Below, in pieces: positions 1-36,731 of a stretch of DNA of 36,731 nt; within the stretch, counting starts at the first letter, position 1; every line of letters begins with the position of its first letter. A model generated the notes under the pieces. It ran no database searches. It had not been told where the DNA came from and saw only the letters and a list, made by a program, of their open reading frames with translations. This stretch comes from Erysipelotrichaceae bacterium (GTDB lineage Bacteria; Bacillota_I; Bacilli_A; Erysipelotrichales; Erysipelotrichaceae): NCBI GenBank assembly GCA_017432545.1, contig JAFRJA010000108.1, positions 1 through 36,731 of the forward strand, read 5' to 3'. The translations under genes were made by a program, and so were the position numbers.

Positions 1-432
1 ACAGGATTCAATTTCATCAATATGTGCCTGGACTTTGTGTTTTACACTTGGAGGCAGTCTATTGAGCTTAGTAGAATTTTTACGGTTTAGAAATCTGACT
101 TTGCGATAGCGAGTCTTCCTGTTTCTACGAAATCTACGTGCCTGTCTGCGACCGTCTGTTTTGGTTTTGATATCGGTTCTTAATTCAACTTGCGACTGAT
201 ATAGAACTTCTCCGTTGGCAGCACACGCTGTACCAACATGCTTTGAACCTGTATCTTGTCCTAAGACAACTTCCTGTACAACAACCGTTTCAGGTTCGTA
301 CAATAACTTAATTGTGAATGGACAACGCCTTACTACTTTTGCTTTGTTTGAATTTAACAACCTGCGAACCTTGCCGAAACGTTTTGTCGGCATAAGCGCT
401 TGTCCATCTTTTGAAATTACATATACAAACAT
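1..432 (-). CDS. iscB: IscB RNA-guided nuclease, N-terminal part (runs off the left edge)
   Basis: The reading frame is open from ATG at 432 to base 1 (144 codons). It opens with a PLMP-type domain (MPTKRFGKVRRLL at residues 14-26, then KAKVVRR and PFTIKLLYE). A RuvC-I motif LGQDTGSK follows, with the likely catalytic Asp at residue 60. An arginine-rich bridge helix spans about residues 93-113 (TDGRRQARRFRRNRKTRYRK), and RLPPSV follows. This order is that of IscB, the transposon-encoded ancestor-like relative of Cas9 that uses an omega RNA to cut DNA. The HNH domain and RuvC-II/III would lie left of the window, so catalytic completeness cannot be judged. An AAAGGAG ribosome site precedes the ATG. 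The matching RNA lies directly upstream (433-704). IsrB, which lacks HNH, is the main alternative. Confidence 0.88.
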   Translation of the reverse strand, partial: MFVYVISKDGQALMPTKRFGKVRRLLNSNKAKVVRRCPFTIKLLYEPETVVVQEVVLGQDTGSKHVGTACAANGEVLYQSQVELRTDIKTKTDGRRQARRFRRNRKTRYRKVRFLNRKNSTKLNRLPPSVKHKVQAHIDEIESC

Positions 433-704
433 ACTAATTCCGGCTCCTTTCTAAGATTGTGAGATTTCTACTTTTTAAGACAGTAATCTCAAACTGTAAT
501 GCGTATCTTAATCCTGTTACCGGGTTAAGAATCCGTCTTCCTTTCGACAATGTTGAATGAGGTTTTGGGTTCTGACACACAAGGCTTTGCTTACTCGAAC
601 CCGACTTAATGTCAGAACACAGAGCATCGGTCTAAGGCGACAACCGAAGGTGTGTATGTGTTTCTCTCAATCAACGTAGGTATGGTTTCTCACACCTTAG
701 TCTT
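433..704 (-). ncRNA. HEARO / omega RNA of the IscB locus
   Basis: These 272 bases upstream of iscB have no convincing coding frame on the minus strand but contain several pairing segments. Read on the minus strand, examples are AACCCGGTAACAGGATTAAG, the CACCTTCGGTTGTCGCC segment and a GTTCTGACATTAAGTCGG...TGTGTCAGAACC stretch whose TTCTGACA/TGTCAGAA arms can pair. In known IscB loci a roughly 200-300 nt structured RNA (the HEARO motif) sits exactly here, carries the guide at its 5' end and runs up to or into the iscB start. Position, size and structure fit that. I did not fold it or match it to a covariance model, so the boundaries are approximate. Confidence 0.7.
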
Positions 705-754
705 GTGAACTATTTAATCGAAGCCACGAAGTCTTTAGCTTCATGGTAGTTCAC
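705..754. repeat. Nested hairpin at the presumed iscB transposon end
   Basis: GTGAACTA (705-712) pairs with TAGTTCAC (747-754). Inside it, CCACGAAG (724-731) pairs with CTTCATGG (739-746), allowing one G-T pair. Such subterminal hairpins are typical of IS200/IS605-type ends recognised by TnpA. The outer arm touches the metallophosphoesterase stop codon (754-756), so the element end lies right at the gene's 3' end. The guide portion of the omega RNA should be templated at or near this border. Confidence 0.6.
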
Positions 755-1845
755 TATGGCTTTAAAGTTATAACTTCATAGCGACAGGTCGATTCGTTCT
801 TGAATGGATAGAACCAGCCCGCAATACCCGGACTTACCAGCAACGTCGTATCATTGAACCTGTATTCATCTACGACATTAAGACCCGCCAGAGAATAGAG
901 GAAATGTAACGGGAAGTACTGCCCAGCATGGGTATGGCCACTCAGCTGCAGATCGGCTTTCAGTTCCCGGATCTCATCATTCTGATAAGGGGTGTGATCG
1001 ACACAGATCAGATAGGAGTCAGATGGAATACTTTTCAGTTTATCCAACGGCTGACGTTCCGGATGAGACACATCTTCTCTGCCTAAGATGACGATATCAT
1101 CCACGACCACATAATCATCTACCAGCATAATGAGGCCATTGTTTATGATCGCATCTTCAAGCTCATCTGCAGTGTACTTCTTACCACCCACATAATCTCC
1201 TCTTTCCTGACGGTCATGGTTGCCATAGATGAAGTAGACCGGACAATCAAAAGAACCTAATTGAGAATAGACCCATTCCATCTCTTCCTTTTCGCTCTTT
1301 TCATCAGTAATGTCACCACCCAGGATCACAAAATCAGGTTTAAGAGCCTTGATCTCATTGAAGGCATTTTGCACTGTATCCTTTCTCTGGCTTGAACCAT
1401 AATGTAAGTCAGAAAGGAAAACGAAACGATGTTCACTCTTCAGCTTATCAGACTTATAAGTCAGTTCATTAGCTCTGATGATCTGTGAATTGATCGTTCC
1501 ATACAGAAATACAAACAGCATAGCCACGATAGAAATGATCAGTGAATATTTCTTAGGCAGATCCTTTTTAAACAAAGAAATGATAAAAAGAATGATCTGC
1601 GCAAAAAAGTCAGCTAACAGAGCGATATAGATACCGCTTAACGGATAGCCATATTTCCATAAAAAAGGAGCTCCCATGGCGATAAGAGAAAAAGCCAGGG
1701 CGGTAGCGCCAAGTGCCTTCAGGATAAAGAAAACGATCTTTACTATTTTATTCTGAACTTTATCTGACAGACTGTTAAGCAGATAGACAAGCAGAAAACC
1801 GCATAAAGCTGACAATATCCAGTCTACATATCTCATAGTATTCAT
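754..1845 (-). CDS. Membrane-anchored metallophosphoesterase (YkuE-like)
   Basis: The protein has 363 residues. The first ~125 form about four hydrophobic segments. A calcineurin-like phosphoesterase domain follows with the metal-ligand motifs in order: SDLHYG, GGDIT, GNHD and SGHTHAG. These ligands bind a dinuclear metal centre and hydrolyse phosphoesters. The substrate cannot be told; relatives such as YkuE and LpxH-like enzymes act on membrane lipids or other phosphodiesters. The domain is C-terminal to the membrane part, facing in or out depending on topology. The stop codon touches the hairpin of the iscB element, but the gene appears intact. It is separated by about 50 bases from the GGDEF gene upstream on the same strand, so cotranscription is possible. 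Confidence 0.85.
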   Translation of the reverse strand: MNTMRYVDWILSALCGFLLVYLLNSLSDKVQNKIVKIVFFILKALGATALAFSLIAMGAPFLWKYGYPLSGIYIALLADFFAQIILFIISLFKKDLPKKYSLIISIVAMLFVFLYGTINSQIIRANELTYKSDKLKSEHRFVFLSDLHYGSSQRKDTVQNAFNEIKALKPDFVILGGDITDEKSEKEEMEWVYSQLGSFDCPVYFIYGNHDRQERGDYVGGKKYTADELEDAIINNGLIMLVDDYVVVDDIVILGREDVSHPERQPLDKLKSIPSDSYLICVDHTPYQNDEIRELKADLQLSGHTHAGQYFPLHFLYSLAGLNVVDEYRFNDTTLLVSPGIAGWFYPFKNESTCRYEVITLKP

Positions 1846-1895
1846 CTATAAATCTCCTTCCTGATAATGAAAACAGGCTATGCCCGTTTTCTGAA

Positions 1896-3290
1896 TTACT
1901 GATCCTGTTCTGTAATATCTTTGTTTCGACGATCATATTGAGGATGTTCAGTATAGAACTGACGCTTGACCGCATACATGTCTTCATCGACCGTATTCAG
2001 TATCTCACGGGCCGAATTCTTGGAATCGACCCAATAGGAACCGACGGCGATCGAAACGATATCATCTTCGGCTTCTCTTTTCTTCATCTTCTCGACCAGA
2101 TCTTCAAATTCGCTTCTGGTGACATTGTTCAGGATGACGACGAACTCATCACCGCCGATACGATAGAGATTGGACATGCCAAAGACATCCTTCATCGCTT
2201 CCACGCTTCTTAAGATATATTCATCACCTTTCTGGTGACCATTCTCATCATTGATCTGTTTGAGACCATTGAGATCCATCATGACGATACCAAACGGCAG
2301 GAAACGGCTGTCGATCAGTTCATCGAGATATTTCTCCATAGCATAACGGTTATTGATACCGGTCAGTATATCGGTACGCGAGAGATCTTCAAGTTTATTT
2401 ACCAGCTGATGGATCGCGATCTCCGAGCCTAAGAAGAAGGACATCAGTTCGACCAGTTCCTTGACATCAGCAGTCTTACTGGTATCGTAGTTGACAACAT
2501 AAAGATAACCGATGACATTCTTTTCTCTTCTAAGCGGGATCAGTACCAGTGAAGAGACATTATTGGTCTTCATGGAATTGACCCAGGCCGGATTATATTT
2601 CTCGATCTCATCAAAATCGTTTTCGTTCTGAACGATAACACAGTTGGAAACACCGATCATATCCTTCCAGGTCTTGACGATATCATAGGAGATTTCGACA
2701 TGTCTCGGTTCTCTTCCGAGCCTGGCTTCATCGACGACTTCCGTAAAAGTGAAAGCCTCTTTCTTCACGTCGTCTACCAGCATGATACGGCAAGCCAAAG
2801 CACCGGTCGCTTTTCTGATCTCTTCCAAAGCGATCAATGCGCTTTTTTCAAAATCTTCACCACCCATCAAAGTGATGCAGCTTCTGATAACGGTAGCCGC
2901 GGTATTCATCGAAACAGCAGCCATGCGGGATGGATCGGCATACTTGGTGAATTCAAAAAGATAAAGCACATAGGCTCTGTTTTCATCGCCACCTTCCAAA
3001 GGAATGGCCTGCTGATCAGTCCAGCAGCCTAAAGCCTTGGTTTCAACATAGGCATGCATCCTCTTTTTGGAAAAAGCAGCCTCAAAACACCATTCTTCAT
3101 ACTTGGAATCCTTCGGAACCAGTTCCTGATAAAGCATGCCATCATAATACTTTGGCCCCATTACATCCCTGTATGGCTGATTGGCACATACGATATGTAT
3201 ATCTCCGCAATCATTTTCACCGATGCGGTCTACCGACAGTACACAGCACGGTAAAGATAATTCATCTGTAAGTTTCTGATAATCTTCCAT
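1896..3290 (-). CDS. Cytoplasmic diguanylate cyclase-like protein (PAS-GAF-GGDEF)
   Basis: The protein has 464 residues and no membrane segment. Residues ~1-118 look like a PAS-type sensor, ~145-290 like a GAF domain (ending with conserved-looking IPLRREKNVIGYLYVVN), and ~302-455 are a GGDEF domain. The signature RIGGDEF is intact (GGDEF at 379-383), and DLNGLKQINDENGHQKGD supplies the metal and substrate residues. It should make cyclic di-GMP from two GTP in response to a small-molecule or redox cue. I see no RxxD inhibitory site five residues before the signature, so product inhibition may be absent. The ATG at 3290 fits, with a tandem 18-bp repeat upstream at 3313-3348. Confidence 0.85.
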   Translation of the reverse strand: MEDYQKLTDELSLPCCVLSVDRIGENDCGDIHIVCANQPYRDVMGPKYYDGMLYQELVPKDSKYEEWCFEAAFSKKRMHAYVETKALGCWTDQQAIPLEGGDENRAYVLYLFEFTKYADPSRMAAVSMNTAATVIRSCITLMGGEDFEKSALIALEEIRKATGALACRIMLVDDVKKEAFTFTEVVDEARLGREPRHVEISYDIVKTWKDMIGVSNCVIVQNENDFDEIEKYNPAWVNSMKTNNVSSLVLIPLRREKNVIGYLYVVNYDTSKTADVKELVELMSFFLGSEIAIHQLVNKLEDLSRTDILTGINNRYAMEKYLDELIDSRFLPFGIVMMDLNGLKQINDENGHQKGDEYILRSVEAMKDVFGMSNLYRIGGDEFVVILNNVTRSEFEDLVEKMKKREAEDDIVSIAVGSYWVDSKNSAREILNTVDEDMYAVKRQFYTEHPQYDRRNKDITEQDQ

Positions 3291-3312
3291 ACTATCTATG
3301 ATATACCAATTT

Positions 3313-3348
3313 CACTTTCTTTTCCCTTTTCACTTTCTTTTCCCTTTT
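3313..3348. repeat. Two perfect 18-bp tandem repeats upstream of the GGDEF gene
   Basis: The unit CACTTTCTTTTCCCTTTT occurs at 3313-3330 and again at 3331-3348, 23 to 58 bases upstream of the minus-strand GGDEF start. On the coding strand it is a purine-rich run containing AAAAGGGAAAAG. It may be a replication-slippage tract or affect transcription or translation of the gene. Confidence 0.8.
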
Positions 3349-3390
3349 CAGCTTCCAATTATGACCCGATAACACAAATTCACAAAATTG

Positions 3391-3414
3391 AAAAAAGAGA
3401 GACACAGGTCTCCC
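3391..3414 (-). terminator. Intrinsic terminator after the zinc-ribbon gene
   Basis: On the minus strand GGGAGAC, loop CTGT and GTCTCTC form a stem followed by TTTTTT. It lies just past the stop codon at 3448. Confidence 0.75.
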
Positions 3415-3447
3415 ATTTCAAAATTCGGTTTTACTGTTTGTTATTTT

Positions 3448-4932
3448 TTATTTATCATCGATCTTTTTCCAGTTGAGATCATTCAAAGTACTCTGATCCA
3501 AAGCACTACCCGATACGCCATAGACATCACCATACTGATTCTCATAGACATGATCGGCCCCCACACTTACCTGTACATTCTGGCCATAGCTGTTGGTGTA
3601 GGTGTTGACACCAAGGGTAGCTTCCGATCTGGCCTTGGACATCCGGGCATCAGAATCCATCTTCAGTTTCCAGGAATCCATCAGTCCGGCCGAAGCACTT
3701 CTTGAATACTCAGAGATCTTTCTGGAAGTCTCCATCTGCATCTGATGCAGCTGGGCCTGCTTCTGCATAACGATCTGCTGATTCATGGCTACAGCCTGTC
3801 TGATCTGGGCCATCTTCTGATTGATCAGATCAGCTGATCTTCTTGAAAGATCCTGATCCGGAGTATAAGTACTCACAAAGTTTATGAAATCTCTTTCCGC
3901 TTCCTTTTCCCTTTCCTTCAAGGCCACACAGAGGTACTTACGGTAGGCACCGAAAGTGATCTGATCAACTCTTCTTCCACTGTGGCCGAATTTCGGACTC
4001 TCTTCATTCACCTGCGGCTGCTGTTTAACAGGTTCATGAACTTTCATAGTTTCCTTTTCTTTATTCCTGCGCATCGCTTTGCCTAAAAGACCGCCATGCA
4101 TCATATCATCAAAAGTCAGCTTATCTTTTCCCGAGATCACATCCGAAACTGTTGAACCAAGATTCTGTAGTGACGGCGTACTGCCGACCAGTTTATTCAG
4201 ATTCTCTTTTAACTTATCAAGATTCAGACCTTTAAACAGATCAAAACCATAGATCAGTTCCTGGCCCTCATAATCAACACCCGCAAAGACCACACAATCT
4301 ACGCCGCTTTTGGTCTTACCTTCAAACTTATACAGCACTGATTCACAAAGCTGATTGACCGGAGCCGAAGGTATTTCCATGAAAGCGTCAAAAGCCGAAA
4401 CATCATTATTCAGCTGTGTTAAGGCGTCTTTAGGATTCTTGCCGAAGTAACTCGGCAGATCAGTCTTCGCCACCAGATTCAATACAGCCCCTGAGATCCT
4501 TTCCGCATATTCCTTTACATAGTCTTCCGGTTCTTCAAATGCCTTATAACCGTTTGAAGTATGATTAGGAACCAAAGCTATGATGCCTTTGATGAAGACA
4601 TTCTTTACATCATGAAACAGTTCCTTGGAGTCCGCAAACATAATGATCTCGTCGGCGTTGCTGGCGCTGGCTCTTGTGGTAAATGGGATCATCTCGGATT
4701 GCCACTGATTGGTGATCGTCGCATTCAACTTGTAACTATCCGGCACATATGCCGAAGCGATTCTTACGCCATCTGCCGTCACAAAATCTTTCAGATTGCT
4801 CTGATTCTCATTTGTCTTGTAAGTAATGTGGATACTGCTTCCGCATTTGGGACAGACTGTTATATGCGTATCGACACTGTCGATGTTCAGTTGTGCTCCA
4901 CATTGCGGGCAGGTATAGGCTTGAAATTCCAT
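3448..4932 (-). CDS. Zinc-ribbon protein with C-terminal coiled coil, function unknown
   Basis: The protein has 494 residues. The N-terminus carries a four-cysteine zinc ribbon (CPQCG at residues 8-12 and CPKCG at 27-31), followed by an alpha/beta region to about residue 260. A charged linker comes next, then a region rich in Arg, Gln and Met (~330-430) predicted to be helical or coiled coil. The tail is rich in Asn, Tyr and Gly and ends in WKKIDDK. There is no signal peptide or membrane span. Zinc ribbons at the N-terminus are common in bacterial proteins that recruit partners or nucleic acid, but I do not recognise a specific family. It is flanked by a terminator on each side, so it is probably monocistronic. 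Confidence 0.8.
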   Translation of the reverse strand: MEFQAYTCPQCGAQLNIDSVDTHITVCPKCGSSIHITYKTNENQSNLKDFVTADGVRIASAYVPDSYKLNATITNQWQSEMIPFTTRASASNADEIIMFADSKELFHDVKNVFIKGIIALVPNHTSNGYKAFEEPEDYVKEYAERISGAVLNLVAKTDLPSYFGKNPKDALTQLNNDVSAFDAFMEIPSAPVNQLCESVLYKFEGKTKSGVDCVVFAGVDYEGQELIYGFDLFKGLNLDKLKENLNKLVGSTPSLQNLGSTVSDVISGKDKLTFDDMMHGGLLGKAMRRNKEKETMKVHEPVKQQPQVNEESPKFGHSGRRVDQITFGAYRKYLCVALKEREKEAERDFINFVSTYTPDQDLSRRSADLINQKMAQIRQAVAMNQQIVMQKQAQLHQMQMETSRKISEYSRSASAGLMDSWKLKMDSDARMSKARSEATLGVNTYTNSYGQNVQVSVGADHVYENQYGDVYGVSGSALDQSTLNDLNWKKIDDK

Positions 4933-4949
4933 AGCTTCTCTCCTTCTTT

Positions 4950-4981
4950 ATAAAACGCTGATCATATCTGATCAACGTTTT
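4950..4981 (-). terminator. Hairpin terminator between the dehydrogenase and zinc-ribbon genes
   Basis: AAACGTTGATCA and TGATCAGCGTTT (minus strand) form a stem around GATA, ending in a T-rich stretch. The near-symmetric stem with T or A runs on both sides could act in either direction. It lies just after the dehydrogenase stop at 4988. Confidence 0.65.
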
Positions 4982-4987
4982 TGTTTA

Positions 4988-5917
4988 TTATTCTTCTCTG
5001 ATCGTAACTATATTTATAAGTTCTTCGCCATTCAGATATCTTCTGAGATTTTCCTTACACAGATCCAGGAACTTTTCGATCGCACTGTACAGATGATAAC
5101 CGCCGGCCACATGCGGTGTCAGCACCAGATTAGGTTTATCCCAGAGTTCGTTATTTGGATCAAGGGGTTCCTTCAGATAGACATCGGAAGAAACGGCCGC
5201 AATGATCTTGTTGTCGAGAACTTCTTTAAGTGTTTCCTCAGTATAAAGGTTACCTCTTCCGACATTGATCATGATCGTATCTTTGCGCATCTTTCTGAAT
5301 GTCTCAAGCGTAAACAGGTTTTCATTTTCCTTGTTTCCTGGCATGACCGTGACCACCACATCGACGTCACTGATCGCCTTATCGAGATCTTCGCTGGTAT
5401 ATAGTTCATCGACATGATCAGGTTTATCGATCATTCTGCGTTTGACCCCGATCACATACATCCCCAAAGCCTTGCACAGCTTAGCCAGGGTATTTCCGAT
5501 ATCGCCGAGACCAACGATACAGACTTTCATTTCATCGTACTGCTTGACCATGCCTTCATCGGCCCAGAGATGTTTGTGCTGATCATCGCGATACAGATAC
5601 AGTTTCTTGGCCATACTTAAGATCATCGCAAAGGTATGTTCAGCTACCTCTCTTGAATGGACATCTGCCGCATTAGTCAAAATTACTCCATCAGGCAAGA
5701 TACCCTTTCTGATTAAATTATCGATACCTGCCGCTGCCGTCTGTATCCATTTAAGATTCTTATATTCTTTTAAACTCTCTGGCCTTACATTTCCTAAAAT
5801 GATATCAGCATCAGTATCTTTATGATAGACAAAAGACAGCTGATCAGATACAGCCTCAAGTTCTTCTTTCTGTTCATCCGTAAATTTCAGATGTGATGCG
5901 ACCTGTACTTTATACAT
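4988..5917 (-). CDS. D-2-hydroxyacid dehydrogenase, NAD-dependent
   Basis: The protein has 309 residues, near the usual length. The Rossmann nucleotide-binding motif GLGDIGNTLAKLCKALGM is near residues 136-153. NVGRGNLYTEETL is the conserved strand after the catalytic Arg region, and EPLDPNNELWDKPNLVLTPH carries the Glu and His of the Arg/Glu/His catalytic set. It interconverts a 2-keto acid and a D-2-hydroxy acid with NAD(P)H. The exact substrate (lactate, glycerate, phosphoglycerate or other) cannot be read from the sequence. No ACT domain is present, so it is unlikely to be a classical long SerA. It is soluble and cytoplasmic. Confidence 0.88.
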   Translation of the reverse strand: MYKVQVASHLKFTDEQKEELEAVSDQLSFVYHKDTDADIILGNVRPESLKEYKNLKWIQTAAAGIDNLIRKGILPDGVILTNAADVHSREVAEHTFAMILSMAKKLYLYRDDQHKHLWADEGMVKQYDEMKVCIVGLGDIGNTLAKLCKALGMYVIGVKRRMIDKPDHVDELYTSEDLDKAISDVDVVVTVMPGNKENENLFTLETFRKMRKDTIMINVGRGNLYTEETLKEVLDNKIIAAVSSDVYLKEPLDPNNELWDKPNLVLTPHVAGGYHLYSAIEKFLDLCKENLRRYLNGEELINIVTIREE

Positions 5918-5988
5918 TTTTTCATCACTTAAAACCGCTTCATGAATATTCCTGAATTAACAATTTTCCTTTTTTTCAAATTGATATA

Positions 5989-6609
5989 TTAACTTAACTG
6001 TTTAAGATCCTTACCGACTGCTTCATAAGTCTGGAAGATATACTGATCCTTGACATCAGGATCATAGATATCCAGACCGAACTGGTTCTGATAGATCGTA
6101 TTCATCGTCAGATTGGCCGTATAGTCTTTTACGACATTGCCGTCTCTGTCAAATACGACACCCTTGCCGCTGTTGAATTCTCCGAAGAAATCCCAGTGCA
6201 GCAGATACAGTTCATCATTCAGGTTATAAAGTGAAAGCACACCGTACTTGTTGTTGATCTGGACATCCATCTTCTCCATGAATTCGATTTCCTTGCCATT
6301 GACTCTGACGCTGTCATAAACAGTGCAGGCACCGTTGCAGTAATCAGTCTTCTTTTCACTGCCGCCGAAAGTGATACTCAGATCATCATCGACCACAAAA
6401 GTCTCGTTTTCATGTTCAAACTTGAACATATAGGCAACAAACTTGTCATCCAGCTTGGTGACATATTCCACTTCGCTTGGTTCAGGTTCCGGGGCCGGAG
6501 CTGGCTCCGGAGCTGGCTCTGGTTCAGGTTCTGGAGTAACAGGTTCTTCTTTCTTGCCGCCGCAGCCGCAAAGCAAGAGGACCAGTAATAAGATCATTAT
6601 TTTTTTCAT
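5989..6609 (-). CDS. Secreted lipoprotein with proline/glutamate linker
   Basis: The protein has 206 residues. The signal peptide is MKKIMILLLVLLLCGC, with a lipobox whose cysteine is at about residue 16. A linker of Pro-Glu-Pro/Ala repeats (~22-46) follows, typical of spacers that carry a domain through the cell wall. The remainder is a small beta-rich domain containing two cysteines close together (CNGAC), with no family I recognise. It resembles the lipoprotein at 18295-19194 in signal, linker type and size class but not clearly in domain sequence. Confidence 0.75.
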   Translation of the reverse strand: MKKIMILLLVLLLCGCGGKKEEPVTPEPEPEPAPEPAPAPEPEPSEVEYVTKLDDKFVAYMFKFEHENETFVVDDDLSITFGGSEKKTDYCNGACTVYDSVRVNGKEIEFMEKMDVQINNKYGVLSLYNLNDELYLLHWDFFGEFNSGKGVVFDRDGNVVKDYTANLTMNTIYQNQFGLDIYDPDVKDQYIFQTYEAVGKDLKQLS

Positions 6610-6673
6610 CGTAACACCTCATCCTTTATATACTAATTATATTAAATATTATTTCCTTAATAAATTAAGACAA

Positions 6674-6696
6674 ACTCACGGTCATAAACCGTGAGT
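6674..6696 (-). terminator. Terminator after the folA gene
   Basis: ACTCACGG (6674-6681) and CCGTGAGT (6689-6696) form a perfect 8-bp stem. On the minus strand it is followed by TTGTCTT, just beyond the stop codon at 6707. Confidence 0.75.
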
Positions 6697-6706
6697 CATA
6701 TAAACA

Positions 6707-7174
6707 TTATTCTTTTCTTACTAATTCTCTGTACACAAAATCCGGATAATCGACTTCCTTGACGATGTCCCAGTCATTGAGTTCGAAACAATCGAAACGG
6801 GTATCTGTCTCGTAGTTATCCTTCACAAAAGAGACATACGCTTTCTTACAATACGGATAAGCCTGACGATAGATCGAAGCTCCGCCGCAGATGATATATT
6901 CCGTCTCATCGTTTTCATGTTTCTTCAGGAATTCGATCAGATCATTTTCAACTTCAACATCATCAGCCTTGTATTCCGGATCGATCGATACCACTGTTAT
7001 ATAACGATCTGTAAGTTTGCGGGGCAGATTATCATAAGTGGTCTGACCCATGACGATATTCTTGAAAAGCGTATTGGCCTTGAAGAGTTTCAGTTCATCT
7101 TTAAGATGCCAGGGCAGAGATCCTCTGATACCGATGCCCTTTTCGGGTTCCATCGCGACCGAAAAAGAGATCAT
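6707..7174 (-). CDS. folA: Dihydrofolate reductase
   Basis: The protein has 155 residues, the normal size. It starts [23 protein letters not shown] with the GxxxxLPW loop, the acidic residue in KDELKLFK for substrate binding, [11 protein letters not shown] for NADPH contact and [13 protein letters not shown] for the cofactor GG motif. It regenerates tetrahydrofolate with NADPH. The start codon overlaps the end of thyA by 4 bases (ATGA type), so the two are translated as a coupled pair. The pathway logic agrees: ThyA makes dihydrofolate and DHFR recycles it. Confidence 0.95.
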
Positions 7175-8049
7175 ACAGAAACCTTTCCTTTAATAGCCGG
7201 CCATGGATCATAATCCAGAACTTTGACATCGTCGATCGTGAAATCGAAAATACTCTTGATCTCCAGATTGAGCCAGAGCTTAGGCAAAGGTCTAGGCTCA
7301 CGGGAGAGCTGTTCCTTGATCTGATCGATGTGATCGAGATAGATATGCGCATCACCAAAGGTATGAACGAATTCATATGGCTGATAGCCGCAGACCTGAG
7401 CCACCATCGCCAGCAGTAATGAATAGGAAGCAATATTGAAAGGCACACCTAAGAATAAGTCAGCCGAACGCTGGTAAAGCTGGCAAGACAGTTTCTTCTT
7501 ATCAGCTGATACATAGAACTGGAAGAAAGCATGACATGGAGGCAAAGCCATCTGATCGACCTGCGCCGGATTGAAAGCGACGACCAGGTGTCTTCTGGAG
7601 AACGGATCATTCTTCAGGTTTTCGATCAGCTGTGTGATCTGGTCAACACCGCTGCCGTCAAAGTCGCGCCATTGCTTGCCATAGACCGGGCCTAAATCGC
7701 CCCATTTATCCGCAAAAGCTTCATCATCACAGATCTTCTGAATGAATTCTTCCATCGTCTCACCCTTGTATTCAGACGATGCTTTATATTTGGCATAAGG
7801 CCAGTCATTCCAGATCTTGACATTCTTCAAAGCCAGAGGCCTGATATTTGTCTCACCCTTTAAGAACCAGAACAGTTCTTCAAAGATACCGCGATAAAAG
7901 ACCTTCTTGGTAGTCAAAAGCGGAAAACCGTCTTCCAGGTTCACTCTCATCTGATAACCGAATTTAGAGATCGTTCCCGTACCCGTACGGTCTTGTCTCT
8001 TTTCGCCGTTTTCCAGAACAAAACGGCACAGATCCAAATATTGTTTCAT
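7171..8049 (-). CDS. thyA: Thymidylate synthase
   Basis: The protein has 292 residues, slightly longer than the 264 of the Escherichia coli enzyme. The catalytic cysteine is in [10 protein letters not shown] (Cys172). The phosphate-binding arginines are in DPFSRRHLV, and the dUMP/folate pocket motif is [20 protein letters not shown]. It converts dUMP to dTMP using methylene-tetrahydrofolate. It is followed by folA with a 4-base overlap, giving a compact thyA-folA operon closed by the hairpin at 6674. Confidence 0.97.
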
Positions 8050-8085
8050 AGATTTTACCTCACCACAATTACATTTGATTATACA

Positions 8086-9168
8086 TTAATTTCTATCAGT
8101 TTCGACCCTTACAGCCTGATCATCCAGAATTTCCTTTATTTTATCTTTTATCTCACTCTCATCATCCTTGCGGTCATATGGAATGACGATATCCAGAAAA
8201 TACATCTTCAGCTCATCGTTGTAATGAAAATCATGGAAAGCGATATTCAATGAACTAAGATATTCCTGCAGTTTCTCTTTGTATTTCAGGATCTTCTTAT
8301 TCTTCGTATGCGGATCAGGATGTAAGCTCAGACCGACACCTGCTTCATCCCTGATCTGTAATTCAATGATCTCTAAGGCATCATGGGCCTTTTTGAGACT
8401 CAGTTTTTCATCGATCTCCACATCGCAACTTCCATATATCTTATGTCCATAGCTGTGTAACAGCAGATCGTGATAACCCTCAATCCCTTCAGCCCTATCC
8501 AGGATCTTTCTGATCTGATCATATACTTCTTCATCGACCTTCTCACCCAATAAAGTTGAAGTATTCTTTACCAGGATCTTTATGCCATTGAAGATGATGA
8601 AGAATGACAGACATAAACCGATCACAGCATCGATCGGTAATGTCGTCATCGACGAAAATACATAAGCCAATAAAACGACGATCGTCTGACTGACATCAGA
8701 TAAGGAATCAAGTTTCTGAACTTCCATCGTCGACATCTTTGTCTTTTTATAATTCCTGTCAAAATAGAAAGCCATGAACAGCTTGATCAATATCGCCAGG
8801 ATCAAAATCGGAATGGTGGCCGGTTCGCGAATGACCGGCTCCGGATGAAGGATCCTTCTGATACTGGAAGTGAGCAGATTGAAACCGACACTGATGATCA
8901 TCAGAGATACAGCCTGTGACATCATGTATTCAAAACGGCCATGACCATAAGGATGTTTCTCATCAGCCGGCTTGTTTGTGAAATAGTAGCCGATCAGGAT
9001 CAGCAAGGCATTGCCGATATCAGACAGATTATTGAAAGCATCCGATAAGATAGACAAAGATGATGTCTTATAGGCGGCAAAAAACTTGCATAAACATAAA
9101 AAAGCATTTAAACAGATCGTAACGATTCCTATCTTATTGGCTGATATTACCTGTTCATCCATTAACAT
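8086..9168 (-). CDS. Cation diffusion facilitator (CDF) transporter
   Basis: The protein has 360 residues. About six transmembrane segments occupy residues ~15-205. A cytoplasmic domain of the CDF fold follows (KKAHDALEIIELQIRDEAGVGLSLHPDP). The membrane motif is SDAFNNLSDIG and the KHPYGHGRFE loop is typical of the family. It exports divalent metal by proton antiport. The second helix has NxxxD where many zinc transporters have H/DxxxD, and the fifth has IDAVIGL. That pattern hints at manganese rather than zinc, but this is inference. The tail beyond residue 290 is an additional domain. It is separate from thyA by 36 bases on the same strand. Confidence 0.88.
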   Translation of the reverse strand: MLMDEQVISANKIGIVTICLNAFLCLCKFFAAYKTSSLSILSDAFNNLSDIGNALLILIGYYFTNKPADEKHPYGHGRFEYMMSQAVSLMIISVGFNLLTSSIRRILHPEPVIREPATIPILILAILIKLFMAFYFDRNYKKTKMSTMEVQKLDSLSDVSQTIVVLLAYVFSSMTTLPIDAVIGLCLSFFIIFNGIKILVKNTSTLLGEKVDEEVYDQIRKILDRAEGIEGYHDLLLHSYGHKIYGSCDVEIDEKLSLKKAHDALEIIELQIRDEAGVGLSLHPDPHTKNKKILKYKEKLQEYLSSLNIAFHDFHYNDELKMYFLDIVIPYDRKDDESEIKDKIKEILDDQAVRVETDRN

Positions 9169-9223
9169 CTATTATAGTCTCAGACAGAACAAATATTCAT
9201 ACAATTACAGGCATAAAAGAAAA

Positions 9224-9236
9224 CCGCATGTAAGCG
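9224..9236 (-). terminator. Terminator after the beta-helix surface protein gene
   Basis: On the minus strand a GCCGC...GCGGT stem with loop TTACAT is followed by TTTCTTTT. It directly follows the stop at 9250, which confirms that the unusual C-terminus of that protein is the natural end. Confidence 0.7.
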
Positions 9237-9249
9237 GCCTGTCTTCTTG

Positions 9250-10971
9250 CTATTCGATTCCCGTTCTAGGAGCTACATAAGTCGAGCTCTTCTTCTGATC
9301 AGGTGTTTTATCTTTATCTGGTTCAGGAGCAGGAGTTGGAGTAGTTTTTTCTGAAATCGTAAACTTGACGGTTGTTTCTTCCGGAAGTTTATAGTTATTA
9401 TTACTCAGAGCGGTCGCTTCGGCAGTGTGCGTTCCGACTGCGCTTTGAGCACCAGTGACTGTAACTGTACATGTATCACCACTGGCCAGTCCAGCTGCCG
9501 TAGCTGTCGGACAATGTTCTTTTCCATCATAAGTGAATGATGTATCTGTCCAATCAAGTGTTACTGTCTTTGGAGTAATCTCATAATCAATCGCTGCAGT
9601 AACATTTGATGCTGTAAGTTTTGCAGTATAATTACCAACATTTACAGGTAAATCTTCCAAAGGATTTGTTCCATTGTAATACTTAATATCATCTTCCTTC
9701 AGATTGAGTTTTGTTTCCTTGTTGAATTTTGTCAGATTGTCGATAGTAGCTGTATGAGTCTTGCCATCATATTCTTCAGATCCTGATTTTAATGTTACAG
9801 ATATTTTGCTGTCTGGAAGCGTGCAGACAGAACTTTTACAAGTCGCCGTTATTGTTGCGCCATCTGTACTGTATTCGAAGTCATGTACATGGGTAGATGG
9901 TCTTACCAGTATAGCTTCGATACCTTCTGTATCATTTTCAGAATCAACGATAAAATCTGGATCATCACTTAAAAAGTTATCTATTGTTGCTTTTCCATTA
10001 AAGCCATAAGTAAAGAAACCAGGAGGCGAAGAAATATGCACTCCGATCCTGCTGTCAGAATGTACGTATCCGTTAATACGAATTCTTGAAGGGCAGAAAA
10101 CGTTACTAGCCTTTGAATTACCATTGGAAGTATTGCCGGTAATAGTTATTTTCTGAGTCGTTTCTTGACTTCTGATATTAAAATCACCATACTGAACCAA
10201 AACACCAGCGCCATCAGTTTCAGGATTATTATTAATTTTATTATTAGTTATGCTGCCGCCAGACATGTTTAAAACACCATTTTTAAGAATTCCGACACCA
10301 GCGGCACTATTTGCGGCTGTATTGTTGCTTATTGTTCCACCCGACATGTTAAACACAGCATTATTGTCTACACCTCTGGCACATACACCTGCACCGGATC
10401 CGTTTCCAATCGTATTATTGGAAATTGTCCCGCCGAACATATTGAAAGTTCCGTTGCCATCAATATAAACGCCTGCGCCAAAGGTCTCGTGTGTTTCATC
10501 CACGGAGACGCCATTGTTACAAATGGTTCCACCATGCATATTGAAAACACCGCCATACACATAAACGCCTGCGCCATAGTAAGCAGAAGAAATATCGAGG
10601 CCTATTCCTCCTTTTATCTGGCCACCACTTACACAATCGTAAAGATTAAGGGTAGAACCTGACTTGATCAGTATGACACTGCCTTTAATCGGATTTCCTG
10701 CCGAAGTGGCGTTTGTTATGTCGGTTCTTTCGGTACCGGTGTAAATGATTTTATGACCATTGAGGCAGAGATTTATTTCACCTGAAGGTAGTACCCAGGT
10801 CTTATCGATTTCAATATCATTAGTCAGATAATAATTTCCTGCTTCTGTCGGAAGGCCAGTAGTTATTGCTGTACCATGATTGTGTTCCGCATGTATATGA
10901 TTGACACCTAAAAGACTGACGAACATCGTCATGATCAATAATGTCAGTGATGTTTTTCTGATCTTTTTCAT
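9250..10971 (-). CDS. Secreted beta-helix surface protein with MBG-like repeats and PRTGIE C-terminus
   Basis: The protein has 573 residues. The signal peptide is residues ~1-28, cleaved near HIHA. Residues ~130-255 hold at least four copies of a turn repeat like FNMSGGTISNN, expected to form a right-handed parallel beta helix as in pectate-lyase-type adhesins. Two bacterial Ig-like (MBG/YDG) units follow, each with a YDGK signature (SEEYDGKTH and FTYDGKEH). A Pro/Lys linker ends in YVAPRTGIE. This end resembles a sorting motif (P-x-T-G), but no hydrophobic tail follows and a terminator does. The gene is divergent from the LuxR-type membrane regulator at 11131. The likely role is surface adhesion or glycan binding. 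Confidence 0.8.
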   Translation of the reverse strand: MKKIRKTSLTLLIMTMFVSLLGVNHIHAEHNHGTAITTGLPTEAGNYYLTNDIEIDKTWVLPSGEINLCLNGHKIIYTGTERTDITNATSAGNPIKGSVILIKSGSTLNLYDCVSGGQIKGGIGLDISSAYYGAGVYVYGGVFNMHGGTICNNGVSVDETHETFGAGVYIDGNGTFNMFGGTISNNTIGNGSGAGVCARGVDNNAVFNMSGGTISNNTAANSAAGVGILKNGVLNMSGGSITNNKINNNPETDGAGVLVQYGDFNIRSQETTQKITITGNTSNGNSKASNVFCPSRIRINGYVHSDSRIGVHISSPPGFFTYGFNGKATIDNFLSDDPDFIVDSENDTEGIEAILVRPSTHVHDFEYSTDGATITATCKSSVCTLPDSKISVTLKSGSEEYDGKTHTATIDNLTKFNKETKLNLKEDDIKYYNGTNPLEDLPVNVGNYTAKLTASNVTAAIDYEITPKTVTLDWTDTSFTYDGKEHCPTATAAGLASGDTCTVTVTGAQSAVGTHTAEATALSNNNYKLPEETTVKFTISEKTTPTPAPEPDKDKTPDQKKSSTYVAPRTGIE

Positions 10972-11050
10972 TTCAGTTCCCCATTTCTACCAATATAAAA
11001 AGGTATTGTTTCTGTTGAATATATTGTAATTGTCTTCCTAATATATATAG

Positions 11051-11069
11051 GGTCAGTTTTAGGTCAGTT
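11051..11069. promoter_or_regulatory. Direct repeat GGTCAGTT, 11-bp period, between divergent genes
   Basis: GGTCAGTT occurs at 11051-11058 and 11062-11069, one helical turn apart, in the 159-base gap between the surface protein gene and the LuxR-type regulator gene. It is a good candidate binding site for the adjacent regulator. A shorter repeated string, AAGGTATTGT, also occurs at 11000-11009 and 11081-11090 in the same gap. Confidence 0.45.
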
Positions 11070-11130
11070 ACTATCCTTGGAAGGTATTGTAAGATTTATA
11101 GATATAGTGTTTTGTTATAATTGAGTAAAC

Positions 11131-12453
11131 ATGCAAATGAATAATGAATTGAAAAGTGTAGTTAAAGCCTTTTTACTGATCTTTATCGGCTTTTCCTTTA
11201 CCTCAGCCGGATACATCTCCTGGATCTATAATCTTGTCAATTATGTAAGTGCGACAACAGCCGATTTTGCCGGCGAAGTTGCGGGCTATCTGTTTCAGGC
11301 GATCGGGATCGGACTGTTCATGTGGTATGTGAAAAGTAAAGACGATCATATCAGGGAAATGATGTATGGTGTTTACGCTGCAGATCTGTTCTGTATCGTG
11401 TTGTGCCTGGTCGGTGATAATTCATACGGACTCTTTATGATCGGCATGATCATGAATCTGCTTCATGGGGCGATCGCCGGACATTATCTTTACTATCTTG
11501 GACTTAATGTCGACAGAAATAAAACAGCGCTGGTTTTTGGTCTGGCTTATGGTTTATCTAATATCTTTACCTGGCTTATTTCCGGCAACCTTTTAAACAA
11601 CATCAGTATCATTCTTTATGTCGTTATGACTGCGGCCGGGATCGCAACTGTCTTTTACTGTGACAGTTATGATCGTCCTAAAACAAATGAAGCAGACAAT
11701 GGCAAATTCATGGATATCTGTTTACTTGTGTTCATGCTGTCGCTGGTAAAGAATATCGGTTTCTCATTCTCAACTGCCGATATCTCTGACAAGGTAAACA
11801 TTGAGACTTCAAGAATATATTACATGGCCGGACTTGTCATTGCCGGATACATAAACAATAAGAGCCGCCGCCTGGGTTCGATCATGTGCCTGCTGTCACT
11901 GATCATTCCTTTCATCTCGATGATCATGGTCAACAGTAATATCGGCATTGCGATCATCTGGGCACTCAATTATGTCTTCTATGGTTTCTTTACCGTCTAC
12001 CGAGTCATCGTCATGATCGATCATGCTTTGGATAAGGGACAGTATCATCTGATCCCCGTAGGTCTATTAGTGGGCAGGCTTGGTGATGCCTTAGGCACAA
12101 CAGCGTTTATCGTCTTAAAGAATTCCTATATGTACCAGACTGCGATATCAGCTGTTTTATATTGTCTGACGGTCCTGATCTTCCTTAAGGTCTACAACAG
12201 TCTGTACGCTTCCGGTAAGACCAGAAACGAAAACGATCTCACAAAAGCCTTCTATAAGGAATATGACATTTCCGATCGTGAAACAGAAGTAATGGAAATG
12301 CTGCTTCAGAACTTAAACAATAAAGAGATCGCTGAGAAACTGTTTGTATCGGCCAGCACAGTCAAATTTCATATCCACAACATTCTGAAAAAAACTTCCT
12401 GCGCAAACAGGAAGCAATTGTTGGACCTTTATAACAATTATCTTAATCAGTAA
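11131..12453 (+). CDS. Multi-pass membrane protein fused to a LuxR-type DNA-binding domain
   Basis: The protein has 440 residues. Residues ~10-360 form about 12 hydrophobic segments resembling a transporter-like sensor. Residues ~375-438 are a LuxR/GerE helix-turn-helix (DISDRETEVMEMLLQ, NNKEIAEKLFVSASTVKFHI, HNILKKTS). The combination is a one-component regulator: a membrane sensor tied to a DNA-binding domain on the cytoplasmic side. Such proteins are abundant in Coriobacteriia and some Bacillota and often regulate an adjacent gene; here the divergent neighbour is a surface protein. The ATG at 11131 has almost no ribosome site, and a TATAAT lies only 9 bases upstream, so the message may be leaderless or the start may be the in-frame ATG at 11137. 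Confidence 0.83.
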   Translation: MQMNNELKSVVKAFLLIFIGFSFTSAGYISWIYNLVNYVSATTADFAGEVAGYLFQAIGIGLFMWYVKSKDDHIREMMYGVYAADLFCIVLCLVGDNSYGLFMIGMIMNLLHGAIAGHYLYYLGLNVDRNKTALVFGLAYGLSNIFTWLISGNLLNNISIILYVVMTAAGIATVFYCDSYDRPKTNEADNGKFMDICLLVFMLSLVKNIGFSFSTADISDKVNIETSRIYYMAGLVIAGYINNKSRRLGSIMCLLSLIIPFISMIMVNSNIGIAIIWALNYVFYGFFTVYRVIVMIDHALDKGQYHLIPVGLLVGRLGDALGTTAFIVLKNSYMYQTAISAVLYCLTVLIFLKVYNSLYASGKTRNENDLTKAFYKEYDISDRETEVMEMLLQNLNNKEIAEKLFVSASTVKFHIHNILKKTSCANRKQLLDLYNNYLNQ

Positions 12454-13089
12454 CTATTCCGCAACAAAACCGGATGAATATATACCTAATACAGCTGTAA
12501 AGACAACTGCACTGTAGGTGGAGAATCTTTCGATTATGCCAAAGACTTCTTTCGGGAAAGCCGCTGTCCCGGCTGCTCCGAAAAACATGGCAATAAAGGC
12601 GATGACAGCTAATATCCCAAGACTCTTGCGACCGCTTCTGAAGCTGCCGATCGCGATCAGAATAAGCGAGACTATCGATAACAGGACTACCGGGATCGTC
12701 ACGACATACACATGCATGAAGGACTGAAAACTTCCATCATAACCGGCCGAAGAAAGCGGGAATAAAGAATAGCCGATGGCTGATACAAAGTTCATCAGAG
12801 CAAAAAGATATATTCCCCACTTAAGGGTCTTATTCAGATCATGAGCCAGCACACACAATAAAGCACAGCACATGCAGCTGAAGATCCCGTAGATATGCGA
12901 ATAGTAACTGGCGATCTGATATGATGGCGCATCAGTGGCCGTCAGATCACTGACGGCCTGTGACATCCTGTCATAGCCCGGGTAATTCATTCCGCCGACG
13001 ATATCATGTACGATATAGAAAACTAAGGCCAATACTCCCGCTATCATTGCCCAGCTTGCGAATCTTTTAAGCCACTTCTTATTTTCCAT
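12454..13089 (-). CDS. DUF998-like membrane protein
   Basis: The protein has 211 residues with about six hydrophobic helices. The first extracytoplasmic loop, MNYPGYDRMSQAVSDLTATDAP, is characteristic of the DUF998 family. The function is unknown. The stop codon directly abuts the stop of the convergent LuxR-type gene with no bases between them. The start overlaps the end of the acetyltransferase remnant by 11 bases, suggesting that it was once translated with that gene. Confidence 0.75.
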   Translation of the reverse strand: MENKKWLKRFASWAMIAGVLALVFYIVHDIVGGMNYPGYDRMSQAVSDLTATDAPSYQIASYYSHIYGIFSCMCCALLCVLAHDLNKTLKWGIYLFALMNFVSAIGYSLFPLSSAGYDGSFQSFMHVYVVTIPVVLLSIVSLILIAIGSFRSGRKSLGILAVIAFIAMFFGAAGTAAFPKEVFGIIERFSTYSAVVFTAVLGIYSSGFVAE

Positions 13090-13441
13090 ACAATTTTCTC
13101 CAATCTTGCCTTGTGATAATAGAAACTCTATCAGTTATATTATCCTTATCTTTAAATTCTTTTAAGAAAGACATGCGGATCGCTTCAGCTGTTTTATAGG
13201 AAGCCACATTATCAGCCGTGCAATAAGAATAAAGTGCCGGAAACTGCGTATGTTCAAAAGCCCAGTCTCTTACTGCTGCTGCCGCTTGTTTACCATAACC
13301 TTTTCTGTGCAGATCCTTCCGGATATGGAAACCGATCTCCGGAAGCATTTGTCCATCGATATTCTGCATGCTTATGCCGCAATCCCCGATCATCTCATCA
13401 TTCTCTTTCAAACAAAGAGCCCATAAACCAAAACCATATAG
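13079..13441 (-). pseudogene. GNAT N-acetyltransferase, 5'-truncated remnant
   Basis: The frame reads back from the stop at 13079 to an in-frame TAG at 13442. The fragment starts near YGFGLWALCLKEND and contains the acetyl-CoA binding motif RKDLHRKGYGKQAAAAVRDW. The remaining ~120 residues form the C-terminal two-thirds of a GNAT fold; the first strand and helices are gone. The only possible starts are internal (a TTG at 13411). The upstream sequence to 13600 holds no matching N-terminus, so this is a deletion remnant rather than a frameshift. Confidence 0.7.
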
Positions 13442-13606
13442 CTAATAACTATTAGCTTTTCAATCCGGTATAAAAAAATGAAATTTAATATCAATAATAA
13501 AATTACCAGTATACAGAAAAAGCAGACAAAAACACCTCTACCAATTGAGATTTCTTCTGAACTTTTTTCTTCATAATGAAGGAAAAGTTAAGGAGATTTT
13601 TAATTC

Positions 13607-14464
13607 ATGAAAAAGATAATGTGTCTTATGATCCTGTTTTTCCTGGCGATCGGTATCAGACCGATATATGCCAATGCGGATCTGATGATCGATGTTGAAG
13701 GTATCGTTGACGGTTATGTCAATGAAGAAGTCAAGGACAAAGTCGTAGTACTGACCCTTACGGATAACAACTACATCTTCGATGAAGTCTATACCTCGGT
13801 AGGAGAAGATATAACCGAATGGTTCACAAACATACCCGAGGGCCTTAAAGCCGAAGTAACGAGCTATTCAGAAAACTCGCTGGGCGTAACGGTAAGCGGG
13901 ACGACCGCTGCAGAATGCGACTTGCAGATAAAAGTCAAAGTTCCCGATGGTCCGATAGTCACCAAGGATTATGCTTCTTCGGTAGAAGGATTGGAAAATG
14001 TGGAAAGCGATAAAGCCAGATATATCATTGAAAAGCGGATCCCGTCTGCTGAATATACCGGACCGTTCACTGTTTCGGGATATGTCAGGGAAGACCTCGA
14101 AGTTCAATATGTCTATATCAGATTGATCAACACCAAAGCAACGGAAGCCATGCTTAATGCGAAAATCGATCTCTATAACGGCTTAACCGGCAAAGTGGTC
14201 GAAATAAGTGAGGATCAGATACTTAAAGTCGAATATACCGGCAATCCCGAAAATGAAGACCATTCCCTGATCGATATCACCTTATCCAAAGAACTTGTAA
14301 CATGTAACGAAGACCTTAAAGTACCAGACAGAGAAGATGTGAAGTTTGACATTAACCCTAAAACAGAACCGGTCATTCCCGATGAACCTGTTACGCCTGA
14401 TACACCATCAGAACCATCAAAACCCGTCTATACTCACCCCATTCCTCAAACGGGTGTTGAATAG
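13607..14464 (+). CDS. Secreted protein with proline-rich tail and PQTGVE C-terminus
   Basis: The protein has 285 residues. The signal peptide spans residues ~1-23 (hydrophobic core CLMILFFLAIGI, cleavage near YANA). The body (~25-245) appears beta-rich with no known domain. A linker of Pro/Glu/Thr follows, then the end THPIPQTGVE. The end has the same P-x-T-G-aliphatic-E form as the beta-helix protein at 9250, again without a hydrophobic anchor. An AAGGAG ribosome site is placed 10 bases before the ATG, and the gene is followed by a strong terminator, so it is a single-gene unit. Function unknown; the cell surface or the outside is the expected location. Confidence 0.75.
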   Translation: MKKIMCLMILFFLAIGIRPIYANADLMIDVEGIVDGYVNEEVKDKVVVLTLTDNNYIFDEVYTSVGEDITEWFTNIPEGLKAEVTSYSENSLGVTVSGTTAAECDLQIKVKVPDGPIVTKDYASSVEGLENVESDKARYIIEKRIPSAEYTGPFTVSGYVREDLEVQYVYIRLINTKATEAMLNAKIDLYNGLTGKVVEISEDQILKVEYTGNPENEDHSLIDITLSKELVTCNEDLKVPDREDVKFDINPKTEPVIPDEPVTPDTPSEPSKPVYTHPIPQTGVE

Positions 14465-14477
14465 AGCTCTTACAAAC

Positions 14478-14517
14478 CCTGAGAAGACGTTGAAATATAC
14501 GTCTTTTCAGGTCTTTT
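14478..14517 (+). terminator. Terminator after the PQTGVE protein gene
   Basis: CCTGAGAAGACG and CGTCTTTTCAGG pair around a 10-base loop and are followed by TCTTTT. Confidence 0.85.
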
Positions 14518-14530
14518 AAACCATAAGAAA

Positions 14531-14549
14531 ACCGGATATTATGTCCGGT
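14531..14549 (-). terminator. Terminator after the first RHH gene
   Basis: On the minus strand ACCGGA, loop CATAATA and TCCGGT are followed by TTTCTTAT. It lies beyond the stop codon at 14563. Confidence 0.75.
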
Positions 14550-14562
14550 TTATTGTAAGGCT

Positions 14563-14745
14563 TTACTTATCATCTCCATCTGTCTCCAGATCGATCAGAG
14601 CCTGACGACAGGCTTCAATCACAAAACGGGAAAAACTGATGTCTTTTTTTTCGGCTGCTGCTCTGATAGTTTTTATCAGATTCACAGGAAAGCGGATATT
14701 CTTATTTTCGGTATAGACTCTATCTGCTGCGGATCCAGGTCCCAC
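14563..14745 (-). CDS. Small ribbon-helix-helix (RHH) protein, paralogue A
   Basis: The protein has 60 residues. The core NIRFPVNLIKTIRAAAEKKDISFSRFVIEACRQAL (from about residue 16) has the beta strand followed by two helices of an Arc/MetJ-type DNA-binding fold, and the tail is acidic (ETDGDDK). Four paralogues occur in this window, and each pairs a strand (xIRxP) with DISFxxFVxxAC. The start is GTG with no clear ribosome site, so the exact N-terminus is uncertain. Small RHH proteins usually bind operators as dimers and repress their own operon or a toxin partner; no toxin is visible next to this one. Confidence 0.65.
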   Translation of the reverse strand: MGPGSAADRVYTENKNIRFPVNLIKTIRAAAEKKDISFSRFVIEACRQALIDLETDGDDK

Positions 14746-14799
14746 AAGCTAAGTATATTATCTATCTAGGATAAAATATCTCTATCAATTGAGAAGACA

Positions 14800-14997
14800 C
14801 TACTGTATCTGATCATCCTCTTCGCTGTTCTGTTTCTTCATGTACATAAGGACGAACTGACAGGCTTCCACAACGAATCTGGTAAAAGATATGTCATTTT
14901 CCATCATTACCTCTTCGATTTCTTTTATCAGCGGTACAGGGAAACGTACGCTCTTGTTTAAGGTTTCGACTTTGTTATTTTTGATTACAAATTTCAT
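14800..14997 (-). CDS. Small ribbon-helix-helix (RHH) protein, paralogue B
   Basis: The protein has 65 residues with the RHH core SVRFPVPLIKEIEEVMMENDISFTRFVVEACQFVL and an acidic tail (NSEEDDQIQ). The ATG has a good AGAAGGA ribosome site. It lies 51 bases downstream of the Cro-like regulator at 15049 on the same strand and may be its operon partner. The acidic tails seen in the family may act as DNA mimics or oligomerisation tails (inference). Confidence 0.7.
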   Translation of the reverse strand: MKFVIKNNKVETLNKSVRFPVPLIKEIEEVMMENDISFTRFVVEACQFVLMYMKKQNSEEDDQIQ

Positions 14998-15048
14998 TTT
15001 TTCCTTCTTTCTTTTTTAACTAAAAAATAATATTAATATGATCTATAA

Positions 15049-15291
15049 TTATCGATCATCATATTCTTCAATGATGACCCGGAAAATCTTTGCGGTATCA
15101 TCGACTCCGAGATCTTTCATCAGCTGCAGGATCGTATCCATCTGAATGTTCTTACCCTCTTTCATTCTCGAAAAAAGACTCGACGATAGATTGTACTTTC
15201 TGATCAGATTCGTCTGGGTTATACCCATTTCACTGATCGTCTGGAAAAATGGTTCATATGAAACTGATAGTGTTCTTATTCGTTTTCTCAT
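15049..15291 (-). CDS. Small Cro/C1-type helix-turn-helix regulator
   Basis: The protein has 80 residues. ISEMGITQTNLIRKYNLSSSLFSRMKEGKNIQMDTILQLMKDLGV fits the five-helix HTH_3/Cro fold, with recognition helix SSSLFSRMK. It is probably a DNA-binding repressor of its own operon, which may also include RHH paralogue B. No phage genes are nearby. Confidence 0.75.
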   Translation of the reverse strand: MRKRIRTLSVSYEPFFQTISEMGITQTNLIRKYNLSSSLFSRMKEGKNIQMDTILQLMKDLGVDDTAKIFRVIIEEYDDR

Positions 15292-15618
15292 ATCTTCTTA
15301 TCTGCCAAAAACGAGTTTGGTTTATTCCTCCTTACTTTCTTATTATCTCTCTATAAAATTTAAAAGCAATACCATTACCACTACCGAATGTATGTATTAT
15401 CTCTTGTGTTAGAAATAAAATTATTTATTATATTTTGTAATTCATCTACATTATGATTAATATATGCATTCTATAACGCATTATAGTTGCTGTTTATTAT
15501 AACAGTACAATTGTCATAAAAAACCGTAACACACTGTATGCAGATTTTCTTATTTCAAGACATGCGCGTTTTGCTGCAATAGAAGCATAATATCAAATTC
15601 ATTATTCAGGGGTGGCAT
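15292..15618. other. AT-rich intergenic region with no recognisable gene
   Basis: These 327 bases have no convincing coding frame. A small hairpin CTGTT-TATTAT-AACAG is at about 15492-15507. The last part may hold the promoter of the permease remnant, whose AGGGGTGG ribosome site precedes the ATG at 15619. I see nothing else of note. Confidence 0.5.
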
Positions 15619-15795
15619 ATGGAAAAAGAAAAATTGATGGAAAAACGTTATGGCTTGCCGACGGCTTTATCGATGGTCGTAGGTATCGCCATCGGCTCAG
15701 GTATCTTCTTTAAAGCAGTCAAATTATTGAACCTGACTCACGGTTCCATGAAAGATGCGCTGTTGGTCATCGGAGCAGTCGGTGTGATATGTGTC
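15619..15795 (+). pseudogene. Amino-acid permease (APC family), N-terminal remnant
   Basis: The first ~59 codons read YGLPTALSMVVGIAIGSGIF and continue through the second helix to IGAVGVICVV, the usual start of an APC amino-acid permease, with a good ribosome site. Similarity stops near base 15795, exactly where the GG-leader peptide gene on the opposite strand loses similarity to its paralogues. The rest of the permease (about 400 residues) is missing. Confidence 0.65.
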
Positions 15796-16020
15796 GTCTT
15801 CATGCGTGATATCTTCATTGGTCTTCATATTTATATAAACGTTGGTAGTAATCTGGTCATCATATAAAACGGCTTTAATATCGTGCTGTTCAAGAAAATG
15901 ACGCAATTTGCCAATGTCACCTACTGGAATTTTCAGTGTGTGGAAAAGTTCGGAAAGCTCCCTATGCGTTCCGCCGTTTACATTTTCAAGTTCATCATCT
16001 TTTATGCTGTTTCTGTTCAT
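15724..16020 (-). CDS. GG-leader peptide P1, with foreign C-terminus
   Basis: The protein has 98 residues, starting MNRNSIKDDELENVNGG, a double-glycine leader of the type removed by peptidase-containing ABC transporters. Residues 18-76 match paralogues P2 and P3 (pattern LxxxLExHxIxAxL...T.E.I.H). Beyond residue ~76 (base ~15795) the frame runs antisense through the permease remnant, so the natural C-terminus was lost. The ribosome site is AGGAAA. The gene starts 18 bases after the stop of P2, as the second gene of a two-gene unit. Confidence 0.65.
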   Translation of the reverse strand: MNRNSIKDDELENVNGGTHRELSELFHTLKIPVGDIGKLRHFLEQHDIKAVLYDDQITTNVYINMKTNEDITHEDDTYHTDCSDDQQRIFHGTVSQVQ

Positions 16021-16038
16021 TGTCGTTTCTTTCCTGGT

Positions 16039-16302
16039 TTATTTATGCCAACGGTTCTCTTCTATCATTTTTATTAACCCATCATGTGATATTTTTTCAT
16101 CGGTTTCTATATTTCTGTATGAATTCTTTTTATGCTGGGTATTATTCAACCGGGCTTCAATCTCGTGTGCCTTAAGAATATTTTTTAACGTTACAATTTC
16201 TGCATTTGGCCTTTGCAGCGTATAAGAAAGTTCAGCAGTCTCTTTCCACGTTCCGCCGTTAACATTTTCAAGTTCTTCATCTTTTATGCTGTTTTTGTTC
16301 AT
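16039..16302 (-). CDS. GG-leader peptide P2
   Basis: The protein has 87 residues. The leader is MNKNSIKDEELENVNGG and the mature part has ~70 residues with no cysteines (pattern LKNILKAHEIEARL...NIETDEKISH...MIEENRWHK). AGGAAA is the ribosome site. The leader motif (E-L-x-x-V-x-G-G) is that of class II bacteriocin and other exported peptide precursors. The mature part has no recognised toxin or bacteriocin family. Its charged, helix-rich character is unlike a pore-forming peptide, so signalling or a linked modification is possible. Confidence 0.7.
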   Translation of the reverse strand: MNKNSIKDEELENVNGGTWKETAELSYTLQRPNAEIVTLKNILKAHEIEARLNNTQHKKNSYRNIETDEKISHDGLIKMIEENRWHK

Positions 16303-16450
16303 GATTATTTCCTGCCTTGATTCTATATATAATTAAACGTACGCCGATAACAGCATGGCAAAAGTGCGTCAATAAAACAATTAAATCTGCGAAAACTGAT
16401 CTTTGTTTTTAATTTTAGACAGCTGAGAACAGTTATAAAACTGTTCCTGT

Positions 16451-16479
16451 AGTTAAGCTAAAACAAGTTAAGCTAAAAC
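16451..16479. repeat. Perfect 14-bp direct repeat upstream of a promoter
   Basis: AGTTAAGCTAAAAC occurs at 16451-16464 and 16466-16479, period 15, ending three bases before a TTGACA box. It may be an activator site or UP-like element. The GCTAAAA core recurs a third time within the -10 region (16502-16508). Confidence 0.65.
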
Positions 16480-16481
16480 TA

Positions 16482-16577
16482 TTGACAGTGTCTCGGAATA
16501 TGCTAAAATAAAGAAGGTCTGATCCCTCGGGTGAAAGGCCACCAAATGCCCACTGCAAAAGCGGGCACCTTTTTTTA
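16482..16577 (+). promoter_or_regulatory. Promoter followed by a short leader RNA with a terminator (candidate attenuator or riboswitch)
   Basis: TTGACA (16482-16487), a 16-base spacer and an extended -10 TGC-TAAAAT (16501-16509) form a strong sigma-70 promoter. The transcript would start near 16516 and quickly form a GGTC...GGCC hairpin around the CCCTCGGGTGAAA loop. A terminator TGCCC...GGGCA followed by CCTTTTTTT ends near 16577. GGTG (16530-16533) and CACC (16539-16542 or 16565-16568) can pair in alternative ways, as in an on/off attenuator. Its size and terminator overlap recall small transcription riboswitches such as the guanidine-IV (mepA) class, but I could not verify a class. No intact target gene follows. 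Confidence 0.55.
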
Positions 16578-16607
16578 TTTCCGGACATTTTTGTCTGATA
16601 GATAGCC

Positions 16608-16725
16608 GTGAACAACCACTTTCCGGTTGTTGCTGTTCAAAAGGAAAAAGAAAAGATCATTTCTGATCTTGTACAGGCAGGAATCGGAATTATTTTACTG
16701 CCTGGTAAAGTCTTCAATATTGTTT
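16608..16725 (+). pseudogene. Probable fragment of a LysR-type regulator
   Basis: The plus frame reads VVAVQKEKEKIISDLVQAGIGIILLP, similar to the stretch of LysR effector domains that ends in AGxGxxLLP. The match covers only ~35 residues; sequence beyond ~16725 shows no continuing LysR similarity. I treat it as a degraded piece downstream of the leader RNA. Weakly supported. Confidence 0.35.
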
Positions 16726-16858
16726 CATCAGTTCTTCAAGCGTGCCCGATTCTATACTGGCAAACCTCCCAAGAGTTCATGATGAGCACAAGAACAGCCG
16801 TCACGAGATCCGGGGATATAATTTATGGAAGAAATCTCAAGGCAGAAGAAAGACTTTC

Positions 16859-17002
16859 CTATTGATTATTAAAAGGGCAATGGCAACAAATAAATGTACC
16901 GTAGTCGTGACATTGCGGATCATAATCGCATTCGCGAGGATTAGACTGTATGCCGCCAGCCACTATGTCCAGTTCATAATCTTTTAAACTGTTCTTGTTC
17001 GT
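16859..17002 (-). CDS. Cysteine-rich GG-leader peptide P5 with ACG in place of ATG
   Basis: The minus frame from ACG at 17002 gives a 47-residue product. The leader TNKNSLKDYELDIVAGG aligns without gaps to MNRNSIKDDELENVNGG of P1. It is followed by a 30-residue core with five cysteines (CDYDPQC and ICCHC). The 18 bases between the P3 stop and this position are nearly the same as those between P2 and P1 and contain the ribosome site GAGGAAG. The start codon has therefore mutated from ATG to ACG, giving either a silenced gene or very weak initiation. The core differs from all paralogues and is the one most like a secreted disulfide- or thioether-bearing peptide. No modification enzyme or transporter is nearby. 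Confidence 0.6.
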   Translation of the reverse strand, partial: TNKNSLKDYELDIVAGGIQSNPRECDYDPQCHDYGTFICCHCPFNNQ

Positions 17003-17020
17003 TGCTGCGTCTTCCTCGGC

Positions 17021-17272
17021 TTATTCATCCCGCTGATTCGTTTTGATCAGCTCTAATACCTCTTCGTGTCTTATAAGTTCTCCGGTTCTGACATCTACAT
17101 ATATATTATCCTGATCACTACGCAAATCGGCATCTATCTCATGTTTTAATAATATGTCTTTTATTTTTCCAACGTCTGTAATTCCCAGTGCGTTCTGAAG
17201 ACCGCGGATTTCCCACTGTCTTCCGCCGTTTACCTTTTCAAGTTCATCGTCTTTTATGCTGTTTTTGTTCAT
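17021..17272 (-). CDS. GG-leader peptide P3
   Basis: The protein has 83 residues, beginning MNKNSIKDDELEKVNGG. The start at 17272 is chosen because AAGGAAG lies 7 bases upstream and the paralogues start at the same place. The mature part has LKNxL/IKDILLKHEIDADL and a T-G-E-L-I-R-H motif shared with P1 and P2. It is followed after 18 bases by P5. The region upstream (GGCGTATTTAAT, then GATCAAGG) is also present upstream of P2, so the two units share an origin. Confidence 0.7.
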   Translation of the reverse strand: MNKNSIKDDELEKVNGGRQWEIRGLQNALGITDVGKIKDILLKHEIDADLRSDQDNIYVDVRTGELIRHEEVLELIKTNQRDE

Positions 17273-17375
17273 TGTTTTTCTTCCTTGATCCTTCACATGA
17301 TTAAATACGCCGCAAACACTCAAGCAGCTGAAGATTGCGCTTAAATTTCTATCGGCTTACCCGACTCTGTGGTTA

Positions 17376-17627
17376 TTATTTATAATTTCTGATGATATGC
17401 AATACCTGTTCCTGACTCATGTTTAAAAAGTTGGTTGCGCTTTTATATACGTTTCCAGCACCTGCGCCCATGCCATCGCGAAAAGACGAATTGATTCCCA
17501 GCTTGTTCAGGACTTTCATGGCTGAAAAGAAACAAAGATTTGTTTCGTCTTCAATATCCCATGATTCCTCGGTGCATCCGCCGCTTACTTTCCTGAGTTC
17601 TTCCAGATCCAGAAGTTTTTCTTTCAT
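17376..17627 (-). CDS. GG-leader peptide P4, distinct class
   Basis: The precursor is 83 residues from the methionine at 17627. The leader MKEKLLDLEELRKVSGG ends in a double glycine and is of the LxxLxxLxxVxGG kind. The core starts with CTEESWDIED, contains only two cysteines, and has a small hydrophobic stretch with GMGAGAGN, resembling a class II bacteriocin core. A longer frame opens upstream at 17693, but the leader homology and spacing favour 17627. Sequence similarity to P1-P3 is confined to the leader. Confidence 0.6.
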   Translation of the reverse strand: MKEKLLDLEELRKVSGGCTEESWDIEDETNLCFFSAMKVLNKLGINSSFRDGMGAGAGNVYKSATNFLNMSQEQVLHIIRNYK

Positions 17628-17812
17628 CTTTTCTTTTTGATTCCATTTTATTTTCCTTTCTGCCGATTTATTCCATTGATCACTTATTGCCATAAGCTCT
17701 TCTGAGATAGTTTAATATTTCTTTATCAGAGAACTTATTCATCTCATTTTCAGTTTATATGAAGAACGTCTGATTGTGGCAGAAAACGCCGTATTTATGC
17801 CTTAAACAAAAA

Positions 17813-17840
17813 AATACCTCATGGATCCCATAAGGTATTT
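17813..17840 (-). terminator. Terminator after the YdbC-like gene
   Basis: AAATACCTCATGG and CCATAAGGTATTT form a near-perfect stem. On the minus strand it is followed by a T-rich run (TTTTTG) just after the stop at 17870. Confidence 0.85.
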
Positions 17841-17869
17841 AACAGTTTTTCATCTCACAAGAGAAATGA

Positions 17870-18103
17870 TTAACCTAATTTTTCAAAATCAAATTCTTTT
17901 AATGCTTCAAACAGAGCCAGAGCTTCTTCTTTGTTAAGAGTGATACCCTTCTGCATCTTGTCTTCAGCACGATTCCACTTACGGATATCAAGTTTAGGTC
18001 TGCCGTGATCACCATAAGTGATTACGTTTGCTTCACAGGTATAATCACCGTTTTCGCTTAATAAAGCAACTTTATCATTGATTTCATATTTGAATTCAGC
18101 CAT
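17870..18103 (-). CDS. ydbC: YdbC/PC4-like single-strand nucleic-acid binding protein
   Basis: The protein has 77 residues. A beta strand pattern (YEINDKVALLSENGDYTCEANVI) leads to GRPKLDIRKWN and DKMQKGITLNKEEALALFEAL. That end is typical of the YdbC/PC4 family, whose dimers bind single-stranded DNA and help transcription or repair. It is compact, cytoplasmic and monocistronic. The GGGGGAG ribosome site is strong. Its place among peptide and RHH genes seems coincidental. Confidence 0.82.
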   Translation of the reverse strand: MAEFKYEINDKVALLSENGDYTCEANVITYGDHGRPKLDIRKWNRAEDKMQKGITLNKEEALALFEALKEFDFEKLG

Positions 18104-18222
18104 TTTATAACTCCCCCTATTTATTATATATATTATATATATTTTATTTTATATAACAATAGGGCCCAGAAATTTCTCTTTTGATGGTCAAATTATACAA
18201 ACTTTTTAACTTATAATGAACT

Positions 18223-18290
18223 CTGCAGGATCAAATGATCCTGCCTTTGTCAACATACGGCCCCGGCTCCTTTAAAAACCGGGGTCTTTT
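18223..18290 (+). ncRNA. Two-hairpin element, possible small RNA or double terminator
   Basis: GCAGGATC...GATCCTGC (18224-18243) is followed by CCCCGG...CCGGGG (18261-18284) and a TCTTTTCT tract on the plus strand. A TATAAT (18212-18217) sits just before, though I see no good -35 box. It could be a ~70-nt plus-strand RNA, or a pair of terminators between the ydbC-like and lipoprotein genes. Confidence 0.4.
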
Positions 18291-18294
18291 CTAA

Positions 18295-19194
18295 TTATTC
18301 GGCGTCATAGGCGCCATAGCCTGTATAAGCATATTCCTTTACTATCGTGGCAACGCCATTGGCATCGGTATTAACTTTGACTAATGAAGTCCTGTTATCC
18401 TTTGGAAGATCAGTCCCGTTGTAAAGGAAGATGGTATTGCTATATTCAGTTCCATCAGGAACGATCCTCAGAGTATTGAAAGCGGCCCCTTCATACCATT
18501 CTTCTTCCTGTTCAATCACATCAACTTTCTGTAACAGATAGCTATCGCCTCTGCCCCAGCAATAGGCGTAGAAAGAATCATTCTTATACTTTAAGGCTTC
18601 GTTTTCATCAAGACTTGGGAAGCCGTTATGTGTCTCTCTGACAAAGAGCCAGCCGTAATCACCGATAATGTTGTCCCAGCTTCCCAGAACTTCATAATCG
18701 ATAATGGATTGACCGTTTCCCAGTTCCCTTAAAAGCAGATAATCCTTACTGACAAATGAACCCACGATATACTGCATATAGGAACACCAGGTATCGGTGA
18801 TCTCTCCATACTTGTCAGTATAAGTTGAAGAAGCTTCTTTAACTATGAACTTCATCGCATCATTCTTTGTCTTTGGATCATCATAGGAATCCATTAATTC
18901 AATATCCGCAACGATATAATCATCATCAGGCCTGATGATCTTTACAGTCCTTTCATCACCATCGATCTCCATAATGATCGACCCATTGGTATTTTCATCA
19001 TTGGTGACTATCGTCCAGACTCCCGCAAGGAAAGAAACGATATCATCACCGATCTTTACCGGTTCGCCTTTTTCTTCCTGCTTCTCAGGCTCATTGACCT
19101 GTGGCTCAGATTCTTCGACAGGCTTTGGTTCTTCTTTCCTGGCACAAGCGCATAAGAGCAGAAAGATCATGAGCATCAATATTATTTTTTTCAT
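18295..19194 (-). CDS. Secreted lipoprotein, function unknown
   Basis: The protein has 299 residues. MKKIILMLMIFLLLCAC is a lipoprotein signal with the lipid-bearing Cys near residue 17. An acidic Pro/Glu linker (~18-46) follows, then ~250 residues rich in Trp, Tyr and Asp in beta-type patterns (WTIVTNDENTNGSIIMEIDG). No family is recognised; the composition suggests a lipocalin-like or other beta fold. It resembles the lipoprotein at 5989 in design only. Predicted location: outer face of the membrane. Confidence 0.75.
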   Translation of the reverse strand: MKKIILMLMIFLLLCACARKEEPKPVEESEPQVNEPEKQEEKGEPVKIGDDIVSFLAGVWTIVTNDENTNGSIIMEIDGDERTVKIIRPDDDYIVADIELMDSYDDPKTKNDAMKFIVKEASSTYTDKYGEITDTWCSYMQYIVGSFVSKDYLLLRELGNGQSIIDYEVLGSWDNIIGDYGWLFVRETHNGFPSLDENEALKYKNDSFYAYCWGRGDSYLLQKVDVIEQEEEWYEGAAFNTLRIVPDGTEYSNTIFLYNGTDLPKDNRTSLVKVNTDANGVATIVKEYAYTGYGAYDAE

Positions 19195-19225
19195 CTTCGT
19201 TTTCTCCTGGTCTAATTATCTCATA

Positions 19226-19254
19226 CAGACATTTTTAACTGAAAATCATATAAT
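19226..19254 (+). promoter_or_regulatory. Promoter of the RHH-serpin operon
   Basis: CAGACA (19226-19231; four of six with TTGACA), a 17-base spacer and TATAAT (19249-19254) precede the AAGGAG ribosome site and the ATG at 19283. Confidence 0.55.
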
Positions 19255-19282
19255 TAAATCAACTTAAACAAGGAGACTGAAA

Positions 19283-19468
19283 ATGAAATTCAGACCCGTA
19301 CCAAGATACAGAAAAAACAGTCAAAACAAGAATATGGCCTTTCCGGTCGAGCTTGTAAAAAACATTGAAAAAGCGATTGAAGGAAAGGACATATCTTTTC
19401 ACAGTTTTGTCGTCCAGGCTTGTGAGTACGTCCTTGATCAAATGGAAGAAGATGAGGAAGAAGCTTAG
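19283..19468 (+). CDS. Small ribbon-helix-helix (RHH) protein, paralogue C
   Basis: The protein has 61 residues. The core NMAFPVELVKNIEKAIEGKDISFHSFVVQACEYVL keeps the RHH strand-helix-helix pattern seen in paralogues A, B and D, ending in a string of Glu. The ribosome site AAGGAG is strong. The stop is 14 bases before the serpin ATG, so the two form one operon; RHH proteins often repress the operon they head. Confidence 0.75.
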   Translation: MKFRPVPRYRKNSQNKNMAFPVELVKNIEKAIEGKDISFHSFVVQACEYVLDQMEEDEEEA

Positions 19469-19482
19469 AACAAAAACAGATT

Positions 19483-20559
19483 ATGAGCAATTATACGGAA
19501 ATATATAACGGATTCACCAGAGATCTGCTTATAAAATTTAACAGCGATAAAAACGATCTGGTCTTATCACCTTTTTCTATTCTCGTTCTGTTATGTATGG
19601 CAGCTGATTCAACTAATGCTGAAACCAGAGATGAAATAATCAGAGTCATATGCAAGGATCTCCCCTATGAAGAAGTGAGAGCGATCGTTAAAGATCTTTG
19701 TGAGAAGTTTTCAGAAGACGATACTCTTTCTTTAGCCAATGCCTTATGTACAAATGAGAAGATAGCTGATTCTTTAAAGCCTGAATTCAAGGCTATGTTG
19801 AGTGAAGACTACAGTACAGAGTTCTTCTCTGGCAAAGATATCGTCAACGACGTCAACAGCTGGGTCAATGAAAAAACCAACGGCATGATCGATAAGATAG
19901 CCGATCAGAATCTGAGAAACATGCTGGCATGCCTGATGAATGCGATCTGTTTTGAGGCTGAATGGGCTGAAACATATGAAGAAGAAGATATACACGAGGA
20001 TGAAGAATTCACCAATGCCGATGGAAGCATATCCAAGGTAACGATGCTTTTCTCAAAAGAAGCAGACTACATTGAAAATGATCAGTTTACCGGCTTCATC
20101 AGACCATATAAAGAAATGGGTTATTCATTCATGGCTCTGCTCCCTAAATCAGCCGAAAAACTGAATAATACCCTTTCTGATCTTGATCTGAGTAAACTGT
20201 ACACTGATTCAGACAATACAGACGTAAATGTATATATCCCCGAATTCAGATATGATTTCGCTGAAAAACTCACTGAATATCTTGAAACATCAGGAATAAA
20301 GAAGATCTTCACTGCTTCCGCAGACTTTTCACCAATGACAGATGAATGGCTCAAAGCAGACGGCATTATCCATAAAGCTCATATCGAACTTGACCGTAAA
20401 GGCACAAAAGCAGCCGCTGTTTCTTCGATGTTTATGGTCACAGGTTTCCCATCCTTTAAAGAGTCAAAAACCGTCAGACTGGATCGGCCCTTCATCTATG
20501 CGATCATCCACAACGGATCTAAGCTCCCTGTCTTTGCCGGAATCGTAAACAGACTCTAA
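19483..20559 (+). CDS. Intracellular serpin (serine protease inhibitor family)
   Basis: The protein has 358 residues and no signal peptide. Serpin landmarks run in order: LVLSPFSILVLL near the N-terminus; NSWVNEKTNGMI; LMNAICFEAEW; YSFMALLPK; a hinge DRKGTKAAAVSS before the reactive loop; and the C-terminal signature RPFIYAIIHNGSKLPVFAGIV. The small residues of the hinge (AAAVSS) are compatible with loop insertion, so it may be inhibitory. By counting from the hinge, the scissile bond falls near VTGFP, an unusual site. It likely targets a cytoplasmic or host protease. It directly follows RHH paralogue C. The ribosome site is poor, so it may depend on coupled translation. Confidence 0.88.
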   Translation: MSNYTEIYNGFTRDLLIKFNSDKNDLVLSPFSILVLLCMAADSTNAETRDEIIRVICKDLPYEEVRAIVKDLCEKFSEDDTLSLANALCTNEKIADSLKPEFKAMLSEDYSTEFFSGKDIVNDVNSWVNEKTNGMIDKIADQNLRNMLACLMNAICFEAEWAETYEEEDIHEDEEFTNADGSISKVTMLFSKEADYIENDQFTGFIRPYKEMGYSFMALLPKSAEKLNNTLSDLDLSKLYTDSDNTDVNVYIPEFRYDFAEKLTEYLETSGIKKIFTASADFSPMTDEWLKADGIIHKAHIELDRKGTKAAAVSSMFMVTGFPSFKESKTVRLDRPFIYAIIHNGSKLPVFAGIVNRL

Positions 20560-20617
20560 CGTTTCGCAGTTTCAAATGTATGACATATAGCAAAACTCGT
20601 CAAACCTGAGTATTTTC

Positions 20618-20646
20618 TTTACGAAAAAGAATTTAAATTCTATAAT
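20618..20646 (+). promoter_or_regulatory. Promoter with a palindromic operator for RHH paralogue D
   Basis: TTTACG (20618-20623), a 17-base spacer and TATAAT (20641-20646). The perfect 12-bp palindrome GAATTTAAATTC (20629-20640) fills the spacer, the place where a repressor bound would block polymerase. Confidence 0.55.
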
Positions 20647-20676
20647 TTGTATGGCAGATATAAAGGAGCTTTAACC

Positions 20677-20865
20677 ATGGGATTTGTAATTAAACCAAAA
20701 AAACAAACAGTAATGAAAAATATACGTATACCGGCAAAAACGGTAGAGAGGATCGAAAAAGCGATCGAAGGTAAAGGTGTATCATTTTCAGGCTTCGTTA
20801 TCCAGGCTTGCGAATTCTGCCTTCAGGAACTAAACAGTAATGACGACGATACAGAAGAGGAGTAA
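20677..20865 (+). CDS. Small ribbon-helix-helix (RHH) protein, paralogue D
   Basis: The protein has 62 residues; the ATG at 20677 is chosen because it has AAGGAG upstream, unlike the ATG at 20647 ten codons earlier. The core NIRIPAKTVERIEKAIEGKGVSFSGFVIQACEFCL matches paralogue C in the second helix (IEKAIEGK), followed by an acidic tail (NDDDTEEE). The palindrome in its promoter fits autoregulation. The stop codon lies within the terminator stem at 20857. Confidence 0.75.
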   Translation: MGFVIKPKKQTVMKNIRIPAKTVERIEKAIEGKGVSFSGFVIQACEFCLQELNSNDDDTEEE

Positions 20866-20885
20866 AAATATCTCCTCTTCTTTTC
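20857..20885 (+). terminator. Terminator overlapping the stop codon of RHH paralogue D
   Basis: GAGGAG (20857-20862) and CTCCTC (20872-20877) form a stem whose 5' arm includes the last codons of the gene, followed by TTCTTTT. Confidence 0.75.
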
Positions 20886-21005
20886 TGTGATTCCGATTTT
20901 CAGACAGATGATCCTTCTATACGATCATGTACATCAGATTGCTAAATTGTTAACAGTACCAACAAAATACTCATTATTATTTTTAAACACAGCTGATTTA
21001 TCATA

Positions 21006-21659
21006 TCAGTGTCGATCGGCTTTCCTGCTGTTATAATCTTCCGCGATCTCACGATCCCACTCTTCATCGACCTGTCCGACACTTCGTAAACAGCAGACCG
21101 CATCAGATAATGCTTTGAAACTCTTCTTGGTCCCTTTTTCATCACTGTGATAATTTGTCGCTCTTCTTTCATCGATACCGTATTCTTTCGCTGTCTCAGC
21201 AGAATCGATGTTGGCACCAAGGAACAGGAATTCCCAGCCGTTTTCCTTCTGCTGTGAAACCATCTTCTTTACTTCATCTGAGCTGTATCTGTGAGAAGCG
21301 TTTTCTTCACCATCGGTCATGATCACAAACATCGTATGCTCAGGAATATCTTCTTCTCTGATATACTTATGGACATTCCTGATATGATGAATGGCATCTC
21401 CCATCGCATCAATTAAAGCGGTTGAACCTGATGGTACATAGTCATTCAGTTCCATCTTTCTGATTTCCTTTAGTCCAACCCTATCATAAGTAACGCTGCT
21501 TATGTTGTTAAACAGCACTACCGATACCAGACATTCTCCATCAACACCTTTCTGTTTCTCAATAAAGGAATTGAAACCACCTACCGTATCTTTCTGTAAA
21601 CCGCTCATAGATCCGCTTCTGTCTAAAATAAATACCAGTTCTGTTAAATCTTTTTTCAT
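21006..21659 (-). CDS. von Willebrand factor A (VWA) domain protein
   Basis: The protein has 217 residues, consisting of a single VWA domain. The metal-ion-dependent adhesion site is complete: DRSGSMS (residues 13-19), the Thr in GSTALIDAM, and MTDGEEN. No signal or membrane anchor is present, so it is cytosolic. The closest type is TerY-like, which in other bacteria acts with kinases, phosphatases or macro-domain proteins. Here it follows a macro-domain gene on the same strand (97-base gap with a hairpin), consistent with an ADP-ribose or stress module. AAGGAG precedes the ATG. Confidence 0.85.
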   Translation of the reverse strand: MKKDLTELVFILDRSGSMSGLQKDTVGGFNSFIEKQKGVDGECLVSVVLFNNISSVTYDRVGLKEIRKMELNDYVPSGSTALIDAMGDAIHHIRNVHKYIREEDIPEHTMFVIMTDGEENASHRYSSDEVKKMVSQQKENGWEFLFLGANIDSAETAKEYGIDERRATNYHSDEKGTKKSFKALSDAVCCLRSVGQVDEEWDREIAEDYNSRKADRH

Positions 21660-21684
21660 TCTCTTTTCTTTCTCCTTTTTAAAA

Positions 21685-21710
21685 ATGTGATCGTATCACT
21701 ACAATCACAT
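21685..21710. promoter_or_regulatory. Inverted repeat upstream of the VWA gene
   Basis: ATGTGAT (21685-21691) and ATCACAT (21704-21710) form a 7-bp inverted repeat with a 12-base spacer, just upstream of the VWA ribosome site (minus strand). Confidence 0.4.
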
Positions 21711-21735
21711 CTTATGCTTAAGAGAAATACTTTTG

Positions 21736-21752
21736 GTCGTCTGCCAGACGAC
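21736..21752 (-). terminator. GTCGTCTG hairpin between macro and VWA genes
   Basis: GTCGTCTG and CAGACGAC form an 8-bp stem with a single-base loop, just past the macro gene stop at 21757. On the minus strand it lacks a long T run, so it may be an attenuator or an RNA-stability hairpin; on the plus strand ATTTTTAA follows. Confidence 0.55.
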
Positions 21753-21756
21753 ATTT

Positions 21757-22866
21757 TTAACAGCCTAAAGTCTTCTGATCTTCCGCAAACAGGATCTCAT
21801 TTATCCTGTATACATCGTAAATGTTATGTTCGATACAGTATCTGATGATCAGATCGAACTTACTGGACCTGGATAAGACAAAACCGGCTTTTTCCAGCAA
21901 TGAATCAGTATCTTTCATACCAAGTTCCATACCGATAGCCAAAGCCACAACGGTTTCCTTCTTAGGTTTGTAGTCTTTGGTGTTCTTGATATGGTTGAAA
22001 TGTTTACGGTCGATATTGGCCTTTTTATAGACCTCAGGATCATTCATGCCTTTTTCATCGATCATTCTGATCAGACATTCGGAAAAAGACTCATCAGGTT
22101 CAAATCTAGGCAGATCTGAAGCTTCAGAATAGTAATGCAGTTCAGACTCTGCTTTTTCATAAGGAACGATTTCCGCAGCTTCTTCATCAAACAGATCGTA
22201 TTGTTCTTCATCTTCATATAAAACTGTTTCTTTGATATTTCCCTGAAGACCCTGTATTTTATCGCTTATTAATGACAAATGATCTTCTTTGGCTTTGTTC
22301 TTATGCTTTGGTTTTGAACTTGCTTCAGTATCGACCTTTCTGATTTTACTTTCCAGATAACTGTTTATATCTGCGTAAAGATCATCTCTGCTGTCTATAA
22401 ACTCCCTGTCATTCACAAGAAGATAGACCGTCATATCATTTTCCGCAAGAAAATCACTGATAACTCTGGTTGCGATCCTTATGACCCGTCCTGTCGTAAA
22501 ACCAAAAGTACCGGAATCATACACAGGAACAGCGACAGATTCAAGCTGGTTCTCTTTTGCCAGTTTCAGACATTCTTCATAACAGGATTCAAGAAGCAGT
22601 TGTTCTTCATGACCTCCGCCTGTATAATCAGGCCCGCAGATATGGATGATATTTCTGTAATTGGTAAGACCATAGGCATTAGTTATTACAGCTGATCCGC
22701 TGTTAAGATAAAAAGTCTTCTCACATTCTAAATCAAGCGCCGGACCGGCGGCATTATGGATCTCTCTGTCTATGGAATTAAAACCGGACAAAAAGTGATC
22801 GGTAGGATTAACTAGCGCATCTGCTCTGATATTGGCTATGTTGTTTTTTCTTATTTCTATTGGCAT
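21757..22866 (-). CDS. Macro-domain protein with extra C-terminal helical domain
   Basis: The protein has 369 residues. The macro domain occupies residues ~1-165, with the ADP-ribose contact motifs ADALVNPTD, VITNAYGL, IIHICGPDY and VPVYDSGTFGF. A charged linker leads to a second domain (~255-369) of repeated helices (FSECLIRMIDEKGMNDPEVYKKANIDRKHFNHI...) with a helix-turn-helix look. Macro domains remove or bind ADP-ribose on proteins or nucleic acids. The C-terminal domain, found in other bacterial macro and VWA proteins, probably binds a partner. It is followed by the VWA gene and preceded at 48 bases by the DUF4143 ATPase, so a functional set is plausible. Confidence 0.83.
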   Translation of the reverse strand: MPIEIRKNNIANIRADALVNPTDHFLSGFNSIDREIHNAAGPALDLECEKTFYLNSGSAVITNAYGLTNYRNIIHICGPDYTGGGHEEQLLLESCYEECLKLAKENQLESVAVPVYDSGTFGFTTGRVIRIATRVISDFLAENDMTVYLLVNDREFIDSRDDLYADINSYLESKIRKVDTEASSKPKHKNKAKEDHLSLISDKIQGLQGNIKETVLYEDEEQYDLFDEEAAEIVPYEKAESELHYYSEASDLPRFEPDESFSECLIRMIDEKGMNDPEVYKKANIDRKHFNHIKNTKDYKPKKETVVALAIGMELGMKDTDSLLEKAGFVLSRSSKFDLIIRYCIEHNIYDVYRINEILFAEDQKTLGC

Positions 22867-22914
22867 TTTCTGTTTCAGCTTTCCTGTCTAATCAGTTTCC
22901 TAAAGTATCTAAGG

Positions 22915-24234
22915 TTATTGAATATAATAATCCATATTCCAGACCAGGCAGTGTGGTAAACTGATCGTTTTTGTCTGCTCACAAATATTTGATCCAATAT
23001 TCTTTTCTGATATCTTAAAACCGAACGCAGGCTCATATTTTTTACAGAATTGCTTGTAGCTTTTTGCCTGTGTATTATCGGCTGCTTTAACTTCGACTGG
23101 CATAACAGATTCATGATCCTCGTAAATAAAATCTACTTCAGCCGTATTACCGGAACGCCAAAAGTATGGTTCTTTTCCTATTGAACGTAATTCATTCAAT
23201 ACATAGTTTTCAGCGAACGCACCTTTATATCTGATATACAAATCTGTTTCATTCAGTATGGTTTCAGGTGAAATCTGAGATTTGGTCCGCAATAATCCAA
23301 TATCAGACATATAGACCTTGAAATAGGTCTTGCCGGCAAAGCCGGATAAAGGAAGTTCAGGTTTTTCTGCCAGATATAATTGCGATATCATTCCGGCATC
23401 TGTTAACCATTGCAGAGCGTCCTCCAGTTCCGCCGATCTTTTTCCCTGTTTTACATGAGAAAATACAAATTTATTATTTTCTTTCGCGAGCTGAACAGGA
23501 ACTGAATCCCATATCCAGCGGATCTTTGGCACATCACTTAGTGGAGCGTGTTTAGAAAAATCATCGGCATAATCGCGTAATATTTCTTTATGAACTTCTT
23601 CAACTTCAGAATAATTATGTGTATCGACCCATGTCTGAACAGCTTCCGGCATTCCTCCGATAATATAATATTCTTTAAGCAGTTTTTTCATAGGAACCAG
23701 ATAAAGATCAGGCACGGGTCTGTCGATCTGCCAGTTACTTAATGTTTCAATCAGTTCTTTGCGACCTGAAGCAATTACGAATTCTTTGAAACTCATGGGA
23801 TAAAGTTCAAGCCTGTTAACTTTCCCAACGGGAAAAGAGACCTGTTCTCTTTTTATGGCAATTCCCAGTAACGAACCCGCACAAACGACATGCAGTTCTT
23901 TCATATTTTCGCAAAAATATTTTAAAGACGTGATCGCTCTTGGGCAATTCTGAATCTCATCTAAGAAAAGCAAGGTATCACCGGGAATGATCTCTTTACC
24001 TTCATGACGCTCTATTTCGCCGATAATTCTATTCACGTCAAAATCATAATCAAAAATAGCTCCGGCGTTCTCTGATTCTTCAAAATTCAGATACACGATA
24101 TTATTGAAATGATTCTTTCCAAACTCATTCACGATATAAGTCTTACCGCATTGTCTGACACCGGTCAGAAGCAGAGGTTTTCTTCTGAGTGAATCCTTCC
24201 ACTTTATTAAGTCGTTAATGATTTCCCTATACAT
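22915..24234 (-). CDS. AAA ATPase with DUF4143 (nuclease-like) C-terminal domain
   Basis: The protein has 439 residues. Walker A GVRQCGKTY (residues ~25-33) and Walker B LLFLDEIQN are present, then the DUF4143 region with a PD-(D/E)xK-like pattern (YFWRSGNTAEVDFIYE...VMPVEVKAA). The family is widespread in bacteria, and its role is poorly defined. The gene has an 11-bp inverted repeat in its upstream region. It sits directly before the macro and VWA genes. Confidence 0.88.
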   Translation of the reverse strand: MYREIINDLIKWKDSLRRKPLLLTGVRQCGKTYIVNEFGKNHFNNIVYLNFEESENAGAIFDYDFDVNRIIGEIERHEGKEIIPGDTLLFLDEIQNCPRAITSLKYFCENMKELHVVCAGSLLGIAIKREQVSFPVGKVNRLELYPMSFKEFVIASGRKELIETLSNWQIDRPVPDLYLVPMKKLLKEYYIIGGMPEAVQTWVDTHNYSEVEEVHKEILRDYADDFSKHAPLSDVPKIRWIWDSVPVQLAKENNKFVFSHVKQGKRSAELEDALQWLTDAGMISQLYLAEKPELPLSGFAGKTYFKVYMSDIGLLRTKSQISPETILNETDLYIRYKGAFAENYVLNELRSIGKEPYFWRSGNTAEVDFIYEDHESVMPVEVKAADNTQAKSYKQFCKKYEPAFGFKISEKNIGSNICEQTKTISLPHCLVWNMDYYIQ

Positions 24235-24269
24235 TTCATGCTCCAGACAGTTATTCTATTAAAATAATA

Positions 24270-24321
24270 CAAAAGTCCTATAACTTTTGCAAAAATTTCT
24301 GCATTTTTCATAGGACTTTTG
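24270..24321. promoter_or_regulatory. Perfect 11-bp inverted repeat upstream of the DUF4143 ATPase
   Basis: CAAAAGTCCTA (24270-24280) and TAGGACTTTTG (24311-24321) are perfect inverse copies with a 30-base spacer. The spacer contains a further CTTTTGCAAAAA. It is placed 36-87 bases before the minus-strand ATG. It could be an operator or a stem in the leader RNA. The rest of 24322-24457 contains nothing I recognise. Confidence 0.6.
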
Positions 24322-24457
24322 CAATAAAATTTGAAACAACAGGAGGATGAAAGCGAACCATTCGTTCCTTTTAACCTGTTAAATATAACCTTAAAATAGA
24401 TTTTTCACTTCGCTTCAGCCTTTCAATTCAGGTCTATACAGGTTCTGATATTTATAA

Positions 24458-25504
24458 TTATCGCGTTCTGAAATAATGGATATTCTTGCCATTCCCTTCC
24501 CGCCTCAGTTCACCGGAATCCACCATCTTCCGCAAGGCACCTTCCAAAGAACTTAAGCTCAGAGAAGGACATAACTCCCGGATATCCTGTTTTGTGAATC
24601 TGCCAATTTTTTGCTGAGCCGCCAGTCTCACCGTCTCTAAAGCAGATCGTTTTGTTTCTACTAAAGCAAATCTGTCTTCAAAATCTCTGTAAGCTGCCAG
24701 AATCGTTCCAAGAAGATATTTAATAAACGGAACCGGGTCATCGTTTCCTTCATGCCATCCGTTTTGGGATGCACCAAGCGCATCGTAATAAAGTTCCTTG
24801 TTCTTTGCAATCTTAGCTTCCAGAGAAATATACTTTCCCACATAGAATCCGCTTCGATAAAGTAGTAGCGTCGTCAACAGTCTGCTCATGCGCCCATTTC
24901 CGGCATTAAAGGGATGGATACAAAGAAAATCGTGTATAAAAACCGGGATCGCGATCAGCGGATCCAGTTCCATATTTCCGATTACACGGTTATATTCTTC
25001 ACAGATTCTATCCAGAGCTTCCGGCGTTTCATATGGAGTCAGCGGAGTAAACAAAACAACTGTTTGGCCATCCGGATACGTAGCACTAATATAGTTCTGA
25101 ACATTTTTTGTGTGACCTGCGATTGGATTATTCGCATGAGTATAAAGAATCTTATGAAGTTGAAGGATATAGTTCTGTTTGATTGGGATCGCATCAAAGC
25201 TTTCATGAACAATCGAGAGTACATCCCGATAACCGGCAATCTCCTGTTCGCTGCGGTTTCTGGGGGTCGTCTTTTCTTCGACCAGCTGTCTTATACGGGT
25301 ATCTGTTGTAACAATACCTTCAATCTCGTTAGAAGCTCCTGTGCTTTGGATCTTCGCAATCTCGACAAGCTTCTCCAGCTCTTGCGGTCTCTGCTTTAAA
25401 TACAGTTCCTGTTTTCCTGCTTCTTTATAGATTGCGGCAATCAGTCCAAGTATTTCAGAATCCCACTTCATTTCGCTGATCTTTTTGTAATTGAACTCAC
25501 GCAT
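24458..25504 (-). CDS. Class II Fic-domain AMP-transferase
   Basis: The protein has 348 residues. The Fic motif HPFNAGNGR (starting at His197) is complete, so AMP transfer to target hydroxyls from ATP is expected. The N-terminal inhibitory helix carries SNEIEG (residues 58-63; the S/TxxxE-G rule), which blocks ATP binding, so this is a self-inhibited class II Fic. A C-terminal winged-helix-like segment (~290-345, FTKQDIRELCPSLSLSSLEGALRKM) may bind DNA. Targets are unknown. The upstream twinned operator suggests autoregulation. Confidence 0.9.
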   Translation of the reverse strand: MREFNYKKISEMKWDSEILGLIAAIYKEAGKQELYLKQRPQELEKLVEIAKIQSTGASNEIEGIVTTDTRIRQLVEEKTTPRNRSEQEIAGYRDVLSIVHESFDAIPIKQNYILQLHKILYTHANNPIAGHTKNVQNYISATYPDGQTVVLFTPLTPYETPEALDRICEEYNRVIGNMELDPLIAIPVFIHDFLCIHPFNAGNGRMSRLLTTLLLYRSGFYVGKYISLEAKIAKNKELYYDALGASQNGWHEGNDDPVPFIKYLLGTILAAYRDFEDRFALVETKRSALETVRLAAQQKIGRFTKQDIRELCPSLSLSSLEGALRKMVDSGELRREGNGKNIHYFRTR

Positions 25505-25524
25505 CCCCTTACCTCCAATTTGTT

Positions 25525-25606
25525 TCCCTTATTTTATATCATAATTTAAGGGATTAGTAAATAAATTAAGGTGATATTCCCTTAATTGTTTCTTAGAACT
25601 AAGGGA
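25525..25606. promoter_or_regulatory. Twinned inverted-repeat operator upstream of fic
   Basis: TCCCTTA-N15-TAAGGGA occurs twice: 25525-25531 with 25547-25553, and 25578-25584 with 25600-25606. The spacers have identical length but different sequence. The centres are 53 bases apart, close to five helical turns, so two bound dimers would lie on one face of the DNA. Confidence 0.7.
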
Positions 25607-25614
25607 TACTTTAT

Positions 25615-25734
25615 TATCGTTCTTCAGGATTGAATCGTATTATTAAGGAGTACGAAAAAGAAGAAAAGAAACCTGTCATCGAGAATAACGGGACAAATGT
25701 AAAAGTAACATTACCCAAGTATCAACATACTTAA
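25615..25734 (+). pseudogene. C-terminal remnant of an ATP-binding (AlbA_2/RecG-like) regulator
   Basis: The plus frame reads GLNRIIKEYEKEEKKPVIEN and NGTNVKVTLPKY before TAA at 25732-25734. This is typical of the C-terminal end of the AlbA_2/HATPase_c_4 ATP-binding regulators (GxxRIxxEYxxxGxxxPxIEExxGxFxVTL). Nothing upstream continues it; the sequence changes into the fic operator region. Only ~37 residues remain. Confidence 0.55.
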
Positions 25735-25769
25735 TAAAGGACTGTCTTTAGTCTAAACATAATCAGTAC

Positions 25770-25882
25770 CATAGGGCATATGAGAATTTACGCTTGTGGA
25801 AACCGTGTAAAACTAAAGCTTTAACAGCAATGTGGCTGTCGTTGAAACAAGAATCCCTCGACTTCAGTCGTGAGGAGTGTCA
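25770..25882 (+). pseudogene. tnpB: IS605-type tnpB 3' remnant with omega/reRNA end
   Basis: The plus frame ATGAGAATTTACGCTTGTGG gives MRIYACG, which resembles the tail of IS605 TnpB. It is interrupted by stops. It is followed by AGAATCCCTCGACTTCAGTC and GTGAGGAGTGTCAA (25850-25883), a CCTC...GAGG hairpin plus the GTGTC-type right end typical of tnpB-associated RNA. Everything 5' of tnpB is gone. It lies between the regulator remnant and the Cache-GGDEF gene, consistent with an old insertion. Confidence 0.65.
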
Positions 25883-25963
25883 AAAAAGAGAATAATAAAC
25901 CGTACAAAAAGAATAGTGAACTGTTTTTTCGATCAGCCAGCAGTTCACTTCGACTTGATTTAT

Positions 25964-27412
25964 TTATCTGCCCTTTTTCATTTCTTTCTTCTTCTGATAC
26001 ATATCCTGATCAGCTCTTCTGAATACGTCATCTACGCTGTTATCCAGTGTCGGATCATATAAAGCATACCCGATCGAAGCGCCGACCTTTTCCCAAGGCT
26101 CAATATCTTCCTGTTCAAGGGCTTTGAGACGTTGATTGAATTCCTCGATCAGTGAATCGATCTTGTCATAATCGTTATTCTTCAGTATGACGGCAAACTC
26201 ATCACCGCCGATCCTGAATACCGGAGAATGCAGGAAGACTTCACAGATGATTCGAGCGATCTTGACGATACTGATATTTCCACAGTCATGACCGTAGTTG
26301 TCGTTTATGGACTTCAGATCATTGAGATCAACGATCGCAATACCGAATTCATTTTTGCCTTCTTTTAATTCTTTTCTCAGTTTTTCATCTTCCTGATCGT
26401 ACGCCAGTTTGTTTCTGATACCAGTCAGAGAATCCTTATGGGCCAGTTCATTCATTTCTTCAGCTTCCTGCTTGGTAGATGTCAGCTGCTGTCTTGTCTT
26501 GTCCAGGTTTTCGATATAGTTATCGATATCTCTTTCCATCTGGACCATAGATCTGTGAAGCGTTTCGATCTCATCACCGGTCTTGATTTCTATTTCATCG
26601 AATGAAGCTTTCTGCTTACTCTTGGAATCACGATATTTCAGAGCAGCTTCTGAGAGCAGGTTCAGAGGCTTTACAAGCGAACTGTCAATTATTCTTATCG
26701 TAATGACACAGATCGCTACCGTCATGAGGATCAGAGCAATAGCCAGGGATGAAATAAAGTCCTGCTGTTCTTTTCTTATGTCGTCCATCGAAACATCGAC
26801 AGCTGCATAACAGACCAGATCGCCTTTGCCGTTATATACAGGAGCAGCTGAAGTAACCAGCCATCCGTATTCTTCAGTATTTGTGATATAAGCCGGGAAA
26901 CCGATATCATGATCTTCGATTATACCGTAATTCATTTCATACAGCGGATCAAAACAGCCCGGAGGACACTCATCTTCCAAAGCCGCATCAACGACATAAA
27001 TAAACTGCTTGTTGTCAAACTCGACATTGATCAGATAGATGCAGTCAACACTGTTGACTTCCTGAAGTGATCTCAGCTGATTAAGCAGCAGCTTGAATTC
27101 ATCGGTATCACGCAGATGTTCATATTTTGCGATATAGGCGTCAAATTCAGGTGTTCCCCACTCTTCCGAACCGACCTTTTCATCGATCGAATAATAGACG
27201 GACATAAGCTCTTTGGTCAGTTTCTCAGCAGCATCTGCATCAATGACTCTGGCAACTGTAGCAGCGATCTCATCCGTGCGGTTCTGATAGTTTTCATCCA
27301 CCATTTTGGTGATCGTTCTGGAACTAACAAACAGAGCTACCCCACTCAATATGGTCGCAAATATGACTATAAGGATAATGATCTTCTTTTTTATGTTCAG
27401 CTTTAGGTTCAT
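25964..27412 (-). CDS. Membrane diguanylate cyclase-like protein (Cache-HAMP-GGDEF)
   Basis: The protein has 482 residues from ATG at 27412, chosen because a GAAAGAG site precedes it (an upstream TTG at 27436 is in frame). The first transmembrane helix is near residues 10-30, an extracellular Cache-type sensor follows to ~220, then a second helix, a HAMP-like linker, a coiled coil and the GGDEF domain (~320-475; RIGGDEFAVIL intact, DLNDLKSINDNYGHDCGN present). It should produce cyclic di-GMP on an external signal. I do not see an RxxD inhibitory site. It appears monocistronic and independent of the restriction locus beyond. Confidence 0.86.
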   Translation of the reverse strand: MNLKLNIKKKIIILIVIFATILSGVALFVSSRTITKMVDENYQNRTDEIAATVARVIDADAAEKLTKELMSVYYSIDEKVGSEEWGTPEFDAYIAKYEHLRDTDEFKLLLNQLRSLQEVNSVDCIYLINVEFDNKQFIYVVDAALEDECPPGCFDPLYEMNYGIIEDHDIGFPAYITNTEEYGWLVTSAAPVYNGKGDLVCYAAVDVSMDDIRKEQQDFISSLAIALILMTVAICVITIRIIDSSLVKPLNLLSEAALKYRDSKSKQKASFDEIEIKTGDEIETLHRSMVQMERDIDNYIENLDKTRQQLTSTKQEAEEMNELAHKDSLTGIRNKLAYDQEDEKLRKELKEGKNEFGIAIVDLNDLKSINDNYGHDCGNISIVKIARIICEVFLHSPVFRIGGDEFAVILKNNDYDKIDSLIEEFNQRLKALEQEDIEPWEKVGASIGYALYDPTLDNSVDDVFRRADQDMYQKKKEMKKGR

Positions 27413-27502
27413 ACTGATATCTCTTTCAATTACCAATTAGTATATAATATTTTTTGCAAATTCTCTTTCACACCAGAGTAATAAAGTTCAATTATGCATT
27501 TA

Positions 27503-28495
27503 TCAACGGCAGTATTTCTCCCAGAAATCCGAAGCATCTTCATAGTCATAGAAATCTTCCATATACTCTGAATAAAGATCCATTTCATCTTGACAGGCAC
27601 AATAGATTTCTATCTTATCTTTGAGATCTTCCTCTTCCTTTTTCTTTCTGTCCTTATTCTTATAATCCTTATAGACTTCATAATAATCGTATTCTCTTGG
27701 ATAATCATCATATGGAATTATGTTTATATTCCTGTATGATTCTTCATAGAGATCCCAGAGATCAGCGTTATATCTCTGGCCTGATGTCGTAGTGGTATTC
27801 TTTGCGGTAGACTTATAAACCAAAACAGGACTATCTTCTGTATCCTGATACCAGTAATAGGTAAAGTAGATATCATCACCCTTTACATAGCATTCCATAT
27901 CAGAGTATTTGCCTAAGATGAAATGTTCATCATAGTATGAACTGCCGTTTTCATATACCCACATGTCGATATGATCGTCTGCTTCAGGCATGATATATTC
28001 TCTTATCAGTCTCTTATCACCAGCTTTATAATCATCATATCCTTCTGATACACTGCACGCAGCAACAGAATCGTTTCCTTTTGAATGCCTGCTGTAGGTA
28101 TAATCGCATCTGTATACTTCTTTTCCATTACTTGCCAGATTCCAGGTTAAAGAATAATCGTTGCGTTTGTTTTCGATAAAGTTTGAACAGTACTCAAGCT
28201 CCGATCTGCTCAATCTGTTTCTGATCTGTGATTCAGTAAGATAGGTATTATCTGAATAGTTTAAGCCTAAAGGATCCTTATTATCGACCGGTTTGGAATC
28301 AGTTTTATCATTGCTTACCTGAACCGGTTCTGCTGTGATGTTATCAGCCGGTTTAGAGCTGTTTTCAGGCTTACTGACAGCCGTTGACCGTTCAAATGAT
28401 GAAGATACCACTACAGCAAAAACCACGGCTATAAGAGCCAAAATGACCGTGGTATATGTTTTCTTTTCTTTATTATTCTTTTTCTTATTCATCAC
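27503..28495 (-). CDS. Membrane-anchored protein of unknown function
   Basis: The protein has 330 residues: a single transmembrane helix near residues 16-32 with a positively charged N-terminus, then a Ser/Pro/Asp linker and ~230 extracytoplasmic residues with many Tyr and Asp. A charged C-terminal tail (YKDYKNKDRKKKEEEDLKDK) ends in helices. No family is recognised. It overlaps the upstream gene by 11 bases, so the two are coupled in translation. Confidence 0.65.
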   Translation of the reverse strand: MMNKKKNNKEKKTYTTVILALIAVVFAVVVSSSFERSTAVSKPENSSKPADNITAEPVQVSNDKTDSKPVDNKDPLGLNYSDNTYLTESQIRNRLSRSELEYCSNFIENKRNDYSLTWNLASNGKEVYRCDYTYSRHSKGNDSVAACSVSEGYDDYKAGDKRLIREYIMPEADDHIDMWVYENGSSYYDEHFILGKYSDMECYVKGDDIYFTYYWYQDTEDSPVLVYKSTAKNTTTTSGQRYNADLWDLYEESYRNINIIPYDDYPREYDYYEVYKDYKNKDRKKKEEEDLKDKIEIYCACQDEMDLYSEYMEDFYDYEDASDFWEKYCR

Positions 28496-28859
28496 TTAAC
28501 TCAAGATATTCAGATAGTATCTTTCTCAGATCTATCGTACTCATCTTGTGAATGTCTTTATATGATTTGTTATCTTCCTTCATATATTCAAAGGCAGCTC
28601 TGGTCCAGTTATATACAGAGAAGTTACTGACACCATTATCTATCTCAAATACTCTGATGATGTCTTTAGCCAGTTCCAGCATCTCCTTTGGCTTTAACTT
28701 TATTGAATAATCTTTAGAGTTGGAGATCAGATCCACACATAGCAATGTGAATAACTGTTCAATGGTATAGGCATCCTCATAATTCCCATTAAAATCACTG
28801 CGGGAAAGAAGCTTATACAGATCTAATGTTTTGTTTCTGACTTTGATTTCTTCGAACAT
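28485..28859 (-). CDS. Small helical protein of unknown function
   Basis: The protein has 124 residues and is predicted mostly alpha-helical (FEEIKVRNKTLDLYKLLSRS; SIKLKPKEMLELAKDIIRVF). No motifs are recognised. The next gene, a membrane protein, starts inside its stop region (11-base overlap). AGGAGG precedes its ATG. The pair sits downstream of the helicase remnant but shows no connection to it. Confidence 0.6.
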   Translation of the reverse strand: MFEEIKVRNKTLDLYKLLSRSDFNGNYEDAYTIEQLFTLLCVDLISNSKDYSIKLKPKEMLELAKDIIRVFEIDNGVSNFSVYNWTRAAFEYMKEDNKSYKDIHKMSTIDLRKILSEYLELSDE

Positions 28860-28917
28860 TAATGGCCCTCCTGTTAACCATTAATACGATATCAAAATGA
28901 TGTTACCAAAAACACGC

Positions 28918-29591
28918 CTAGTTCTTAAGCTGTTGACTTGTTGCTCTAAATACCCTTGGTTTTCTTTTTCCATTGATTATTTCTTCAATAAACTCACTTT
29001 TTTTGTCGAGTGCATTAATGAATTCAAGTTTATCTTTTGCTCTTGTCATCCCAACGTAAAGAATTCTTCTTTCTTCCTCATATAGTTTGTGATCTTCGTT
29101 TGATAATACTCTCGGGCAAACTTTATCATACACATCTGCTAGATAAACAGTATTGAACTCTAAACCTTTTGCAGCGTGTATTGATGACAAGGCACTTCCT
29201 TTTTTCTCTTCTTCATCATTCTTTTGCTTAACAATTGATTCAATCATGCTTATTCTGTTCAAAAACATAGGTATGGTATCTTCAGGATCTGCTATTGCAC
29301 ATAAAATATTGAATACTTTCTTCTGCTGAAATTCATCTTTTATCAAATACTTGCAAACCACTTCAATTGCACCATATATTTTTGATTTCTTGGCTTTGCT
29401 CACCGTCTCAATAGCTTTATTAATTGAATGTTTAACGTTTGCATTGTCATAAAAAGGGTTTTCATCAACGAAATTTCTTAAACATTGAAAAACATCATTT
29501 CTCTGATAATTCTAATAAAATGATTTAGTTTATCTTCCATTAATTCGTTTCCTAGATTTTTAAACTCCGATTTAAATAAGATAGGCTGCTT
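28918..29591 (-). pseudogene. UvrD/Rep-family helicase, C-terminal remnant with a frameshift
   Basis: Reading from ~29591, the frame QPILFKSEFKNLGNEL continues to ~29500, then shifts to NYQRNDVFQCLRNFVDENPFY and runs on to the stop at 28918. The tail carries the UvrD C-terminal motifs SSIHAAKGLEFNTVYLAD and EERRILYVGMTRAKDKL. Only the last ~220 of 650 or more residues are left, with one frameshift. It begins just after the DUF2075 stop (29593), so it may have been part of that operon. Confidence 0.75.
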
Positions 29592-29592
29592 T

Positions 29593-31731
29593 TTAAATTT
29601 CTTCTATTCCCAAACTCTTCAAATAGTTATAAGTCCCGTCATAGTACTCTGGTAATCTTGTTCTATCTTCCCAGAATCCATTAGCTGTTTTATTTGGATT
29701 TCCTGCAGGAACACAAATAACCATTCCAATTCTAGCTCTGGTAAGTAAAACCCTATATGCATTTAACATATATTTAATCTGGTCTTGTTTAGATTCACTG
29801 TCTCCTGTTATTTCGTTCCATTTTGTTTGTCCATTGAACTTATAGAAGTGCCATCTACCATTTTCATATCGCATATCGGCATCCCAAAGAACACAGGTAT
29901 AATCTAACTCTAAACCTTGAACCTGTATTTCTGTTGCGGCATCTTCTAGATAGTTTGATGATCTGGTATCAGCTTTATCTTCTAAGAACCAATGAACAGC
30001 ATTTTCATCTCCTGATGGCAAGATATGAATAGCTAGTGGTTTAAATCTGGCCGATTCTTTAGTAACAAGTACTCCTGTACGTTCACTTCCTCTAGCTTTA
30101 TCATGGAGCCATTTTCTCGCTTTGTCCATGTCCCTGGTTAATACGATTGGATATCTATCTTTTATTTCTTCATATAATGAAACTGCGTCATTTTCAAAGG
30201 TTAAAAGTGAATGCACGAAAGCAGATAGTTTCTCTGCTCTGAATGAACGCAAGGAAACACGAAGATGTAAGTCTTCTGAATAAACAACATTCTGTTTATC
30301 TTTTAATAATTCATTTACTCTTCCATCCGCATATTCAGCTTCTCTAAGTTCTGGAGAAATATATACTTCCCAATAAGGGAATCTTTCATTTATTGCTTTT
30401 ATCCATTCTGATATTCCTGCTTCGCCAGTATTAATTTCCTGGCCGCCACCAACTAAACATATTATGGTTGCCCAGTCTTCTCTTTGATCAAGAGACCATA
30501 TCAAAAAGGCTGCTTCTGACATTGGGAAATTTGGAACCTTTAATTTGTTCCCATAAGTTCCACCTCTCTTAAGATATTCAGCTAATCTCTTATGAGTCCA
30601 CGAACGCTGTGCCTCATCAAAAATAGCAACGTGCTCAACTTCACCAAAACCTGCTTCTTCATTTTTAACAGCTTTTTCAGGATCTATTTCAAGAATTCCG
30701 TTTTCCACAGGATTCTTTATTTTCTTTAACATATTGTCGCGATAGCGATGAATCATTTGGATTGATTTAGCTACTTCACGACGAGAATCACTGAGTTTCT
30801 TTTGTTCACCTCTTTCATGACACTTTTTATAGTTATCTTGAGCTAGCGCTTCAGTTAATACCGCAACTAGCGGTCCATTACCAGATAGGTATACAGCTCC
30901 TTCATCTTTAACTGGATCTTTATGTCCTTGATAAGTTTGTTTTATGGCAACATCAAGTCCAACTAAAGTTTTTCCAGCTCCCGGAACTCCTGTTACAAAA
31001 CAGATACTCTTTTTCTGTTTCTCTTTACTTTCTTTTATTACTTTTAAAATATAAGTGATCGTCCTATCCGTAGAAACTTTATCTGCTTCATGTCTTGTAA
31101 TGTCTTCAACAGTATGATTTTCATAAAGTGATCTGGCGGCTTCAATTATGGTTGGTGTTGGTGCATATGGACTAATAATCCAATTCTCATCAATTGGCGG
31201 TTCATATGGATATTTATCCAACATTAAAGCTATTAAATCATTAATACCATCTTTACCTGTTACAAGCGGATTAATGACTCTATCATCATATATAGACATT
31301 TGGATCTCAGTTGAAGATCCCCTGTGATTTGTCGCTACTAATATTGGAGCAATCACTTTATCTAAACTGAACTTATGGAAGTTCTTTAAATCCAAGGCAT
31401 AGTCTAATACTTGATCAATATCGGCTTCTAAGATGCTTGTTTCGCCAACTTTAAACTCTATACAGAAGATAATGCCTTTATATAACAGAACAACATCTAT
31501 TCTCTTACCAAGACGTGGAATATCGTATTCGAAAATAATCTGCCCTTTTTTATCTAATAGACGAGATATAACGCCTTTCATTATTGAGATTTCATCTTTC
31601 CACGCTTCTCTTGTAGTAGTTCTTGCATCACCATGATAGTTATCATTAAGAGCACCAAAAATATATGAATCTGGTTCATTTAAAAAATCTATGAAACTAT
31701 TACTATATAAACAACGTGGACTGTTTATCAT
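29593..31731 (-). CDS. Nuclease-like/DUF2075 helicase (Schlafen-group-like ATPase)
   Basis: The protein has 712 residues. N-terminal residues ~60-115 hold a PD-(D/E)xK-like pattern (RIDVVLLYKGIIFCIEFKVGE; D, E and K). Residues ~245 onward are the DUF2075 AAA helicase: Walker A TGVPGAGKTLVGLD, Walker B VAIFDEAQRSW, motif GGGQEINTGEAGISEW, then QVQGLELDYTCVLWD and YRVLLTRARIGMVI. This arrangement occurs in bacterial defence loci. It overlaps the WYL regulator gene by 4 bases (ATGA), so the two are co-translated; the helicase remnant lies after it. Confidence 0.85.
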   Translation of the reverse strand: MINSPRCLYSNSFIDFLNEPDSYIFGALNDNYHGDARTTTREAWKDEISIMKGVISRLLDKKGQIIFEYDIPRLGKRIDVVLLYKGIIFCIEFKVGETSILEADIDQVLDYALDLKNFHKFSLDKVIAPILVATNHRGSSTEIQMSIYDDRVINPLVTGKDGINDLIALMLDKYPYEPPIDENWIISPYAPTPTIIEAARSLYENHTVEDITRHEADKVSTDRTITYILKVIKESKEKQKKSICFVTGVPGAGKTLVGLDVAIKQTYQGHKDPVKDEGAVYLSGNGPLVAVLTEALAQDNYKKCHERGEQKKLSDSRREVAKSIQMIHRYRDNMLKKIKNPVENGILEIDPEKAVKNEEAGFGEVEHVAIFDEAQRSWTHKRLAEYLKRGGTYGNKLKVPNFPMSEAAFLIWSLDQREDWATIICLVGGGQEINTGEAGISEWIKAINERFPYWEVYISPELREAEYADGRVNELLKDKQNVVYSEDLHLRVSLRSFRAEKLSAFVHSLLTFENDAVSLYEEIKDRYPIVLTRDMDKARKWLHDKARGSERTGVLVTKESARFKPLAIHILPSGDENAVHWFLEDKADTRSSNYLEDAATEIQVQGLELDYTCVLWDADMRYENGRWHFYKFNGQTKWNEITGDSESKQDQIKYMLNAYRVLLTRARIGMVICVPAGNPNKTANGFWEDRTRLPEYYDGTYNYLKSLGIEEI

Positions 31732-32696
31732 TTATACTTCCTTACAGCCTTCTTCAAATTCTCTTTGAATTTTTCTCTTAAGTCTTCCGGTTTAAGAAGT
31801 TCTATATATTCCATGAACTGCTGCGCCAGGAATAGAGCCCCCTGACGGCTTGTTTTGATATTGATGATGAAATACTCGCTTCCATCAGAAATAACGCTCA
31901 GATCAGTTCCAAACAGATCTATCATCTGATCCATGATATATTCATGGCATCTGAACGATACAAGTTCCATTTCTCCTGAATACATGAACAGTTTATTTCT
32001 GGCATATTCATATGCTTCTGAATTTCTCTTCAGTTTTCTGGCCTTTTCCTGTTCAACAGTCGCATTAGATATCTTATCTAATCTGTAATGAGTAAAACCT
32101 TCGTGTCTTGGACTGGTCGAGATCATATAAGCTCTTGAATCCTGATAGACGATATATCTTGGTTCAACGATATATGGTTCTTCTCTTCTTGGTTCAAGTT
32201 TCTTATCCTTGTTGTATTTTAGATAAGTGAATTTAAGAACTTTATTCTCTCTGATAGCTTCAGAAACGATCTCAACATTATACATGAGTTCTTTATTAGC
32301 TGTCTTTAAAGGATTAGGTATGTATACGGCATCAGTAAACTCTTTCGCATCATACTTGCTTTGGGTGTTTAATAATTCATCTATAAGCTTCTTAGACTGC
32401 TTCTGCGAAATAAAATGTGATGCATGTATCGCATTACATAATAAAAGAACTTCACCTTTATCAAACTGCCTTTCTTCTAAGAAATATCCTTTACCGTTAT
32501 CGCTGATATCACTGATCTTATAACCGGCCTGTCTTAAAATTTCCAGATTGGAATAGATCGCTCTTCTCTCTAAAGTTATATCGTATTCATTCTTTAAAAT
32601 TCGAAGGATATCTTTAGTAGACAAGATATGATCCTCATCAGAATATTTCTTTAGTATTTCAAGTACGATAAGACTTGAATGTTTCTTTTCTGCCAT
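31728..32696 (-). CDS. WYL-domain transcriptional regulator
   Basis: The protein has 322 residues. The N-terminal winged helix-turn-helix is residues ~1-75 (ILKNEYDITLERRAIYSNLEILRQ). The WYL domain is ~125-235 (KVLKFTYLKYNKDKKLEPRREEPYIVEPRYIVYQDSRAYM) and a WCX-like C-terminal region ends the protein. WYL proteins sense nucleic acid fragments or second messengers and control defence operons. It overlaps the DUF2075 gene and precedes it, giving a regulator-effector operon. Confidence 0.87.
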   Translation of the reverse strand: MAEKKHSSLIVLEILKKYSDEDHILSTKDILRILKNEYDITLERRAIYSNLEILRQAGYKISDISDNGKGYFLEERQFDKGEVLLLCNAIHASHFISQKQSKKLIDELLNTQSKYDAKEFTDAVYIPNPLKTANKELMYNVEIVSEAIRENKVLKFTYLKYNKDKKLEPRREEPYIVEPRYIVYQDSRAYMISTSPRHEGFTHYRLDKISNATVEQEKARKLKRNSEAYEYARNKLFMYSGEMELVSFRCHEYIMDQMIDLFGTDLSVISDGSEYFIINIKTSRQGALFLAQQFMEYIELLKPEDLREKFKENLKKAVRKYK

Positions 32697-32833
32697 GTTT
32701 TTTCCTTTTTTTTGTTTTCAATTTTCTAAGTCACAGAACTGTAAACAGCAACCGTCTTGGAAAGACGAGCTTTATCAAAATAGTTTTTAATAATACTATT
32801 GTCAAAAAAATTTTTTATTGAGGGTTCACCAGA

Positions 32834-33736
32834 TCAATTCGACAATTCCTTACTGTTTGTCAATAATTCGTTGTTAATCATTTCTTCATATCCGAGTTCT
32901 TTATATTTTTTTGAAAGCTCTTTTGTTTTCTTGTTTATAGCTTCGTTGTATTTTTTACTTTCAGCAATTAAAAATGATAAATCGTTTTGTATATTAGTGA
33001 TTCGATCGTTGAAATAGCTTTGACTCCTGGGATCGTGAAAATAGTCATTTATTTTTCTATTGTGTTTATTCTTAAATGTAGCAACAAACATAATTGAATT
33101 AGCAATCGAACAAGATGATACAACGAATAAAGTGTCTTCATAGAGGTCACTGTTATATTTTCCAATTGAATTAAGGAATTGCATCAACATGCATTCAAAA
33201 ATAATAGCGACACACTTTATTTCTGTGATAATAAATGGCTTATATCTGCTCTTTGAATCCAAAAAACTGATACACTCTTTAATACTTGTGACATGAACCA
33301 TCTTTGACAGATAACGGTAAAACTCATCAAAATCTTCTTCAACAAATAAATTATCAAAATACGTATTTGAATTATTTTTCACAACATCTCTTAAATCTTT
33401 TGGACTTGTTTTAACATCCACTTTGATTGAAGAATCAATAATTGTTGCAAAGAAATAGATCATGTCTTCATATACATTTCTTAGTAAGACAATTGCCATC
33501 AAGCTTTTTTCATCATTCAGAAGCGTGAGCGCTTGGTTTAATTCGTCTTTTATCTCACGAAAAGTGAATGACGAATTCTTGTATTTAGAAACGTTATAAT
33601 TACTGACTGTATTTAATTCATTCATGTTGACCAAATGGAAAACATTCAACGCTTTATTTATAAGTTCTCGGTTTTCCTTTGCTTCTTTATAATTAATTGT
33701 TTTAGAACCTGGTTTTTTAGTTTTTTCTATCTTCAT
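32834..33736 (-). CDS. HEPN-like helical protein of unknown function
   Basis: The protein has 300 residues and is mostly helical. The motif LLRNVYEDMIYFF and the later YRYLSKMVHVTS resemble the R...H arrangement of HEPN-type or DUF5677-type proteins. The C-terminus has a long coiled-coil pattern (KKYNEAINKKTKELSKKYKEL). It overlaps the hsdS stop by 4 bases (ATGA) and so is expressed with the restriction locus. It may be an accessory ribonuclease or toxin-like partner; I have no direct evidence of activity. Confidence 0.6.
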   Translation of the reverse strand: MKIEKTKKPGSKTINYKEAKENRELINKALNVFHLVNMNELNTVSNYNVSKYKNSSFTFREIKDELNQALTLLNDEKSLMAIVLLRNVYEDMIYFFATIIDSSIKVDVKTSPKDLRDVVKNNSNTYFDNLFVEEDFDEFYRYLSKMVHVTSIKECISFLDSKSRYKPFIITEIKCVAIIFECMLMQFLNSIGKYNSDLYEDTLFVVSSCSIANSIMFVATFKNKHNRKINDYFHDPRSQSYFNDRITNIQNDLSFLIAESKKYNEAINKKTKELSKKYKELGYEEMINNELLTNSKELSN

Positions 33737-34941
33737 TTCTTAAATGTAATTTGCCCATTCATCAGCATTGGCAGCAACCAATCACGAATAGATACAAGCT
33801 TCTCGTTTTCTTTGCTACTCAAATACTTTTTCCTTAACGCAGGTGATACTCTATTAGTGAAATCTTTCATAACGTTTTTAGGTGGAACAATTATTTTTGT
33901 ATCTTCCAATACAGAAATTCTTATGCCATTGAATACGCTTCCTGTTGAACTGTGTTCTGCCTTTTTTATAAACCAATCACTCATAAAAAACATATAAAGA
34001 TAAACAGAACTAACCAAATCAATATTTGGTCTAATAGAAAATACGGATTCATTGATTTCCCAATCAACTGGTGTTTCAAGCATCAAGAAGCACCTCCCAA
34101 GAGGAGCGATGCTAGCAAATAGTATATCTCCTTTGGCAATCATTGACCTTTTGTTAATTAGTTTTTTAACATCTTGAGTAATGAAATCGCATCCTGAAAA
34201 ATCTATAGTTCCTTCTATTGTGAGATTCTTTACAGTTATGTATCGTACATCGCCACCTTCATTAAGTACAAAATTGTCCCTTGGATTTAGGCCGGTGTTA
34301 ATATGCTTGATAATATCCTTTACACTCATAACTTCCCATCCCTCTGGAATCTCTCTTTTCAACTCCTCGTTATAAACCATCTTTCCTCCAGATGATTTAT
34401 ATGGTTTTCCTTCTTCATTAGGAAATTCAAACTGAAGGAACCAGTAATCATAGATTGTTTTAGCAAGCCCTTCAAGTTCAGCAGAAATCTTGCTGTTGTT
34501 TATGATTTTTTCATCAATACTTCTCAATATTGCAGATCTTTTTTTCTGTTCTTGTAACGGTGGTAAATCTATTTCAAATTTTGATATATTCGCCTGAGTA
34601 AAAGCGGGTATATTTGATCCAGAGGTGTTGTTTGTTGCGAACTTTTGAAATGTGTCAGATCTCAATATTTGGAATAAATAATCCGTATCAAGAACATTTG
34701 GCGCTTCATTTCTTATTAAAAACAGATGACTGTTTAATGTTGCTGGCTTATCCAATTTGTCTATGATTCCAATTTTTCCTATTGTTCCATCTTTTGTTAC
34801 GATAATATCTCCGACTCTAAGTTGGATCTTATCATCCATTTCATAACGTTCTTTGGAAACATAGTAACAATCATCAAAATTAATCCTATGAGTGTTAGTA
34901 ATATCTACTCCTGTGACCAGATAATAATCACCCTCTGACAA
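33733..34941 (-). pseudogene. hsdS: Type I restriction specificity subunit, 5' end removed by IS insertion
   Basis: The frame has 402 codons. Target-recognition domain 1 is at residues ~1-130, followed by central repeat PPLQEQKKRSAILRSIDEKI and a coiled region. Target-recognition domain 2 (from ~200) follows, then the distal repeat RDWLLPMLMNGQITF. The first codon would be a TTG whose first base is the first base of the IS, so the true start (about 30-60 residues) is missing. HsdS chooses the methylation site with HsdM and HsdR; those genes are not in the window and would be on the other side of the IS. The remaining frame has no other damage. Confidence 0.82.
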
Positions 34942-34981
34942 GTAATGTCACTAACTTAGCGTGACATATCATTCAGGGCTA

Positions 34982-35017
34982 AACAGGATATGAGTAAAAT
35001 CATAGCCTGTTTTTTTA
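34982..35017 (+). terminator. Inward-facing terminator at the left end of the IS
   Basis: AACAGG (34982-34987) pairs with CCTGTT (35006-35011), extended by ATATGA and TCATAG, followed by TTTTTTT. It would stop transcripts entering from outside toward the transposase. Confidence 0.75.
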
Positions 35018-35127
35018 TTCTGTCTTTCATTGAAGAAAATAATGAAAAACCCTTGACAGAAATCTGGAAATCGGGCGCTCCGTTTCACTCCGCGCTTTCG
35101 TTAGGAAGGTGAAAGGAGTTCATTGAA

Positions 35128-35208
35128 ATGAAGAGAAGATTTTTAAGATTCAAAAGATTTATTCTGTTTCTGCTTTGTGAAAGCGCTGCTTTGGAGAATA
35201 AGTTATGA
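35128..35208 (+). CDS. 26-residue leader peptide of the IS, coupled to the transposase
   Basis: ATG at 35128 with a GAAAGGAG ribosome site gives MKRRFLRFKRFILFLLC and then ESAALENKL. The stop TGA (35206-35208) overlaps the transposase start (ATG at 35205-35207). The transposase has only a weak site of its own (TTGGAG), so it is probably translated by ribosomes finishing this leader. The peptide is basic and hydrophobic. Confidence 0.6.
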   Translation: MKRRFLRFKRFILFLLCESAALENKL

Positions 35209-36545
35209 GCAAGTCCTCCTATTCAAGTAAAGTGTTTACAGTGCTGGATCACAAACTGGCCAAGCTCGATCAGATAAAACATGATAAGAAGCTGCTTTCC
35301 AAGGAAAGCTGGTTCACCAGAAAGGACCGGAAGCTCAGCTTCATAGAAGATATGAAGATCCTGATGTCGATCGGATCATCATCTTTGAAGAAGGAGCTGT
35401 ATGAATACTTTGACTATGATACCGGCACTGTATCATTGCCCGGTTTCATCAGATCAAGAGTCAAGATAAAGGAAGAAGCCTTTATTGAATTACTGAAGAT
35501 GATCAATAAGGCCTATCCATGTGATAAAACCTATAAGGGATACAGATTACTCTCAGTGGATGGAAGCGACTTGACAATATGCACGGATCCCAATGATTTT
35601 GATTCGTATGAAAAATACAGCAATAAAGCGATCGGATTCAACAATTATCACCTCAATTGCCTCTATGACATACTCAATCACCGCTATTTCGACAATATAA
35701 TCCAGCCATTAAGAAAAGAAGATGAGAAGATGGCCATGTGGACTCTGGCAGAAAGATATGAAGGCGATAAGGCGATCTATATCGCCGATCGGGGTTATGA
35801 GTCTTTCAATAATTTTGAACATCTTAAGAAAACTGGTCATAAATTCCTGATAAGGGTCAAAGACATAAATTCACCTTCGTCAGTACTTAAAAGTTTCAGA
35901 TCTTTGCCTAAGAATGGCGAATTTGATGAAGATGTCCATATCATATTCACCAACAGACAGACCAATTTCATCAAAGACAATCCTCATATATACAAGCCGA
36001 TCATGACCAATCAGCGCTTTGACTTCCTGGATAAGGACAATCACTTCCATGAAGCTGATTACAGAGTGGTGAGAGTAAGGATCGGCGGCAAGGATGAAGA
36101 ATATGAATCAATAATTACCAATCTTGACAGGAACGAATTCTCTTCAAGCGATATTAAAGAGCTATACAAGCTTAGGTGGGATATCGAAATATCCTACAGA
36201 CACCTGAAGTATTCGGTGGATCTTAATGCCTTACATTCCAAAAGAAGAGATTTCATAAAACAGGAAATATGGGCGAGGATGATCATGTTTAACATCTCGA
36301 TGATTATCATTGATCATGTACAGGACAAGAAACTGGAAAAGAAGAAAAGAAAGCTGGAATACAAGGTGAATATCAGTATGGCGATCTTCTTTGTGAAGCA
36401 ATATATGATCAAAAGAAAAGACGGTGACCCGCCTGATCTCGAGAATCTGATAGTCTCGCAGATACTTCCGATAAGGCCTGATCGACATTATGACCGTAAT
36501 GTCAGATCGCAGGGCTTTGTATCATTCGGCTACAGATTCAATTAA
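35205..36545 (+). CDS. IS4-family DDE transposase
   Basis: The protein has 446 residues. The DDE residues are clear: D in LLSVDGSDLT, D in YIADRGYES, and E in the YREK signature YKLRWDIEISYRHLK, which follows the exact Y-2-R-3-E-6-K spacing of the IS4 family. The N-terminal helical domain binds the ends. The frame is intact, so the element may be active. The start overlaps the leader peptide stop. Confidence 0.92.
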   Translation: MSKSSYSSKVFTVLDHKLAKLDQIKHDKKLLSKESWFTRKDRKLSFIEDMKILMSIGSSSLKKELYEYFDYDTGTVSLPGFIRSRVKIKEEAFIELLKMINKAYPCDKTYKGYRLLSVDGSDLTICTDPNDFDSYEKYSNKAIGFNNYHLNCLYDILNHRYFDNIIQPLRKEDEKMAMWTLAERYEGDKAIYIADRGYESFNNFEHLKKTGHKFLIRVKDINSPSSVLKSFRSLPKNGEFDEDVHIIFTNRQTNFIKDNPHIYKPIMTNQRFDFLDKDNHFHEADYRVVRVRIGGKDEEYESIITNLDRNEFSSSDIKELYKLRWDIEISYRHLKYSVDLNALHSKRRDFIKQEIWARMIMFNISMIIIDHVQDKKLEKKKRKLEYKVNISMAIFFVKQYMIKRKDGDPPDLENLIVSQILPIRPDRHYDRNVRSQGFVSFGYRFN

Positions 36546-36653
36546 CCGATTTCATTATAATCGATATTCACACGATATTTAAGACCATATAATCCATAAT
36601 TCAGCAAAGATATATCGATTATCTTCTTTTCTTCATGAATGAAACATAAGAAA

Positions 36654-36688
36654 ACCGCAGTCATCATCGTAAACAATGAAACTGCGGT
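36654..36688 (-). terminator. Inward-facing terminator at the right end of the IS
   Basis: ACCGCAGT (36654-36661) and ACTGCGGT (36681-36688) pair. On the minus strand the stem is followed by TTTTCTTATG, so it acts on transcripts entering from the right. Confidence 0.65.
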
Positions 36689-36731
36689 CATAAGCCCACT
36701 GAAGTCACTGGATTAAGTTAGTGACATTACT

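What the first reader, a model, noticed from the sequence alone, without database searches (positions are those of the whole stretch)
1..754. IscB RNA-guided nuclease locus with its own structured RNA at the window edge
The minus frame shows the PLMP motif, RuvC-I Asp60 and the arginine-rich bridge helix in the right order. The non-coding 433-704 region upstream is where IscB's HEARO/omega RNA is known to lie. Most annotation pipelines miss both, since only shadow frames appear on the plus strand.
Basis: partly seen in the sequence, partly recalled or inferred. Interest (0 to 1): 0.8.

Follow-up and report, generated by a model that had tools for sequence, protein, structure and literature searches.

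The report
IscB nuclease fragment with guide RNA
The window's edge holds the front third of an IscB gene (an ancestor-like cousin of Cas9) with its guide RNA, part of a small selfish DNA element that landed right at the stop codon of a phosphatase gene; it is a clear but ordinary member of a known family.

Summary
Minus-strand 432-1 encodes the first 144 residues of an IscB (Pfam RRXRR 1.7e-44; NCBIfam IscB 4.9e-45), cut only by the contig end. Minus-strand 754-535 matches Rfam HEARO/ωRNA over its full length (100.2 bits, E 1.2e-19). HNH, RuvC-II/III and the TAM-reading domain lie off the contig and are untested for this copy. Corrections: the ωRNA is at 754-535, not 433-704; the motif reads ALMP; standard libraries detect these families.

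The element's left end abuts the stop codon of a metallophosphatase gene, so its guide is that gene's 3' end. Contig C140 carries an IscB C-terminal tail, a right end and ATAAAA, and is collinear with DNA downstream of the phosphatase orthologue in a sister species: very probably the other side of this insertion. The joined site reads guide-target then ATAAAA, as expected if the ωRNA directs IscB to cut the unoccupied allele. Further copies sit broken at contig ends, which explains the assembly break. New member of a known kind.

The parts
1..432 (-). iscB, N-terminal 144 codons (PLMP-like domain, RuvC-I with Asp60, bridge helix); truncated by contig end
444..450 (-). Shine-Dalgarno AAAGGAG of iscB
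   Evidence: sequence
535..754 (-). HEARO / ωRNA scaffold (RF02033, 100.2 bits, full length), GTGAAC type; its 5' end is the left end of the element
   Evidence: left end by comparison with 83 loci
755..774 (-). predicted guide segment of the ωRNA (…ATAACTTTAAAGCCATA): host DNA, the last codons of the metallophosphatase gene; its last 17 bases have no other exact match in the genome
   Evidence: inferred from ωRNA anatomy; uniqueness
754..1845 (-). host gene: membrane metallophosphatase (calcineurin-like, PF00149 1.5e-17) at whose stop codon the element inserted; stop now reads TAG (TA + element G), was most likely TAA

Best explanation
This is the left half of a transposon-like IscB element (ωRNA plus iscB, probably without its own transposase) inserted at the stop codon of a metallophosphatase gene in a bacterium that is probably of the Erysipelotrichales (inferred from its nearest named relatives). 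The ωRNA scaffold begins at the element's left end, so its 5' guide (about 16-20 nt) is copied from the adjoining host DNA, the 3' end of the phosphatase gene. IscB loaded with this RNA should cut a DNA copy that still has the uninterrupted site, where the guide-matching sequence is followed by the TAM ATAAA(A). That would restore the element by recombinational repair after its loss, and so keep it in the population. Shown here: the protein fragment, the RNA, the left end, the clade, the clade's ATAAA right flank, and collinearity of C140 with the downstream side. Inferred: that C140 carries the right end of this same copy, that the missing middle is intact, that the RNA is made, and that cleavage occurs.
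For: Protein and RNA models. Tree: window IscB joins the GTGAAC-type clade, 24 rows, support 98/87; its highest identity is 57% to L104. In that clade the right ends are followed by ATAAA in every copy whose right end could be read; OrufIscB, the best solved relative's parent, has a measured NTAAA/ATAAA TAM (PMC13180657). Own-genome scan for this type of right-end hairpin: four hits, none in the control, all within about 275 nt of contig ends. C140 starts with an IscB-like C-terminal tail (the tail, read from C189, matches GTGAAC-clade IscBs, best 59% over 27 aa to L147), then the right end and ATAAAAGGCGGG. From there it is collinear for 3.77 kb at 76% with the DNA just downstream of the phosphatase orthologue in G025, while the window's phosphatase is collinear with the upstream side at 68%. 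Three full-size IscBs exist in the same genome, two of them shown to carry HNH.
Against: About two thirds of the protein is off the contig, so an inactive or truncated copy is not excluded. In C140 the last nine element bases (AGAAAATAT) differ from the other right ends (C154, C189), although C101 has a similar tail; the exact right boundary is therefore uncertain by about 9 nt. Element bodies shared between copies mean that C140's tail may not belong to the same copy as the window's left half. No expression or cleavage data.
Confidence: 0.85

Rival explanations
1. A decayed IscB remnant: the N-terminus and ωRNA survive but the rest is lost or broken, so it is no longer a nuclease.
For: Only 144 codons are present; the family genome G037 holds IscB copies with internal stops.
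Against: The reading frame is intact to the exact contig end; the full-length HEARO is well paired; right ends with an IscB tail exist in the genome; contig breaks at repeated elements are expected.
Confidence: 0.1
2. An HNH-less IsrB nickase rather than IscB.
For: IsrB shares the N-terminal domains (IsrB chain 8dmb matches at 6.5e-11) and the part that tells them apart is missing.
Against: The best matches are all IscB (9.8e-20 and down; NF040563), the tree neighbours are IscB-sized ORFs of mostly about 420-480 codons, and the clade's right flank is ATAAA rather than the NTG(A) of IsrBs (PMC9581776).
Confidence: 0.03
3. The IscB/ωRNA has been domesticated to regulate or guard the phosphatase gene.
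For: Same orientation, abuts the stop codon, guide is the gene's own 3' end.
Against: The IscB fragment found no match in the other same-genus genomes searched, while phosphatase relatives are common there; position at gene ends recurs at unrelated genes (13 of 83 elements have a same-strand stop within 40 nt upstream against 35 of 927 control positions, p 5.6e-5), which fits a TAM that contains stop triplets rather than a function.
Confidence: 0.02

Closest known systems
OrufIscB (parent of PDB 9nvu; PMC13180657)
   Same: Best solved-structure relative of the fragment (9.8e-20); ATAAA right flank of the window's clade equals its measured NTAAA/ATAAA TAM
   Different: Window copy is cut at residue 144, so only the N-terminal third is comparable; the window's branch is long (0.57)
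HEARO RNA and ORF elements (Rfam RF02033)
   Same: Full-length covariance match, iscB directly downstream, several copies in one genome
   Different: GTGAAC-type 5' stem; lower score (100 bits) than the other own-genome copies (134-143)
IS200/IS605-type IscB-TnpA elements (e.g. L126, L160, L121)
   Same: Same IscB clade and same ωRNA 5' type; ATAAA flank where readable
   Different: No tnpA lies between the IscB tail and the right end on C140, so this copy looks non-autonomous
The genome's three full-size IscBs (C126, C170, C82)
   Same: Same architecture and genome
   Different: Other clade (GTC/TTC-type ωRNA; right flank ATGA at C126 and C170), about 55% identical in the shared part

Membership tests
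IscB (OMEGA nuclease) | N-terminal PLMP domain, RuvC-I Asp, Arg-rich bridge helix in order | tested here: met
   ALMP at 12-15, D60, Arg-rich helix 95-110; RRXRR 1.7e-44
IscB (OMEGA nuclease) | HNH domain between RuvC-II and RuvC-III | not testable with these tools
   Contig ends at codon 144; two scanned paralogues in the genome have HNH
IscB (OMEGA nuclease) | C-terminal TAM-interacting domain | tested here: inconclusive
   Not in window; IscB-like tail of about 34 residues on C140, probably this copy
IscB (OMEGA nuclease) | ωRNA/HEARO directly upstream of the ORF, same strand | tested here: met
   RF02033 535-754(-), 100.2 bits against gathering 83
IscB (OMEGA nuclease) | Groups with IscBs in a tree | tested here: met
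   Joins the GTGAAC-type clade, 98/87
IscB (OMEGA nuclease) | RNA-guided cleavage next to a TAM | not testable with these tools
   TAM ATAAA predicted from flanks
Autonomous IS200/IS605 element | Y1 transposase tnpA in the element | tested here: inconclusive
   None between the IscB tail and the right end on C140, which argues against, but C140 is assigned to this copy by synteny only; 11 of 22 other GTGAAC-type loci have one
IsrB | No HNH, NTG(A) TAM | tested here: inconclusive
   HNH region missing; clade flank is ATAAA, not NTG(A)
Cas9 (II-D) | Match to the Cas9d model over its cut-off | tested here: not met
   Cas9d model only 25 bits against cut-off 375

The most novel reading that the evidence does not exclude
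IscB elements recurrently insert at same-strand gene ends and gene junctions because their TAMs (ATAAA, ATGA) contain stop and start triplets, so that natural guides are often gene 3' ends or Shine-Dalgarno regions, and the insertion leaves the upstream protein intact. The window is a clean case: the phosphatase keeps its sequence and only swaps TAA for TAG.
Probability: 0.45. Interest if true: 0.4.

Novelty: new member of a known kind. Interest (0 to 1): 0.25.

Why it matters
It adds a deep branch to the ATAAA-flanked IscB clade, whose TAM matches that of an IscB already developed into a genome editor (OrufIscB), and it shows how TAM, guide and insertion site can be read from one natural insertion split over two contigs. 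It changes no concept: RNA-guided retention of IscB/TnpB elements is an established idea.

Tried and rejected
Searching the own genome for the rest of this iscB by DNA and by protein model found only the three other-clade copies and the fragment. Y1 transposase fragments at the starts of C75 and C77 looked like candidate right halves, but their tails lack the IscB right-end hairpin and no link to iscB was found, so they were dropped. A conserved left-flank motif in the GTGAAC class was looked for by eye and not seen. The original HEARO and OMEGA papers are not in the paper library; statements about them from memory were not used as evidence. CRISPR-like repeats were sought at L119 and not found.

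Full report
What is there. On the minus strand the window begins (at the contig end) inside an open frame, 432 to 1, of 144 codons. It is the N-terminal third of an IscB: Pfam RRXRR 1.7e-44, NCBIfam IscB 4.9e-45 over profile positions 1-140, an OrufIscB derivative 9.8e-20 and OgeuIscB 3.8e-18 among solved chains. Asp60 of RuvC-I and the Arg-rich helix 95-110 are in place; the 'PLMP' motif reads ALMP. Upstream, 754-535 on the same strand matches the complete HEARO model with 100.2 bits, and the stretch folds better than all 100 shuffles.

The window is the whole contig C55 of a 3.4 Mb, 219-contig genome, so the contig end and not a mutation cuts the gene. The same genome holds three full-size IscBs with HEARO RNAs (C126, C170, C82); the two of them scanned by Pfam carry an HNH domain. 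None of the 35 other same-genus genomes searched gave a match to the IscB fragment; a same-family genome (G037) has 25 matches.

Which IscB it is. I collected IscB loci from a scan of bacterial genomes and from related genomes, and mapped HEARO in them, 83 loci in all including the window. The first bases of the ωRNA fall into types (GTG, GTC, CTC). A tree of the N-terminal part puts the window at the base of the GTG-type clade (24 rows, 98/87), apart from the three own-genome copies, which sit with a Solobacterium IscB among the GTC types. All 11 loci with a Y1 transposase right behind iscB are of GTG type (11 of 22 besides the window, against none of 60 others). RNA type, protein clade and transposase association thus go together. 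The place of the window's long branch inside or just outside that clade is less sure than its nearness to it.

TAM and right end. Where the right end could be recognised, GTG-type elements are followed by ATAAA, and the other types mostly by ATGA. One search looked for those very motifs, so the printed tails are the more independent look. The TAM measured for OrufIscB is NTAAA with ATAAA best (PMC13180657), and IsrBs read NTG(A) (PMC9581776).

The other half of the insertion. A scan of the own genome for the GTG-type right-end hairpin gave four places, none in the control, all within about 275 bases of contig ends. C140, C154 and C189 share the right end; C140 and C189 also share an IscB-like C-terminal tail. 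Each goes on with ATAAAA and then different DNA. The tail resembles IscBs of the GTG clade. C140 continues for 3.77 kb collinear at 76% identity with the DNA just downstream of the phosphatase orthologue in genome G025, while the window's phosphatase gene is collinear with the upstream part at 68%. So C55 and C140 very probably face each other across one element. Joining the two flanks gives …GTTATAACTTTAAAGCCATA|ATAAAAGGCGGG: the phosphatase codons, a TAA stop, and the TAM in the position IscB needs. After insertion the stop reads TAG, formed by TA of the gene and G of the element; the protein is unchanged. The boundary on the C140 side could be 9 nt further left (AGAAAATAT), though C101 carries a similar tail at another site, which favours ATAAA. 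Two more left ends of this type (C54, C6) also stop at contig ends, so the element type is multi-copy and the assembly broke in it.

Guide. The 17 bases before the left end have no other exact match in the genome, so a loaded IscB would find no perfect target there except a copy of the locus that lacks the element.

Insertion near gene ends. In 13 of 83 loci a same-strand ORF of at least 80 codons stops within 40 bases upstream of the left end, against 35 of 927 control positions upstream (p 5.6e-5), and none on the opposite strand; Shine-Dalgarno-like words are also enriched (15 of 83 against 206 of 3076, p 4.9e-4). Loci from one genome are not independent, and the control positions are not either, so these values are rough. 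The simplest reason is that ATAAA and ATGA contain stop or start triplets; this was not tested separately.

Verdict. Real IscB and ωRNA; a new member of a known kind. Activity of this copy is inferred, not shown.

Noticed in passing
L101 (JAILBM010000078.1, Butyrivibrio sp. RUI559) 1524-2793: An iscB preceded by three tandem units, each a mini-array of CRISPR-like repeats (10 repeats in all, 65-67 nt spacing within units) whose last repeat runs straight into a HEARO scaffold: apparent CRISPR-array/ωRNA fusions in triplicate, plus an ordinary HEARO copy at 4504-4738.
   Followed up: partly
G000:C101 (L187), last 330 bases, minus strand: Compact element of about 330 bp with GTGAAC-like left end and IscB-type right end followed by ATAAA but no iscB; looks like a non-autonomous derivative.
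   Followed up: partly
G000:C54 (start) and C6 (end): Two contigs end in an identical GTGAACTACCC ωRNA left end, 78% identical to the window's: further copies broken by the assembly. C54 plus C189 would join as gene end, TAA in the TAM, then ATG of the next gene.
   Followed up: partly
L119: HEARO match whose 5' end fits none of the GTG/GTC/CTC types; no repeats found nearby; unexplained.
   Followed up: partly
G037 (same family): 25 IscB matches in one genome, several broken by stops: heavy IscB proliferation and decay.
   Followed up: no
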